From assembly GCF_000737865.1 (NCBI RefSeq), contig NZ_CP007287.1, forward strand, positions 1,496,972-1,560,971: a stretch of 64,000 nt of DNA. Direction: 5' to 3'. The first letter of the stretch is position 1. Each line of letters begins with the position of its first letter. Below are positions 1 to 64,000 of the stretch, piece after piece. The notes under the pieces are model-generated. The model worked only from the letters and a program-made list of their open reading frames with translations. It ran no database searches and had not been told where the DNA came from. The translations under genes and the position numbers were made by a program. Source of the DNA: Bifidobacterium coryneforme. GTDB lineage: Bacteria > Actinomycetota > Actinomycetes > Actinomycetales > Bifidobacteriaceae.

Positions 1-410
1 CCACCCTCCCGCCTGCCGGTCACCTCGTCGAACCTGGTGGCAAGGAGGAAGAGGAACAGGAGCACTTCACTGATTGCATCATTGAGCCCGGGAACACCGG
101 CAGTCCCCAGGAATCGCGAAACCTGCGGAAGGTTCAGAACGAAGATGATCAGGTTGGCCAGAATCAGATAGACCAGGGCATAGAACCCCTGCTCGTTGAC
201 GGCTCTCCTGACCCGGGTGATCCAGGAACCGGAACCGACCTGACCTGCTGACCGGGCCGACGTTTCCGGCCGGAACTCCGCTCCCGACCGATACCGTCTC
301 CCCGAATGCCGATACGCACCCGATTGAGACCCGCCACCCGACTCGGACCATCCATCAGAATGGACCGACTCCTTCCCGGATGAATCGTCCTGCACTGGCC
401 CCCTGCTCAT
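1..410 (-). CDS. Membrane protein, 3' end outside window
   Basis: The reading frame starts at an ATG preceded by GAGGTGGGG and stays open to the window edge. About the first 60 residues are rich in Ser, Gly and Arg and look disordered. They are followed by a basic stretch and two hydrophobic segments (LVYLILANLIIFVLNL and EVLLFLFLLA) that should cross the membrane. The C-terminus lies beyond the window. I do not recognise the family. It stands alone downstream of a strong terminator, so it probably has its own promoter. The frame is real by its membrane pattern and start signal; the function is open. Confidence 0.7.
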   Translation of the reverse strand, partial: MSRGPVQDDSSGKESVHSDGWSESGGGSQSGAYRHSGRRYRSGAEFRPETSARSAGQVGSGSWITRVRRAVNEQGFYALVYLILANLIIFVLNLPQVSRFLGTAGVPGLNDAISEVLLFLFLLATRFDEVTGRREG

Positions 411-489
411 TTCGCCCCACCTCTCTTGCCTGTAGTACCACTGACTCTATGCCTGGAACAGGGTGTGGGACCGCAGCGAAACCCGGACC

Positions 490-535
490 CGGTAAAAGAA
501 AACCGGCCCGGCAGGAATCCCTCCTGCCGGGCCGG
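490..535 (-). terminator. Rho-independent terminator of the DivIVA-type gene
   Basis: A perfect 13-bp stem (503-515 with 523-535) with a 7-base loop is followed on the minus strand by TTTTCTTTTA. It lies just past the stop codon of the DivIVA-type gene. Confidence 0.85.
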
Positions 536-559
536 TCGAAAAGCCGTCTCCCCAGTTCC

Positions 560-2230
560 TTACCGGTCAACCCCGGAAGATGGACCTGCTTGCGAAATCG
601 GAGGAATCACGGTTGTTTCCTGGTCATCGATACTCGGGGATGAGGCCGTTACAGACGGCAAGCCGTCAGTCACCCCGTCGCCTTCAAGGACAGCGTCGGA
701 GTCGCCCTCGTGTCCGTTTTCTACAGTCGTTGCCCCATCCGTCACCTGGGACGGAATCGGCACTTCGGCGGAATCGTCGACGGACTGGACCTCCGGCCTC
801 GTCTCGGGAGTGACGGTAGCCGACTCATTGCCTCCCATCGGTTCCGTTACAGACTGGGCGACAGGGGTGACCGGATCCATCACCGGCGGTTCAACCGTCT
901 CCACCGGCACCGCATTGACCACGGGCACACTTGGAGCCGGGGTGTCATCCCGGTCCCGGATGGCATCTTCATCGTGGAATCCGTCGAACTGGCCGAAGGA
1001 CTTGGCAAAGATGGACCGGAGCTCATCCACACGGGCCGTAATGGCGGCTTCACGATGCTGGAGCTTGGTTATCTGCTCCTTAAGGCCGTCCAGCTCGGAC
1101 TGCGCCGCCTCACGGCGCTTCTCCACCTCGGCCCGGGCCCGCTCCTTGCCTTCTTCCAAAATCTCGGCGGCCTTCCGCTCGGACTCCTCCCGCTTGAAGG
1201 AGGCGAAGGAGTCGGCATCCTTCCGGGCGGCCTTGGCCTGTTCTATCAGTTCCTGGGATTCCCTCTCGGTCTGCTCGCGCCGGTCTTCCAGGCTCTTCAA
1301 CAGGGCACTCACCTTGGCTGTGGCCTCATCCTGCTGGTTGGAGATATCGGCACGAATCTGCTCGGCCTCGGACTGGACCTTCGCCATGGTCTGGGCGCTG
1401 GTCACGTTGGCCTCATCAACGATTCGTTGGGCTTCCGCCTTGGCCTTGTCGGTAATCTCCCCGGCCTGGCGACGGGCACCATTCAGGGTCTGGGAGACCT
1501 GCTCACGCACATCGGCCAGCTTCTTGTTAGCCTCGGCCAGGGCCTGTTGAATCTGGTCGTTGGCCTCGGCCTTGAGCTTGGACATCTCCTGGTCGTTCTT
1601 CCGGCGCTTGTCGGCAATCTCCTCGGTTGCCGCAGCCTTCGCATCGGCCAGCTCACGCTCATGGGCGGCCTTCTCCGTCGCAAGGCGCTTCTCATGCTCC
1701 TCGCGAGAGTTCTGCAGCTCCAGGTCCAGAGCCTGCCTGCGCTCCGCGATCACCCTGGCAGATGAGGACTTGTCCTGCTCCGTCTGCTGCTTGGCCGTGG
1801 TGGCCACGGTCCGTGCCTCGTCATTGGCGGCTTCGATGATGGCCTTGGCCTTGGCTTCGGCATCATCCACAATGTGCTGGGCGTCGATTTTGGCCTCATT
1901 GACCAGTGTCGTGGCCTTCTCCTGGGCAGAGGTCCTGGTGGAAGCAGCATCCTGCTTGGCCCGGTTCAGCAGCTCGGTGCTGGTCTGTTCGGCCGAGGCC
2001 AGGAGCTGCTGGGCATTGGCTCCCAGGGAGGCGAAGGAGTTTCCCGCAGGGACTGCGGCCTTGCGGGCCTTGACCTCCTGAAGCTCAGCCTCAAGCTTCA
2101 GTATGCGGTCATCATCAGCTTTGATTTGCTGACGGAGGCGGCCAAGGTTCTCTCGCGAGACCGCCAGGGCCTGGTCGACCCGTTCCTTGTCATACCCGCG
2201 CAGAACCACCGGAAACTGATCTTCGGCCAT
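560..2230 (-). CDS. DivIVA-domain coiled-coil protein
   Basis: About 556 residues. The start chosen has AGAGGAGTG a few bases upstream; a longer frame upstream has no ribosome binding site. Residues 5-20 (FPVVLRGYDKERVDQAL) match the short N-terminal DivIVA motif that binds curved or polar membrane. Residues 20-435 are an almost unbroken Ala/Glu/Lys/Gln-rich coiled coil. The last 115 residues are Pro/Val/Thr-rich and acidic, probably disordered. DivIVA proteins of Actinobacteria recruit wall-synthesis or division proteins to poles and septa. This one is longer than Wag31, so it may be a second, scaffold-like member. Cytoplasmic, membrane-associated by inference. Confidence 0.75.
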   Translation of the reverse strand: MAEDQFPVVLRGYDKERVDQALAVSRENLGRLRQQIKADDDRILKLEAELQEVKARKAAVPAGNSFASLGANAQQLLASAEQTSTELLNRAKQDAASTRTSAQEKATTLVNEAKIDAQHIVDDAEAKAKAIIEAANDEARTVATTAKQQTEQDKSSSARVIAERRQALDLELQNSREEHEKRLATEKAAHERELADAKAAATEEIADKRRKNDQEMSKLKAEANDQIQQALAEANKKLADVREQVSQTLNGARRQAGEITDKAKAEAQRIVDEANVTSAQTMAKVQSEAEQIRADISNQQDEATAKVSALLKSLEDRREQTERESQELIEQAKAARKDADSFASFKREESERKAAEILEEGKERARAEVEKRREAAQSELDGLKEQITKLQHREAAITARVDELRSIFAKSFGQFDGFHDEDAIRDRDDTPAPSVPVVNAVPVETVEPPVMDPVTPVAQSVTEPMGGNESATVTPETRPEVQSVDDSAEVPIPSQVTDGATTVENGHEGDSDAVLEGDGVTDGLPSVTASSPSIDDQETTVIPPISQAGPSSGVDR

Positions 2231-2391
2231 GGATTCACTCCTCTTTGCCACCAAAACGTACCTGCACCCGCCCAGGCTGAAGCCAAGGGCGGACCCTTTT
2301 GACTTTACTCTGTTCCGGCCGCATTCCGTGCATGGTCGGCGCCGCATTCACTGCAGGCTTGGCTCTTTCGCCAAGGACATCGATCCTGTGG

Positions 2392-3099
2392 TCAGGCGAT
2401 AAGGATGGGACTGGACGAGGGCTGGCGATAGTACCGCACGGTCTCCCTCACCACCTCCTGGACGGCCCGGATCTGCTGTTCGATGGGCAGACCCAGCCCC
2501 TGGCGGTCGTTTTCATTGGCCAGGGGCAGACTGACGAACCCGGCCAGCACTTCCGGATGCTTGGTGGCCCACCCCAGCAGGTTGTAGAAAAGGGCGTTGC
2601 AGACGTAGGTACCGGCATCCGAGCTCAGCGTGGCGGGAATCCCGCAGTGGCCGAATTCCTGAAGGATGGCACGGAGGGGAAGCCGGGTCCAATAGGCGGC
2701 AGGCCCATCCGGATCGACGGGCTCGGTAAGCCCATGTCCGCTTCCCTCCTGGCGGGCACGGTCATCGCCAACCGCCTTGACGTTGACCGCACACCTCTCC
2801 ATGGATATGCCACGGGCGTGACGTTTCAATCCGGTGGAGATGACCAGGTCGGGCTCCACCCGCTCAATGGCCTGGTGGAGTATGGGCCACGCCTTGGCAA
2901 AGCTGACGGGCAGGGTGACGGCCGTGATGTCCAGATCCACTCCCAGAAGGGGATCCTCCAGCCGGGTGCCACCTCGGTTCAGCCCACCCACGCCACGGTC
3001 CACCAGGGCCTGGGGAACCAGATAGGAGGGGTTGACATCAACCCCCTGATAACGGTCGTATCCGGTGACGATGACCTTGATCTGCTCCATGCCATCCAT
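2392..3099 (-). CDS. pcp: Pyrrolidone-carboxylate peptidase family protein lacking the catalytic His
   Basis: About 235 residues, close to the usual 215 of peptidase family C15, which removes N-terminal pyroglutamate. The family signatures around the catalytic Glu (SMERCAVN, Glu101) and Cys (GTYVCN, Cys167) are present. The third motif, normally GFIHVP with the catalytic His, reads AGFVSLP, so Ser190 stands where the His should be. Start: ATG at the head of MDGMEQ is used; the second Met three codons on is equally possible, and neither has a clear ribosome binding site. The upstream neighbour ends 32 bases before, so the two are probably co-transcribed. It may be inactive, or use another residue. 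Confidence 0.75.
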   Translation of the reverse strand: MDGMEQIKVIVTGYDRYQGVDVNPSYLVPQALVDRGVGGLNRGGTRLEDPLLGVDLDITAVTLPVSFAKAWPILHQAIERVEPDLVISTGLKRHARGISMERCAVNVKAVGDDRARQEGSGHGLTEPVDPDGPAAYWTRLPLRAILQEFGHCGIPATLSSDAGTYVCNALFYNLLGWATKHPEVLAGFVSLPLANENDRQGLGLPIEQQIRAVQEVVRETVRYYRQPSSSPILIA

Positions 3100-3130
3100 G
3101 GTACACAGGTCGGGTAGGGTTGGTCTCCCC

Positions 3131-3916
3131 TCACTTCCCTTGGAAGGAGCGTGCCATCCACTCGGCGATGGGGATATCCGAGGCAAGGGTGATCTTGAGG
3201 TTGGTCTCACTGCCGGCTACGATGGCCACCGGCACGTCAGGCAGGTAGTCCACCACCACGCGGGTGTCATCGGTCGGATGGAACTCAGGATCGCTGGCAG
3301 CCTTGGCATAGGCGAGGCGGAGGGTATCGAAACGGAAGGCCTGTGGGGTCTGTGCGCGGAACATATCAGCCCGGTCCGGCACGTCACGGACCACCTTGCG
3401 GTCACCCAGGTCGTGAGCATAGAGGATCGTATCGGTCGAGGGGACTGCAACCGTCACGGCCTTGAAACCGTCCAGGGCCTCGATGCACCCCGTAATGGAC
3501 TCCTGGCTGACGAAGGGACGGACCGCATCGTGAATCAGCACCTTGGCATCGCTCGGTATACCGGCCTCGGCCAGGGTTTGCAGGGCGGCCTCTGTGCTGT
3601 CAGCACGCTCCGCACCCCCCGTGATGACCATCCGGACCTTGGGGTAGGCATTTTCGGCCACAATCGCTTCAATCGGCGAGCGCACCTTGTCATTGACAAC
3701 CAGCAGGATATCGGTGACGCCCGGATTGGCCTCAAAGGCCTCGATGGACCAGGCCACTATCGGCTTGCCGCCCACCTTGAACAGCTGCTTGGGATTGTCT
3801 GTATCGAATCGAACGCCCAGACCCGCGGCCAAAATCACTGCCACGACCGGTGCGGAGGATCGGGGGGCATCCGCACGCACTCCATCCTCAGGTTCTCTTA
3901 TCTCGCTCATAGTCAC
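3131..3916 (-). CDS. IspD/TarI-family cytidylyltransferase
   Basis: 261 residues. The nucleotidyltransferase core is clear: ILAAGLGVRF near residue 28, the Lys in NPKQLF, IHDAVRPFV and NLKITLASDI. IspD makes CDP-methylerythritol for isoprenoids and TarI makes CDP-ribitol for wall polymers; the two are close homologues. The segment TDDTRVVVDYLPDVPV resembles TarI (TDDxxVVxxYLP) more than IspD. Bifidobacteria are known to make isoprenoids through mevalonate, which also favours a ribitol or other alditol-phosphate substrate. No other gene of either pathway is nearby. GTG start with AAGGGC upstream; an ATG two codons later is possible. First gene of a likely pair with the Pcp-family gene. Confidence 0.75.
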   Translation of the reverse strand: MTMSEIREPEDGVRADAPRSSAPVVAVILAAGLGVRFDTDNPKQLFKVGGKPIVAWSIEAFEANPGVTDILLVVNDKVRSPIEAIVAENAYPKVRMVITGGAERADSTEAALQTLAEAGIPSDAKVLIHDAVRPFVSQESITGCIEALDGFKAVTVAVPSTDTILYAHDLGDRKVVRDVPDRADMFRAQTPQAFRFDTLRLAYAKAASDPEFHPTDDTRVVVDYLPDVPVAIVAGSETNLKITLASDIPIAEWMARSFQGK

Positions 3917-3980
3917 ACGCTATCGGCCCTTGTGGATGAAATCAGCGGGGATAGAATTTCTGCACTGAACTTATGCACGC

Positions 3981-4964
3981 TCAGCCTTCGCGCATGATCA
4001 AGGCCAGCATTCGGCCCTCGTCCCCGGTACCTGCCAGGACGGATCGGCGGTGCGAGAACCAGAGTGGATTCTCAACCGTGCAGAGCCAATGCCCCGCCTG
4101 GTCGACACGGATGTCGCGGGCCTGCTTGGCCCCATCGTCCATCTTGCGAATGGCTTCCAATTCCTGGTCGTCCTTCAGATAGTGGGTGGCGGCGGCCACG
4201 CGCGGACCGGAATCGACCACCACGGAAACACCGGCCTCCTGAAGATCCATCCGGGCCGCCATGGCGATATCGATGGATGCCCCTCCGAACCGGCTCACCC
4301 CTGCCGTACCGGGAAAGCGCTGATCGAAGGAGTGGGCAAGTTCCTCGTCGACCTGATAGCAATCCGGGCAGATGCAGGGACCCAGGGTGGCCACGATCCT
4401 GTTCCGGACCGCCCCCTTGGACACCATGCCATCCACCACCGAGGCGATGACCCCGGCCATCAGCCCCTTCCTCCCACAATGGGCTGCGCCGATGACGCCT
4501 GCCTCCGGGTCGGCAAGAAGGACGGGCAGGCAGTCGGCTGCGAACACACCCAGTGCCTGGTCGGTACGGGTTGTCACCTGGGCATCGCCAGGAGAGGCTT
4601 CCATGCCGGCATCGAGGGGGTTCGGTCCATCCGCATCCACGACCTGGGCCGAATGGACCTGGGAGACCAGGCGAAGCGGCTTCCCCAGCTCCCGGACCAG
4701 GCCACGGCGGTTCGCTTCCACCGCAGCGGGATCGTCATTGCCCTTGGACCCCAGGTTGAGCGATGCATAGCCGCCTCGCGAGACTCCACCCAGACGGGTG
4801 GTGTACACCACCTTGACACCCGGTGCCAGGTTGACGGGTATGGTGACCGGGATGGGTGCCCCGTCCACATCATGGGTGGCAATGGCTGAGCTGTCTACCA
4901 CCTCGTGGGTATCGGACCACTGATCGGCCGTTTCGAACCCGGGTTCCACCGCCCCTTTGGTCAT
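3981..4964 (-). CDS. PgeF/YfiH (DUF152, laccase-domain) family protein
   Basis: About 327 residues, starting at an ATG behind AAAAGGAGTG. The His-Cys-His metal site typical of the family is visible: SQVHSAQV (His104), AADCLPVLL (Cys145) and AAHCGRKGL (His162, where HAGWRG is usual). Members have been called polyphenol oxidases, purine nucleoside-processing enzymes, or editing enzymes of peptidoglycan precursors (PgeF in E. coli). The sequence does not decide among these. The first 45 residues are an extra, acidic, probably disordered tail. The neighbours are transcribed the same way but do not form an obvious pathway with it. Confidence 0.8.
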   Translation of the reverse strand: MTKGAVEPGFETADQWSDTHEVVDSSAIATHDVDGAPIPVTIPVNLAPGVKVVYTTRLGGVSRGGYASLNLGSKGNDDPAAVEANRRGLVRELGKPLRLVSQVHSAQVVDADGPNPLDAGMEASPGDAQVTTRTDQALGVFAADCLPVLLADPEAGVIGAAHCGRKGLMAGVIASVVDGMVSKGAVRNRIVATLGPCICPDCYQVDEELAHSFDQRFPGTAGVSRFGGASIDIAMAARMDLQEAGVSVVVDSGPRVAAATHYLKDDQELEAIRKMDDGAKQARDIRVDQAGHWLCTVENPLWFSHRRSVLAGTGDEGRMLALIMREG

Positions 4965-5038
4965 ACTGGATTCACTCCTTTTATCGTCATCCAAACCGTT
5001 TGGAGGCTTGGAAACCAACACCGGATTTGAAGACCGGA

Positions 5039-5908
5039 CTACCCCAGAACCGCCAGCTCCTCTGGGCTCAGCTCAAGCCGGGCCGCCGTCAGGGAATCCA
5101 CGATGGTGGACGCCCTATGGGCCCCCGGAATGACGAACACATGCTCACTCTTTGCCAGTTCCCAGGCGAGGACCACTGACTGGTAGGACACACCCCGGTC
5201 CTCGGCCACCTTGCGGAAGGGATCGTATTTTGTTTCATCCTTGGCCTTGCGGAAGCCACCCAGGGGGCTCCAGCAGACGAAGGCCAGCCCCAGGCCAGAG
5301 ACGTACTCCAGCTCATCCCTGCTGGAGGTGAACGTGGGAGAGAACTGGTTCTGGACGGCAACCAGATCTCCACCCATCACTTCCCTGGCCATATCAATCT
5401 GCTCACGGTTGGCGTTGGAGACGCCCAGTGTCCGGGCCACACCCTCCTGAACCAGGGATTCCATGGCCTCCAGGGATTCGCGGTAGGGCACCTGGGGATC
5501 GGGACGGTGGAAGTAAAGAAGGTCGATGGTGTCGACACCCAGCGCCTGGGCCGATTCCTTGGCATGCCTGATCAGGCTCTCGGGGCGGCCATCGACAGCC
5601 CAGGTGGGCTTACCATCGGTGAAGTTACGGTAGTGCCCCACCTTGGTTGCCACCAGGACCTCCTCACGGGGTCCCTTCCAGGATTCCAGAGCTGCACGGA
5701 CAAGCCGCTCGTTGGTTTGCTCCGGGCCGCCCGACTCATAGTAGGCCCAGGCCGTATCCAGCTGTCGGCATCCTGCGTCAAGAGCGGTATGGATGGTCTC
5801 GATTCCGGTCTGCTCATCGGGCTTCCCCTCTATGGAAAGACCCATGCAGCCCAGACCGACCGACGTGGTCGTAAAAGGCCCCAGTGCTCTCATCGATGAT
5901 GCCATCAT
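5039..5908 (-). CDS. Aldo/keto reductase
   Basis: About 289 residues, an NAD(P)H-dependent (beta/alpha)8 oxidoreductase. The catalytic tetrad of the family is readable: Asp51 and Tyr56 in LDTAWAYYES, Lys89 in LVATKVGH, His134 in LLYFHRPDP. Length and motifs fit the group that includes YajO-like enzymes, which act on aldehydes and keto sugars; the substrate cannot be read from sequence. The start is one of two adjacent ATG codons behind GAGGAG. The gene is followed closely by the PgeF-family gene but no joint function is evident. Confidence 0.85.
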   Translation of the reverse strand: MMASSMRALGPFTTTSVGLGCMGLSIEGKPDEQTGIETIHTALDAGCRQLDTAWAYYESGGPEQTNERLVRAALESWKGPREEVLVATKVGHYRNFTDGKPTWAVDGRPESLIRHAKESAQALGVDTIDLLYFHRPDPQVPYRESLEAMESLVQEGVARTLGVSNANREQIDMAREVMGGDLVAVQNQFSPTFTSSRDELEYVSGLGLAFVCWSPLGGFRKAKDETKYDPFRKVAEDRGVSYQSVVLAWELAKSEHVFVIPGAHRASTIVDSLTAARLELSPEELAVLG

Positions 5909-5979
5909 CCACTCCTCGGTATTGCTTGAATATGATGTTCCGTTTTCCTGTCCAGACGATTCTAACGCCCCGACCATGG

Positions 5980-6009
5980 AAAAGGGCCCCGCCCGGAGGC
6001 GGGACCCTA
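5980..6009 (-). terminator. Terminator of pnp
   Basis: On the minus strand GGGTCCCGCC pairs with GGCGGGGCCC across a TCCG loop, followed by TTTT. It lies between the end of pnp and the aldo/keto reductase start. Confidence 0.75.
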
Positions 6010-6055
6010 AGGCGATTAGCCCTCGGAAGGGCTCAGCGACCTGTAGTCGCCTGTA

Positions 6056-8869
6056 TCAGTCCTCGCTGTCGAAGGGATCGAAGTCCCTGCGAACCCGACG
6101 GCGGGGACGCTCGGAGCGCTCTTCGCGGTCGGCACGGTACTCGTCGTAATGCTCATCGGCGGCATAGCGGGGGTTCTCCCTGCGGCCACGGTATCCACCA
6201 CGACCCGAGGAACGGTGCTCACGACGACCGGAGCGCTCACCGCCACGGTCTCCGCGATCTCCACGGTCGGAACGCTCACGGCGATCGGAGTGGCGGCGTC
6301 CGGAACGCTCACCACGCTCCTCCTCGTCATCACGCCCGGTGCGGCGGCGACGGTCATAACGGGAGGCACCATCCTCGTCCTCCGACCAGTCGTCACCCTC
6401 GAATCCACCGTCACGGCGGGGACGGCGGCGACGGGGGGCTTCCCCGCGGTCGTCCTCGTCGAAGTAACGGTCCTCACGCTCGGGCCTGGAGGCCCTGCGC
6501 GACGGGTACCGGTCGTCATCTTCGCGCTCGGGGCGCTCGACGTGGTCATGATGATCGCGACGTTCGCGACGCTCACCGCGGTCGGAACGCTCACGGCGCT
6601 CGCCCCTGTCGGAGCGGCCTCCACGATCGCGACGGCCACCGCGGTCCCGACCTGCACCGGACTCCTGGTCCTCAAATCCTGGAACGGCCAGAGAGATCTT
6701 ACCGCGGTCGTCCACTCCCTGGACGATGACCTCGACGGTATCGCCCTCCTTGAGCACGTCCTCTACGGCATCGATGCGCTCACCATTGGCCAGGTTGCGA
6801 ATCTGCGAGATGTGCAGAAGGCCATCCGTGCCCGGGGTCAGATTGACAAAGGCGCCAAAGCTGGTCGTCTTCACGACCTTGCCGTTGAAGGTCTCGCCCG
6901 CCTCGGGAACGTGCGGGTTGGCGATCTGGTCGATGACCTCCTTGGCCTTGGCCGCTGCCTCGCCACCCTCGGAGGCGATGTAGACCGTACCGTCGTCCTC
7001 GATGGAGACATCGGCACCGGTATCCTCCTGGATCTGGTTGATCATCTTGCCCTTGGGCCCGATGACCTCGCCGATCTTGTCAACAGGAACCTTGGTGGTG
7101 ATGATCCGCGGTGCGTAGGGGCTCATCTCAGCCGGACCGTCGATGCACTCGTCAATCACGTCCAGGATGGTGGCGCGGGCCTCCTTGGCCTGCTGCAGGG
7201 CAGCGGCTAGGATATCGGCGGGAATGCCGTCCAGCTTGGTGTCCAGCTGGAGGGAGGTGATGAACTCGGAGGTGCCAGCAACCTTGAAGTCCATGTCGCC
7301 GAAGGCATCCTCGGCGCCCAGGATATCGGTCAGGGTCTTGTAGGTGGGCCTGCCGTCCACCTCACCGGTGACCAGACCCATGGCGATGCCTGCGACCGGG
7401 GCCTTCAGGGGCACGCCGGCGGCCAGCATGGACATGGTGGAGGCGCAGACCGAACCCATGGATGTCGATCCGTTGGAACCGAGGGCCTCGGAGACCTGGC
7501 GGATGGCATAGGGGAAGTCATCACGGCTGGGCAGGACCGGGATCAAGGCACGCTCGGCCAGGTTGCCGTGGCCCACCTCGCGACGCTTGGGGGAACCCAC
7601 ACGGCCGGTCTCACCGGTCGAATAGGGCGGCATCTCGTAATTGTGCATGTAGCGCTTGGTGGAGGGACCCGACAGGGCGTCGATGGTCTGCTCCATCTTG
7701 AGCATGTTCAGGGTGGTGACACCCAGGATCTGGGTTTCGCCGCGCTGGAACAGGGCCGAACCGTGCACCCGGGGCACCACGTCCACCTCGGCGGACAGGG
7801 TACGGATATCGCGCAGGCCGCGGCCGTCGATGCGGTAATCCTGGGTCAGGATACGGCGACGGACGATCTGGCGCTGGAGCTCCTTGAAGGCGTTGCCCAG
7901 CTCCTTCTCCTTCTCGGCCTCATCCATCTCGACGAACTCATTGGCCAGGACCTCACGGACCTTCTCCTTGATTTCATGGATGCGGTCCTGACGGGGCAGC
8001 TTCTCCGCGATGGAGAGGGCCTCATCCAGGTCAGCGTGGGCAATCTGATCGATACGGGTGTAGAGCTCTTCGGTGTATTCGGGGAAGAGCTGGAACTCCT
8101 TGGTGGGCTTGGCCGCCTTGGCCTTGAGCTCACCCTGTGCCTCGCACAGGACCTTGATGAAGGGCTTGGCGGCTTCCAGACCCTGGGCCACGACCTCCTC
8201 ATCAGGCTTGATCTGGCCCTCGTCATAGATAAGGGTCCAGGCGTTCTTGCCGGCGCCAGCTTCGATCATGGCGATGGCGACATCGCCGTCCTCGACCACA
8301 CGACCGGCCACAACCAGCTCGAAGACCGCGCGCTCACGCTCGCTCCAGCGGGGGAAGGCCACCCACTGGCCGTCGATGAGGGCCAGGCGCAGACCCGAGA
8401 CCGGCCCCTCGAAGGGCAGCCCGGAAATGAGGGTCGAGGCGGATGCGGCGTTCAAAGCCAACACATCGTATGAATCCTCGGGGTTGAGGGCCAGGATGGT
8501 CTCAACAACCTGGACCTCGTTACGCAGAGTATGCGGGAAGAGGGGGCGCAGGGGACGGTCAATCAACCGGCAGGCCAGGATGGCCTCAGTCGAGGGACGA
8601 CCTTCACGACGGAAGAAGGAGCCGGGAATCTTGCCTGCGGCGTACATCTTCTCTTCCACATCGACGGTGAGCGGGAAGAAGTCGTAGTTCTCCTTGGGGC
8701 TGGATCCGGCGGTGGTGGTCGACAGGACCATCGAATCGTCATCGAGGTAGGCGGCAACTGCCCCATCCGCCTGCTGGGCGAGACGACCCGTCTCGAAGCG
8801 CACCGTGCGCCTGCCATATGAACCATTGTCAATCGTGGCTTCTACAGCCGTGATTTCGGGACCCTCCAT
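6056..8869 (-). CDS. pnp: Polynucleotide phosphorylase with long charged tail
   Basis: About 937 residues. It degrades RNA 3' to 5' with phosphate and is a core enzyme of RNA turnover. Start: ATG behind GGAGGAACCC. Two RNase PH domains with the helical spacer fill residues 1-560, followed by a KH domain ([15 protein letters not shown]) and an S1 domain ([16 protein letters not shown]) ending near 740. Known enzymes stop soon after S1, at 700-750 residues. Here about 190 more residues follow, made almost only of Arg, Asp, Glu, Gly and Ser with RG and DRG repeats. The tail ends in an acidic FDPFDSED. rpsO lies directly upstream, the usual rpsO-pnp order. Confidence 0.95.
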
Positions 8870-9104
8870 AGGGTTCCTCCTTTGTTTACTTCCTATTACC
8901 TGATTATCAACTGACTTCATCGTTCTCGTGCATGCCGTACGCGATATACCTGATCGCGCTGACCGGGACTCCCCTGCCGGACCCTGTCCAGCACTGTTTC
9001 ATCCTGTGGGGCTCCCGATTGGACTCAGCCCGTTACCCGGGTCACGATCCCATCCTGGGACCGCTTCATCCACATCTCGGTTTTCAATCCTCATTTCCAA
9101 CATG

Positions 9105-9134
9105 CAAAAGCGCCCGAGCACCAAGGCCCGGGCG
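9105..9134 (-). terminator. Terminator or attenuator between rpsO and pnp
   Basis: A 9-bp stem (9111-9119 with 9126-9134, one G-U pair) is followed by CTTTTG on the minus strand, immediately past the rpsO stop codon. Confidence 0.75.
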
Positions 9135-9144
9135 GAAGTGTATT

Positions 9145-9414
9145 TCAGTGGCGCAGTCCAAGACGCTCCACCAGGGAGCGATAGCGGTTGATATCAACCT
9201 TCTTGAGGTAGTCCAGCAACCGGCGACGCTGACCAACCATGAGCAGGAGGCCACGACGCGAATGGTGGTCGTGCTTGTGCTCCTTGAGATGCTCGGTCAG
9301 GTCGGCAATGCGCTTGCTCAGCAAGGCCACCTGAACCTCGGGAGAACCCGTGTCACCCTCGTGCGTCGCATATTCCTTGACGATTGCCTGCTTCTGCTCA
9401 GTCGTAAGAGCCAC
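9145..9414 (-). CDS. rpsO: Ribosomal protein S15
   Basis: 89 residues, the standard size. The protein binds 16S rRNA in the small-subunit platform. The start is a GTG (read as Met) with a strong AGGAGGAGCC upstream. S15 signatures include [23 protein letters not shown] and the C-terminal [12 protein letters not shown]. It lies ahead of pnp, with a terminator-like hairpin between them that probably limits read-through, as known for rpsO-pnp in other bacteria. Confidence 0.97.
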
Positions 9415-9575
9415 GGCTCCTCCTCTGTTTCTTCCGTTACGCGGTGCACCGGCCCTATGCCGAAGCGCTCTGAATCCGCGGGCGAAACACGCCAAAGAGC
9501 AATTATACACACTTCGCCGACCTCATGGGGAGCAGCACTCGGCACCGATGTACGGCAGACGCAACCGAAGCCGCC

Positions 9576-10340
9576 TCAGACTGCGGTGATGATACCCCCG
9601 AAGAGAACGACGGCTATGGCGACCAGTTCAATGATGAAGAACATGGACAGGGCCGACCAGCTATGGGTCAGGGCGTTCCAAGGAGAGTCCTTCTTGACAC
9701 AGACCAGGATGGCGACGAAGAGGATGGAGAAGACGGCCACACCAAGACCGGCCGCGATGATGCCGAGATTGGCCGCGTTGGCCAGGACGGCCTGGTGCTG
9801 GTAGATGACGAAGGTACCGTACCAGAAGTTCATCTTCAGGAGGCAGAGTCCGGCGATGAGCTGTTCGGCGGCCAGCCCCAGCACAAAGACCACCCGCCAG
9901 AACCAGGATTGCGATTCGATGATCGACATGCCGATCCCCATGAAGGCCAGGACCGTGACCATCCAGGCAATCAGGGCTATACCGCGCGGATCCATGACCG
10001 AGGCATAGTGCAGGACCCCCTGCGTGTGGTTGATTGCCAGCGAGCGCCCGTATCCATAGGGCAGGATGATTGCCAGGAGTACGGCCAGCGCGAAAATGAC
10101 CCAGCGTATGGGCCGCGCCTTTTTCCGCTCGATGTCCGCCAGGGAGTACTCCGACTCGGCGATGGTGGCCTCGGGGTGGGCCGAGGCCGGATTACTGGAC
10201 TCGGGACCATCCAGGTGAGCCAAGCGACGTTGTTCGGCGGTCGGAATGGTGGTCGAAGGCGCCGAAGACGCAGAAGAAACCGAAGATCGGTCCGCCTTCC
10301 CCGAGGTTGTCTCAACATCTCGCCGATTGTGCTCCGTCAT
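9576..10340 (-). CDS. Polytopic membrane protein, unknown function
   Basis: About 254 residues. The first 80 are Ser/Thr/Ala-rich and hydrophilic. Then come five or six hydrophobic helices, beginning with RWVIFALAVLLAIILPYGYG and ending with FFIIELVAIAVVLFGGII. There are no catalytic motifs that I can recognise. The ATG start used is preceded by a weak GGGTGG; a GTG two codons earlier is possible. It lies between rpsO and the divergently transcribed tRNA-Gly. The composition is that of a genuine membrane protein. Confidence 0.75.
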   Translation of the reverse strand: MTEHNRRDVETTSGKADRSSVSSASSAPSTTIPTAEQRRLAHLDGPESSNPASAHPEATIAESEYSLADIERKKARPIRWVIFALAVLLAIILPYGYGRSLAINHTQGVLHYASVMDPRGIALIAWMVTVLAFMGIGMSIIESQSWFWRVVFVLGLAAEQLIAGLCLLKMNFWYGTFVIYQHQAVLANAANLGIIAAGLGVAVFSILFVAILVCVKKDSPWNALTHSWSALSMFFIIELVAIAVVLFGGIITAV

Positions 10341-10543
10341 GTCCACCCGTATCCCAAAGCCCGCTCATTTACAGATTCACTGTCACACAGCTTATACCGA
10401 CCTGCGCAATCGAGTACAGCGGGTGGCGCCCGCCTCAGTCGCAACCGGGGATACGGGCCGAACCAGAAGCAGAATCAAGACATCCTCACCCGCCGCAGCT
10501 TCGCCCCGCTGAACACGACAAGGTCCTCCCCTGTCCGGCCATG

Positions 10544-10552
10544 TGGTATGCT
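10544..10552 (+). promoter_or_regulatory. Possible extended -10 element of tRNA-Gly
   Basis: TGGTATGCT lies 22 bases before the mature tRNA start and fits the extended -10 pattern TGnTATnnT. No good -35 hexamer is visible. Confidence 0.35.
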
Positions 10553-10573
10553 CTGTAACGAGCCGACGGCTTT

Positions 10574-10647
10574 GCGGGCGTAGCTCAATGGTAGAGCCTC
10601 AGTCTTCCAAACTGATTACGCGGGTTCGATTCCCGTCGCCCGCTCCA
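10574..10647 (+). tRNA. tRNA-Gly (anticodon TCC)
   Basis: A full cloverleaf can be drawn: acceptor GCGGGCG with CGCCCGC, D stem GCTC/GAGC, anticodon stem TCAGT/ACTGA around loop CTTCCAA, and T arm with GGTTCGATTCC. CCA is encoded at the 3' end. Confidence 0.95.
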
Positions 10648-11078
10648 CTTGGACCCACATTTTGATTCGAACTGTGGGTATTGGGAATTGCCCCTCGCGT
10701 TTTTATAACCTGTGCCTCTGAGCTCCCTATATCAGGCAAACCTAAAACAACATGATTCCTTTGCACCAATGCATCGGCGGCTACTCACAGCGGGATATTC
10801 CTGACGTCTGTCGAGAGAAACAGTATCCCGCCCAAGCTATGCACCAGAGTGCAACCGTTGCCTGTACAAGAGCTGCGTCGGGAGACGTGGGTGCGGCTGG
10901 CTGCCCGTAGCGGAACCTCGATTGTGTATCCGTGTCAGGTCGAGGCCTATGCGCCGGCCTTTGCTCACCGCACCCAATATCCAGTTATACGGTTTCGTCG
11001 GGGCGTTCGGTGACCGAGCACTCGGCGATGCAAATGACGACCGCCGACCCTGAGCCGAACCACCCCGAATCAGGTCCT
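10648..11078 (+). other. Gene-poor stretch after tRNA-Gly
   Basis: No convincing gene on either strand. A short frame near 10870-11020 lacks a start signal and matches no family that I recognise. A weak GGGAATTGCCCC hairpin followed by TTTTTA near 10690-10720 could end the tRNA transcript. Confidence 0.5.
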
Positions 11079-11444
11079 TCAGAACTTGATGGTGGGAACC
11101 ACGAAGGGCTGGTTGATGCCGCCATGCATGAAGAAGGCGACGACAATGGCCAGAAGGCTCAGGACCAAGCCAACGATAACCAGTGATTTACCCCGGTGCC
11201 GCCCTGTACTCCGAGCCGTGAAGAAACCTATTAGGGCGCAGAGCACACCCAGGGCACCAAGACACAGGGCCACCAGGTCAAGCTCCTTGAAGACCGATGC
11301 CAGGAGACTGATCACGCCCAGCACCAGGCTGATGATGGCCATGGAACTGACGGGATGCTTCTCGACTTCCTCCTTGACGACCACGGTCTCCTTCTGCACC
11401 GTTTCCGGATTCCGAACCTGGTCTTTTTCATCTTGCTCATTCAT
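11079..11444 (-). CDS. Small membrane protein, DUF4190-like
   Basis: 121 residues with AGAGGGGTAGAAC before the ATG. About 30 charged residues are followed by three hydrophobic segments (MAIISLVLGVISLLASVF, LVALCLGALGVLCALIGFF, SLVIVGLVLSLLAIVVAFF). The pattern of small, Gly/Leu/Ile-rich helices resembles DUF4190 and related proteins, whose function is not known. It is alone on its transcript. Confidence 0.75.
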   Translation of the reverse strand: MNEQDEKDQVRNPETVQKETVVVKEEVEKHPVSSMAIISLVLGVISLLASVFKELDLVALCLGALGVLCALIGFFTARSTGRHRGKSLVIVGLVLSLLAIVVAFFMHGGINQPFVVPTIKF

Positions 11445-11554
11445 GTTCTACCCCTCTCTCCTAGAGCCGCCGAACGTCGATGCGGCCCATCTGGGCACCA
11501 TGATATGACCGGGAAAGGCGGCGATGGTGCTACCACACCCGAGCGGTGGCAGAA

Positions 11555-12754
11555 TCAGGTTTCACTTACTCGGAATTGCCCCCGGTGAATACTCAACAGA
11601 TACTGTTTGCACCTACGTGCGGCATGACTTGACTGGATCCGATCGGCCAGGAGATCGAACCAGCGCCCCTTGTGACGATCGATGGTGAGGGCGAATAGAT
11701 GGTCGCGGATAAGATCTATGGCCAGGCAGACCATGAAAATCAAAAGAACCAAAGCCAGGGAGTAAACCACGGCAGCGTCTTGCCCCCATATCTTCCGAAT
11801 ATCGAAGCAATCCCAGAGCAGAATCCTGACCGGTGGGTAGTCATGCAGAAGGTAAACCCCGAAGGTGCCTTTTGCGAGGTAGTTAATCAACCGACTCCTG
11901 ATGTGGGTGCAATCGGCAACCAGAAGCGCCCCAAAAGCGACGACCAGGAGGGGCAGCTTGCTCTCCCCATTGGTGTAATCGAGAATCATCCAAGGAAACC
12001 CGTCATGGGTGAAGGTCCGCATCCAATCACCAAACAGAACCAGGCCAAGGATCGCTACAGACCCAAGGCCAACCATGGACCAGCCCAGGGTTTTCGATGC
12101 CTTTTTCAAATACCACCGATAGTACGAGATAAGCAGATATTGGTAGATGAAACCGACAAATGTAGAAGGCAGGAAACCAACGCAGTTATTTGGGGTCAGT
12201 CCGTAGGCAAGACCCCAGACCACCAGCAGAATCACCGCCAGGCATCCATGCATACGTTGCCCCATCTTGCGCAGCCCCACCGTCACAAACGGGTAGAAGA
12301 GGAGGAAGACGGCGTAATTGGTCGGATACCACCACAGGTCCGAAACCAGGGGGAAGACGGAGTAGACAATCTGAGACCGGGAGATGCCCTTGCGGTCGAA
12401 GAGGACAAACCCGAGCATCAACAGAAGGCTGTAGAAGAGCATCTGCCGTTCCAGCACCCAAATGCGCTTCAGGGATTTCCTGGGGCTCAAATCAGGGTTT
12501 TGACAGAGGAACCAGGCTGATATGCCAAAGAAGATGTCTACCCCAACCTTGCCCAGGGGCATGAAGCAGGTATATATGAACTGGTTGACCGAAGCGGGCT
12601 CGTCATAGACGGGAAAAGGGTTGTGGATTACATAATGGTGCAGGAGGATCATGAACATGGCAAGGATGCGCAACAGTTCGAAGCTGGAGTTCCGTACTTC
12701 GCCCGATGAACCTCGAACCCGGCCAGGGGACGATTCCCCAGATCCTGTCACCAC
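11555..12754 (-). CDS. Acyltransferase 3 family membrane protein
   Basis: About 399 residues if started at the GTG six bases past GAAGGGAA. The N-terminal signature RNSSFELLRILAMFMILLHH carries the conserved Arg and His of acyltransferase 3 (OafA/NodX/WecH-like) enzymes. These move acetyl or succinyl groups to sugars of surface polymers. About ten hydrophobic helices follow, with KVGVDIFFGISAWF and FGVYLLHDYPPVRILLW as further family-like segments. A basic C-terminal tail ends it. The same frame is open upstream through a ten-C run to position 12937, but that part looks non-coding. Probable role: O-acylation of exopolysaccharide or wall glycan. Confidence 0.8.
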   Translation of the reverse strand: MVTGSGESSPGRVRGSSGEVRNSSFELLRILAMFMILLHHYVIHNPFPVYDEPASVNQFIYTCFMPLGKVGVDIFFGISAWFLCQNPDLSPRKSLKRIWVLERQMLFYSLLLMLGFVLFDRKGISRSQIVYSVFPLVSDLWWYPTNYAVFLLFYPFVTVGLRKMGQRMHGCLAVILLVVWGLAYGLTPNNCVGFLPSTFVGFIYQYLLISYYRWYLKKASKTLGWSMVGLGSVAILGLVLFGDWMRTFTHDGFPWMILDYTNGESKLPLLVVAFGALLVADCTHIRSRLINYLAKGTFGVYLLHDYPPVRILLWDCFDIRKIWGQDAAVVYSLALVLLIFMVCLAIDLIRDHLFALTIDRHKGRWFDLLADRIQSSHAARRCKQYLLSIHRGQFRVSET

Positions 12755-12809
12755 GTACACTTCCCTTCGCAACGTCGAATATTGTACCAGCCTTTCTGGG
12801 TACGCGAAT

Positions 12810-12819
12810 GGGGGGGGGG
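12810..12819. repeat. Ten-G homopolymer upstream of the acyltransferase gene
   Basis: Ten consecutive G (C on the minus strand) lie 56 bases before the proposed acyltransferase start. A TACAAT that could be its -10 hexamer lies between them, so the tract sits just upstream of a possible -35 region. Confidence 0.9.
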
Positions 12820-12961
12820 TATAGCCATGACCGTCCTCATGAAAGCGGCGGTATTCAATGGGCCAGTGGAGCGGGCTCTGGCAGTGCTTGCGCATCACTG
12901 CCACCCCATGAAAAGCCGGTCCCTGAATGTAGAACACCTTGAAGGGGCAGGGAGGGGCACG

Positions 12962-13408
12962 ACTTACGGAGAAAAGGAATCAACCAGCCTGGTTGCCCCT
13001 GTCACGGTCGAGACGACCGCGGCACCGAACCTGTACATCAACAACCACACTACGTGGCGGATTACAAGGCCCGGTGCCGGGCCATCGCCGAGTACCTCTA
13101 CTTGCGGCTCTTCCCTCATATCTCTCAGCCGTAGCAATGCCCTCGCGGGCATCTTTTCGAGGCGTATCTTCGGCTTTCCCTCGTGTGCCAGGAACTACAA
13201 ACCCCTTCGCCGTCCCCGCGTCTGTTGTGGACGTGTCATCCCCAAACGGCTTCTCCACCCGTTGGCGCGCGTCTGAATACAGACAGGTTCCCAGAGCATG
13301 GGCCAGAGGGGTATTGGTCGAATCAACGGTATCGAGCACCGCGATAAAAGACACAACACCACTGCGCAGCGATGCCGATGGTTGCCACTCGGTATTCTGA
13401 TGAGGCAC
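12962..13408 (-). pseudogene. Decayed biotin-protein ligase (birA) N-terminal fragment
   Basis: A 142-codon frame begins MPHQNTEWQPSASLRSG and carries DTVDSTNTPLAHAL, which fits the VDSTN substrate-site motif of BirA. Near its end VVVDVQVRCRGRLDR matches the ADxQTxGRGRLDR loop. The frame then reads NQAG, an in-frame TGA, and FLFSVS, which fits the BirA continuation (GxSFLFSV). About 60 residues between the two motifs are degenerate and basic. Nothing of the rest of the roughly 250-300-residue enzyme follows; the acyltransferase gene begins instead. I read it as the remains of a truncated gene. The assignment rests on motifs only. Confidence 0.5.
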
Positions 13409-13567
13409 ATCCCTAACTATAAGTCATGCACGGTCACCGAAAACCGGGAATCAACAAAACCGGTCATTCAATTTGATACTTTTTTCACAAATCATGTGTC
13501 CTTTTGAGCAAATCGTACCGACGGGAGACACCACCATCTCAGGATTGTGGTCCAAAGGTAGAATTGC

Positions 13568-15583
13568 ATGGTTCGAACCACACACTCCATCCACAAGGGG
13601 GACCACTTGGCAGCAGACACAGGCACCAGCGCCAACTCTCTGCGTGACCATCGGAATTCTCCCGGCACCATTCTGGGCCGGGTGCTGGCCTTTCTCATCT
13701 GTCTCTGGATAGCCTGGTGCACCTCGGTGGGTCCTATCTACCGCCGCAGCGGATCCATGGCCGAGTTCGGCTGGCAGAATGCCCTGATTCTCCTGTGCAC
13801 TTTGGCCGTTTGCCTGGGCCTCGTCGCCTTGGTCAGACACCTTCTCTACGGCGGTGAGTCTCCCCTGTCCATGTTGAGGAGATCGGATGGAGCCGTTGGA
13901 AGGGCCATCGGGAAGCTTCGGGCCTCCCTCTCGGAGCGGAAGCGACTTCGGTCCGCAGGCAGGGCCTACCGGTCTTTTATCATGCGGCAGACCCGGGGAT
14001 GGAAACCCATCATGTGCCTCCTGGTCATCGGATGGTCCTGGGCCCTGGTGACCCTGCTGGCAGCCTACGGAGCCGACCTCTATGCCCAGATTGCCGAATG
14101 CTCCAACTGGATTCTGCAGTTGCGCGGTGACGTGCCCCAATACGGCGGCAACGCCTTCACCCAGATGGACGTCTACCCCATCGGCCACTACCTCTGGCCG
14201 TCCGAGCCGACCTTCCTGACCGACCAGCACAACCTGGTTCTGACCTTCTTTTACGGGATGACGGCCCTGGCCTCCCAGCGACTCACTGGTTCATATGATG
14301 CGGGAATCGTTCTCCTGGCAGGCCTGCAACTCGTTTTCGGGGCCTTCTGCTGTTCCGTCACAGCCAACCGGTTCTTCACAGGAGGGCACCCGGACGACAG
14401 CAGCTGCCGTATGAACACGGCGGTGACGGACCCCGATGCCTATCGGGCGGGACCCCTGGCCCGGACCCTGGTCATCCTCTTCTTCCTGATCTGCCCCTTC
14501 AACGTCTTCAGCTCAATCAGCCTGACGAAGTCCCCCCTCTTCGCATTCTCCTTCGTCTGGTGGTTCGGCATCTGGTACCAGGCCATCAGGCAGGACGGGG
14601 CCGGCAACCACCCCTTCGCCAGCCCCAGAACACTTGTCGGCCTGGCTGTCAGTACCCTGATTATGCTGATCAGCGCCAAGTACGGCATCTACATTGTCAT
14701 CGCCCAGATTGTGCTGGCCTTGATTATGCTCCGCCGGTACTGGAAGACCTATCTGATCTGCCTCCTCCTGCCCGCGATGGCCTTCACGGCCCTGGTCAGT
14801 GGCCTGGAAGGGGCCGGGCACGTCATCAAGGGCGACCCGATAGAGAGTAAGAGCATCCAGCTCCAGCAGGTGGCCAGAGTAGCCAGAGTGGACCCGTCTG
14901 GCATCGACAGTCAGACCAGACAGGATCTGGACCCCATCCTTGACCTGGATTCGGCCGCTTCCAACTACACACCCTGGGAGGCCGACCGGGTCAAGTCATC
15001 CGGGAACCAGCCCAAACTGATTGTCTACAAGTGGCGCACGGTCACGGACGACCAGATGAAGAAGTTCAACAAGGCCTGGCTCAACCTGGCCAAGGGGCAC
15101 GCCGTTCCCTACCTGGATGCCCTCATGGCCGAGTGCTACGGCTACTTCGACGTCAACGATTCGGCCTATGTGGCCATGTCGTATTACCTGAACAACTCCT
15201 ACGTCCAGGAGTCCAGCACCTGGATTCAGTACTGGTGCCGCGATTGGAGGAACGGTGTCACTGGTGCAGCCAGAACCTGGGCCAGCATACCCGTACTGGG
15301 CTGGATAGCCCAGGGGAATTTCTGGGTGACTCTGGCTCTGATTCTGATTGCCGCCTGGCTGAGCGCCGGGCGATGGCGCCACCTCCTCGAATTCCTTCCC
15401 CTCCTGCTAATCATGGGGGTCATGGTCACGGCACCGGCCAACAATTTCGAACGCCACATGCTTCCTGTGGCCATGGTCGTACCATTCCTGATACTGGCCA
15501 TGTCCTGCGAACGCCGACACGTCCTTGCCGGAGCCAATCAGGACGATTGCTCTCCGGACCGGGAAGGAACTCGGAGGAACTAA
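13568..15583 (+). CDS. Large polytopic membrane protein, DUF6020-like
   Basis: 671 residues with AAAGG upstream of the ATG. About a dozen hydrophobic helices are arranged as in GT-C-type glycosyltransferases and DUF6020 proteins. The long outside loop after the third helix contains DVPQYGGNAFTQMDVYPIGH and WPSEPTFLTDQHN. Another soluble part (about 440-570) is rich in aromatic residues (YYLNNSYVQESSTWIQYWC). DUF6020 proteins occur beside surface-polysaccharide genes in Gram-positive bacteria, but their activity is not established. Together with the acyltransferase it suggests a surface-glycan accessory locus. Transcribed away from the birA remnant. Confidence 0.7.
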   Translation: MVRTTHSIHKGDHLAADTGTSANSLRDHRNSPGTILGRVLAFLICLWIAWCTSVGPIYRRSGSMAEFGWQNALILLCTLAVCLGLVALVRHLLYGGESPLSMLRRSDGAVGRAIGKLRASLSERKRLRSAGRAYRSFIMRQTRGWKPIMCLLVIGWSWALVTLLAAYGADLYAQIAECSNWILQLRGDVPQYGGNAFTQMDVYPIGHYLWPSEPTFLTDQHNLVLTFFYGMTALASQRLTGSYDAGIVLLAGLQLVFGAFCCSVTANRFFTGGHPDDSSCRMNTAVTDPDAYRAGPLARTLVILFFLICPFNVFSSISLTKSPLFAFSFVWWFGIWYQAIRQDGAGNHPFASPRTLVGLAVSTLIMLISAKYGIYIVIAQIVLALIMLRRYWKTYLICLLLPAMAFTALVSGLEGAGHVIKGDPIESKSIQLQQVARVARVDPSGIDSQTRQDLDPILDLDSAASNYTPWEADRVKSSGNQPKLIVYKWRTVTDDQMKKFNKAWLNLAKGHAVPYLDALMAECYGYFDVNDSAYVAMSYYLNNSYVQESSTWIQYWCRDWRNGVTGAARTWASIPVLGWIAQGNFWVTLALILIAAWLSAGRWRHLLEFLPLLLIMGVMVTAPANNFERHMLPVAMVVPFLILAMSCERRHVLAGANQDDCSPDREGTRRN

Positions 15584-15710
15584 CCGCCTTGGCACCAGGA
15601 CCGTGGTGAACCTTCTGAAGTCCTCGGCAAAACAGCAGGTGTCAGCACCCGAGCACGGTCGGCAACCGGAAGCAGATGAGGTCGGAGCCGGAAAACACAC
15701 GGCGGGCAAC

Positions 15711-15745
15711 AAAAAGGACGGAAGGCCGTACAGCCTTCCGTCCTT
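15711..15745 (-). terminator. Terminator of rplA
   Basis: A perfect 13-bp inverted repeat (15714-15726 with 15733-15745) is followed on the minus strand by TTTTTG. It lies between convergent genes and may also slow plus-strand transcripts. Confidence 0.85.
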
Positions 15746-15783
15746 ACGATATCTATGCCGGGGACACGCCCCGAGCACCCGAC

Positions 15784-16473
15784 TCAGAGCAGGGCGATGT
15801 CCAGGGGAACACCGGGGCCCATGGTCGTGGTCAGGGTGGCCTTGGTGATGTAGCGGCCCTTGACGGTGGCCGGCTTCATGCGCTTGACTTCCTCATCAAC
15901 GGCGTGGAAGTTCTCGGCCAGGGCCTTCTCGTCGAAGGAGACCTTGCCCACGGGGAAGCTCAGGTTGCCGTTCTTGTCGACGCGGAACTCGATACGTCCG
16001 GCCTTGATTTCGGAGACGGCCTTGGCCACATCCATGGTGACGGTGCCGGTCTTGGGGTTGGGCATAAGGCCACGGGGACCGAGGACGCGGCCCAGGCGGC
16101 CGACCTTGCCCATCATGTCGGGGGTGGCCACCACGGCATCAAAGTCGAGGAAGCCGCCGGCGACCTTGGTCACCAACTCGTCATCGCCGACCACGTCGGC
16201 ACCGGCCTCGGTGGCAGCAGTTGCCTGGGGGCCACGGGCGAAGACCAGAACACGAACGGTCTTGCCGGTGCCGTTGGGCAGGCTCACGGTGCCACGGACC
16301 AGCTGATCGGCCTTACGGGGATCGACGTTCAGCCGGTAGACGGCCTCGACGGTCTCGTCAAACCCACGCTTGGGCATGCCCTTGAGCAGGGCCAGACCCT
16401 CTTCGGGGCTGTACAGGTTGGTACGATCGACCTTCTCGGCCGCTTCGCGATACTTCTTGGAACGCTTGGTCAT
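15784..16473 (-). CDS. rplA: Ribosomal protein L1
   Basis: 229 residues, normal length. It binds 23S rRNA at the mobile L1 stalk and, in other bacteria, its own mRNA as a repressor. Signature regions include [11 protein letters not shown] at the start and [17 protein letters not shown] in the middle, the L1 family signature. It follows rplK in the same direction with the standard spacing, so the two form the L11-L1 operon. Confidence 0.97.
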
Positions 16474-16534
16474 CTGCTTCTCCTATCAGCAGTCGCGGTG
16501 CGGGCAAGCGTATGCCCTACCGCTCACAACAATT

Positions 16535-16966
16535 TCAGTCGGTGACGGTGATGCCCATGGAACGGGCGGTGCCTTCGATGATCTTCATACCGGCCTCGAT
16601 ATCGCGAGCCGAGAGATCCTCCATCTTGGTCTCGGCAATCTCGCGGACCTGGGCCTTGGAGACGGATCCCACCTTGGTGGTCAGCGGGTTGCCGGCACCC
16701 TTGGCCACGCCAGCGGCCTTGCGGAGCAGATCCGCAGCCGGCGGGGTCTTGGTGATGAAGGTGAAGGAACGATCCTCATAGACGCTGATGATGCAGGGGA
16801 TGACCTGACCCATCTTGTCCTTGGTGGCATCGTTGTACTGCTTGCAGAAGTCCATGATATTAACGCCATGGGAACCCAGTGCAGGACCCAGCGGCGGGGC
16901 AGGATTGGCCTTGCCGGCCTCAATCTGCACCTTGATCAGCGCGGTGACTTTCTTCTTTGCAGCCAT
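16535..16966 (-). CDS. rplK: Ribosomal protein L11
   Basis: 143 residues, normal length. The N-terminal domain begins [20 protein letters not shown] and contains the Pro-rich [16 protein letters not shown] segment that meets translation factors. The C-terminal half binds 23S rRNA ([13 protein letters not shown]). It lies between nusG and rplA, as in most bacteria. Confidence 0.97.
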
Positions 16967-17117
16967 TGCTGGTTCTTCTTTCTATGAAGCGGTGATGTCG
17001 GAGGCCTAAGCCTCCTCCCGCAACTTGTTCTTTCCGCATGCACCCCCTACGGGGCACACAAGCTTGTTGATTATGACACGTACCGACGACCGTAACCGGT
17101 CGTGGCCGATATTACGG

Positions 17118-17960
17118 TCAGGAGATCTTCTCGACCTGATCGAAGCCCAACTCAACCGGGGTGTCACGACCGAAGATCGAGACCAGTACGGTCAGCTTCT
17201 GTGTGGTCGGCTCCACATCGGAGACCACTGCGGCCATGGTGGCGAAGGGTCCGTCGGTGACGGTGACCTGGTCGCCCACGGCGTAGGAGACCTCCACGGT
17301 ACGCTTCTTGGCGGCCTCGGGCTTGTCGCCTGCAGCCTTCAGGGCCTCGGAGGCAATCATCGGGGCCATCATACGCACGACTTCCTTGCGGGACAGAGGC
17401 GCAGGCTCCTTGCTGGGGCCGACGAATCCGGTGACACCTTCGGTATCACGAATGATGCGGCGGGCATTCTCGTCAGGCCACATACGGATGAGCACGTACC
17501 CGGGAACCCTGACGCGGGTGACGACCTTCTTGCCCTTGTCGGTGTGCTTCTCGACCTCTTCCATGGGAATCTCAACCTGGAAGATCTGGTCTTCAAGACC
17601 GAAGGACACGATACGGGACTCGACGTTGGCCTTTACCCGCTTCTCATACCCGGAATAGGTGTGGAGAACGTACCACTTGCCTTCGAGCGTGCGCAGCTTC
17701 TTGGAGAACTCATCAACGGCCTTCTGCCCGGCATCCTCCTGATCGGCGGTATCCGCGTCCGCGGACTCCGGCGCCGATTCATCGGCCTGGCCACCCTGGG
17801 CCTGGTCGGTGGCGGGGGCGGCATCATCCTGAGCCGACTGGTCGACAGGCTGATCCTGAATCGGGGCAGCACTCTCCCCCTCGGCAACGGCCGGGACCGT
17901 ATCCTGCGGTTCCTGGGCCAAATCGTCGCCCAGACCCTCAGTCGTCAGATCATCACTCAT
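17118..17960 (-). CDS. nusG: Transcription factor NusG
   Basis: 280 residues, longer than the 180 of E. coli because of an acidic, Ala/Gln/Asp-rich N-terminal extension of about 95 residues, common in Actinobacteria. The NGN domain begins at [20 protein letters not shown] and contains PGYVLIRM and TEGVTGFVG. The KOW domain ([19 protein letters not shown]) ends the protein. NusG binds RNA polymerase and links it to Rho or the ribosome. It follows secE closely. A small hairpin (ACGACCG/CGGTCGT, 17086-17103) lies just past the stop codon but has no U tract. Confidence 0.97.
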
Positions 17961-17990
17961 GGATTACTCCACCTTCTACCTTGTTTCGCT

Positions 17991-18203
17991 TCAGCCGAAT
18001 ATGAGGAAGACCAGTTTACCCAGTCCGAAGTCCAGAGCAGTCACGAAGAGCATGAGCAGGAGGACGAAGATGAAGACCGCCACGGACCAGCCCAGGAGCT
18101 CTTTCCCGGTGGGAGCGACCACCTTGCGAATCTCATCGATGACCTGTTTGATGAACAGACCGATACGCATGAAGAAGTTTGGCTTGTCTTCTTTCTTTGC
18201 CAT
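17991..18203 (-). CDS. secE: Preprotein translocase subunit SecE
   Basis: 70 residues with one C-terminal membrane helix (WSVAVFIFVLLLMLFVTALDFGLG), preceded by the conserved FIKQVIDEIRKVVAPTGKELL amphipathic region. This is the short, single-span form of Gram-positive bacteria. SecE clamps SecY in the translocon. It lies between tRNA-Trp and nusG, the usual arrangement. Confidence 0.95.
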   Translation of the reverse strand: MAKKEDKPNFFMRIGLFIKQVIDEIRKVVAPTGKELLGWSVAVFIFVLLLMLFVTALDFGLGKLVFLIFG

Positions 18204-18249
18204 GGTCTACTGTCCTTCACTGTCGTGCACTGCCGGCTGCAACACTTAG

Positions 18250-18322
18250 CAGGGAAGGCGGGACTCGAACCCACAACCTACGGTTTTGGAGACCGTTGCG
18301 CTACCAATTGCGCCACTTCCCT
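18250..18322 (-). tRNA. tRNA-Trp (anticodon CCA)
   Basis: Cloverleaf: acceptor AGGGAAG with CTTCCCT, D arm GGCGCAATTGGTAGCGC, anticodon loop with CCA followed by AAA, T arm GGGTTCGAGTCC. CCA is not encoded at the 3' end. It stands just ahead of secE. Confidence 0.95.
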
Positions 18323-18460
18323 ATCGGAACTTCTCTCAACAGTACTCGAAGGAGACGAAACCGCCTCCTCTATTGGAGAAAAACCGCCAAATCGCTAGTT
18401 TAGCCCAAAGGGTGGTCTGAGTCCAACCGCGTGCCGTCATCGTACCGGCAAGACCCCGAA

Positions 18461-19675
18461 TCAAGCTCCGATCCACGCCTGGAACCGTCGCATCCCCTCG
18501 GTCAGATCCTGGTCGGACAGGGCATAGGAGAAACGCAGATGGCCCGGGGCCCCGAAAGCCTCTCCAGGCACTGCGGCCACATGGGTCTCCTCCAGGATCG
18601 CGGCGGCCAGGTCGGACGAGGTCCGGCTGATGGTCCCATGAGGCCCAAGCGGACGGTTCAGGAGACCTGTTACATCAGGGAAGGCATAGAAGGCGCCCTT
18701 GGGCTCAGGACACTCGACCCCCGGCACCTGATTCAGGGCGACCATGATGGACTTACGGCGGTGGGCAAAGGCCCTGCCCATGGTCTTCACCGCGTCCATG
18801 GGACCCTGAATGGCTGCCAGGGCGGCTCGCTGGGAGACATTGGCCACGTTGGAGGTCATGTGCCCCTGGAGCTTGCCTGCCGCCTTGGATACCGCGGTCG
18901 GGGCCACCATCCACCCGACACGCCATCCGGTCATGGCGTAGGTCTTTGCCACCCCGTTCAGGACAATCAACTGGTCACGCAGCTCCGGCACCAAGGCACC
19001 CGGATAAGGAGTGTGAGCGCCATCGTAGGTCAGGTGCTCGTAGATTTCATCACTGACGACCCATATGCGATGTTCCAAAGCCCACTGGCCTATGGCCCTG
19101 ACCAGATCATCATCCCAAACGACCCCCGTGGGGTTGGAAGGGGTATTGACGATGATGGCCTTGGTTCGCTCGGTCCTCGCCGCCTCCAGTGCATCCAGGG
19201 AGGGAAGGTAGCCCTGATCGGCTCCGCTCAGGACCGGTACCGGCTCCCCACCGGCCAGGGTGACCATTTCGGGGTAGCTGGTCCAATAGGGGGCGGGGAT
19301 GATGACCTGGTCTCCCGGATTGAGCAGTATCTGGAAGGTCTCGTAGACGGCCTGTTTGCCGCCGTTGGTGACCACCACCTGGTCGGGCGTCACGGCATAA
19401 CCCGAGTCGCGTTCAGTCTTGTCGGCTATGGCCTGACGAAGTTCAGGCAGGCCTGCCGTGGGTGTGTACCGGTGATTGCGCGGGTCCAGGCAGGCCTGCG
19501 AGGCGGCACGGGCAATGAAGTCCGGAGTGGGGAAGTCGGGCTCGCCCGCCCCGAAGCTGATTACATCGATTCCCTGGGCCTTCATGGCCTTGGCCTTGGA
19601 GTCCACGGCCAAGGTGGCACTGGGCGCTACGGAATCGATACGGTTGCTTAGGGTCTGCCATTCAGCCATGCTCAT
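18461..19675 (-). CDS. Class I/II pyridoxal-phosphate aminotransferase (aspartate type)
   Basis: About 404 residues. Fold type I motifs are clear: ISFGAGEPDFPTP at the N-terminus, TNGGKQAVYE, NTPSNPTGVV, VVSDEIYEHLTY and the PLP lysine in NGVAKTYAMTGWRVGW. The C-terminal Arg that binds the substrate carboxylate is in GHLRFSYAL. This pattern is that of the AspB/AspC (subgroup I-beta) aspartate aminotransferases. Start: the ATG of MSMAEWQ, with GATGGGAACC before it; the next ATG is possible. It is the last gene of the rplU-rpmA-obg-proB series. Confidence 0.9.
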   Translation of the reverse strand: MSMAEWQTLSNRIDSVAPSATLAVDSKAKAMKAQGIDVISFGAGEPDFPTPDFIARAASQACLDPRNHRYTPTAGLPELRQAIADKTERDSGYAVTPDQVVVTNGGKQAVYETFQILLNPGDQVIIPAPYWTSYPEMVTLAGGEPVPVLSGADQGYLPSLDALEAARTERTKAIIVNTPSNPTGVVWDDDLVRAIGQWALEHRIWVVSDEIYEHLTYDGAHTPYPGALVPELRDQLIVLNGVAKTYAMTGWRVGWMVAPTAVSKAAGKLQGHMTSNVANVSQRAALAAIQGPMDAVKTMGRAFAHRRKSIMVALNQVPGVECPEPKGAFYAFPDVTGLLNRPLGPHGTISRTSSDLAAAILEETHVAAVPGEAFGAPGHLRFSYALSDQDLTEGMRRFQAWIGA

Positions 19676-19708
19676 GGTTCCCATCGTACCGCCCAAGCCC
19701 CGGTTTCC

Positions 19709-20842
19709 TTAGATAAGGACCAGGGAATCCCGGTGGACCAAGGGGTGGGCGAAATGCGCCCCCTGCCTTCTTCGAAGGTCCGCTGTGGTCATGCCCAGCA
19801 TCTCCTCCGCCTCCTCGGAGTCGTATCCTGAGAGCCCCTTTGCCAGCCGGGTACCGGACCGGTCCCATATCCAGACCGGGTCGCCGGCCGAAAAACCGCC
19901 TCTGACACTGACCGTTCCCGCTGCCAGGAGACTGGCACGACCACCACGAATTGCCTCGACCGCGCCCGCATCCACCACATACCCCCCCTGAGGGCGGGAT
20001 GCGTATTTAATCCAGAGTCTGTTCGAGGACCCCCGTCGATGTATCGGAGCGAAGAGGGTGCCTACACGATCCCCGGCCAGGGCCGGCCCGGCCTGGTCGG
20101 CCCTGGCCAGGACCACGGGGATTCCCGAGGAAGCGGCCATTCTGGCGGCATCCAGTTTGGTGGTCATCCCTCCCGTGCCCAGGCCCGAGGAGGACCCAGC
20201 CGCATCAACCTGATTCATGGCCTCGTCCACGTCGGGGACGAATTCGATCCGTCTGGCCTCCGGATGACTCGGAGGAGCGGTATACAGCGCATCCACATCG
20301 GTCAGCAGAACCAGGGCGTCGGCACTGACGATGTTGGCGATCAGCGCCGAAAGGCGGTCATTGTCACCGAATCGGATCTCGTTGCTGGCAAGAGCATCGT
20401 TTTCGTTGATTACGGGGATGACCCCCAAATCAAGCAGGCGGCAGAGGGTCCGCCGGGCATTGCGGTATTGAACGGCCAGGGTGGTATCGCGGGCCGTAAT
20501 CAGAATCTGACCGACCTTCAGTCCCCGTCTGGCAAAGGCGGCCTCGTACCGGGCCATGAGGAGTACCTGGCCCACCGAGGCGGTGGCCTGCTGGGTGGCC
20601 ACATCATCGGGCCGCGAGCGGAAACCCAGGGGCCCGAACCCGGCTGCGATGGCTCCAGAGGTCACCAGGACCAGTCTGGCCCCATCATTGGCGGCCGATG
20701 CCAGGGCCCCGACCAGCGCATCCAGGCGGGTGGGGTCCAGGTGCCCATCGGGGGTGGTCAATGAGCTGGAACCCACCTTGACCACTATCGTGCAGGCCTG
20801 GGCCACCCTGGCCCGGATTTCATCCTGACTGGGCGCGGCCAT
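19709..20842 (-). CDS. proB: Glutamate 5-kinase
   Basis: 377 residues. It phosphorylates glutamate, the first step of proline synthesis. The amino acid kinase domain has VVKVGSSSLT near residue 21, LVTSGAIAAGFGPLG, VIPVINENDAL and GTGGMTTKLDAA. A C-terminal PUA domain (from about 285: GGYVVDAGAVEAI) is present, as in E. coli ProB. It starts 7 bases past the obg stop. proA is not in this window. Confidence 0.96.
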   Translation of the reverse strand: MAAPSQDEIRARVAQACTIVVKVGSSSLTTPDGHLDPTRLDALVGALASAANDGARLVLVTSGAIAAGFGPLGFRSRPDDVATQQATASVGQVLLMARYEAAFARRGLKVGQILITARDTTLAVQYRNARRTLCRLLDLGVIPVINENDALASNEIRFGDNDRLSALIANIVSADALVLLTDVDALYTAPPSHPEARRIEFVPDVDEAMNQVDAAGSSSGLGTGGMTTKLDAARMAASSGIPVVLARADQAGPALAGDRVGTLFAPIHRRGSSNRLWIKYASRPQGGYVVDAGAVEAIRGGRASLLAAGTVSVRGGFSAGDPVWIWDRSGTRLAKGLSGYDSEEAEEMLGMTTADLRRRQGAHFAHPLVHRDSLVLI

Positions 20843-20848
20843 GGCTGC

Positions 20849-22531
20849 TCAGTCCTCTTCCTCGGCCTGGTCCGCCCGATCGTCGGCTCCAGGCCGACCC
20901 AGGAGCCCTTCCAGATCGTGGGGATCGTCGGCCACGGAGGGGTCAGCCCAGTGACCGGCCTTCCGCTCCTGATCCATCACTTCACGCACAGCCTGGCGGG
21001 CATCCATCATCCGGTGGTACTCTTCGCGTCGCTGGCTGTTGGTCCGGCGGCGGGTGCGCCCCTCGGTCTCCTCCAGGCGAATATCCTTGCCTCGGGCGAT
21101 CTGGGGAGTACCGTCCAACATCTCGGCACCGGCTGCGATGGTCGGGTCCCAATCGAAGGCCATGGCGTCATCCCCGGGTCCAATCCTGACCTCATCACCG
21201 GGCCGGGCGCCTTCACGTCGCAGTGCGTCCTCGACTCCCAGACCGGCCAGGCGGTCGGCCAGGAAGCCCACAGCCTCCTCGTTGTCGAAGTTGGTCTGAC
21301 GGACCCAGCGTTCCGGCTTCTCACCACGAACCTGGAACCAGTGCTCCCCGTTGCGGTTCTGCTTCCGCTCCACGGTGAACGCACCGTTGGCATCACCCCT
21401 GCGGCCCTTATGGGTTTCCAGGGGGCGAATGACCACCCTGGCCTCCTCCTCAGCGGCCTGGGCCTTGAGCTTGCCACGCAGGTGGGCCACCAGAGCGGCC
21501 AGGTAGTAGCCCAGTTCGTTGAGCCCTTGGTGGGAGGCGGTGGAGACCACGAAGACCTTCAACCCCATGCGCTCGAATTCAGGGCGGACAAACTCCGCCA
21601 ACTCCCGGGCCTCGGGCAGGTCGGCCTTGTTGAGAATGACCACCCGGGGGCGCTTCTCGATAGGGATAACCCCCAAGGGCAGCTCCAGCTGATCAGCGTA
21701 CTTGGCCAGCTCGTCCTCCAGAGCGCGGTAGTCGCTGATCGGGTCCCTGTCCGACTCCAGGGTGGCGCAGTCAATCACATGGGCGATGATCTCGGTTCGC
21801 TCAATGTGGCGAAGGAACTCCAGGCCCAGACCCTTGCCCTGCGAGGCGCCGGGTATCAGCCCGGGAACGTCGGCCATGGTGAACCGCTCATCCCCGGCCT
21901 GGACCACACCCAGATTGGGAACCAGGGTGGTGAAGGGGTAATCGGCGATTTTGGGCTTTGCCGAGCTCATGGCTGCCACCAGGCTGGACTTGCCGGCACT
22001 GGGGAAGCCCACCAGGGCCACATCCGCTATCGACTTGAGTTCCAGGACCAGGTCCCTGTCCTGACCAGGTTCACCCAGGAGGGCGAATCCGGGTGCGCGC
22101 CGGGCCTTATTGGCCAGTGACCGATTACCCAGGCCGCCGATGCCGCCCTGGGCGGCAACGAACCGGTCTCCCGGATGATTCAGGTCGGCCAGTCGTTTGC
22201 CTGGATGTTTGGTTTCGCCCTCGCGACCTTCGGCGGTGAACACCACCGTGCCCACCGGAACCGGCAGAATCAGGTCCTGGCCACGGCTGCCGTCCTTGTC
22301 GCCGCCGAGACCCATGGTGCCCGAGTCGGCCTTGCGGTGGGGGAGGAAGCGGTAGTCCAAAAGGCTGGTGGCATTGGTATCGGCCTCCAGAATGACCGAT
22401 CCACCATGCCCGCCGTCGCCACCGTCGGGTCCCGCCAGTGGCTTGTACTTCTCACGACGTATGGAGGACGCCCCATTCCCGCCGTCGCCACCCTTGACAT
22501 GGACGGTGACACGATCCACGAATGCACTCAT
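20849..22531 (-). CDS. obg: GTPase Obg/CgtA
   Basis: About 560 residues. The ATG of MSAFVDR is used, with GAGG nine bases upstream. The Gly-rich Obg domain comes first ([19 protein letters not shown]). The G domain carries [21 protein letters not shown] and NKADL. The Obg C-terminal domain ([20 protein letters not shown]) is followed by about 100 extra charged residues ([20 protein letters not shown] onward), also found in other Actinobacteria. Obg acts in large-subunit assembly and stress response. It follows rpmA, the conserved rplU-rpmA-obg order. Confidence 0.97.
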
Positions 22532-22581
22532 TCCAACCAACCTCTATGCTCTCCGACCAAGCGGTCGCCGTCCGAATAATG

Positions 22582-22610
22582 AAAAAAGCCGCGTCCTTAC
22601 CGGGCGCGGC
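22582..22610 (-). terminator. Terminator after rpmA
   Basis: GCCGCGCCC pairs with GGACGCGGC (one G-U) and is followed by TTTTTT on the minus strand. It lies between rpmA and obg, so it should reduce transcription into obg relative to the ribosomal protein genes. Confidence 0.85.
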
Positions 22611-22628
22611 TGAAGTCTTGAAGCCAGC

Positions 22629-22880
22629 TCAGGCCGTGACGACGTCAACGACCTTGCGGTCACGACGCTCGGCAAACCTGACCTCGCCATCCACCAGTGC
22701 GAAGAGGGTGTGGTCCTTGCCCAGACCCACATTCTGACCGGGGTGGAACTTGGTGCCACGCTGACGGACGATGATGTTGCCCGCCACGACGGCCTCGCCG
22801 CCGAACTTCTTGACACCCAGGTATTGAGGATTCGAATCGCGCCCGTTCCGAGAGCTGGACGCGCCCTTCTTATGTGCCAT
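22629..22880 (-). CDS. rpmA: Ribosomal protein L27
   Basis: 83 residues, normal length. The N-terminus [20 protein letters not shown] lacks the cleavable extension found in Firmicutes, as expected for Actinobacteria. It continues with [15 protein letters not shown]. The N-terminal tail reaches the peptidyl-transferase centre. It follows rplU by 34 bases. Confidence 0.97.
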
Positions 22881-22914
22881 GTCTGGATTCCTTTCCTAAG
22901 CTCTTCGACCCTGA

Positions 22915-23223
22915 TCAGGCAATGGCCGTGATCTTGACCACGGACAGCTTCTGACGGTGACCCTTGCGGCGTGCAACACCGGTCTTGTTCTTGAACTTCT
23001 GAATGTTGATCTTGGGGCCCTTGGCCTCATCGTCCACAATCTCGCCCTTGACGGAGATCTTGGCCAGATCCTTGGCGGCCATGGTCACCTTGGCTCCATC
23101 GACGACCAGCGCGACCGGGAACTCGACCGACTCGCCCTTCTTGGCGCCCAGACGGTTGACCTCGATCAGGTCACCGACCTGGACCTTCTCCTGATGGCCT
23201 CCGGCCTTCACAATCGCGTACAT
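22915..23223 (-). CDS. rplU: Ribosomal protein L21
   Basis: 102 residues, normal length. L21 signatures are [18 protein letters not shown] at the start and [20 protein letters not shown] at the end, the latter the rRNA-binding loop. It binds 23S rRNA. It heads the rplU-rpmA pair behind a good promoter. Confidence 0.97.
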
Positions 23224-23292
23224 AACCCTACCTTGCCTGTTTGTCTAAAGCTGAGCGTGCCCGCAACCTCAGTCCGAACACCAGCTAACTAC

Positions 23293-23320
23293 TATATAAT
23301 CAAACACTCTGCATCGTCAA
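23293..23320 (-). promoter_or_regulatory. Promoter of rplU-rpmA
   Basis: On the minus strand TTGACG, a 16-base spacer and TATATA form a near-consensus sigma-70-type promoter, which would give a leader of about 65 bases before rplU. Confidence 0.7.
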
Positions 23321-23353
23321 ATGCGTTCACCCGATCGCAAAACGGGTTTCAGC

Positions 23354-26176
23354 TTACGACTCCTTGCCGACATCCAGCGGATTCGTGGCCTCCATCTCGT
23401 CATCGTCCTGCACGTCCTCGTCTGCAGCGGCCTGGGCGGCTGCCGCGATCCTGGCCAGCTTGGCCTTGACAGCGGGGGTGGAACCGGTGGTCGTGCTCTC
23501 CTTGGCCGGCGCATTGTGGCTGTGCTTATTGGTCTTGACGAAGGGATCCCCGCCCTTGACGGCATAGGGGTCGTCGTAGGAGGCGGAGATGGTCGGTTCA
23601 TCATGGAGGATGAACCCGCGCCCATGGCAGGTGGGGCACTCCTCGGAGAAGGCTTCGACCAGGCCCTGGCCCACCCGCTTGCGGGTCATCTGGACCAGAC
23701 CCAGAGAGGTGACCTCGGCCACCTGGTGCTTGGTGCGATCCCGGGCCAGGCACTCCACCAGACGGCGAAGCACCAGGTCGCGGTTGGCCGGCATGACCAT
23801 ATCCACGTAGTCGATCATGATCATGCCGCCGATGTCGCGCAGACGCAGCTGGCGGGCAATCTCCTCGGAGGCCTCCAGGTTGCACCTGGTCACGGTCTCT
23901 TCCAAGGATTTGCCCCTGCCGATGAATCGTCCTGTGTTGACATCGATGGTGGTCATGGCCTCGGTACGGTCGATGACCAGGGAACCGCCGGAGGGCAGGT
24001 AGACCTGACGCTCCATTCCCTTGCGCAGCTGGCTGTCGATGCCCCACTTGTCGAACACGTCCTTGCCCTCATGCTCGGACGGGTCCCACCCCACCAGCTT
24101 GTCCCTGAGATCGGGGGCCATGGTGTCCAGGTAGTTCTCGACCCGGTCATAGACCCGATCGCCCTGGACGACAAGACTGGCGAAATCATCGTTGAAGATA
24201 TCCCGCACCACACGGATGGCAACATCGGGTTCGCCCTGAAGGAGCTTGGGCCGCTTGCCGTGCAGGAACTCCTTGCGCTTGGACTCGATCTCCTCCCACT
24301 GGCGTTGGAGGTTCTCCAGGTCCTTGGTCAGGGCCTCCTCGCTGGCACCATCGGCCGCGGTGCGGATGATGACCCCCATGTCCTTGGGGGCGATGCGTGA
24401 GATGATCCCCTTCAGACGGGAGCGCTCATGGTCGGCCAGCTTGCGGCTGACGCCGGTCATGCCCCCGGAGGGCACCAGGACCAGGAAACGTCCGGCCAGG
24501 GTCACCTGGGAGGTCAGACGGGCGCCCTTATGCCCGATCGGATCCTTGGTGACCTGGACCAGGACCGGATCACCGGACTTGAAGGCCAGCTCGATACGTC
24601 GGGGCTGCCCCTCCAGACGGGTGGTGTCCCAGTTGACCTCACCCGCGTAGAGAACGCCGTTGCGGGCCTGTCCGATATCGACAAAGGCCGCCTCCATGCT
24701 GGGCAGGACGTTCTGAACCCGCCCCAGGTAGACGTTGCCGACCGTGGAGACCTCCTGTATGTCGGAGACATAGTGCTCCACCAGGATGTCGTCCTCAATG
24801 ACCGAAATCTGTGTGTGCTGTTCCTTTTCACGCACCACCATGAGCCGGTTGACACTCTCACGGCGGGCCAGGAAGTCCTGCTCCACCAACTGGGACTGGC
24901 GCGAACGCTCGCGACGGTTGTCGCGCCGACGCTGCTTCTTGGCCTCCAGGCGGGTGGATCCTTCGATATCCGTGATTTCGTCGATGTACTGCTGCTTGCG
25001 GGAGCGCCGGGTACCGCCGGTCTCCTCACCTTCGGAATCGGAAGACTTGGAGCCGCGCCTCCGCCTGCGTCGACGGGTCAGCCCCCCTTCTTCCTCCTCT
25101 TCGCTTTCATGGTCCCGCGAGCGGCGATTGCGACGAGAACCGGACTTCTCGGATTCCTCCTCATGGGTGCGCTCGCTCTTGCCGCGACGACGTCGCCTGG
25201 AAGAGCGGGAGGTGACCTCCTCCTCACTCTCGTCCTCATCGTTGATGAAGGTGATGCCCTCGTGGTCGAGGTCCTCCTCGATCTGCTCCACCTCATCGGC
25301 GGCACGACGCTCCTCGGCGTTGAGCCTTCGCGACCGACGGGATCCCGATTCAGGACGCTCCTCGTCCTCTGCCAGAGGCTCATGGTCGATGGCATTGCGG
25401 GAGCGGCGGCTCCTGGACCTGCGGGATGACCTGGTGGGTGCCGGTTCTTCGTCATCCTCCATGACGGGCTCGTCATCGTCATCCTGCACCACCGGAATCA
25501 CCGGCTCCTGGAAGAGGAGGGAGGTCATGGGCCGGGCCGGTGCCGACTGGGACGAACCGGAACGAGACGAACGGGACCGGGACCTGGTCGATCTGGACTT
25601 GCGGTCCTGATCATCATCCCCCGGATCGGTACCGGTCAGGGATTCCACGGCCTCCAGAGCACGTTCCTGGCGGTCATCCCGCCCGTCTTCGACATCACGG
25701 CCAGCGTCGGAACGGCTGCGGGAACCGGATTCAGTCGATTCCGAGGTCTTGGTGCGGGCTGACCTGCGGGACCTGGTCTGCACCTTACGGCGCCGGGAGG
25801 TAGGTGCCTCCGCGTCCTCTTCGGCCACATCCCTGTCCGAAGCCTGCGATTCGCTCAGGCCCGGTTCCTGTTCCGGATCATTCCTGCGTGACCGGCGACG
25901 GGAGACGGACTCCGAACGGGTATCCCCACCATCGTCCTGGACCTTGACACGGCGACGACGCCCCTTGTCGGAGGTCGCCTCCTCATGCTCATCGGCCTCG
26001 ACCTGGACGGGCACATGGGCGCCGGCCGCACCGGCCACGCGCACCACACGCCTGCCACTGCGGCGACGCCGGGTTGTTCCCTTTTCGGCCTGAGGCTGGT
26101 CGGACGCCTGCTGACTGGTCTGCATTGAGTTTGCTGAGGAGTCTTCCTGACTGTCCTCGTTCTTGTTCCTGGGCAC
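23354..26176 (-). CDS. rne: Ribonuclease E/G
   Basis: About 940 residues. GTG start with AAGGAGCATA upstream. The catalytic core fills roughly residues 455-900: an S1 domain (GNVYLGRVQNVLPSMEAAFVD), the DNase I-like metal site (TIDVNTG and IDYVDMV carry the two Asp ligands) and the zinc-link ECPTCHGRG. The first 450 residues are disordered and extremely rich in Arg, Ser, Glu and Asp, as in actinobacterial RNase E, where they serve as a scaffold. The enzyme starts mRNA decay and processes rRNA and tRNA. It ends 130 bases before the rplU start. Confidence 0.95.
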   Translation of the reverse strand: MPRNKNEDSQEDSSANSMQTSQQASDQPQAEKGTTRRRRSGRRVVRVAGAAGAHVPVQVEADEHEEATSDKGRRRRVKVQDDGGDTRSESVSRRRSRRNDPEQEPGLSESQASDRDVAEEDAEAPTSRRRKVQTRSRRSARTKTSESTESGSRSRSDAGRDVEDGRDDRQERALEAVESLTGTDPGDDDQDRKSRSTRSRSRSSRSGSSQSAPARPMTSLLFQEPVIPVVQDDDDEPVMEDDEEPAPTRSSRRSRSRRSRNAIDHEPLAEDEERPESGSRRSRRLNAEERRAADEVEQIEEDLDHEGITFINDEDESEEEVTSRSSRRRRRGKSERTHEEESEKSGSRRNRRSRDHESEEEEEGGLTRRRRRRRGSKSSDSEGEETGGTRRSRKQQYIDEITDIEGSTRLEAKKQRRRDNRRERSRQSQLVEQDFLARRESVNRLMVVREKEQHTQISVIEDDILVEHYVSDIQEVSTVGNVYLGRVQNVLPSMEAAFVDIGQARNGVLYAGEVNWDTTRLEGQPRRIELAFKSGDPVLVQVTKDPIGHKGARLTSQVTLAGRFLVLVPSGGMTGVSRKLADHERSRLKGIISRIAPKDMGVIIRTAADGASEEALTKDLENLQRQWEEIESKRKEFLHGKRPKLLQGEPDVAIRVVRDIFNDDFASLVVQGDRVYDRVENYLDTMAPDLRDKLVGWDPSEHEGKDVFDKWGIDSQLRKGMERQVYLPSGGSLVIDRTEAMTTIDVNTGRFIGRGKSLEETVTRCNLEASEEIARQLRLRDIGGMIMIDYVDMVMPANRDLVLRRLVECLARDRTKHQVAEVTSLGLVQMTRKRVGQGLVEAFSEECPTCHGRGFILHDEPTISASYDDPYAVKGGDPFVKTNKHSHNAPAKESTTTGSTPAVKAKLARIAAAAQAAADEDVQDDDEMEATNPLDVGKES

Positions 26177-26420
26177 TATGCTCCTTGCGGCACGCTGACT
26201 CGAACCGCGCTCACGGCTCCGACACCCTGTCACGCCACACTCTCACTGTGGCCGCCCACCCCGGGGGTGCGCAGGTCGGTACGCCTTCGAAAAAAGTCTT
26301 CCTGGCGTGGGCGGACACCATCGCCTGCATGGATTCGGAAGGATCCAAGCAGGGGGATCAACGCCTACACTTCAAGTGGTCAGGCAGAACCACCGCTATC
26401 TAGTATGACACAAAACTAAA

Positions 26421-27671
26421 CTAATCGCGTTCTTTGAGCCAGGAGACCAGGATTGACTCCAGTGAAACCAAATCATCGAGGGGAACCTGTTCATCGGCCT
26501 TATGGGCAAGAAGGGGGTCCCCGGCACCCAGGTTGACGGCGGGGATACCCAGGGCGGAGAACCTGGCCACATCGGTCCACCCCAGCTTGGGCCGGGGAGT
26601 TGATCCATTGACCCCGGCAATCAGGTCCGTCAGGGAGCGGGCCCAAGGAGAAGCAAGCCCGGGACGGGCGGCCGGGGATTCGTCGCGCATCTCGATATCG
26701 AACCCCTCAAAGACCCCTCCGGTTGCCCGGTGCTCACCCTTGCCCAGTTCCGCCCCCGCAGCGGCACCCATCATCAGGGCCTTGGCCTCGGCCAGACTCT
26801 TGTCGGGTGCGAACCTGTAATTGACGTGGACCCTGCAGGAGTCAGGTATGACGTTGGTTCCGGTCCCCCCGCTGATCATTGTGGCGTTGAGGCCTTCCCG
26901 GTAGTCCAGTCCATCCACGGTGACGGTCCGGGGCCGGTAGGACTCAAGCCTCGCCAGGATGGGGGCCGCGGCATGGATGGCATTGCTGCCCATCCACGCC
27001 CTGGCTGAGTGGGCGGACACCCCGTGGGTTACCACGTCGAAGCGCATGGTCCCGTTGCAGCCCGCTTCGATTCCGCAATTGGTCGGCTCACCGATGATGG
27101 CGAAGTCTCCTCGAACCCAGTCGGGGTGGGCGGACACCACCCTGCCCAGGCCATTCTTCTCGGCCGCCACCTCTTCATGGTCATAGAAGACCAGGGTCAG
27201 GTCGTAGTCCGGATTGTCGATTGTGACGGCCAGGTGGAGCATGACCGCATCCGAGGCCTTCATATCTGCGGTGCCCCTCCCCCAGAGTACCCGGGAATCC
27301 GGGTGGGCTTCGGCCACGTCGGGTCTGATTTCAGAATCCCCGGGCTCCAGCCACCGCGGAGGCATATTCGCATTGATGGGGACCGTGTCCAGATGCCCGG
27401 CCATGACGATCCTGTGGTCCCTACCCAGGTCGGTCCTCGCCACTACCGTGTCTCCCAGCCTGTCGACCCGCCAACCAGGGCAGGTCGCGAGCGCGGACTG
27501 GACCGCGTCCGCCAGAGGGCCCTCCTCATCGCTGACCGAGGCCGTGGCCACCATCCGCTCCAGTATCAGGGCCAGGGCCTCTTGCCGAGGCAGGTTTGCG
27601 GTGCCGTCCAGGAGCCCCTCCACCTGTGAACCGAACTGGTGGGGTGTCTTATCCTGCGGGATCGTATTCAT
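26421..27671 (-). CDS. dapE: Succinyl-diaminopimelate desuccinylase
   Basis: 416 residues, M20 metallopeptidase family, actinobacterial form. Metal and catalytic motifs are MAGHLDTVPI, WGRGTADMKASD, DHEEVAAE (general base Glu and a ligand) and GEPTN; the last ligand is His in LLAHKADEQVP. The dimerisation domain lies in the middle (HGVSAHSARAWMGSNAI). It makes LL-diaminopimelate for lysine and peptidoglycan. It is divergent from the AEC transporter. No ribosome binding site precedes the ATG, and TATAGC ends eight bases before it, so the mRNA may be leaderless. Confidence 0.93.
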   Translation of the reverse strand: MNTIPQDKTPHQFGSQVEGLLDGTANLPRQEALALILERMVATASVSDEEGPLADAVQSALATCPGWRVDRLGDTVVARTDLGRDHRIVMAGHLDTVPINANMPPRWLEPGDSEIRPDVAEAHPDSRVLWGRGTADMKASDAVMLHLAVTIDNPDYDLTLVFYDHEEVAAEKNGLGRVVSAHPDWVRGDFAIIGEPTNCGIEAGCNGTMRFDVVTHGVSAHSARAWMGSNAIHAAAPILARLESYRPRTVTVDGLDYREGLNATMISGGTGTNVIPDSCRVHVNYRFAPDKSLAEAKALMMGAAAGAELGKGEHRATGGVFEGFDIEMRDESPAARPGLASPWARSLTDLIAGVNGSTPRPKLGWTDVARFSALGIPAVNLGAGDPLLAHKADEQVPLDDLVSLESILVSWLKERD

Positions 27672-27856
27672 ACGACCATGCTATAGGCAGATGGCTCCGG
27701 GGCGGAATGAGCTTCCAAGCCTTGGATGGCTTCTCGTGCGTGGAACATCCCTGACGAACCTGGTGCCCGGGTGGCAGAATAGGTGTGCCCGGTGGCGCAG
27801 CCTCTGCCTGCCATCGTCCGCACGACCACGATTTTGGGAGTTGGTGAACAATAAAG

Positions 27857-28801
27857 ATGCCCGGTCTGCTCAGCGCCATGGAAGGCTTCTTCATCATCGG
27901 TGTCGTCATCGCCGTAGGCTACGTGGCGGCTCGATTCCATATCGGAGGCCCCTCGGCGCAGATGGTGCTGAACAAGTTCTCCTTCTTCGTCTCCACCCCC
28001 TGCCTGATGTTCGCCATCCTCTCCAAGCAACGGCTCAGTGTCATCTTCCATCCCAGCATCATTGTGGCCTTCTTCTCGGCGGCGGCCGTGGGACTCGTCT
28101 TCGTCATCATCAATGCCGTCTCCCTTCATATGGATGCGGCGAACACCACAATCGGAGTCCTGAATTCGCTGTATCTGAACTCCAACAACATCGGTCTGCC
28201 GGTTGCCACCTACATCCTGGGCAATCCCACCCTGGTCGCCCCCATCCTGGTCATGCAGCAGGCCATCTTCACACCCATCGGCCTGACCGTGCTGGACGCG
28301 TCGACCACCGGAAGGCTCTCCCTGAAGACCATCGCCAAGCAGCCGTTGAAACAACCAATCCTGATCGGTTCTTTGGGAGGCATCCTGGTCTCGGCCATCA
28401 GTGCCGGTGTCGGGCACTACGTCATCCCCGACTTCGTTTTCAAGCCCATCGACATGATCGGCGCCTCGGCCGTCCCCATGATCCTGATGGCCTTCGGTAT
28501 GTCCCTGCGCGGCTCCAGACCATTCGGCAAGGAAACCAACCGTCGGGCCACTCTGACCGTGGTCATCCTCAAGAACCTGGTCATGCCCCTCATCGCCTTT
28601 TTCCTGGCCTGGTTCGTCATGGGCTTCCGCGGTGCCGAGCTCTACGGGTGCGTGGTTCTTGCCGCGTTGCCCACCGGTCAGAACGTCTACAACTACGCGG
28701 CCAGGTATAACGTGGGCACCACCTTTGCCCGGGATGGAATCCTGGTCAGCACGGTAACCTCGCCGGTTGTCATCGCCCTGATCGCCATCGCCCTCGGCTG
28801 A
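27857..28801 (+). CDS. AEC (auxin efflux carrier) family transporter
   Basis: 314 residues with about ten hydrophobic helices in two halves of five, typical of the family (BART superfamily). The family-like segments are FFVSTPCLMFAIL, LNSNNIGLPVATYILG and, in the second half, ASAVPMILMAFGMSLRG and AALPTGQNVYNYAARY. Characterised bacterial members carry malate, malonate or similar organic acids; the substrate here is unknown. The start could be the second Met (MEGFFII). It is divergent from dapE and convergent with the Maf-Nudix gene. Confidence 0.88.
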   Translation: MPGLLSAMEGFFIIGVVIAVGYVAARFHIGGPSAQMVLNKFSFFVSTPCLMFAILSKQRLSVIFHPSIIVAFFSAAAVGLVFVIINAVSLHMDAANTTIGVLNSLYLNSNNIGLPVATYILGNPTLVAPILVMQQAIFTPIGLTVLDASTTGRLSLKTIAKQPLKQPILIGSLGGILVSAISAGVGHYVIPDFVFKPIDMIGASAVPMILMAFGMSLRGSRPFGKETNRRATLTVVILKNLVMPLIAFFLAWFVMGFRGAELYGCVVLAALPTGQNVYNYAARYNVGTTFARDGILVSTVTSPVVIALIAIALG

Positions 28802-28837
28802 GACCGACCGGGAGTCCGTAGAGGGTCCTGGACCGGT

Positions 28838-30199
28838 TCAGTTCCGGGCAGCCAGCCCTTCGAGTCGGCGACGGAAGTTGGGCCAGTCCTGGCCAAAGGC
28901 ACCCAGGAGGGGACGCGAATCGACCTGGTCGACCGGAACCCAGGCCAATTCAATGCTCTCGTCATCGTTCATATGCGGACTCACCCGATGTCCGGGACGT
29001 TCGAAGGCCAGGATGGTTGTGTACCCCCATGGGCCGTGATCCTCACGGTGGGAGCCGACCACCTGGATATCCTCCGGGTGGATATCGGCCTCCTCATAGC
29101 TCTCACGCAGGCCACCCTCCAGGGGGTTCTCCCCATCGGATATGGCCCCGCCCGGCACACCCCAGGTGCCACCCTCGGCGCTCCACTTGGCTCGGTGCTG
29201 AAGGAGGACATCGGTCACCGCACCGGTTTGCTTGTCACGCCTGGCCAGGAGAACACCGGCCGCCCCATTCAGCCCCCAATGCTGCTTTCCGCAGGCACAC
29301 TTCACCCACCCGTCTCCCGGTTGGTGGACATTCCCCTCGGGTGGGACTACACCGGCCGGATCGGCATAGGTTTCCACCGGCTCCTCGGCCCCGACCAGGA
29401 CGGGATCCCAGAGGTCGGCCCAGTGCAATCCCAATTCCTCGACCATGGAACGCAGGGTGGGCATGCTCAGCCCCATAACCCCGCTGGGGTCACCCTCGAT
29501 TCCGGTGATGAAAGCACCCCCAAGGCCCTCCAAGGTAAAGGAACCAGCCACCTCCAAGGGCTCTCTACTGGCGATATAGGCCTCCATGTCGGCCTGGTCG
29601 TAGTGCCCGAATGAGACCTTGGCCCGGCTGACACCCTGAACCCGACGCCCTGTAGCCACATCAATCAGACAGTGTCCGGTGACCAATGTGCCGGTGCGGC
29701 CCCGCATGGCCATGAGCCGCTCCATGGCAATCTCCGGCCTGTGGGGCTTTCCAAGAATTCGCCCGTCCAGGGTGAAAAGCGAGTCGCATCCCAACAGCAG
29801 GGGGCCAACCTTGGCCTGTGCCATACCCGACCAGGACCTTACGGCCTGCTGCATGGGTCGAACCTGCGCAGGGCAAGCGGCCTGCCCATCAAGGGGCCGA
29901 ACCACAACCAGGTCTCCCTGGACCCGATGCTCGGTTTCGACAACCGACTGCAGGGTATGCAGAATCAGATCCGCCTTGCCTGCTGCCAGAACAGAGACCC
30001 GGTCCTCTATGGACAGGTCCGTCGCCTTCAATCCCCGCGACCGGGCAGCGTCCTCCAAGGCCCTGGGCTCGTCAAGGTGGGACTTGCGAATCACCGGGCT
30101 GATTCCCGCCTTGACCAGGAGCGCCTGGCGGGAAGGGGACTGGGAGGCCAGAATGAAGGGGACGTGTTCCCCGTTGCCTCCGGTTCGTACTGCCGCCAT
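28838..30199 (-). CDS. maf: Maf nucleotide pyrophosphatase fused to a Nudix hydrolase
   Basis: About 453 residues in two enzymes. Residues 10-290 form a Maf domain: ILASQSPSRQALL at the start, GCDSLFTLDGRILGKP, and GGAFITGIEGDPSGVMGLS. An insert of about 60 residues lies before GCDSLF. From about 320 a Nudix domain follows, with box GGAISDGENPLEGGLRESYE continued by EADI, that is G-x5-E-x7-RE-x2-EE. Both families remove damaged or modified nucleotides, so the fusion is a house-cleaning enzyme. The ATG start behind CCGGAAACC is preferred; a TTG eight codons earlier would overlap thrB. Downstream of hom and thrB. Confidence 0.9.
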   Translation of the reverse strand: MAAVRTGGNGEHVPFILASQSPSRQALLVKAGISPVIRKSHLDEPRALEDAARSRGLKATDLSIEDRVSVLAAGKADLILHTLQSVVETEHRVQGDLVVVRPLDGQAACPAQVRPMQQAVRSWSGMAQAKVGPLLLGCDSLFTLDGRILGKPHRPEIAMERLMAMRGRTGTLVTGHCLIDVATGRRVQGVSRAKVSFGHYDQADMEAYIASREPLEVAGSFTLEGLGGAFITGIEGDPSGVMGLSMPTLRSMVEELGLHWADLWDPVLVGAEEPVETYADPAGVVPPEGNVHQPGDGWVKCACGKQHWGLNGAAGVLLARRDKQTGAVTDVLLQHRAKWSAEGGTWGVPGGAISDGENPLEGGLRESYEEADIHPEDIQVVGSHREDHGPWGYTTILAFERPGHRVSPHMNDDESIELAWVPVDQVDSRPLLGAFGQDWPNFRRRLEGLAARN

Positions 30200-30212
30200 T
30201 GGTTTCCGGGTT

Positions 30213-31280
30213 TCAACTGCCAATCAGGTCACCTTCCTCGTCACTCTCCACCTGGACCCCATTACGGTCCACATCCAATTGCAGAACCTGCCAATGCCCC
30301 GATTCGAGCTCACCCTTGGCCAGGGTTTTCAAGTCCTCCGAAGCATCCCCGTAGTGAAGGACGATGACACAGGGACCGGCACCCGAGACCGCCGCGGCAT
30401 ACCCGTGCCGGCGGAAAAGGCCGATCAGATCGGTCGCAGGTGGCATCAGTCCCGCCCGGTAAGGCTGGTGGAGCCGGTCCTGCGTGGCCGCGAACAGGAG
30501 CGCGTTGGCCCTGGCAGCGAGATTCCCCTGGCCATCGAATTGACCACTCCCCATGTCGGCCATGCCTGAAGGGTTCAATGCTCCCGGTATCAGGGCGACC
30601 CTGGACAGGTTGTGAATGGCATCGGCGTAAGGCACCCGGTCGGGCAGGGCCTGTCGGGCCTTCTGGGTGGACAGTCGGAAGTCGGGCACAAAGACCGTGG
30701 CCCTGATGGCAGGGTCAACCTGGTAGCGCAGACTATGGAAACCGGGGGTCAAGGGTGTCCCTCCCGCTATGGGCAGTGACCCCACCCCCTCATCAGTGAT
30801 GAGATCGTAGGAGACGGTCAAGCCCCCATAGACCGCCGGCGCCACATTGTCGGGGTGCCCCTCGATCCGTGCAGCCAGATCGAAGACCGCATCCCTGGAG
30901 AATCCTCCCGGGTGGGCGAAGGCTGCAGCCGCGCTGATTCCGGCCACGATGGCCTCAGCGCTGGATCCGAGGCCCCTGGCCTGCGGGATTCGATTGCGGG
31001 CAGTCATGAGGAAGCCGAACCTAGGTAGGCCAAAAACCTGGCAGGCCTTTCGGAATGCGGAGACGACCAGGTGGGTCTCATCCCTGGGAAGGGTGTCCTC
31101 TCCCTCCCCTTCGATGATGACCTTGACACCCGTGTCGGCCGGGTCGTCCGACCGGGTGAAAACGATCTCGTCGTGATAATCCAGCGCCAGGCCCACGGTA
31201 TCGAATCCCGAACCCAGGTTGGCGCTGGTCGCCGGCACCCGTATCCGGACGGTCCGCGCGCAGGGACGGTCCGCGCCCAT
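30213..31280 (-). CDS. thrB: Homoserine kinase
   Basis: 355 residues of the GHMP kinase family, somewhat longer than the usual 300-320. Motifs: VPATSANLGSGFDTVGLAL at the N-terminus, the ATP loop PQARGLGSSAEAIVAG, and AVSGAGPCVIVL near the C-terminus. It makes O-phosphohomoserine for threonine synthesis. Its ATG overlaps the TGA of hom by one base (TGATG), so the two are translationally coupled. thrC is not in the window. Confidence 0.96.
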   Translation of the reverse strand: MGADRPCARTVRIRVPATSANLGSGFDTVGLALDYHDEIVFTRSDDPADTGVKVIIEGEGEDTLPRDETHLVVSAFRKACQVFGLPRFGFLMTARNRIPQARGLGSSAEAIVAGISAAAAFAHPGGFSRDAVFDLAARIEGHPDNVAPAVYGGLTVSYDLITDEGVGSLPIAGGTPLTPGFHSLRYQVDPAIRATVFVPDFRLSTQKARQALPDRVPYADAIHNLSRVALIPGALNPSGMADMGSGQFDGQGNLAARANALLFAATQDRLHQPYRAGLMPPATDLIGLFRRHGYAAAVSGAGPCVIVLHYGDASEDLKTLAKGELESGHWQVLQLDVDRNGVQVESDEEGDLIGS

Positions 31281-32617
31281 CAGAGGGCATCCTGGTCAAA
31301 GACACGCAGGACGGATGCCTGACCGGTCACCGAATCGAAGGTGGAAACCTGCTTGACCACTCGGCGCAGGGTCACTTCATCACAGAGGTGAGTGACGACC
31401 CTGAGCTGCTGGATCTCCCCGCTGTAGCCCGGATCGTGCATGGTGGGTTTGATGTCCTGGTTGACCCCGTTGATGGATATTCCCTCCCGGGAGAAGACCT
31501 GGGCGATGGCAGCCAGGACGCCGGGCTTGTCATGGATGAGGAAACGAACCGCGAAGGCCGCCCGCGAAGCCTCAAGCGGGGCCATGGGAATCCGGGCGTA
31601 CATGGGAATGATTGGTCCCATCCCCTGCTGGGCTATGTGCCTTGCCTCGGTGACCACATCACCAACCACGGCGGAGGCCGTAGGGGCACCACCGGCACCA
31701 CGTCCGTAGAACATCAGGTCGTCGGCCGCCTCCGCGGTGACGAAGACCGCGTTGAAGCTGTCCCGGACGGAAGCCAGCGGGTGGGTGTCCGGAATCAGGG
31801 CCGGGTAGACCCTGGCGGAGATGCCCTGGTCCGTCCGCTCCGCCACGGCAAGAAGTTTGATGACCCGACGCTCGGCCTTGGCCGCAGCGATGTCGTCCGC
31901 TGTGATTGACCTGATTCCCTCAACCGGAACGTCATCCATCCTCACATCCCGATGGAAGGCCAATGTGGCCATGATGGCGGCCTTGGCCGCCGCATCCAGA
32001 CCGTCCACATCGGCCGTGGGATCGGCCTCCGCGAACCCCTTGGCCTGGGCATCGCTCAGCGCCTCCTCGAACTGGAGGCCCTTGGTGGTCATTTCGTCGA
32101 GAATGTAGTTGGTGGTTCCATTGACGATTCCCACCAGACTGGTGATCCTGTCGCCCACCAGGGACTCACGCAGAGGACGGACGATGGGAATGGCACCACC
32201 AACGGCCGCCTCGAAGTAGATATCCACACCATGGTCCTGGGCGGCCCGGTAGAGTTCCGGCCCGTGCTGGGCAAGAAGGGCCTTGTTGGCCGTGACCACG
32301 GAGGCACCGGATTCGATGGCCTTGAGAAGGAGGGTCCTGGCCGGCTCGATGCCGCCAATCAACTCGATGACGATATCGGCCCGGGTGACCAGGCCCTCCG
32401 AATCGGTGGTCAGAAGGGAACGGTCGATCCAATCCGCCGTGACCTTGGAGGGATCCAGCACGGCAATGCCGACCAATTCGAGTGGGCGCCCGACCCTGCT
32501 GGCCAGGTCATCGCATTCCTCTACCAGCAGGCGTGCCGTCTGCGAGCCTACGGTTCCGGCCCCCAGAAGGGCTATGCGGATGGGTTTATCGGACTCGACT
32601 TCGGGCTTCGCGGACAT
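31280..32617 (-). CDS. hom: Homoserine dehydrogenase
   Basis: 445 residues: an N-terminal NAD(P)-binding domain (IALLGAGTVGSQTARLL), a catalytic domain with VVTANKALLAQHG and the family signature GFAEADPTADVDGLDAAAK, and a C-terminal ACT domain (about 365 onward: FLIHDKPGVLAAIAQVFSRE). The ACT domain usually allows feedback inhibition by threonine. The enzyme reduces aspartate semialdehyde to homoserine. First gene of hom-thrB. Confidence 0.96.
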   Translation of the reverse strand: MSAKPEVESDKPIRIALLGAGTVGSQTARLLVEECDDLASRVGRPLELVGIAVLDPSKVTADWIDRSLLTTDSEGLVTRADIVIELIGGIEPARTLLLKAIESGASVVTANKALLAQHGPELYRAAQDHGVDIYFEAAVGGAIPIVRPLRESLVGDRITSLVGIVNGTTNYILDEMTTKGLQFEEALSDAQAKGFAEADPTADVDGLDAAAKAAIMATLAFHRDVRMDDVPVEGIRSITADDIAAAKAERRVIKLLAVAERTDQGISARVYPALIPDTHPLASVRDSFNAVFVTAEAADDLMFYGRGAGGAPTASAVVGDVVTEARHIAQQGMGPIIPMYARIPMAPLEASRAAFAVRFLIHDKPGVLAAIAQVFSREGISINGVNQDIKPTMHDPGYSGEIQQLRVVTHLCDEVTLRRVVKQVSTFDSVTGQASVLRVFDQDAL

Positions 32618-32767
32618 GTGCGCTCCTTAAGCTTGCACCCGAGGCACCGGGTACTGTGATTCCTCATCCTAAAGAATCAATCCGACACCTGCGGGGATGA
32701 TTCCACCCCCCGGAATCCATCATCCTAAGCCGCAGACTGCTGGTCCGGAGCGGTCATGAACGAAACC

Positions 32768-33184
32768 TCAGACCCGCAGCAAGTGGTCTTGCTTATCCGA
32801 CAGGACCACCCTGACCTCATCGACGACGATTTCGAAGAGGGCCACCCTGTCTCGGACCGGCCTGATGTGCTCCATGTATCCCGGCCGTTTCTCCTCAAGG
32901 ACCGGCGCCACCTCCTCAAGGGTCCGGGAACTGGGCCTGGCCACTCCCTCGCCCCGCACACACTCGATTCTCTCTGCGGGGAGGGTGGTGAAAGCCACCT
33001 TGTCATTCTGCCTGATCTGCTCCACTTTCGCCGATTTCGGATAGGTGACGAAGTAGATGACCTTGTTGACCTTGTCGTAGACGAAACCGATCATCCTCAC
33101 ATCAGGCTGCCCATCGACACTGGTGGCCAGGGCCATGAGCTTTTGCGTGTCCATGATCCTCAGAAACTCCTGGCGAACATCCAT
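32768..33184 (-). CDS. Pyridoxamine 5'-phosphate oxidase-like flavin-binding protein
   Basis: 138 residues with a split-barrel fold pattern: MDTQKLMALATSVDGQPDVR, then VIYFVTYPKSAKVEQIRQND and VAFTTLP. This is the small FMN- or F420-binding group, not the true PdxH, which is longer and carries more substrate residues. Ligand and substrate are unknown. A good AAGGAGAACG precedes the ATG. It stands between lysA and hom but has no evident part in amino acid synthesis. Confidence 0.8.
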   Translation of the reverse strand: MDVRQEFLRIMDTQKLMALATSVDGQPDVRMIGFVYDKVNKVIYFVTYPKSAKVEQIRQNDKVAFTTLPAERIECVRGEGVARPSSRTLEEVAPVLEEKRPGYMEHIRPVRDRVALFEIVVDEVRVVLSDKQDHLLRV

Positions 33185-33217
33185 GATCGTTCTCCTTGCC
33201 TTCCGGCTCGTGTGATT

Positions 33218-34759
33218 CTAGCCCTGATCCAGTTCGAGCAGGTCTTCCATGGCCTGCCCCCGCAGCATCAGGTGGTCACCGGCCCCGTCCACCGCCACGA
33301 CCGGCGGTATCAGGACCTGGTTGTAGTTGTTGGCCATGGTCCGCCCGTAGGCCCCGGTCACCGGCACCAGGAGGAGGTCCCCCCGGCGGATGTCCTTGGG
33401 CAGGGAAACATCGCGCACGATGATATCGCCCGACTCACAGTGCTTGCCGACCACCCGGGCGCGAATGGTCTCCGAACTGCCTCTCCTATTGGCCAGAACA
33501 GCCGTGTAGTCCGCCCCGTAAAGCGCCGGGCGGATATTGTCACTCATGCCGCCATCCACTGACACGTAAGTCCGCACGGTCCCGTCCGAGAGGGGTACAG
33601 GCTTGACCGCCCCCACCCGATACAGGGTCATGCCGCTGGGGCCTGCAATCCACCGGCCAGGTTCGAAGGAGATGATGGGCATGGGCATACCCAGCCGGTC
33701 GTTTATCCTGCCGATGGCCAGACCCAGGTCGCCAAGAGCACCCGACAGGTCCATCCGATCCTCGTCCGGCAGGTAGGGAACGGAGAAACCGCCACCCAAA
33801 TCCACCTCGGGCAGCAGGAAACCGTCGGTCTCCCAGAAGGTCCGTCTGAGCAACATCATCCGATTGGCTGCCTGCCCGAAGGCCGAGTCACCGTGAATCT
33901 GTGATCCGATGTGGGTATGGATTCCCACCAGTTCCAGGTCGCCTGCATGGGCCTGGATATCCTTCAGAACCCTGATGGCGGGACCGTTGGCCAGAGTATC
34001 CAAGGCGGCGGCCAGGACCGGATTGATCGGAGCCCTATCGGCACCTGCTTGGAAAAGGTCGGCGGAGTTCGCGGACAAGACCCCGTTGCCAGCCTCAGCT
34101 GTTCGGGACATTGATTCCTGCCCGTCGCCGGCGCCAAATCGATCAAGCGGGCTGGCATCAGCCCCTGGGGCCAGCATGGGGACGCCGAACTTCTGGTCCT
34201 CATGCGATGTGGAGATGTACTCGTGCCCACCGGCATGAACCCCCACCGTGACCCTGAGCATGACCCGGGCCCGTCTGCCCAGGCCATGGGCTATGGCCGC
34301 TATACGCTCCGGCTCATCGGCCGCATCGATGACGATCTTCCCATACCCCTCCTCTATGGCAAGGGATATCTCCCGATCGGACTTGTTGTTGCCGTGCAGC
34401 ACCAGGCGGCGTCCGGGGGCACCGGCTGCCTTGGCAATCAGCATCTCGCCCAGGGTACAGGTATCGATGTTGAGGCCCCTGTCCAGCATGATCCGGACGA
34501 CTTCCTTGCTCAGGAAGGCCTTGCCTGCGTAGCTGACCTGGGTGGTGGCTGTGGGAAGACTGCGGCTGGCGGTCTCCCTGAAGATCCTGGCCCGGTCGGC
34601 CATGAAGGAGGTGTCCATCAGATAGAGCGGGGTGCCGTACCGCTCAGCCAGATCCTCTACCGGGATGCTCCGGACATCCACTGCACCGGCATCATCCCGC
34701 CTGACAGCGGACGGCCAGATATCACCCAGGGCCGCCCCCTCTTCTTTCCGTTGACTCAC
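33218..34759 (-). CDS. lysA: Diaminopimelate decarboxylase
   Basis: About 513 residues; GTG start behind AGGAGGGGG. It makes lysine from meso-diaminopimelate with PLP. The PLP lysine is Lys80 in VSYAGKAF; other motifs are GVHAGGHEYISTSHEDQKFG, IHTHIGSQI, FEPGRWIAGPSG and DGGMSDNIRPALYG. Bacterial LysA is usually 410-450 residues. The extra length here is an insert of about 50-60 Asp/Ala/Gly-rich residues after QKFG (near 200-260) and an N-terminal tail. argS lies directly upstream. Confidence 0.95.
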   Translation of the reverse strand: MSQRKEEGAALGDIWPSAVRRDDAGAVDVRSIPVEDLAERYGTPLYLMDTSFMADRARIFRETASRSLPTATTQVSYAGKAFLSKEVVRIMLDRGLNIDTCTLGEMLIAKAAGAPGRRLVLHGNNKSDREISLAIEEGYGKIVIDAADEPERIAAIAHGLGRRARVMLRVTVGVHAGGHEYISTSHEDQKFGVPMLAPGADASPLDRFGAGDGQESMSRTAEAGNGVLSANSADLFQAGADRAPINPVLAAALDTLANGPAIRVLKDIQAHAGDLELVGIHTHIGSQIHGDSAFGQAANRMMLLRRTFWETDGFLLPEVDLGGGFSVPYLPDEDRMDLSGALGDLGLAIGRINDRLGMPMPIISFEPGRWIAGPSGMTLYRVGAVKPVPLSDGTVRTYVSVDGGMSDNIRPALYGADYTAVLANRRGSSETIRARVVGKHCESGDIIVRDVSLPKDIRRGDLLLVPVTGAYGRTMANNYNQVLIPPVVAVDGAGDHLMLRGQAMEDLLELDQG

Positions 34760-34803
34760 GGCACCCCCTCCTTGGCAGCGTGTTCTCCCTGTGGACGTTC
34801 GGG

Positions 34804-36561
34804 TCACATCCTGTCCGGCGCGCAGACACCCAGGAGGTCGAGACCGTTGGCAATGACCTGCTGGACCGCATCGTTGAGCCTGAGTCTGGCAGCGGCGCGG
34901 GCCGGTTCGGGATTCTTGTCCGTCTGCCGGGCCGGATCATCCGCCCCGGTCAACTCCATGGGAACCACCCGCTCCAGGTTGTACCAGCGATGGTACACAC
35001 CCGCCAGTTGCTCAAGGTAGTGGGCCACCCGGTGGGGAGCCTTCTGGTCGCCGGCGGTCTGCACAACATTTGGATAGAGGGCCAGGGTGGCCAGAACCTC
35101 GTTGTCCGCCTCGGTGTCCAGGAGGGACAAATCGGCCTTGGCGGATTCGATGCCCGCATCGGCCGCGTTCCGGTCGACGTTTTTGGACCGGGCGTGGGCG
35201 TACTGGACATAATAGACCGGGTTCTCATTGGTATGGGAGGCCAGGAGGTCAAGGTCGATGTCGACGGTCTGGTTGTAGTCGGTACGGGCCAGGGAGTACC
35301 GGGCCGCATCCACCCCGACGGCCTCGACCAGGTCATCGATGGTGACCACGTTGCCTGCCCGCTTGCTCATCCGCACGGTCTGACCGTCCTTGAGCACATT
35401 GACCAGCTGTCCAATCAGGATCTGCATGTTGACGCCCGGCGTATCGCCGAATGCGGCGCAGATGGCCATCATCCTGCCGATGTAGCCATGATGGTCCGCC
35501 CCAAGCATGTAGATGGCCTCATCACAGGGGTCCTTCTCCCGCCTGCGCTTATTCAGATAGTAGGCGATGTCGGCAGCCACATAGGCGGCGTTCCCATCGG
35601 ATTTGACAACCACGCGGTCCTTGTCATCGCCATACCTGCTCGACCGGAACCAGGTGGCTCCGTCCTTCTCATAGATGTCATCACGGGTGCGCAGTTCTTC
35701 GATGGCCTCCTGAACCTGACCCGACTCATACAGGCTGTTCTCGTGGAACCAGACGTCGAAATCAACGCGGAAGGCCTGCATGGACCTTCGTATCTCGTCG
35801 AACATCATCGGAACGGCCCGACTGCGGAAGGCCTCGCGCTGCTCGCTGTCACCCTCGGCACCGTCCTCATCCCTGACCCGGGGCAGAGCCAGTACATCCA
35901 GTCCATCGGCCTTGGCCTGGTCCACCACCCTCTGGGCGATCTCATCGATGTAGGCACCCTTGTATCCATCGGCAGGTACGGGCTCATGATGTGCCGCAGC
36001 AACCAGGGAACGGGCGAATCGGTCGATTTGCGTGCCATGGTCGTTGAAGTAATACTCACGTACCACCTTGGCTCCGTTGGCCTCCAGGACCCGGGCCATG
36101 GAATCGCCGACCGCAGCCCAGCGGGTTCCACCGATGTGGATGGGGCCGGTGGGATTCGCGGAGACGAATTCCAGGTTCAGGGTCCGACCCTGTAGATGGT
36201 TGTTGGCCCCATAGGACCTGCCCTCACTGAGAACGGTGTCGACCACAGCGGCGGCCGAAGCCGAGTCCAGACTGATGTTGATGAAACCGGGGCCGGCTAC
36301 ATCCACACCGGAGATTCCGTCGGCCTGGGCCAGGGCCTCGGCCAGGGTCTGCCCCATATCACGGGGATTCATACCGGCCTTCTTGGCCAACTGCATGGCG
36401 ATATTGGTTGACCAGTCCCCGTGGGAACGGTCCTTGGGCCGCATGACGGCCAGGTTTTCGGCGGCTGGGACCATGGAGGCATCCAGGTCACCCAGGCGAT
36501 CCGCCTGGGCCAACTCGACGGCGGTTGAGGAAATGATACGGGCAAGTGCTTCAGGACTCAT
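34804..36561 (-). CDS. argS: Arginyl-tRNA synthetase
   Basis: 585 residues, class I. The ATP motifs are FVSANPTGPIHIGGTRWAAV (HIGG replaces HIGH, as in other Actinobacteria) and RMSKRAGNVVT (the KMSKS-type loop). The N-terminal Add-1 domain and the C-terminal DALR anticodon-binding domain (ARYSLARTDYNQTVDI, ending GVCAPDRM) are present. It is followed by lysA after 44 bases; argS-lysA is a common actinobacterial pair that may share arginine- or lysine-responsive control. Confidence 0.97.
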   Translation of the reverse strand: MSPEALARIISSTAVELAQADRLGDLDASMVPAAENLAVMRPKDRSHGDWSTNIAMQLAKKAGMNPRDMGQTLAEALAQADGISGVDVAGPGFINISLDSASAAAVVDTVLSEGRSYGANNHLQGRTLNLEFVSANPTGPIHIGGTRWAAVGDSMARVLEANGAKVVREYYFNDHGTQIDRFARSLVAAAHHEPVPADGYKGAYIDEIAQRVVDQAKADGLDVLALPRVRDEDGAEGDSEQREAFRSRAVPMMFDEIRRSMQAFRVDFDVWFHENSLYESGQVQEAIEELRTRDDIYEKDGATWFRSSRYGDDKDRVVVKSDGNAAYVAADIAYYLNKRRREKDPCDEAIYMLGADHHGYIGRMMAICAAFGDTPGVNMQILIGQLVNVLKDGQTVRMSKRAGNVVTIDDLVEAVGVDAARYSLARTDYNQTVDIDLDLLASHTNENPVYYVQYAHARSKNVDRNAADAGIESAKADLSLLDTEADNEVLATLALYPNVVQTAGDQKAPHRVAHYLEQLAGVYHRWYNLERVVPMELTGADDPARQTDKNPEPARAAARLRLNDAVQQVIANGLDLLGVCAPDRM

Positions 36562-36615
36562 GACCCCAAGTCTAACGGTCCTGGCGACGAGATGGCCGTC
36601 GAACCCGGACCGGAC

Positions 36616-37005
36616 TCAGGCCAGGGCAATCACATCTATCTCGACCAGGGCGCCTTTGGGAATCATATTGTTGCCGAAGGCCACACGGGCGGGGCGTACG
36701 GAGCCGATGAAGACCCGGGAATAGGCCTTGTCGACCTCGGTGAAATCCTCAACATTCCGCATGTAGACCGTAGCCTTGACCACCTTTTCCATCCCGGTAC
36801 CGGCAGCATCAAGTATGCTCTTGATGTTCTTCAGGGCCTGGGCTGCCTGGTCACCGGCCGTACCCTCCACCAGATCGCCGGTCTCCGGGTCGATACCGAG
36901 CTGCCCGGAAACAAAAACAAACCCGTTCGCCCTGACCGCCTGGCTATAGGCACCCAAGGCCTGGGGCGCATACGGTGTGCCAATCTCTTCAAGACCCTCG
37001 TCCAT
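36616..37005 (-). CDS. ridA: RidA/YjgF/YER057c family deaminase
   Basis: 129 residues, the usual size. Start: ATG behind AGGAGGAGGACG. Motifs: ALGAYSQAVRANGFVFVSGQ at the N-terminus, VVKATVYMRNVEDFTEVD, and RPARVAFGNNMIPKGALVEI, where the Arg anchors the imine substrate in the trimer. RidA hydrolyses reactive enamine/imine intermediates from PLP enzymes, which fits the neighbouring amino acid genes only loosely. Probably transcribed on its own, ahead of argS. Confidence 0.93.
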   Translation of the reverse strand: MDEGLEEIGTPYAPQALGAYSQAVRANGFVFVSGQLGIDPETGDLVEGTAGDQAAQALKNIKSILDAAGTGMEKVVKATVYMRNVEDFTEVDKAYSRVFIGSVRPARVAFGNNMIPKGALVEIDVIALA

Positions 37006-37241
37006 GAACGTCCTCCTCCTGTGCAGACCCTCCGGCGCCGTCCAGCAGGCGGTCGGGCAGGGGCCAGTGGTCGACCGGGGAATCCCGGCCGAATTGCCTC
37101 CAACTATAAACCGCCAGCAATCCGGATGTCGGGCAGTGACCAAGTATGGGCTCACCGATAAGCCAGCTCGTAACACAAAGGGTCGAAAGCGATGCCCGAG
37201 CCAGGCTTGAAAAGAAACACGATATAAAAAACGGAATGGAG

Positions 37242-37314
37242 TGGGCTCGAAGGGATTCGAACCCTCGACCTTCTGTTCCGGAGACAGACGCTCTATCCAC
37301 TGAGCTACGAACCC
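37242..37314 (-). tRNA. tRNA-Arg (anticodon CCG)
   Basis: Cloverleaf: acceptor GGGTTCG with CGAGCCC (one G-U), D arm AGCTCAGTGGATAGAGC, anticodon stem TCTGT/ACAGA around CTCCGGA, T arm GGGTTCGAATCCC. CCA is not encoded. Confidence 0.95.
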
Positions 37315-37684
37315 GATTATGACCGTTCAAAAACGGTCAACAGGAACCATATTAGGACACCTTGCCGAAAACCGCACCCAGCGTAGGGCCTGGTGTCGCA
37401 CGATACAACCTTCCCCGCGGTGTGTCAGCGCAGGAAACCGACGAGAACCGGATGACATGCTATGACAGGACTCCGCAGAATCGTCTCAGACGCGCCGTTG
37501 CATCATCCACAATCCCGCGAAGTCACCACCTAACCCCGATTTCTTCCCTAGGGTTGTGTTCCACTGTAGTGATTCCCCCTTCTCTCCTCAAGCGGTCTTC
37601 ACATTCGTCACCGCGCTTCTGGACTGGCTCACCTCACTGCACTTTAGAAACCTGTAATGTGACGAATGTAACAACTTGTTTGCC
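37315..37684 (+). other. Intergenic region without a recognisable gene
   Basis: No frame with a start signal or known motif on either strand. A perfect 7-bp hairpin (GACCGTT/AACGGTC, 37321-37338) lies directly upstream of the tRNA-Arg gene. The remainder leads into the promoter-side region of the first surface-protein gene. Confidence 0.5.
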
Positions 37685-37759
37685 AAATCGTGTATCCTGA
37701 TAAGTGGGGTTATTACGGATGTTGGGGTTTGGATTTGGCTGCGCAATTGAGCCAAATCC
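37685..37759 (+). promoter_or_regulatory. Conserved 5' leader element of surface-protein gene 1
   Basis: AAATCGTGTATCCTGA, shared in near-identical form with the three paralogues, is followed about 30 bases later by a perfect 10-bp hairpin (37731-37740 with 37750-37759) and then CCCCTGGTTC. The coding start is 51 bases further on. Confidence 0.6.
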
Positions 37760-37810
37760 CCTGGTTCCACGCCCAAAACGATGGTGAAACCGGAAAAAGG
37801 AATACTACAA

Positions 37811-40714
37811 GTGTCAGTCTCTGTGAAAATACGACAGCTGGCTGCGGTTCTGTCCGTAGCCATGCTCCTGGGCTGCGGGATGACCGCAACCGTAAAAATG
37901 GCATTCGGCGAAGAAGACGGGAATGAAAGTACCCGAATCGGCACCTCCAACTGTGTGATGGGGAGTTCCACCTACTTGGATTGTTTCCCCGACTACCGCA
38001 TGGCACAACAGGTATCGGCTTCGGTTCCACGCAAAGACCTGCATGCAGCAGACATAATGACTCAGGCAGATGTGGACCAGATAACCAAAGTGTCTATTTA
38101 CTCCCGCGACTGGGCGGTCACCAGTCTGGAAGGCATTCAAAGCCTCACCTCCCTCGTCGATCTGAGCATCGACGGCGGTATTGTCTCCGACCTGAGTCCG
38201 CTGGACGATCCAGTCCTTAGCCGGAACATCAAGCGATTGGAAATCGAAGAGAGCGAAATCACCGATGTTTCGCCCTTACGGAACTACACCAATGCCGAGT
38301 ATATCGATCTGATGTACAACCGGATTTCCGATCTTTCGCCCTTGAAAGACCTCCATCCCAAGGAGCTGAACGTACTGGAACAGACCGTATATCTGGACCG
38401 CAAGGACATACGAGACAATCCCAATCAGGCCATTAGCATGCCCCTTCCGCTTGGCAGAAATGGCGAACCAGTTGCCATAAGTGAAATCAACCCGACCGAC
38501 GGCCTGACACAGACCGACACCGATCTCACCTGGTCAGCACCGGCAGCCGGCGGCACCCGGTCATTCTCCTTCAGCGAGGCCAGCGACGACAAGAGTTACG
38601 AGTTCGAAGGTACCGTGGAGATGGAGGTGGTGACCGCTGAACCCAGACTGGTCACCTTCACCCCCTCCCATCCCGTAAACCCACAACCTACGACCGGGCG
38701 GCAGATCGGCCTGGGACTGACCGTGCCAAAACCGGCCGATCCCGTCTGTCCCGGATACCGCTTCGTGGGTTGGTACACATCCGCACGGGGGATGGGAGGA
38801 GTTCGCTTTAACTTCGAAAAACCCATCTTGGAAAACACAGCCCTGTATGGACGGTGGGTAAGCGATACCCCCAACAACAACAACGACGACGAATCCAACC
38901 CCCCTGAACCGAGCACCCCCGACCCGGACGACAACCAAACGCAGCTCCCTGAACTCGAGAAGATTGTCTGCGAACCCGGAGTCTCGACATACCGCCAGTG
39001 TTTCCCTGACCCTGATCTTGCCAAGCAACTGGCATCTTCAACTGACAAGGAACCTGATGCGGTCCTCACCGAGGAGGATGTAGCCAAACGGTTCAGAGAA
39101 ATTTCCCTGACCGACGTCTGGGATTTCAACGGCATACAGATTCTGAAGAACGCTGAGGCTATTATGCTGGATTACGCTTATCCTGAGCAGGAGCCCCCCC
39201 AATCAGGCCAGACCTCACTGGATTTGCGTCCCTTAGCCGAACTGCCGGAAATTTGGTCATTCGAGTTGTTTGCCTCAGGTGACGTGGAAACAGAAATGGA
39301 TCCTCTGATCACTGACTTCACACCTATGTCCAAAATGAAAGAGCTACGAGAGATCTATATCAACGGGGCCGGCGTGAAAGACCTGAAGGGATTCGAGTCT
39401 TTTACAGATATGCCCCAACTGAGGGAAATAGATCTGGAAGATAACCATATCAGCGACGTCACTCCGTTGGACGGTCTGAAAAACCTGCGTTACATGGAGT
39501 TTCTTTCTCTCGATAGCAATCGCATCTTCGACATGTCCCCTATCGAGGGGCTTTCCAAGTTTCGGACGGAGATTACTGCCATCCAACAGCTAGCCATCGT
39601 ACCCCGACATGAGCTACCCGGAGAGGCCATGGCCATGAGTCTTCCTATCCGCCCGGATGGCAAATATGCCGAGAAGGATATCGACTCTATAAGTGGCAAC
39701 GGTTATCACAAGCGCAGCGATTATGCGGTGGTTTGGGACGCTCCGGTCGTTGACAGCGTCCATAGCTTCGATTTCATGGAGGAGGGAAGCCGGGAGAGCT
39801 CATGGGAATTCGAAGGGACTGTGACGGATCGACCCCTGGATGACAAATCTTCGGCGCGAGACATATACAAGATCGAATTCGACCTGGGCACCGGGAGCAC
39901 CTCTCCTGCCCAGATTCCCGACCAGCTGGTTTATGCGGGAAATCTGGCGAACAAGGTATCCGACCCCGTCCGCTTCAAGCACGTCTTCGACGGCTGGTAT
40001 CTGAACGGAGAGCCCCTTACCCCCGACCACTCCTCAAACGGAAACAAATCTGATTCCCAAGGCAATTCGAACGGAACCCTCGTTGATTCCGGCAATACCC
40101 TGACCAGGAACCTCGCCAACCCGGGAGATGTATTGACCAGGAACCTCCTTTACTCCGGCAGCGATGACAAAAGTCCGACCGGCTCGGACACCACAACGGA
40201 TGAAGGACCCAGTGACTCAGACAGCACTGCGGAGGAGAGCCCGTTCGATTTCGACAACACAAGAATCAACAGAGACATCGTCCTGACCGCCCGGTGGACC
40301 CCGCTCTACACCATGACCTTCGACAGTCAGGGCGGCAGTGCCGTACCTTCCCAGACCGTCCCCGACGGCGAAACGGTCGACGAACCGACAGATCCGACCT
40401 GGGACGGCCATACCTTCCTGGGCTGGTTCACCGAATCGAAGGGAGGCGAATCCGCGGACTTCTCCCAGCCGCTGAGGCAGGACACCACCGTGTACGCACA
40501 CTGGCGCCTGAACCCAACCCCCGCGAACCTCATCACTCCCGGAAACCAAGGTGACCAAAGTCCCGGAACGCCCGTGCCGGGATCCCTGTTCGGCATACTG
40601 GCATCCACAGGTTCCGACTTCCTGGGGTTGGTGTTTGCCGCACTGATCGTAGCGCTGTGCGGCCTTGTCTGCCAGGCCCACCTTCGGTCACGCAGGAGTT
40701 CGGTACCGCGCTAG
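37811..40714 (+). CDS. LRR/InlB-repeat surface protein 1, LASTG-anchored
   Basis: 967 residues; GTG start (MSVSVKIRQL) behind AAAAAGGAATACTACAA, at the same place as in the paralogues. Residues 1-35 are a signal peptide. Then two similar units: a cap with C-x5-ST-x3-CFPD, internalin-type leucine-rich repeats with the DLSPL/DVTPL pattern, an Ig-like part ([11 protein letters not shown]) and a Listeria-Bacteroides B-repeat ([12 protein letters not shown]). The second unit begins near 385. A linker with two LTRNL motifs (near 762-780), a third B-repeat ([13 protein letters not shown], near 832) and LASTG (near 930), a hydrophobic helix and an Arg-rich tail follow. LAxTG is the class E sortase signal. 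Probable adhesin or matrix-binding wall protein; the ligand is unknown. Confidence 0.88.
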   Translation: MSVSVKIRQLAAVLSVAMLLGCGMTATVKMAFGEEDGNESTRIGTSNCVMGSSTYLDCFPDYRMAQQVSASVPRKDLHAADIMTQADVDQITKVSIYSRDWAVTSLEGIQSLTSLVDLSIDGGIVSDLSPLDDPVLSRNIKRLEIEESEITDVSPLRNYTNAEYIDLMYNRISDLSPLKDLHPKELNVLEQTVYLDRKDIRDNPNQAISMPLPLGRNGEPVAISEINPTDGLTQTDTDLTWSAPAAGGTRSFSFSEASDDKSYEFEGTVEMEVVTAEPRLVTFTPSHPVNPQPTTGRQIGLGLTVPKPADPVCPGYRFVGWYTSARGMGGVRFNFEKPILENTALYGRWVSDTPNNNNDDESNPPEPSTPDPDDNQTQLPELEKIVCEPGVSTYRQCFPDPDLAKQLASSTDKEPDAVLTEEDVAKRFREISLTDVWDFNGIQILKNAEAIMLDYAYPEQEPPQSGQTSLDLRPLAELPEIWSFELFASGDVETEMDPLITDFTPMSKMKELREIYINGAGVKDLKGFESFTDMPQLREIDLEDNHISDVTPLDGLKNLRYMEFLSLDSNRIFDMSPIEGLSKFRTEITAIQQLAIVPRHELPGEAMAMSLPIRPDGKYAEKDIDSISGNGYHKRSDYAVVWDAPVVDSVHSFDFMEEGSRESSWEFEGTVTDRPLDDKSSARDIYKIEFDLGTGSTSPAQIPDQLVYAGNLANKVSDPVRFKHVFDGWYLNGEPLTPDHSSNGNKSDSQGNSNGTLVDSGNTLTRNLANPGDVLTRNLLYSGSDDKSPTGSDTTTDEGPSDSDSTAEESPFDFDNTRINRDIVLTARWTPLYTMTFDSQGGSAVPSQTVPDGETVDEPTDPTWDGHTFLGWFTESKGGESADFSQPLRQDTTVYAHWRLNPTPANLITPGNQGDQSPGTPVPGSLFGILASTGSDFLGLVFAALIVALCGLVCQAHLRSRRSSVPR

Positions 40715-40773
40715 TCTCTGACCAGAGCCCACTCTGAAGAGTCCCGAGGCATCAGACCGCCGCCTCGGCGATG

Positions 40774-40811
40774 AACCCGGTCCCCCGGTTACCATCCGCA
40801 GGGACCGGGTT
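40774..40811 (+). terminator. Terminator of surface-protein gene 1
   Basis: AACCCGGTCCC pairs with GGGACCGGGTT. Near-identical stems follow each of the four paralogues. The U tract is short (TTCCCC). Confidence 0.65.
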
Positions 40812-40876
40812 CCCCATATCCGACCACATCCCGCCGGTGAATGGCGCTGTCAGAGGCTACCACGTACCATGAAGGA

Positions 40877-41527
40877 ATGCCGTTTGACGAGGAGCACAAG
40901 GACTTCGAATTTGAGCGTCGCTTCTTTTGCCGGAACCTACCGGAGAAGCTGACAAGCGGGGAGACCCCTACCCTGATAGTGCAGAGCTACTACGTGCACG
41001 AAGACAACTACGCCCTCCGAATACGCCTCCAGGCCGACGACCACGCACTTGATATGAACAGCCACACCGACGCCCTACATACCCTCCTGGAAGCAGGCAG
41101 CCATTTCACCGCAGCCTCCATGACGGCCAAGGGACCATCAGTCGGTGGAACACGGTACGAGGCGGAACGCGCCATCGACATCGGCATCGCCCAGGAGCTC
41201 ATGCTCAGAGGCGGATCCCCAATCGTCAAGAACCGTTACGGTATCTGGCTCGATGAGGATTGGTGGAACCTGGATGTCTTCGGCGGAGAGAATGCGCCGC
41301 TTGTTGTCGCCGAGGTGGAACGCAGCGGCCCCGTCACCGATCTGACCATCCCCGACTTCTGCCTGACGGAGATCACCGACGATCCCAGATTCTCCAACGA
41401 CGGCCTGGCCAACAAACCCTTCAGCCGCTGGGCGGATACCTTCGATAGGGAGCTCGCAGAAAATGGCCCCCACTTCATGACCAATTTCGGGCACAACCGA
41501 ACCGAAGGAAACCCGAACAGCCACTGA
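40877..41527 (+). CDS. CYTH-domain protein (triphosphate tunnel enzyme family)
   Basis: About 216 residues. The N-terminal FEFERRFF gives the E-x-E-x-R/K signature of the CYTH tunnel. YALRIRLQ, MTAKGPSVGGTRYEAERAID, KNRYGIW and LVVAEVE add the alternating charged strands that bind triphosphate and metal. Family members hydrolyse thiamine triphosphate, tripolyphosphate or mRNA triphosphates, or make cAMP; the substrate here cannot be told. Start: the ATG of MPFDEEHK; an ATG 12 codons earlier is possible, and neither has a well-placed ribosome binding site. It stands between surface-protein genes 1 and 2, and a decayed copy follows gene 4. Confidence 0.8.
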   Translation: MPFDEEHKDFEFERRFFCRNLPEKLTSGETPTLIVQSYYVHEDNYALRIRLQADDHALDMNSHTDALHTLLEAGSHFTAASMTAKGPSVGGTRYEAERAIDIGIAQELMLRGGSPIVKNRYGIWLDEDWWNLDVFGGENAPLVVAEVERSGPVTDLTIPDFCLTEITDDPRFSNDGLANKPFSRWADTFDRELAENGPHFMTNFGHNRTEGNPNSH

Positions 41528-41624
41528 AAACAGCGACCACGGCACCACCCGAAACCGTTGTCCCTGCAAACTCGGATGCAAGGAACCAGATTGCGTGGCT
41601 GCCAGGGGTAACTTGCCTTCCGTT

Positions 41625-41701
41625 TAATCGTGTATTCTTACTTTCGGGGTTAATTAGGGATGTTGAAAGTGTGGGTTCAACAACCTTATCGAGTCGAATC
41701 C
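41625..41701 (+). promoter_or_regulatory. Conserved 5' leader element of surface-protein gene 2
   Basis: TAATCGTGTATTCTTA is followed by a weaker hairpin (41673-41681 with 41693-41701; eight of nine pairs, one G-U) and CTCTGGTTCC. The coding start is 53 bases further on. Confidence 0.5.
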
Positions 41702-41754
41702 TCTGGTTCCTCACCCTTTAAACAGTGAAACCGGTGAAAAGGAATATACTACAA

Positions 41755-44700
41755 GTGTCAGTTTCTATAAAGATACGCCCGCTGGCGGCGGCCCTGGCAG
41801 TAGCCACTGTTCTGGCCTGCGGAATTGCCGCAACCAACGAATCGGCCTTCGGAGAAGAAGGAAACGAGAACAAGGCTACCCGTGCCGGTACCTCAAGCTG
41901 TATAGTCGGAAGCTCCACCTTCGCCTCTTGCTTCCCTGATTACAACCTGGCAGTACAAGTGGCGGAGAGCACCGAACCCGATGCCAAGACTCCAGAAGAC
42001 ATCATGACCCAGGCTGACGTAGACGGGCTAACTGATCTCCGTGTTGAAGGGGTCTCCAACCTGGCAGGCATCGAAAGCCTCACCGCCCTCACCAAGTTGT
42101 CCATCTCCATCGGCGGTATTACCGATCTGACCCCCTTGGATAACCATGTTCTGGCGCAGAACATCACGGAGTTGGAACTCGATGAGAATGAAATCACCGA
42201 TATCTCGCCCCTCCGGAACTACACGAATGCCTGGTACATAGACCTGACATGCAACCACATTTCCGACCTATCGCCCCTAAAAGACCTGCATCCCCACACT
42301 TTAAAGGTGTCGGATCAGCACATATATCTGGGCCGCCAGGACCTGCGGGGCAATCCCAATCAGGCCGTCAGCATGCCCATTCCGATCGGCAAGGACGGGG
42401 AACCCGTCACTCCCTTCGATATCGAACCGGCGGATGGTCTGAAACAGACCAACACCGATCTCACCTGGTCCGCACCGGCAGCCGGCGGCCCCCGCTCCTT
42501 CCACTTTGACAACGGCGAGGATCAGGACCACCACTTTGAAGGTTCCGTGCAGCTGGAGGTGATGACCGCCGAGCCCAGACTGGTCACCTTCACCCCCCTC
42601 CAGCCGGTGGACCCGCAGCCCACCACCGGACAACGGGTCGCTCATGGCCTGACCGCCACGAAACCCGCCGATCCGGTCTGCCCCGGATACCGCTTCGTCG
42701 GCTGGTACACCTCCCCGAGGGTGGGAGGGGAACGCTTCAATTTCGAAAAACCCATCGTGGAGAACACCCCCCTGTACGGACGGTGGATCAGCGACACCGA
42801 TGACTCCGGCAACAGCCAGGATGAGTCAACGGACGGGTCCGATGCGGGCGACAACCAAACACCCCTCCCCGAACTCGAGAAGGTGGTCTGCGAACCCGGA
42901 ACCTCGACCTACACCCAGTGCTTCCCTGATGAGAATCTTGCCAAGCAGCTTGCTTCCAGAGCCTGGAAGAGCCCTGAAGCCATCCTTACCCAGGATGACA
43001 TTGATAGGGAGTTCGCTGATGGTATTGTCCTAAGTGACGTATGGAACCTGAACGGTATACAGATTCTGAAGAACATCGATTCCATTGTTTTGGATTACGA
43101 CTATCGGCACTCACAAGACCAGTCTCCGGTAGATCTGCGTCCCCTCTCGGAGCTGACCGAAATCACGTCGTTCCGGCTGACCGGTACAGCAGACAAGAAC
43201 ACGACGGCCTTCCCCCTGGTCACTGATTTCACGCCTCTATCCAAGTTGGTGAAGATGGAGACGATCACTATCAACACGGCAGGATTGGAAAACGTGAACG
43301 GATTTGAGTCCTTCACGGGCATGACCAAGCTCAAAGACATAGACCTGTCCAATAATCGGATCTCTGATGTCAGGTCGCTGTCAGCCCTCAGCAGCCTGCA
43401 CGCACTGTCGGGTATCGACCTCAGAAAGAACGGTATCTTGGATGCGAGTCCCCTCAAACCATTTGAGCAGTCTCCTGCCTACATTTCGATATCTGATCAG
43501 GTAATCATCGTAGGTCGGCACGAATTACCCGACACCACTTTGGCTCTGTCTCTGCCTATTCGTCCAGATGGCAAGTACGTCTTCAATGAGGACGACAACA
43601 TCCATTCGATTTCAGATAAGGGCCGCCATAACCCCAGCAGCTATGAGGTGGTCTGGGACGTCCCGGTCCAGGACACGGTTCACAGTTACGAATTCTGGGA
43701 TGAAGGTTATCAAGAAGGCTCGTGGGACTACAGCGGAATCGTAACCGACCGGCCTGCTGATGACGTATCCGGGCGGGATATATACCAGATTCACTTCGAT
43801 CTAGGCACCGCTCCCACACTTTCCCGGATACCCGATCAGCTGGTGTACTCAGGGAATCTGGCGAGCAAGGTCCCCGATCCCATCCGGTACAAGCACGACT
43901 TCGACGGTTGGTACATGAAGGAAACCCCTGCCACCCCGGACGAGACCCCTGCAAACTCCGATGACACCCTGACCCGGAACCTCTCCGGCACGGGCGACAT
44001 CCTGACCAGAAACCTCCTTGGCTCCGACGACACCGCAGACGACGGTTCCACGGACACCAGCACCACGGTGGGTGACGGCTCGGCGGATTCCGGCACCACT
44101 GCGAAGGAAGTCCTGTTCGACTTTGCCAGCACAAGGGTCAACAAGGACATTGCACTGACCGCCCGGTGGACCCCGCGTTACACCCTGACCTTCGACAGCC
44201 AGGGCGGCAGCGCCGTGTCTTCCCAGTCCGTCCGCGCCGACCAGACTCCCAAGGAGCCGGCAGCCCCGACCCGGGCCGGATACACCTTCCAGGGCTGGTC
44301 CACCGCAGCACAGAACGGCACACCCGTGGACTTCACCCAACTGATAGGACAGGACACCACCGTATACGCCCAGTGGACCCCCGGAACAGCACCGGTAACC
44401 CCCGTGGTACCGGACACGCCCGCCACCCCGAGCACGCCGGTCAACCCGGACACACCTGCCACCCCGGATACACCGGTCAACCCGGGAGCATCCGCTACTC
44501 CTGACACCCCAGTCAACCCAGGTACTCCTCCGACCCCTGATAATCCCTTGGTTTCCGAGGACCCAAACAGTCAGATCAGCACTGACTCTCCGGTCAGTCA
44601 AATGACTACCGGGAAGTACATTACGACATCACGAGGGTCCCGTCTGGGTACCCTCGCCTCCACGGGTTCCGATTTACTCGGATTGATGTTTGGCGCACTG

Positions 44701-44769
44701 GTCATAGTGCTCTGCGGCCTTGGTTGCCAGGCTCACCTTCGGTCACGAAGGAGTTCGGTGCCGCGCTAA
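41755..44769 (+). CDS. LRR/InlB-repeat surface protein 2, LASTG-anchored
   Basis: 1004 residues, the longest of the four; GTG start (MSVSIKIRPL) with AAAAGGAATATACTACAA. Same plan as gene 1: signal peptide, first unit from the cap CIVGSSTFASCFPD, second from [14 protein letters not shown] near 378, B-repeats near 275, 678 and 810, two LTRNL motifs near 739-755. It differs in a long Pro/Thr-rich wall-spanning linker (about 877-935) made of 12-residue repeats such as DTPATPDTPVNP. LASTG lies near 965, followed by a hydrophobic helix and basic tail. The longer linker would hold the head further from the wall. Confidence 0.88.
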   Translation: MSVSIKIRPLAAALAVATVLACGIAATNESAFGEEGNENKATRAGTSSCIVGSSTFASCFPDYNLAVQVAESTEPDAKTPEDIMTQADVDGLTDLRVEGVSNLAGIESLTALTKLSISIGGITDLTPLDNHVLAQNITELELDENEITDISPLRNYTNAWYIDLTCNHISDLSPLKDLHPHTLKVSDQHIYLGRQDLRGNPNQAVSMPIPIGKDGEPVTPFDIEPADGLKQTNTDLTWSAPAAGGPRSFHFDNGEDQDHHFEGSVQLEVMTAEPRLVTFTPLQPVDPQPTTGQRVAHGLTATKPADPVCPGYRFVGWYTSPRVGGERFNFEKPIVENTPLYGRWISDTDDSGNSQDESTDGSDAGDNQTPLPELEKVVCEPGTSTYTQCFPDENLAKQLASRAWKSPEAILTQDDIDREFADGIVLSDVWNLNGIQILKNIDSIVLDYDYRHSQDQSPVDLRPLSELTEITSFRLTGTADKNTTAFPLVTDFTPLSKLVKMETITINTAGLENVNGFESFTGMTKLKDIDLSNNRISDVRSLSALSSLHALSGIDLRKNGILDASPLKPFEQSPAYISISDQVIIVGRHELPDTTLALSLPIRPDGKYVFNEDDNIHSISDKGRHNPSSYEVVWDVPVQDTVHSYEFWDEGYQEGSWDYSGIVTDRPADDVSGRDIYQIHFDLGTAPTLSRIPDQLVYSGNLASKVPDPIRYKHDFDGWYMKETPATPDETPANSDDTLTRNLSGTGDILTRNLLGSDDTADDGSTDTSTTVGDGSADSGTTAKEVLFDFASTRVNKDIALTARWTPRYTLTFDSQGGSAVSSQSVRADQTPKEPAAPTRAGYTFQGWSTAAQNGTPVDFTQLIGQDTTVYAQWTPGTAPVTPVVPDTPATPSTPVNPDTPATPDTPVNPGASATPDTPVNPGTPPTPDNPLVSEDPNSQISTDSPVSQMTTGKYITTSRGSRLGTLASTGSDLLGLMFGALVIVLCGLGCQAHLRSRRSSVPR
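44410..44528 (+). repeat. 36-base tandem repeat coding a Pro/Thr linker
   Basis: Three to four imperfect copies of a 36-base unit code for D/G-TPATP-S/D-TPVNP. Inside surface-protein gene 2; fewer copies occur in gene 4 and almost none in genes 1 and 3. Confidence 0.75.
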
Positions 44770-44829
44770 ACGACGACCCGACCCAGACCGCATAAGCCCC
44801 GATATTTGAGGCAGCCGCCTGGGCCAAAG

Positions 44830-44866
44830 ACCCGGTCCCTCCGGACGCCGTCCGCAGGGACCGGGT
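44830..44866 (+). terminator. Terminator of surface-protein gene 2
   Basis: ACCCGGTCCCT pairs with AGGGACCGGGT, followed by TTCGC. The same stem family as after the other copies. Confidence 0.65.
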
Positions 44867-45010
44867 TTCGCTATATATAGGGGAGTGCAGCACATTCCGA
44901 GGCCAGCACATACCTTCGTAAGCAGGAAGTACTTCACCCTCGCATGACCCCGCCGAAGCTCTTTATGAGGGATTCAATGACAAGATTGCCGCGTGCGAGC
45001 CGCCTTGCTG

Positions 45011-45083
45011 AATCGTGTATTCTGACAGATGGGGGAATGGGGATGTGAAATACGGGTTCGACTGCGCAATCGAGTCGGAACCC
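45011..45083 (+). promoter_or_regulatory. Conserved 5' leader element of surface-protein gene 3
   Basis: AATCGTGTATTCTGAC is followed by a hairpin (GGGTTCGACT, 45054-45063, with 45073-45083; ten pairs and one bulge). The coding start is 49 bases past the hairpin. Confidence 0.6.
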
Positions 45084-45132
45084 CAGGTTTCGCATTCCCG
45101 GAACAGGAAACCGGTAAGAGGGGAAAATACAA

Positions 45133-47991
45133 GTGTCAGTCTCCATAAAGATGCGCCCGCTGGCGGCTGCCGTGGCAATGGCCGCCGTCCTGGCCTGTGG
45201 GATGACCGCAACCAACAGATCGGCCTTGGGAGATGAAGACGGGACAGGGACCGGGACCGCTCCTGCCAACACCTCAGGCTGCATAATCGGAACCTCCACC
45301 ATCGCCGACTGCTTCCCCGATCGGGAGCTGGCGGAAGATGTGGCCTGGTACATCACGCCCCGGAAGAATCCAACGGATATCCTGACGCAGGCTGATATAG
45401 ACGGGCTAACGCGCCTTTATACCAACGACGTTGCCAACCTGGCGGGCATCGAAAACCTCACCGGCCTTACCGAGCTGCACATCCAAGATGGCCTTACTCC
45501 CGACCTGACCCCCTTGGACAACCCTGTTCTGACACAGAACATCACGAAGCTGGAAATCTCTCTTAGCGCAATCTCCGATGTCACTCCCCTGCGGAACTAC
45601 ACCAATGCCGAGTACATAGACCTGTCGGGCAACCAAATTTTCGATTTGTCACCCTTGAAAGACCTGCATCCCAGAACCATGAGAGCGTACGGTCAAGATA
45701 TATTCCTCGGTCGTGAGGACCTGCGGGACGATCCCAACCAGGCCGTCAGCATGCCCCTCCCGATCGACAAGGACGGGGAACCCGTCACCCCAAGCGACAT
45801 CGAGCCGGCGGAAGGCATGGAGCAGACCGCCACCGAACTCATCTGGTCCGCACCAGCAGCCAACGGCCTCCGCTCCTTCAGATTCGGCGACTTTGACAGC
45901 CTCTCTCGCTTTGGCGGCACTGTGCAGTTGGAGGTGGTGACTGCCGAGCCCAGGCTGGTCACCTTCACCCCTAACCAGCCGGTGGACCCGCAGCCCACCA
46001 CCGGGCAGCAGGTCGCCCAGGGCCGCACCGTCACAAAGCCGGCAGACCCCGCCTGCCCCGGATACCGCTTCGTCGGCTGGTACACCTCCCCCAGGGTGGG
46101 AGGCGAACGCTTCGACTTCGGAAAACCCGTCATGGAGAACACCCCCCTGTACGGACGATGGATCAGCGACACCGACAACAACCCCGGCGACGACCAGAAC
46201 GGATCCACCGGGACCACCACCCCGGACCCCGACGAAACCAAGACGCCCCTCCCCGAACTCGAGAAGGTCGCCTGCGAACCCGGAACCTCGACCTACACCC
46301 AGTGCTTCCCCGACGAGGACCTGGCCGAACAGCTCGCAGCCGCAGCAGGCAAGGAACCCCAGGACACCCTCACCCAGGACGACATCGACCGGGAGTTCAA
46401 CGATGACGTCGCCCTCAACGACGTATGGAACCTCAACGGCATACAAATCCTCAAAAACATCAAAACCATCTCACTGGACTACGACTACACGCACGGCCAG
46501 TCTGCGGTGGATCTGCGCCCCCTCTCCGCACTGACCGAAACCACAACGTTCCTGCTGACCGGCACAGCCGACAAGAACACGCCTGTCTTCCCCCTGGTCA
46601 CCGATTTCTCGCCCCTGTCCAAGATGGAAAAGATGGAGAACCTCTCCATCAGCAATGCAGGATTGAAAAGCCTGAACGGAATCGAGTCCTTAGCGAACAT
46701 GAAAGAGCTCAGGGAATTGGAGCTGAGCTATGATCAGATCACTGATCCCGGTCCGCTGGCGGCCCTCAGCGGCCTGCCCTCACTGAAGCAGCTCAACCTC
46801 GACGGCAACAGTATTTTGGACGCGAGTCCTCTCATACCATTCGTGGATAAGTCAATCGCCATGGTTTTAGTAGGTGATCAAGAAATCATCGTAGGCCGGC
46901 ACGAATTCCCCGGCACCAAACTGACCCTGCCCCTGCCCACGCTTCCGGACGGCAGGAACTGCTACCTTGATAGGCGGCAAATCGGAACGATTACAGCTGA
47001 AGGCCGCTATGATCCTAAAAACCATGGGGTTGTTTGGAATGTCCCGGTCCAGGATACAGTCCACAGTTACTCATTCGATGATGGGAGCCAGCGAGAAGGC
47101 GGTTGGTTCCACGGAGGAACTGTAAGCGACCGGCCGATTGGTGATGTGACCGGGCGGGATATATACAAGATCCGCTTCGATCTGGGCACCGCACCCACAT
47201 CCTCACGGATTCCCGATCAGCTGGTGTACTCGGGGAATCTGGCGAGCAAGGTCCCCGATCCCATCCGGTACAAGCACGACTTCGACGGCTGGTACATGGA
47301 GAACACCCCCGACCCCACGGACGAGGACGAGGACGACATGCCGATCTGGCCCTGGAACCGCTCCGGCACAGGCGACGTCCTGACACGGAACCTGGCCGAA
47401 CCCGGCGACGTCCTGACCCGGAACCTCCGCGACTCCAGCGACTCCGACAGCACCGCAGGCGGCGGTTCGGCGGATTCGGGCACCGCCGCGGATGAGGTCC
47501 TGTTCGACTTCGCCAGCACAAGGGTCAAGAAGGACATCGAGCTGACCGCCCGGTGGACCCCGCTCTATATCCTGACCTTCGACAGCCAGGGCGGCAGCGC
47601 CGTGTCCTCCCAGACCGTCCGCGCCGACCGGACACCCAACGAGCCGACAGCCCCGACCCGGGCCGGGTACACCTTCCAAGGATGGTCCACCGAAGCACAG
47701 AACGGCACACCCGTCGACTTCACCCAGCACATAGGACAGGACACCACCGTATACGCCCAATGGGCACCGGTAACAACACCGATCAGCCCTCCGACTCCCG
47801 GCAATCCCCTGGTTCCCGAGAACCCAATCATCCAAACGACTGATCCAGCACCACGAGGGTCCCATGTGGACACCTTGGCATCCACGGGTGCAGCTCTCCT
47901 GGGGCTGGTGTTTGCCACACTGGCCATAGCCATTTGCGGCCTTGTCTGCCGGACCCGCCCTCGGTCACGAAGGAGCTCGGTGCCGCGCTAA
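45133..47991 (+). CDS. LRR/InlB-repeat surface protein 3, LASTG-anchored
   Basis: 952 residues; GTG start (MSVSIKMRPL) behind AGAGGGGAAAATACAA. Signal peptide, then cap CIIGTSTIADCFPD, LRR, Ig-like part and B-repeat (near 274); second cap [14 protein letters not shown] near 380; B-repeats near 682 and 812; two adjacent LTRNL motifs near 749-765 (GDVLTRNLAEPGDVLTRNL). It has almost no Pro/Thr linker before LASTG near 914. Its middle 570 bases are about 98% identical to those of gene 4 although the flanking parts have diverged. Confidence 0.88.
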   Translation: MSVSIKMRPLAAAVAMAAVLACGMTATNRSALGDEDGTGTGTAPANTSGCIIGTSTIADCFPDRELAEDVAWYITPRKNPTDILTQADIDGLTRLYTNDVANLAGIENLTGLTELHIQDGLTPDLTPLDNPVLTQNITKLEISLSAISDVTPLRNYTNAEYIDLSGNQIFDLSPLKDLHPRTMRAYGQDIFLGREDLRDDPNQAVSMPLPIDKDGEPVTPSDIEPAEGMEQTATELIWSAPAANGLRSFRFGDFDSLSRFGGTVQLEVVTAEPRLVTFTPNQPVDPQPTTGQQVAQGRTVTKPADPACPGYRFVGWYTSPRVGGERFDFGKPVMENTPLYGRWISDTDNNPGDDQNGSTGTTTPDPDETKTPLPELEKVACEPGTSTYTQCFPDEDLAEQLAAAAGKEPQDTLTQDDIDREFNDDVALNDVWNLNGIQILKNIKTISLDYDYTHGQSAVDLRPLSALTETTTFLLTGTADKNTPVFPLVTDFSPLSKMEKMENLSISNAGLKSLNGIESLANMKELRELELSYDQITDPGPLAALSGLPSLKQLNLDGNSILDASPLIPFVDKSIAMVLVGDQEIIVGRHEFPGTKLTLPLPTLPDGRNCYLDRRQIGTITAEGRYDPKNHGVVWNVPVQDTVHSYSFDDGSQREGGWFHGGTVSDRPIGDVTGRDIYKIRFDLGTAPTSSRIPDQLVYSGNLASKVPDPIRYKHDFDGWYMENTPDPTDEDEDDMPIWPWNRSGTGDVLTRNLAEPGDVLTRNLRDSSDSDSTAGGGSADSGTAADEVLFDFASTRVKKDIELTARWTPLYILTFDSQGGSAVSSQTVRADRTPNEPTAPTRAGYTFQGWSTEAQNGTPVDFTQHIGQDTTVYAQWAPVTTPISPPTPGNPLVPENPIIQTTDPAPRGSHVDTLASTGAALLGLVFATLAIAICGLVCRTRPRSRRSSVPR

Positions 47992-48050
47992 ACAAGGATC
48001 CGATCCAGGCTGAATAGCCCCGGTACTTCAGGCATTCGCCTGAGCCAAAG

Positions 48051-48086
48051 ACCCGGTCCCCCGGACACTGTCCGCAGGGACCGGGT
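48051..48086 (+). terminator. Terminator of surface-protein gene 3
   Basis: ACCCGGTCCC pairs with GGGACCGGGT, followed by TTCGTATA. Confidence 0.65.
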
Positions 48087-48227
48087 TTCGTATATCAAGG
48101 GGTGCAACCCGAGACCATCGCATATTCTCCCGGAAGCAAGCAGTCACTTCCCCGCCTCTCACCCCAACAAAAACTCTTTTGTGAGGGATTTAACAACATG
48201 ATTGACTCATGCGAGGGCCCTTTAGCG

Positions 48228-48304
48228 AAATCGTGTATTCTGACAGGCAGGGATAACAGGGGATGTTGAATTGTGGGTTCGACCGTGTAATCGAGTCGAA
48301 ACCC
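48228..48304 (+). promoter_or_regulatory. Conserved 5' leader element of surface-protein gene 4
   Basis: AAATCGTGTATTCTGACAG is followed by a hairpin (GGGTTCGAC, 48275-48283, with GTCGAAACCC, 48295-48304; nine pairs and one bulged A) and CCAGATTTC. The coding start is 49 bases past the hairpin. Confidence 0.6.
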
Positions 48305-48353
48305 CAGATTTCGCGTCCCCAAAACAGAGAAACAGGCAAAAGGGGAATTACAA

Positions 48354-51317
48354 ATGTCAGTCTCTATCAAATTACGTCCGCTGGCGGCGGCCGTGGCACT
48401 AGCCACTGTCCTGGCCGGCGGAATGACCGCAACCAACAAATCGGCCTTCGGATATGAAGACGGGAACGGGACCGAACCTGCGCCTGCCGATACCTCAGGC
48501 TGCGTAATCGGGAGCTCCACCTTCGCCGACTGCTTCCCTGATCGTAGACTGGCGGAACAGGTGGCAGAGCATGTCAAGCCCGATGCCAAGACTCCAACAG
48601 ATATCATGACACAGGCTGATGTGGACGGGTTAACGCGCCTCTCTGCCTACGGGGTTTCCAACATGACGGGCATCGAAAACCTCACGGCCCTCACCGAGCT
48701 GAACCTCGGTGACGGCGGTATTATCGACCTGACCCCCTTGGGCAACCCTGTTCTGACACAGAACATCACGGAGTTGGACCTCGGCGATAACGCAATCTCC
48801 GATATCACGCCCCTGAGGAACTACACCAACGCCAGGTACATCAGCCTGTCGAATAATCACATTTTCGACCTGTCTCCCCTGAAAGACCTGCAACCCAGCG
48901 ACCTCGATGTATCGGATCAGACCATATATCTGGGCCGTGAGGACCTGCGGGACGACCCCAACCAGGCCGTCAGCATGCCCCTCCCGATCGGCAAAAACGG
49001 GGCACCCGTCACCCCGATCGACATCGAGCCGGCGGAAGGCATGGAACAGGCCGCCACCGAACTCACCTGGTCCGCACCGGCAGCCGGCGGCACCCGCTCC
49101 TTCAGATTCGAAACCGATTACGGCGAGGACCTGGACCACTACTTCGAAGGCTCCGTGCAGTTGGAGGTGGTGACTGCCGAGCCCAGGCTGGTCACCTTCA
49201 CCCCTAACCAGCCGGTGGACCCGCAGCCCACCACCGGGCAGCAGGTCGCCCAGGGCCGCACCGTCACAAAGCCGGCAGACCCCGCCTGCCCCGGATACCG
49301 CTTCGTGGGCTGGTACACCTCCCCCCGGATAGGAGGCGAACGCTTCGACTTCGGAAAACCCGTCATGGAGAACACCCCCCTGTACGGACGATGGATCAGC
49401 GACACCGACAACAACCCCGGCGACGACCAGAACGGATCCACCGGGACCACCACCCCGGACCCCGACGAGACCAAGACGCCCCTCCCCGAACTCGAGAAGG
49501 TCGTCTGCGAACCCGGAACCTCGACCTACACCCAGTGCTTCCCCGACGAGAACCTCGCCGAACAGCTCGCAGCCGCAGCAGGCAAGGAACCCCAGGACAC
49601 CCTCACCCAGGACGACATCGACCGCGAGTTCAACGATGACGTCGCCCTCAACGACGTATGGAACCTCAACGGCATACAGATCCTCAAAAACATCAAGACC
49701 ATCTCACTGGACTACGACTACACCCAAGACGAGTCGGTTCGAACGGACAAGCCCGCAGTTGACCTGCGCCCCCTCTCCGCACTTACGGAAACCACAGCAT
49801 TCTGGCTGTACGTCATGACTGACGAGGATATGCCGATGTCCCCCGTGGTCACCGATTTCTCGCCCCTGTCCAAGCTGGAAAAAATGGAGCAGATTTCCAT
49901 CAATAGTGCAGGGTTGAAGAGTCCGAACGGATTCGAGTCCTTCACGAACATGAAAGAGCTCGCAGAATTGGACCTCTCCAATAATCAGATCACTGATGTC
50001 AGGCCGCTGGCGGCCCTCAGCAGCCTGCCCTCACTGCAAAACGTCGAACTCAGTGATAACCATATCTCCGATGCAAGCCCTCTCAAGACTTTCGAGTCAT
50101 CAGCAGCCACGATCGATATATCCGGTCAGGAGATTGTTACAGACCGGCATGAGTTACCCGGCACCAAACTGGCTCTGCCTTTGCCCATTCGTCCAGATGG
50201 AAGATACGCGGAGTCGGACATCAGCAGGATAGTAAACCAGGGGCACTACGACGCCAGCAACTATGAGGTGGTCTGGGAAGTCCCGGTCTTGGACAAACCC
50301 CACCGCTTCGATTTCTGGGAGGACAGCTCGCGAGAAGGCGCATGGTACTACGAAGGAACCGTAACCGACCGGCCGCGCGAGGACCTGTCGGCACGGGACA
50401 TCTACCAGATTCGCTTCGAACTGGGTACCGAGCCTGCGTCTTCCTGGATTCCCGATCAGTTGGTGTACTCGGGAAATCTGGCAAGCAAGGTCCCCGATCC
50501 CATCCGGTACAAGCACGATTTCGACGGCTGGTACATGAAGGTGAACCCCGCCACCCCGGACGAGACCCCCGATGATTCGGACGACACCCTTAGCCGGAAC
50601 TTCACCGGTATGGGAGACATCCTGACCAGGAACCTCACCAACCCCGGCGATACCCTGACCAGGAACCTCCCGGATTCCGACGACACCGCAGAAGACGATT
50701 CCACGGACACCAACACCACCCAGAAGGAAGTCCCGTTCGACTTCGCCAGCACAAGGGTCAACAAGGACATCGTATTGACCGCGCGGTGGACCCCGCTTTA
50801 CACCCTGACCTTCGACAGCCAGGGCGGCAGCGCCGTGCCATCCCAGACCGTCCGTGCCGACCATGCACCCAAGGAGCCGACAGCCCCTACCCGTGCCGGA
50901 TACACCTTCAAAGGCTGGTCCACCGCAGCGCAGAACGGCACATCCGTGGACTTCACCCAGCAAATAGGACAGGACACCACCGTGTACGCTCAGTGGTTAC
51001 CGGTGACAGCACCGGTAACCCCGGTGGTACCTAGCACACCCAATACTCCGAGCACACCGGTCAACCCAGATACGCCGGTCAACCCTGACATACCCCCAAC
51101 CCCCGTTAACCCCCTGATTCCGGAGAACCCGGTCAGTCAAACGACTCCCGTCAACCCCGACACGATCGCACGAGGACCTTGGACAGGTACCCTGGCATCC
51201 ACGGGGCCGGCACTCCTGGGGCTGGTGCTTACAGCTCTGGCCATAGCGCTTGGCGGGCTTGTCTGCCAAGCCCGTCTTCGGTCACGCAAGAGTTCCAAGA
51301 GTTCGATAACGCGGTAA
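48354..51317 (+). CDS. LRR/InlB-repeat surface protein 4, LASTG-anchored
   Basis: 987 residues; ATG start ([10 protein letters not shown]), whereas the other three use GTG, behind AAAAGGGGAATTACAA. Signal peptide without the Cys present in the others (VLAGGMTA). Cap [17 protein letters not shown], Ig-like part, B-repeat near 279; second cap near 385, LRR, Ig-like part, B-repeat near 687; three LTRNL-type motifs near 745-773; B-repeat near 817; a short Pro-rich linker; LASTG near 945. The tail ends KSSKSSITR, different from the RRSSVPR of the other three. Wall-anchored adhesin-like protein by inference. Confidence 0.88.
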
Positions 51318-51328
51318 TCAACAACCCG

Positions 51329-51367
51329 ACCCGGTCCCCCGACACCGTTCGCAGGGACCGGGTTTTC
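51329..51367 (+). terminator. Terminator of surface-protein gene 4
   Basis: ACCCGGTCCC pairs with GGGACCGGGT, followed by TTTTCC. It has the best U tract of the four. Confidence 0.75.
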
Positions 51368-51422
51368 CATACCCGGACACAACCGCTGGGAACCTGTAAA
51401 ACCAGAGGCCACCGCAACCCTG

Positions 51423-51521
51423 TAGGAATGCGGTGGCCAAGGAAGACAAAACTGCGAGTTTGGTGCCCTCTCTTCTACCGGAATCCACCGGAGAAACTGC
51501 TGAATGCGGAGACCCCGCCCT
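51423..51521 (+). pseudogene. Remnant of the CYTH gene
   Basis: About 100 bases align with the start of the intact CYTH gene (from AGGAATGCC, 40873 onward), best over TACCGGAATCCACCGGAGAA against its TGCCGGAACCTACCGGAGAA and GCGGAGACCCC against GCGGGGAGACCCC. Lengths differ by a few bases, the start codon region is altered and the rest of the gene is missing. It follows the terminator of surface-protein gene 4, the same place the intact gene holds after gene 1. Confidence 0.65.
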
Positions 51522-51558
51522 CAGCAAAGGCACGAATAGGCCCGCCGGGGAACAGCCG

Positions 51559-52527
51559 TCAGTACATCATCGTCGAAAGCCGACGACGCGCCTTGGCCAG
51601 CCTGGGGTCGGCAGGCTCAGGAATCGTGAAGTACTCCAGAAGCCGCTGACGTATCGGCTCCATCTGGTCGCGGTGGCTACCGAGAAAGTCCAAAAGGCGG
51701 TCGAAGGCATCCTGAATCTGACCACCAATCATGTCCACGTCAGCCACGGCCAACTGGGCATCCAGGTCGTCAGGGGCATCAGCCGCCATCTGCCGCACCT
51801 GGCGGACATCAGCCGCGGAGGAACGGTCCATAAGGAGAGCCTTGGCGTGTTCACGCCGCGCCAGGTCATCATTGGGATCAGCCTCAATCACCTTGGCGTA
51901 GGCTGCGGCGGCACCCGCATAATCTCCCTCCTGGGCCAATCGGTTGGCCTCCTGGTGGGATGACGGTATGGCCTGCTCCTGTACGCCATGGTCCTCGGCG
52001 GACGAAGATCCCTCCTGGCTGGTCTCCTGGTATGGCGCAGTGCCTGTAATACCAGCCTGCTGAGCCATCTGGATGACCTGGGGGATGAGTTGATCGGTAA
52101 TCTGCGTCAGCTCATCATCCGTGGGCAGCCCTTCAAGAATGGGCATGGGGCGTCCAGCAAGTAGTGCAAAGAGGGCGGGAGCACCCTGGACCTGGAAGGT
52201 CTGGGCAATCTGCGGATTGGAGGCGATGTCGATACGGGAAAGCTGAATCTTCCCCTCCTGGGCGTTGACCACCTGCCCGAGCTTGGTAGCCAGGGGGAAC
52301 AGCCTGTCATCGGTCGGCACCCAGAGCAGGAGAAGGATGGGGAAGGTGGCGGAGGTCTGCACCATGGCTTGGAAACTGGCCTCGGTGGTATCAACTACAT
52401 ATCCGCCAGCCGCCGGAGCCCCACCGGTCTGGCCCGGCTGGGCATCCACCTGGTGCTTGAGCGCACCTAAATCGACTGCACCCGCCAGTGAAACACCGGG
52501 CTGACCCTGCCTGTCATTGCTCACCAT
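51559..52527 (-). CDS. Thioredoxin-like/TPR protein (YbbN/CnoX-like)
   Basis: 322 residues; AAGGAGATACGAAC before the ATG. Residues 40-150 look like a thioredoxin fold (FPILLLLWVPTDDRLFPLATKL, QVQGAPALFALLAGRPM with the cis-Pro) but have no Cys pair: WVPTDD stands where WCxxC would be. From about 205 the protein has TPR-like helices (ANRLAQEGDYAGAAAAYAKV). This arrangement is that of YbbN/CnoX, a chaperone-like protein in E. coli. The redox role is lost here, the binding role may remain. Downstream of the lipoprotein gene by 100 bases. Confidence 0.8.
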   Translation of the reverse strand: MVSNDRQGQPGVSLAGAVDLGALKHQVDAQPGQTGGAPAAGGYVVDTTEASFQAMVQTSATFPILLLLWVPTDDRLFPLATKLGQVVNAQEGKIQLSRIDIASNPQIAQTFQVQGAPALFALLAGRPMPILEGLPTDDELTQITDQLIPQVIQMAQQAGITGTAPYQETSQEGSSSAEDHGVQEQAIPSSHQEANRLAQEGDYAGAAAAYAKVIEADPNDDLARREHAKALLMDRSSAADVRQVRQMAADAPDDLDAQLAVADVDMIGGQIQDAFDRLLDFLGSHRDQMEPIRQRLLEYFTIPEPADPRLAKARRRLSTMMY

Positions 52528-52627
52528 GTTCGTATCTCCTTGAGTCTTCCGACCCCTACCCCGGTCAAGTCTCTCCCACTCAATCTAGTCGGTCCGGGCG
52601 TCTTTCACCCACCGCAATCTCACCGGT

Positions 52628-53653
52628 TCAGACCGCTTCCACCTTGATGGGCTCTCGTTCCGCACCCACCGCCCGAATCGGGTCCTGGGAGGTTGAGGAG
52701 GGAATATACAGGGCTACGACGTTGACATAGGTGACCTTCATCGTGCTGGTGGCCTTTCCGTCACCAAAAAGGGCCTTCTCGGAATCCGATGCCGGAGAGG
52801 ACTCCCGTCCTTCCCCCGCACGCCGGGTCCAGACAGAGTTGATCTGCGCCACCACCAGGTCACCGCCTTCTGAGGAGTGCATGACCCGGATTTCTCCATC
52901 CTGAGGCGCGAAGGTCTGCTCCTGCGAGCCACGATTGGCTTCAATCCCCTTCTGAACGGCCTGGGTCAGGGTGTCCATTGAGGTGCGGAAATCATCCTGG
53001 GCGAATTCCTTGGCATACTGGCTGGAGCCAGGATTCTGCAGCACATCTGCATATCGACGGACCGCCTCGGCCGGAGTCGCCTTGAGGCCCTCGTCGGTCG
53101 GAGTGCCCATCTGGGCACCGATGGTGTCCACTGGGAACTTGGGCAACTGGGCCCCCTGGAAGAGTCTGGCGACCCCCCAGAGCTTGTAGTTCTCATGGGC
53201 CGATTCCTGGTTGAGGACCAGGAGGCGCTTAGACTGCTGATCCTCTGTGGTCGTCGTGATGGCGAAGACCGAACGCGGCCACCCCGGATCGCCCGGTATA
53301 ACGGTCTGGGCGATGGTTGTGGGAATGGTCGTCTTGGGATTCAGATTTCCTGTCGCCCTGGCGATTTCAAGCTCACTGGTTCTGATCTGCAGCTGAGGAC
53401 CGGTGACCCGCGCATCCAGGCCAGTCGGGTCCTTGGACTCGTTGGCCTTGTCGAGTACTTGCCCTATGTCCTTGCGAATCGCGGCTTCCTGCTTGGTCGT
53501 CAGATTTGGGGCACTGGTGGCGACACCCGCGGGTGCGGCACCGGGCTTCTGAACCTGGGGCACCTGGCCCTGGCAAGCCGCCAGGGATGAGAGCAACCCC
53601 AAGGACATGAACGCCGCCAGGGACCTGGTTACGACTCGTTGCATCCTGCTCAT
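52628..53653 (-). CDS. Lipoprotein, unknown function
   Basis: 341 residues. Signal peptide with lipobox SLAAC (Cys27), so attached to the outside of the membrane. The rest is soluble: TKQEAAIRKDIGQVLDKANE, then beta-rich parts (QLQIRTSELEIARATG, RSVFAITTTTEDQQ) and a C-terminal ALYIPSSTSQDPI. I recognise no enzyme family; similar proteins are conserved in Bifidobacterium. Its ATG overlaps the stop codon of the upstream membrane protein (ATGA), so the two are coupled and may work together in the envelope. Confidence 0.8.
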   Translation of the reverse strand: MSRMQRVVTRSLAAFMSLGLLSSLAACQGQVPQVQKPGAAPAGVATSAPNLTTKQEAAIRKDIGQVLDKANESKDPTGLDARVTGPQLQIRTSELEIARATGNLNPKTTIPTTIAQTVIPGDPGWPRSVFAITTTTEDQQSKRLLVLNQESAHENYKLWGVARLFQGAQLPKFPVDTIGAQMGTPTDEGLKATPAEAVRRYADVLQNPGSSQYAKEFAQDDFRTSMDTLTQAVQKGIEANRGSQEQTFAPQDGEIRVMHSSEGGDLVVAQINSVWTRRAGEGRESSPASDSEKALFGDGKATSTMKVTYVNVVALYIPSSTSQDPIRAVGAEREPIKVEAV

Positions 53654-54942
53654 GACTGCTCCTCACCGTCCTGCTTGATATTCCCCTCATTTGCCAGCCT
53701 GGCCAGATAGGAACTCATCTCCTCCAGGGAAATGACCGAGGTCTGTGAGATGTCATCCGCACCACGGTCACCGGTGACTGACCTACCCGGCTCGAACGCT
53801 TCGGACTGGGTGGTCTCAGATGAATCCGCAACCGCCTTCTCTCCTCCCATGGGGGACGGAGCACTGCCGGTGAAGCCTTGAGAGCGTTCCGTTTGCCCTG
53901 GTTGGGGCGGAACCTGAGACCACCCCTGGGGCTGACTCTGGCCCTGCCCCTCAACATTGGCCGTGCCCTGCTGTGAAGTCGTCTGAGTGGCGACCATATT
54001 CCTGGCTGTAGGATCAATCACCTGCGGCGCCTGCCCATTGGGTACGGTACCCGAGCCGGGCACCTGGGTGGAACCTTCGACAGCGTGCCGACGATGCCGG
54101 CCTGTACTCTTCCTCTTCTTGCCCAATCCGGGTGCCACCATGCTGCCCAAAGCCTGGGCCACGGTCACTTCCGGCTCCTGCTCCTTCACCGATGCAGCCT
54201 GCTTCTTACGACGTTTGGCAGGGTCCATGGCAAAGACCGTGGCGGAGAGAACCGCCATGATGACCAGAAGGCCGCCACTGAAGTAGAAGGGGATGGCAAA
54301 ATCGGGCAATTTGCTACGTTCCCAGGAAAGCTGCAGCTTCACGGCCGATTGGGCTGCGGAGGCCTTGGCCCCCTGCTGGTCGGCACTTGCTCCGGGTTGC
54401 GTATCGACCAGCAGGACCAAATCAGGCCTGTCGGCCTCGATCGTCATCACCGTCGAGGCGCCACCACATTTGACCTGACGCCACATATCGGAATCCGCGA
54501 AAGCGACACCATCAGCGCCATCCTTGGCCTGCTTGGCCGCGGTCTTGCCCCGTGAGAGGTCAAGGGTCTCCCAGTCATCAAGCCCCTTGACCCGGGTCAC
54601 ATCCTGGCCTGCCGTCCAACCGGCTGCGTCCTGGGCCGTGGTCAGAGCCATGCAGACCTGGGCCTTCCCCCTGGTCCGCTCAGGTGTGGCACGGATACTG
54701 ACGCGATTGTCGACCAAGGGCAGCACTCCCGGATCGGTCACCACATATCGAGTATCCGTCTTGCCCTGCGCGTCAACGTGGGGGGAGGGCTTCCATACCG
54801 TGGCATTCATGACACCCAGCACAATGCAGGTCACAGCCAGCAACCCGAAGATCGGCGTGATCACCCCACGCATGATTGTGCTGCGTCGCGACGGCTTACC
54901 AGGCCGGGATGCGCGTTCGGTTCCTTCAGTTTCTTGCTCCAT
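53650..54942 (-). CDS. Two-helix membrane protein with long cytoplasmic tail
   Basis: 430 residues. A basic N-terminus is followed by a first helix (GVITPIFGLLAVTCIVLGVM), an outside domain of about 180 residues (two Cys, in QVCMAL and QVKCGG, could form a disulfide), a second helix (FYFSGGLLVIMAVLSATVFAM) and a disordered tail of 190 residues rich in Gln, Ser, Gly and Pro. I recognise no family. It is translationally coupled to the lipoprotein gene downstream and divergent from the FKBP gene. Confidence 0.8.
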   Translation of the reverse strand: MEQETEGTERASRPGKPSRRSTIMRGVITPIFGLLAVTCIVLGVMNATVWKPSPHVDAQGKTDTRYVVTDPGVLPLVDNRVSIRATPERTRGKAQVCMALTTAQDAAGWTAGQDVTRVKGLDDWETLDLSRGKTAAKQAKDGADGVAFADSDMWRQVKCGGASTVMTIEADRPDLVLLVDTQPGASADQQGAKASAAQSAVKLQLSWERSKLPDFAIPFYFSGGLLVIMAVLSATVFAMDPAKRRKKQAASVKEQEPEVTVAQALGSMVAPGLGKKRKSTGRHRRHAVEGSTQVPGSGTVPNGQAPQVIDPTARNMVATQTTSQQGTANVEGQGQSQPQGWSQVPPQPGQTERSQGFTGSAPSPMGGEKAVADSSETTQSEAFEPGRSVTGDRGADDISQTSVISLEEMSSYLARLANEGNIKQDGEEQS

Positions 54943-55025
54943 AACATCGACATTCTACAGTCATGGACTTATAATCGCCTTTTTGCATGGGGCAAAATCT
55001 CCATTACCCCCTAGACTTGGGCCTT

Positions 55026-55982
55026 ATGACCAAACTCAACAGGAAAAGCGACACCATCCGCCAGTTCGTCTGTGCTGCGACCGCTCTGGCCCTCTGTGCA
55101 GGCCTTTCCGCCTGCTCGTCAAGCTCCGATGCCCCCAAGTCCGCCTCCGACACGATGAGCGGTATCTCGGCCAAGGGGAAGCCGGGTTCGAAACCCGAAA
55201 TCAGCTTTGACACCCCCCTCAAGGTGGAGAACCAGTCCCACCAGGTCATCCAGGAGGGTGACGGGGATGTGATTCAGGACGGGGACAGGGTCTGCACCCG
55301 GAGCGTTGCCATCGATTCCAAGACCGGCAAGGAAATCAACTCCACCTGGGATGAGGAAAAGCCGGAGTGCTCCATCGTAATCGACAAGACCTCGATCCCC
55401 GCCTATTATGACGTCTTCCGGGGCCAGAAGATCAACACCACAATCGCCATCGGCATCGACGACCAGCAGGAAGGCGGCCAGTCGGGCAGCAGCAAGGACA
55501 GCCAGGGGTCCAGTTACATCATGGCTCTCACCTTCGTTTCCAAGACCAAGGACCTCAAGCGGGCCGAGGGCGAGAAGGTCAAGGACATCCCCGCCGACCT
55601 GCCCAAAATCAGCCTGAGCAATACAGGCAAGCCCTCCCTGGATCTGAACAACTACAAGCCGACCAATACGCTGGTCTCCCAGACCCTGATCAAGGGCAAG
55701 GGAGCCAAGGTGGGCGAGCACCAGACAGTCAGCGCCAATTACACGGGCTGGCTCGCCAGCGACGGCAAGCAGTTTGACTCTTCCTGGGACAGGGGCCAGG
55801 CTTCGGACTTCAGCCTCGATCAGGTCGTCAAGGGCTGGCAGCAGGGGCTGGCAGGCCAGACCGTAGGCTCACAGGTCCTGGTCATCGTTCCCCCGGATCT
55901 GGGGTATGGGGATCAGGAGAAGTCGGGCATACCCGCAAACTCCACCCTGATCTTCGTGGTCGATATCCTGGCCGCATACTGA
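55026..55982 (+). CDS. FKBP-type peptidyl-prolyl isomerase lipoprotein
   Basis: About 318 residues. Lipobox LSAC at Cys30. A disordered Ser/Lys stretch follows, then two FKBP-like parts: a degenerate one (about 75-190, ending YIMALTFVSK) and a typical C-terminal domain (about 215-318) with TVSANYTGWLASDGKQFDSS, LDQVVKGWQQGLAGQTVGSQ, PDLGYGD and NSTLIFVVDIL. It assists folding of exported proteins at the membrane surface. The start used has only a weak ribosome binding site; a frame extending 13 codons upstream is less likely. Confidence 0.88.
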   Translation: MTKLNRKSDTIRQFVCAATALALCAGLSACSSSSDAPKSASDTMSGISAKGKPGSKPEISFDTPLKVENQSHQVIQEGDGDVIQDGDRVCTRSVAIDSKTGKEINSTWDEEKPECSIVIDKTSIPAYYDVFRGQKINTTIAIGIDDQQEGGQSGSSKDSQGSSYIMALTFVSKTKDLKRAEGEKVKDIPADLPKISLSNTGKPSLDLNNYKPTNTLVSQTLIKGKGAKVGEHQTVSANYTGWLASDGKQFDSSWDRGQASDFSLDQVVKGWQQGLAGQTVGSQVLVIVPPDLGYGDQEKSGIPANSTLIFVVDILAAY

Positions 55983-56010
55983 CAGGACCGGCTTAGCAGC
56001 CAACACCGAT

Positions 56011-56062
56011 AAAGGGCCGGAGGTCCCACCCTATGAATCTGGGTGGGATCTCCGGCCCTTTC
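56011..56062. terminator. Bidirectional terminator
   Basis: AAAGGGCCGGAGGTCCCACCC pairs with GGGTGGGATCTCCGGCCCTTT. It lies between the convergent FKBP and solute-binding protein genes and has U-rich ends in both directions. Confidence 0.85.
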
Positions 56063-56122
56063 CGTATCCGGGCTCCTTCATATCCTCTTATAGGCGGATA
56101 CAGGTACCGGTCATTTCAGGCT

Positions 56123-57025
56123 TCAGCCCACTCCGCCTTCGATGACGATGTCATCGGGATTGGCTGCCTCACCGTAAACCGGAGCCAGGGTCTTCTCATA
56201 GTCCTTGTGGAAGAAGTTCTCCTTCCCCAGTTTGGCGATCTCCTCATTGATGTAATCAAGGAGGGCCTTGTTGCCCTTCTGAACGGCTGGAGCGATTGTG
56301 GCCTCGTCGCCCAGCTTGGTGATGCCGACCGTGAATCCCTTGTTGGCCTTGGCCCAGGCCAGGACCTCGGTGTTGTCGGTGCTCAGGGCGTCTCCACGGT
56401 GGTCCTGCAGGGCACTGTACGCGTCGGCGTACTGGTCATACTTCTGGAGCTTCACCTTGGGGTAGTTCTTCTCGAAGAAAGGCTCGGCGGTGGTGCCCTT
56501 GGCGATAATCAGGGTCTTCCCCTCCAGGTCCTCGACGTTCTGGATGGGAGCCGACTCAGGGGAGACCACACCCAGGAAGACCTTCATGTAGGGCTTGGCG
56601 AAATCCACCTTGCGGGCCCGTTCGTCCGTAACCGTGAAGTTGGCCAGGGTCACATCGACCTTGTTGCTGGACAGGACATCCACACGGGCTGCCGGATCGA
56701 CCGAGGTGTACTCCGGTTCCACACCCAGGTCCTTGGCAAGCCGCTCCGCAAGAACCACGTCATACCCCTGGTACTTCCCATCCTTGTCCACATACCCGAA
56801 GGGTGCCTTGTCGGAGAAAACAGCAACCTTCAGCTTGCCCGACTTCTTGATGGCATCCAGGGATCGTGCCGACTGGGATGTGCCCGCCGACTTGCCCTCG
56901 TCACCCTTCGCGTCGCTGGGTGCGGATGCGGACGGACCGCAGGCCGCAACCGAGGCCATCATTACGATCGAAGCTCCGACCGCCACCGCTGCTCGAACCA
57001 ACCGGCTCACCGATTTTGCCGCCAT
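56123..57025 (-). CDS. Polar amino acid ABC transporter, solute-binding lipoprotein
   Basis: 300 residues. Lipobox SVAAC (Cys29), then SBP family 3: GKLKVAVFSDKAPFGYVDKD, GYDVVLAERLAKDLG, DVTLANFTVTDERARKVDFA, and IAKGTTAEPFFEK. The Arg in TDERARKVDF and the Asp near the C-terminal lobe bind the amino acid alpha groups. It resembles the glutamate- or cystine-binding proteins of Actinobacteria, but the substrate is not certain. Last gene of the transporter operon. Confidence 0.93.
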   Translation of the reverse strand: MAAKSVSRLVRAAVAVGASIVMMASVAACGPSASAPSDAKGDEGKSAGTSQSARSLDAIKKSGKLKVAVFSDKAPFGYVDKDGKYQGYDVVLAERLAKDLGVEPEYTSVDPAARVDVLSSNKVDVTLANFTVTDERARKVDFAKPYMKVFLGVVSPESAPIQNVEDLEGKTLIIAKGTTAEPFFEKNYPKVKLQKYDQYADAYSALQDHRGDALSTDNTEVLAWAKANKGFTVGITKLGDEATIAPAVQKGNKALLDYINEEIAKLGKENFFHKDYEKTLAPVYGEAANPDDIVIEGGVG

Positions 57026-57150
57026 AGTCCCTCTTTTCCTTGATTTCCATATTGGTCATCCGCCCTCATGGACGGCTCCCGGAGGTTGCCCTCCGGAAAA
57101 TCTCAAATCGCAATCGCCGGCTCTGCAAGCCTGACGACTTGCTCATCTGC

Positions 57151-58110
57151 TTATCGGTCCGCTCCCCCGTTCCCGTCACCACGCCTGCGCTCGTACGTAA
57201 AGGTGGAGAGGAACTGCCTGGCCCGGTCCGTGGCCGGATTGGTGAAGAAGCGTTCGGGGTCATCGGACTCCTCGACCAGCCTTCCCCCATCCAGGAGGAC
57301 GATGTGGTCGGCGATGCCTCTGGCGAACGCCATCTCGTGGGTTACGATCATCATGGTCAATCCCTGGTCGGCCAGCTCAAGAATGACCTGGAGGACCTCG
57401 CGGACCATCTCCGGGTCCAAAGCCGCGGTCACCTCGTCGAAGAGCATGATTTCAGGGTGGAGAATCAACGCGCGGCAGATGGCAACCCGCTGACGCTGCC
57501 CACCCGAGAGTTCATTGGGCCAGGCATCCTTCCGGTCGGCCAACCCCACCCTTGCCAGCAGTTCCATGGCCTCCTGGCGGGCCTCATCCCTGGTTCGCTT
57601 CTGCACCAGGACCGGTGCCAGAATCACGTTGTCCAGGACGGTTTTGTTGGGAAAGAGGTCATAGCTCTGGAAGACCATGCCAATCCTGGTACGAAGATCG
57701 GCGCTCCGGGATCCCGGGATCCGGCTCCCCCCAGGCGCTTTCCCGCCCTTGCCGGGACTGCCTGCCTCGACGGTCTCCCCATCCAGGAGAATCCTGCCGC
57801 CCTGGATGGGTTCCAGACCGGCGATGGTCCTCAGAAGGGTGGATTTGCCAGACCCCGACGGGCCCAGAACCACGAAGACCTTCCCCTTGGGTATCCGGAA
57901 GGACACATCGTTCAGGACCGGCTCGGCAGCCCCCGGGTATTGCTTGACCAGGTGCTCAACCTCCAGGACCGGACCCTGAGCCGATGCAGGGATCCCCGTA
58001 TGCCCCGAGGGGTCCGGGTACCCGTCCAGACCCATCCTGCCATCCGTCTCACCAGGCTGAACCTGGTCTACGGTCCCGGCGGATGGTCGGTTTTCCTGTC
58101 CATCAGTCAT
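57151..58110 (-). CDS. Polar amino acid ABC transporter, ATPase
   Basis: 319 residues. An extra 60-residue Pro/Gly/Asp-rich N-terminal tail precedes the ATPase. Walker A is GPSGSGKSTLLR, the signature LSGGQRQRVAICRAL, Walker B IMLFDEVTAALDPE, and the switch His is in IVTHEMAFAR, all typical of GlnQ/GltL. An insert of Gly/Ser/Pro residues (about 150-168) lies between Walker A and the Q loop. It overlaps the permease upstream by 8 bases. Confidence 0.95.
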   Translation of the reverse strand: MTDGQENRPSAGTVDQVQPGETDGRMGLDGYPDPSGHTGIPASAQGPVLEVEHLVKQYPGAAEPVLNDVSFRIPKGKVFVVLGPSGSGKSTLLRTIAGLEPIQGGRILLDGETVEAGSPGKGGKAPGGSRIPGSRSADLRTRIGMVFQSYDLFPNKTVLDNVILAPVLVQKRTRDEARQEAMELLARVGLADRKDAWPNELSGGQRQRVAICRALILHPEIMLFDEVTAALDPEMVREVLQVILELADQGLTMMIVTHEMAFARGIADHIVLLDGGRLVEESDDPERFFTNPATDRARQFLSTFTYERRRGDGNGGADR

Positions 58111-58777
58111 GAGCCCACCTCTTTTCCAGATGCCGCGCCACCAGGGAGAGGGGCCAGCAGATGAAGAAATACATGAAGAAAATCACCCCGTATATCCACA
58201 GGGTCGCCTGGGGGTACGCAAACCTGTTCGCATCGATGATCTGCTGCCCCACCTTGATCACCTCGATGACACCCAGAAGCGCCGCCAGCGAGGTCGTCTT
58301 GACGATGCGCGTGGCCAGGTTGACGCTGGCAGGAAGCATCCGCCGGAGTGCCTGGGGCAGGATAATCCGCCGGAAGGTCTGCCATGAGCTGAGACCAAGC
58401 ACGTAAGCCGATTCGTACTGGCTGCGTGGGATGGATTCGAGGGCACCGCGGACCAGGTCACCCAGCTCCGCCCCACCCCAGAGGACGAAGACGAGGACAC
58501 AGGCCCCGGTCGCATCCAGATTCCAGTCAAAGGCCCGAGCGAACCCATAGAAGGCGATGAAGAGCAGGGCCAGCTGGGGCATAATCCGGATGAAATCCAG
58601 GTATATGCGCATGACAGCACGTACCAGTCCGTTTCGGACCGTCATCAGCCACCCCACCAGAAGACCGACCGGAATCGATAGGATGACCGAGATGCCGGCT
58701 ATCCAGACAGTCACCCAGAGCCCCATGAAAAGACGGGGGAAAACGCCAGGCTGGAAGAGGATTTCAACGCCGTGCAT
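58103..58777 (-). CDS. Polar amino acid ABC transporter, permease
   Basis: About 224 residues with five or six helices. The coupling EAA-type loop is RSQYESAYVLGLSSWQTFRR continued by IILPQALRRMLP, which is the HisM/GlnP pattern. Start: the ATG of MHGVEILF, eight bases past AGGAGG. It overlaps both the upstream permease and the ATPase gene, so the operon is tightly coupled. Confidence 0.93.
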   Translation of the reverse strand: MHGVEILFQPGVFPRLFMGLWVTVWIAGISVILSIPVGLLVGWLMTVRNGLVRAVMRIYLDFIRIMPQLALLFIAFYGFARAFDWNLDATGACVLVFVLWGGAELGDLVRGALESIPRSQYESAYVLGLSSWQTFRRIILPQALRRMLPASVNLATRIVKTTSLAALLGVIEVIKVGQQIIDANRFAYPQATLWIYGVIFFMYFFICWPLSLVARHLEKRWAHD

Positions 58778-59417
58778 AGTCAAACCTCCTTTCCAGGACC
58801 GTTCCGATGATCGATATGGGCAGGAGAATGATCAGGTAGGTGACAATCAACAGCGCCAGGGACTCGTAGGTGTCATATGAAATCCCCATCAGGTCCTTTG
58901 TCACGTACATGACATCGGCCAAGGCGATGGCGGAGACCACCGAAGATTCCTTGACCAGGAAAATCACGTTGGCGACCACCCCGGGAATCGCACTGCCCAA
59001 GGCCTGGGGGAGGATGATATGAATCAGAGTCTGACTTGGGGAAAACCCAAGGACCTTGGCCGATTCACGCTGTACCCTGGGCACAGCCTCAAACCCGCCC
59101 CTCATGGCCTCGGCCATGTAGGATCCTCCCAGGAAGGCCAGGCCGACGATGGCGCAGGTCTGGGCACTCCAGCTTATTCCCAGCTTGGGCAATCCGAAGT
59201 AGAGGAAGTAGAGCTGAACCAGAAGTGGCGTATTCCGGGAGAGTTCGATGTAGACCCTGGCGACGGGGGCCACCAGGGGGATGTGCGAGACCTCGGCGGC
59301 AGCACAGAGCAACCCGACCAGAAGAGCGAAGACCACACCAAAGAAGGAGATGAAGACGGTCATGTAAGCCGCATTGACGAAGAAATGCACATTCTGTGCC
59401 ATGAAGGACCAGTTCAT
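58764..59417 (-). CDS. Polar amino acid ABC transporter, permease
   Basis: 217 residues with about five helices, the second permease of the heterodimer. Family loop: GFEAVPRVQRESAKVLGFSP followed by SQTLIHIILPQALGSAIPG. AAAGGAGG precedes the start. It is the first gene of the operon permease-permease-ATPase-binding protein, the same set as gluABCD of corynebacteria in a different order. Confidence 0.93.
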   Translation of the reverse strand: MNWSFMAQNVHFFVNAAYMTVFISFFGVVFALLVGLLCAAAEVSHIPLVAPVARVYIELSRNTPLLVQLYFLYFGLPKLGISWSAQTCAIVGLAFLGGSYMAEAMRGGFEAVPRVQRESAKVLGFSPSQTLIHIILPQALGSAIPGVVANVIFLVKESSVVSAIALADVMYVTKDLMGISYDTYESLALLIVTYLIILLPISIIGTVLERRFDYARR

Positions 59418-59615
59418 GCCATCAGCCTCCTTTCCGGTACCCTGTTCGAGGCCTCCTCTGATACAGGCCGGTATCTGGTGCCCATCCTAGGGGACGTGGG
59501 GTTCCCCTGTGCGCTTCTGGTTATATGAATCACGGATATCGTGTTATCCACCTGCTCCCTGACTTCCCCACCATGCGCAACGAATGCCGAGTGGACGAAA
59601 CCTGGGAGAAATACA

Positions 59616-59652
59616 GAAGGGCCCGGTTCATATTCCATGAACCGGGCCCTTC
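59616..59652. terminator. Hairpin between nrdH and the ABC transporter
   Basis: GAAGGGCCCGGTTCA pairs with TGAACCGGGCCCTTC, 15 bp. It stands directly past the nrdH stop codon. The U tract is weak. Confidence 0.7.
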
Positions 59653-59665
59653 TTCGTCCTGTTGA

Positions 59666-59908
59666 TCAGGCGTAGACCTTGGCTGTCGCCGCTACCTTCT
59701 TGATCATGTCGGGACGGTATCCGCTCCATGTATCCTCATCGGTAACCACGATCGGGGTCTGCTTGAAGCCCTTGGCAATGAACTGGTCAACCAGCTCCTG
59801 ATTCGCGGTCAGATCCACCTGGTCGAAGTCCAAGCCCTGCTTGGTCAACTGACGCTTGGTGGCATCACACTGCGGACAGTGCGTCTTGGTGTAGACCGTA
59901 ATCGACAT
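59666..59908 (-). CDS. nrdH: NrdH glutaredoxin-like protein
   Basis: 80 residues, the usual size. It supplies electrons to class Ib ribonucleotide reductase (NrdEF). Redox site Cys11-Pro-Gln-Cys14 in THCPQCDATK, and the NrdH-specific TWSGYRPDMI near the C-terminus that fits thioredoxin reductase. Start: the ATG of MSITVYTKTH, with GGGGAAGG upstream. nrdI, nrdE and nrdF are not next to it; the next gene downstream is the ABC transporter. Two NrdR-like boxes lie 140 bases upstream. Confidence 0.93.
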   Translation of the reverse strand: MSITVYTKTHCPQCDATKRQLTKQGLDFDQVDLTANQELVDQFIAKGFKQTPIVVTDEDTWSGYRPDMIKKVAATAKVYA

Positions 59909-60047
59909 AATCGCCTTCCCCATGATGGTAGGGTTTGTATCCTTCACTCGTTCGGAAGCCCGTTCAGCTCACCTTTTCCGGTAATCCGAACCGGGTCCAA
60001 CCCGAACCTGTTGATTGCACTGTACACAGCCCCACAAGAAAGCACAA

Positions 60048-60093
60048 CACCATCAGTAGTGGCGTGTCATGCGTCTAGTCACTATATCTAGTG
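60048..60093 (-). promoter_or_regulatory. Two NrdR-like boxes upstream of nrdH
   Basis: CACTATATCTAGTG (60080-60093) fits the NrdR box consensus acaCwAtATaTwGtgt at nearly all positions. CACCATCAGTAGTG (60048-60061) matches the first box in 10 of 14. Their centres are 32 bp apart, the usual spacing of three helical turns. NrdR represses nrd genes when dATP is high. Confidence 0.6.
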
Positions 60094-60118
60094 ATATCAG
60101 GCCCTTCCGGGCCGAAAA

Positions 60119-60132
60119 TCACACATGTGTGA
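60119..60132. promoter_or_regulatory. Perfect 14-bp palindrome
   Basis: TCACACATGTGTGA lies between nrdH and the end of nucS. It may be an operator for the nrdH promoter; no regulator is named by the sequence. Confidence 0.4.
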
Positions 60133-60171
60133 TATCCGTCTCACAACCCGACCGATGTGGCGACGATTCCA

Positions 60172-61040
60172 TCAGAAAAGGGTCAGTTCGCCGTCGTCGG
60201 TGCCCTTCATCTCCTCGTAGTCCAGCACCAGACACTCGAATCCCCTATCCTCGGCCAGGGTACGGGCCTGGGGTGTGATGGTCTGGGCGGCAAAGATTCC
60301 ACGGACCGGGGCCAGCAGAGGGTCGCGGTTGAGAAGCTGGCAGTAACGGGTGAGCTGCTCCACCCCGTCTATGCCGCCATTTCGTTTGATTTCAACGGCC
60401 ACATGCATGCCTTCGCCGTCAATGGCCATGATATCCACAGGCCCTATCGGGGTGGGATACTCACGCCTGACCAACCTGGCACCTTCGCCGATCCGTTCGA
60501 TCTGCTGGGCCAGGCAACGCTGAAGATGGGCCTCCACTCCATCCTTGACCACCCCCGGGTCCGTACCCAGGTCAAAGGTCTGATCGGAGTAGATCTGGTA
60601 GAGCCGTATGGTCAGCACATCGCTGTTCTTACCGGCAGACACCCTGAGCACCTTACGAACCGAGCCGGACTGGTTCTCATCCTGCTCCTGGGCAATCAGG
60701 CTTTCAGGCGCTGCGGATTCGGCCTGGTCCGCCTCCTCTGCGGAAGTCGGGCTCTCTTCTTCGCCTCCCGGCCCGGCAATATCAGCATCGCCCGCCTTCT
60801 TGTCGCCGGAATCACCGTCTCCCCCATTGTCCGGGCGCTGGTGTCGGGGCATTCCTCGGGAACGATTTCCCTGAGTGTGCAGGGAGCGCACATCCAGTTC
60901 AGGGGCTTATAGGATCCGAGTTCCGAGAAGATGAGGCAGCTCTGATCGGCCTTGACCAGGATTACCCGCTTGGCGGGATCCAGGGTGGTGTTGAGTCGTC
61001 CGGAGTATTCAGCCGAGCAATCGGCAACAATGATTCGCAC
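60172..61040 (-). pseudogene. nucS: Mismatch endonuclease NucS, frameshifted
   Basis: The N-terminal part is in one frame from a GTG: RIIVADCSAEYSGRLNTTL and [20 protein letters not shown], the NucS DNA-binding domain. The C-terminal part is in another frame: [34 protein letters not shown] and [20 protein letters not shown], the nuclease domain with its catalytic Asp, Glu and Lys. The break lies between about 60820 and 60890; a run of five G (60821-60825) would restore a single frame with one more G. NucS does non-canonical mismatch repair in Actinobacteria. The product as written would be a truncated N-terminal fragment. Confidence 0.8.
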
Positions 61041-61113
61041 GTGAGCCAATATATCAGCAAGCCAACATCGGACCGTCCGCCCGTGGTATTCAAAGATGCC
61101 CTGATAAGGGAAC

Positions 61114-61144
61114 AGAAAAGGGCCTGCCCGGTAGGGGCAGACCC
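61114..61144 (-). terminator. Terminator of the ATP synthase operon
   Basis: GGGTCTGCCC pairs with GGGCAGGCCC across CTACC, followed by TTTTCTG on the minus strand. A second hairpin (about 61164-61191) precedes it. Confidence 0.8.
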
Positions 61145-61205
61145 TCGACGGTCCGGATTGGCCGGCCGTGGAAGCGGAGCCTCCACCGGCCAGACGGGAC
61201 CGATT

Positions 61206-61489
61206 TCAGCCCTGTTGGTCGTCCATGGAGTGGTCGACGGCCACGGTCAGTATGTTGGTATCGAAAGAGGCGAAGCCGCTGTCAACGTGGAAGCTCCGTT
61301 TTCCTCCGTCCGGGGTCTGAACCGAGACATCCCCCTCCTTGAGCAGGGCGAGAATCGGCTCATGGTCCGGCATGATACCCATGGAACCCATCGTGGCCGG
61401 CACCGTGACCGACCGAGCCTGCCCTGACCAGACAGGCTTGTCGGCCGAAACGATGGTGACCTGCATGGAGGTCTTTTCAGTGCCTGCCA

Positions 61490-61490
<1 letters not shown>
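61206..61490 (-). CDS. atpC: ATP synthase epsilon subunit (short form)
   Basis: 94 residues. The N-terminal beta-sandwich is present (MQVTIVSADKPVWSGQARSV, PATMGSMGIMPDHEPILALL, then FHVDSGFASFDTNILTVAVD). The C-terminal two-helix domain that brings most epsilon subunits to 130-140 residues is absent. It links the gamma shaft to the c ring. Its ATG overlaps the atpD stop (TAATG). Confidence 0.93.
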
Positions 61491-63942
<2,452 letters not shown>

Positions 63943-63945
63943 GAT

Positions 63946-64000
63946 CTACCGCTTCCCGGCCTTACCGCTCTTGCCACCCTCGGCGACCAGCTTCTCCTGC
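63946..64000 (-). CDS. atpA: ATP synthase alpha subunit, C-terminal end
   Basis: Only the last 17 codons are inside the window (QEKLVAEGGKSGKAGKR then TAG). The position directly before atpG, the frame and the basic tail fit the C-terminus of atpA. Identification depends mostly on the operon order. Confidence 0.85.
   Translation of the reverse strand, partial: QEKLVAEGGKSGKAGKR

Follow-up and report, generated by a model that had tools for sequence, protein, structure and literature searches.

The question raised by this locus is what kind of element precedes four tandem, internalin-like surface-protein paralogues of Bifidobacterium coryneforme, which we take to be a honey-bee gut symbiont. 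The genes lie within a stretch of 64,000 nucleotides (the window). Gene 1 (37811..40714) has a GTG start codon and encodes a protein with LRR and Listeria-Bacteroides repeats and a LASTG-type end. Genes 2 (41755..44769) and 3 (45133..47991) also start with GTG, and gene 4 (48354..51317) starts with ATG. These genes, and the promoter elements and leader hairpins discussed below, are all on the + strand. In a preliminary description of the locus it was proposed that a conserved motif followed by a hairpin forms either a cis-acting leader RNA or an inverted-repeat operator.

The upstream motif

The motif AATCGTGTATYCT was found upstream of all four start codons, as first described, at distances of 125, 129, 122 and 125 bases for copies 1 to 4 (i.e. 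122-129 bases rather than the 110-125 reported earlier). The exact form AATCGTGTATYCTGA is present in copies 1, 3 and 4, while copy 2 has one mismatch and ends in CTTA. Within the window the motif alone is barely above chance: at three mismatches or fewer 4 sites were found against 1.48 expected, and 4 were reached in 5 of 100 shuffles. In the complete genome exact AATCGTGTATNCT is rare, with 5 matches compared to 0 for the reversed control. Four of these are the leaders and the fifth lies 79 nt before a DUF4193 gene.

Of the 27 genomes in the genus set, 21 have the AATCGTGTATNCT element ahead of this unrelated gene. Among the 23 matches in the genus set that do not belong to leaders, 21 are located 60-93 nt before DUF4193. 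The other two, in two further genomes, are 7 nt before an ATG, the spacing expected for the -10 element of a gene that is presumably leaderless. At further loci in the family 26 of 30 elements are upstream of DUF4193. The motif thus behaves in these comparisons as an extended -10 promoter of the form TG-TATYCT, with a conserved AATC ahead of it and no clear -35 element. Motif searches place it at 37686..37698 (copy 1, AATCGTGTATCCT, the same element as before the DUF4193 gene in its own genome and in the genus), 41626..41638 (copy 2), 45011..45023 (copy 3) and 48229..48241 (copy 4). The preliminary description counted the motif as the first part of the leader; the shared leader is real, and a role of the motif in the RNA fold is rejected, since it behaves as a promoter element. 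From its placement, the first transcribed base is expected 24-28 bases ahead of the inner stem of the hairpin, and the position of the promoter upstream of the hairpin would place the latter in the mRNA. All four promoters escaped a scan with the sigma-70 consensus, which gave 5 sites where 4.7 were expected. The idea that the motif is common to many promoters of this genome was not supported either (CGTGTATNCT, 7 matches compared to 9 for the reversed control).

The DUF4193 promoters of the genus and family share the AATCGTGTATNCT core with the surface-gene promoters but differ in their surroundings. By eye, many of them carry a TTTTAC-like box upstream, at 17 nt from the -10 element, and this box is lacking at the surface genes. 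The DUF4193 leader of the same genome, unlike leader copies 3 and 4, does not fold significantly (z -0.42; 67 of 200 shuffles equally good). Neither the leader nor the DUF4193 promoter element is described in the titles and abstract openings of the literature matches listed.

The leader hairpin and its paired changes

The hairpins span ~60 nt including an outer stem, and their inner stems end ~50 bases before the start codon in each copy. The inner stems are as originally described. Copy 1 (37717..37774) has ten perfect pairs out of ten (37731-37740 / 37750-37759) and a weak outer stem. Copies 3 (45039..45099; inner 45054-45063 / 45073-45083) and 4 (48259..48320; inner 48275-48283 / 48295-48304) each have one bulge, and copy 2 (41656..41717; inner 41673-41681 / 41693-41701) is weaker, with one A-C mismatch, and looks decayed. 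In copies 3 and 4 the stem noticed before forms just the top of a larger hairpin, the outer stem of which (~13 pairs; 45039-45051 / 45086-45099 and 48259-48272 / 48307-48320) had been missed. This outer stem is interrupted and weak in copies 1 and 2.

The predicted energy of the hairpins of copies 3 and 4 is about -34 kcal/mol, which none of 1000 dinucleotide shuffles equalled (z -5.2, 0/1000 and z -6.1, 0/1000, respectively). In the same test copies 1 (z -1.1, 143/1000) and 2 (z -0.7, 229/1000) folded no better than shuffles. Folds of the whole leader gave the same picture: copies 3 and 4 had z values of -3.35 and -3.28, compared to -0.48 and 0.06 in copies 1 and 2.

The stem halves show that pairing was retained while the sequence changed: copy 1 has its inner stem rebuilt with different bases (GGATTTGGCT, versus GGGTTCGACT in copy 3), and GGGTTC is common to copies 2-4. 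Changes on both sides occur, in some sequence, in 4 of 21 pairs. Of the pair cells 89.8% are paired and the covariation score is 0.315, each value exceeding those of all 500 shuffles and all six slides. As many double-change pairs (4) arose in 110 of 500 shuffles, and 488 of 500 gave as many further pair types (13); the sample comprises four tandem-duplicated paralogues from two strains, giving 7 distinct sequences. When the same substitutions were put at random places in 2000 trials, an inner stem as good as that of copy 1 arose 0, 2 and 3 times starting from copies 4, 3 and 2, respectively. A full hairpin equal to that of copy 4 was obtained twice from copy 3. The full hairpin of copy 1 was equalled in 116-278 of 2000 trials, and copy 2 in 249-463 (full hairpin) and 354-436 (inner stem). 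The suggestion that paired changes reflect a kept fold finds some support for copies 1, 3 and 4 within these 7 distinct sequences, and none for copy 2 in the relocation test.

The same comparisons bear on the operator proposed earlier. Such an inverted repeat in the DNA would be the target of a dimeric repressor, through which the four genes would be regulated together. The symmetry of the repeat and its place directly downstream of the promoter fit such a site, as does the finding that, at E up to 1, the four surface-gene units are the sole places in this genome where the leader occurs. In copies 1 and 2, moreover, the two strands fold about equally well. However, no half-site is common to all sites, since copy 1, although its stem still pairs, has a half-site unlike those of copies 3 and 4. 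In the latter two, folding of the sense strand is clearly superior to that of the antisense. The operator is the weaker alternative to an RNA leader, and we regard it as improbable.

Constraint and distribution

The two strains were compared over motif and leader of copies 1-3. Here 15 of 376 sites differ, compared to 75 of 436 directly upstream (Fisher 6e-10), and copies 1 and 2 alone gave 8 of 254 versus 38 of 289 (2e-5). Columns 48-77, comprising inner stem and loop, carry a single change between the strains in copies 1-3. On this comparison the leader is under constraint.

The search of other Bifidobacterium genomes by covariance model, put forward in the preliminary description, did not extend the family. 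Model R1 recovered the leader in 2 of 27 genomes of the genus, both being strains of one species. The same two strains were the only ones recovered among 189 genomes of the family, a scan with stricter filters in which weak matches may be lost. A scan of named genomes with two peptide patterns only, which may leave out records near the genome of the window, gave one locus. Model R1 gave no leader match in 11 loci of distant homologues at E up to 10. The G017 homologue has a 12-nt block in common with copy 4, the score of which was reached by 17 of 1000 shuffles; it has a small hairpin different from the leader hairpin and no R1 match, and a relation of its block to the copy 4 leader is suggestive only.

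Distribution in one species among the 189 family genomes would also fit a hairpin that is a functionless by-product, a quasi-palindrome inherited by tandem duplication whose arms stay alike by replication template switching or gene conversion. Template switching has been described (PMC8794818) as a process in which a single event can give rise to matched stem arms and can also preserve them. The perfect 10-bp inverted repeat of copy 1, compared to the bulged stems of copies 3 and 4, could have arisen in this way, and the decayed appearance of copy 2 agrees with it. On the other hand, the strong constraint between strains, with inner stem and loop almost unchanged, argues against a sequence without function. 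Copies 3 and 4 differ by 14 substitutions, and both full hairpins are still strong. We consider the by-product unlikely, but the most serious of the competing explanations.

The evidence is best read as a transcribed, structured leader, because of the placement of the promoter, the constraint on the leader and the inner stem kept through changes on both sides. It is partly supported, as is the cis-acting leader RNA first proposed: the motif lies outside the fold, copy 2 lends no support and the covariance model recovers the leader in two strains of one species only. The promoter element and its position, the constraint on the leader, the way copies 3 and 4 fold and the remaking of the copy 1 inner stem come from sequence comparison or prediction; the exact point where transcription begins, folding in the cell and an effect on mRNA stability or translation are inferred. 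To separate units, each with an extended -10 promoter and a hairpin leader acting as a cis-acting RNA, we assign a probability of about one half. The striking shared upstream motif is a promoter element, conserved genus-wide at an unrelated gene, and warns that conservation between paralogues should not be taken for RNA structure.

Possible action of the leader

RNA polymerase would start each gene separately from its extended -10 promoter, and the first 103-110 nt of the transcript would be an untranslated 5' leader that contains the hairpin and, after it, the ribosome-binding site. This site lies outside the predicted hairpin. Its mean unpaired probability was predicted to be 0.54-0.83 in copies 1, 3 and 4 of both strains, and 0.44 and 0.39 in copy 2, for which the start in the window was taken three bases off. 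For the start codons partial pairing is predicted, with unpaired values of 0.33, 0.64 and 0.36 in copies 1, 3 and 4. Sequestering of the ribosome site, as in an RNA thermometer or translational riboswitch, does not agree with a predicted site outside the main fold. An attenuator or intrinsic terminator likewise does not agree with the leaders, which show no T run after the stems and for which the terminator scan listed no site.

Rfam searches of the window at gathering score returned three tRNAs and no cis-regulatory family, and 37600-48500 gave no cis-regulatory match at E up to 5. Thus the leader resembles Rfam cis-regulatory families in its position before the start codon but matched none, and a known Rfam riboswitch or leader class is ruled out by the absence of a match to a curated covariance model.

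A two-state leader was also considered, in which the 3' arm of the outer stem pairs instead with GAAACCGG beside the ribosome site, giving a switch or attenuator. Predictions give this alternative hairpin, which occupies the 3' arm of the outer stem, -8.5 to -12.3 kcal/mol in copies 1, 2 and 3 and in copy 3 of the other strain; it is strongest in the last, where it prevails in the predicted leader fold. Copy 4 almost lacks it, with -1.4 kcal/mol, which 1517-1767 of 2000 relocations equalled. Relocations into copies 1-3 and g3 equalled the alternative hairpin in 82-485 of 2000 trials, and those from g3 to copy 3 in 1200 of 2000. A conserved alternative 3' hairpin is thus unsupported although predicted in three copies, and neither an Rfam match nor a T run 3' of the stem speaks for a switch. 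We hold a two-state leader to be very unlikely. Slightly less probable again is a species-specific two-state cis-regulatory RNA that arose with the tandem family and coordinates which of the four internalin-like proteins is displayed. Any coordination of the family by the leader is conjecture.

The structured leader would work as a structural 5' barrier and spacer rather than as a ligand switch, and may set the mRNA half-life and/or ribosome loading of the surface-protein messages. Most likely it is a lineage-specific element by which the stability or translation of the mRNA is tuned. As a control element the hairpin is probably real, though modest and local. The type case of a structured 5' leader stabilizing or tuning a surface-protein mRNA is the 5' stem-loop of E. 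coli ompA. The present leaders appear similar in having a 5' untranslated hairpin, a ribosome site outside it and a surface-protein gene downstream; they differ in belonging to a bifidobacterial family of four paralogues, and the likeness is one of arrangement. If functional, promoter and hairpin leader would form a module carried by each member of a duplicated surface-protein family in a bee-gut symbiont.

Each surface gene indeed looks like its own unit, consisting of promoter, hairpin leader, gene and a strong 3' hairpin. None of the 3' hairpins was picked up by the terminator scan. The one after gene 1 (ACCCGGTCCC...GGGACCGGGTT; 40760..40825, + strand, -32.1 kcal/mol) has a short T run and may be a terminator. 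Hairpins related to it are found at 44825-44885, 48045-48100 and 51320-51375 (-35.2, -30.4 and -24.4 kcal/mol, respectively).

Surface-protein genes and their promoter core

The leader common to four surface-protein genes of Bifidobacterium coryneforme is, judging from the sequence, probably a real, structured and lineage-restricted element of putative function, located downstream of a genus-wide promoter core. The window lies within a genome of 1,755,151 bases in a single contig. The four tandem genes encode proteins of ~950-1000 amino acids with leucine-rich repeats (LRR), Listeria-Bacteroides repeats and a LASTG-type tail at the end. Internalin models were run on genes 1 and 3 and matched both, well below the model cut-offs. 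The best start codons (37811, 41755, 45133 and 48354, all on the + strand) are preceded by ribosome sites and open an aligned MSVS start. A related strong hairpin (ACCCGGTCCC...GGGACCGGGTT plus a short T run) follows each gene, and each is therefore probably a separate transcription unit; these 3' hairpins were absent from a terminator scan whose loop limit was 8. Between copies 1 and 2 lies a gene of 228 aa (40841-41527) that matched nothing in Pfam or NCBIfam. Downstream of copy 4 (51329-51516) the beginning of this gene recurs in decayed form, together with the 3' hairpin (alignment score 105, against at most 30 in 200 shuffles), which suggests that the gene and its neighbour were probably duplicated together. 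The window has surface gene 3 as a single open frame; in the sister strain G014, of the same species, it is broken into two, of 535 and 629 codons (L031:8413-11260).

The preliminary description of a leader shared by the four genes was partly borne out: all four motifs (AATCGTGTATNCT) were confirmed, beginning 125, 129, 122 and 125 bases before the start codons of copies 1-4, and the hairpins of copies 3 and 4 were matched by 0/1000 shuffles. The motif itself, regarded at that time as part of the structured leader, has to be reassigned. Its exact sequence has five occurrences in the genome, one in each leader and the fifth 79 bases upstream of a DUF4193 gene (Pfam E 6.6e-35). It is carried by 23 of 27 genus-set genomes (reversed control, 1 match), and 21 of the 23 matches outside the surface-gene leaders sit 60-93 bases before DUF4193, while the other two lie 7 bases before an ATG, apparently of one common leaderless gene. 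In the family set it was found in 103/189 genomes and 8/16 genera (reversed control in 6 genomes), with DUF4193 downstream in 26 of 30 further loci retrieved. This recurrent placement indicates that the motif acts like a core promoter of the extended -10 type (TG-TATNCT). No -35 box was seen by eye at the surface genes or listed by a promoter scan. With the motif as core promoter, transcription would start ~7 nt after the hexamer, yielding leaders of 103-110 nt. Three BLAST pieces start exactly at the motif, namely the similarity of copy 2 to the other strain's copy 4 and that of copies 3 and 4 to its copy 2; between copies 3 and 4 similarity extends upstream beyond the motif.

At the DUF4193 genes (L039:2463, which is G000:C1:723461 in the B. 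coryneforme genome, and loci L041-L106) the promoter element is strongly conserved, reading AAATCGTGTATCCTATG in many. A TTTTAC-like box is often seen by eye 17 nt before it, and several species have a second TGTATYCT ~24-25 nt downstream. In L045, L054 and L102 (genomes G006, G015 and G089) the motif stands 7 nt before the ATG of a small putative membrane-protein gene in a leaderless layout. Two genomes have this region identical across 1400 bases, and a genome from another genus of the family agrees with it at 1296/1400, suggesting that it may be mobile.

Folding of the leader and its putative role

Folded alone, the hairpin regions of copies 1-4 reached -21.6, -16.5, -34.1 and -33.9 kcal/mol. 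Against dinucleotide shuffles copies 3 (z -5.2) and 4 (z -6.1) were exceptional (0/1000 each) and copies 1 and 2 were not (143/1000 and 229/1000 as good); whole-leader folds agreed. An outer stem of ~13 pairs beneath the inner stem makes the hairpin of copies 3 and 4 longer than first described. In a 64-kb fold scan z was -5 or lower in 14 of 5814 strand-windows of 66 bases, among them copy 3 and one 3' hairpin of the cluster (48027, +); with windows spaced 22 bases, copy 4 was absent from the best 25. Copies 3 and 4 give a lower z for the sense strand (-5.2 and -6.1) than for the antisense strand (-3.6 and -2.9), which makes a DNA operator less likely, although in copies 1 and 2 the sense strand is no better folded.

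The hairpin lies downstream of the promoter and ahead of the ribosome site. For the ribosome-site stretch the predicted unpaired probability is 0.54-0.83 in copies 1, 3 and 4 of both strains and 0.39-0.44 in copy 2, with start codons more variable (0.10-0.67). The leaders matched no known RNA family in Rfam, and no T run follows the leader stem. Together these observations disfavour a thermometer, a translational switch and a terminator. The simplest remaining role would be that of a putative stability or standby element.

Paired changes among the copies

The proposal that stem changes are paired held for three copies (1, 3 and 4). Observed paralogue substitutions were relocated at random among sites carrying the same base in 2000 trials. 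The inner stem of copy 1 was equally stable in 0 (from copy 4), 2 (from 3) and 3 (from 2) trials, that of copy 3 or 4 in 22-70 and that of copy 2 in 354-436. For the full hairpin the counts were 0-4 for copy 3 or 4 (31 for copy 4 to 3), 116, 160 and 278 for copy 1, and 249, 261 and 463 for copy 2. These counts support the hairpin in copies 3 and 4 as well as the inner stem in copy 1, lend weak support to the full hairpin of copy 1 and none to copy 2. Template switching (PMC8794818), applied to the leader by inference, could have created the stem of copy 1 in a single event. Pair counts came from 7 distinct sequences, and related sequences can exceed shuffles without structure: 89.8% of cells were paired, the covariation score was 0.315 and 8 cells had changed on both sides (0/500 shuffles as high for each), with 4 doubly changed pairs (110/500) and 13 further pair types (488/500). 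Support for hairpin conservation depends on few independent events.

Constraint between strains and spread in relatives

The two strains differ in motif plus leader at 6/125, 2/129, 7/122 and 0/125 positions in copies 1-4, and in the adjoining upstream stretch of 150 bases at 20/149, 18/140, 37/147 and 0/150. Copies 1-3 together have one change in inner stem and loop columns. At copy 4 the strains show no difference in the upstream DNA, the leader or the first 300 bases of coding sequence (48079-48653 in the window, L031:11351-11925), a possible sign of recent recombination between the strains, and the copy 3 coding start is unusually alike (4/294 differences), so that recombination may be involved at both. 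For copies 1 and 2 alone, whose first 300 coding bases differ at 14-16% of sites, the leader has 8/254 and the upstream DNA 38/289 differences (p 2e-5).

A covariance model of the leader recovered the eight known leaders of the two strains; the search for others, suggested in the preliminary description, returned none at E up to 1 in the 27 genus and 189 family genomes. At full length the surface-protein family occurred in two strains only among the 27 genus genomes, with partial matches in 5 others, and a named-genome scan returned Bifidobacterium indicum DSM 20214 as the only other carrier. Honey bees are the habitat of both B. coryneforme and B. indicum. Upstream of a homologue in genome G017, a block ACAGGGGATGTT common to copy 4 (score reached by 17/1000 shuffles) precedes an unrelated small hairpin; nothing else hints at an older leader. 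The G017 homologue is a single 509-aa protein with LRR and Listeria-Bacteroides repeats (L075:4661-6190) in a different setting, flanked, as judged by eye, by thiamine-type genes on one side and a GTPase gene on the other.
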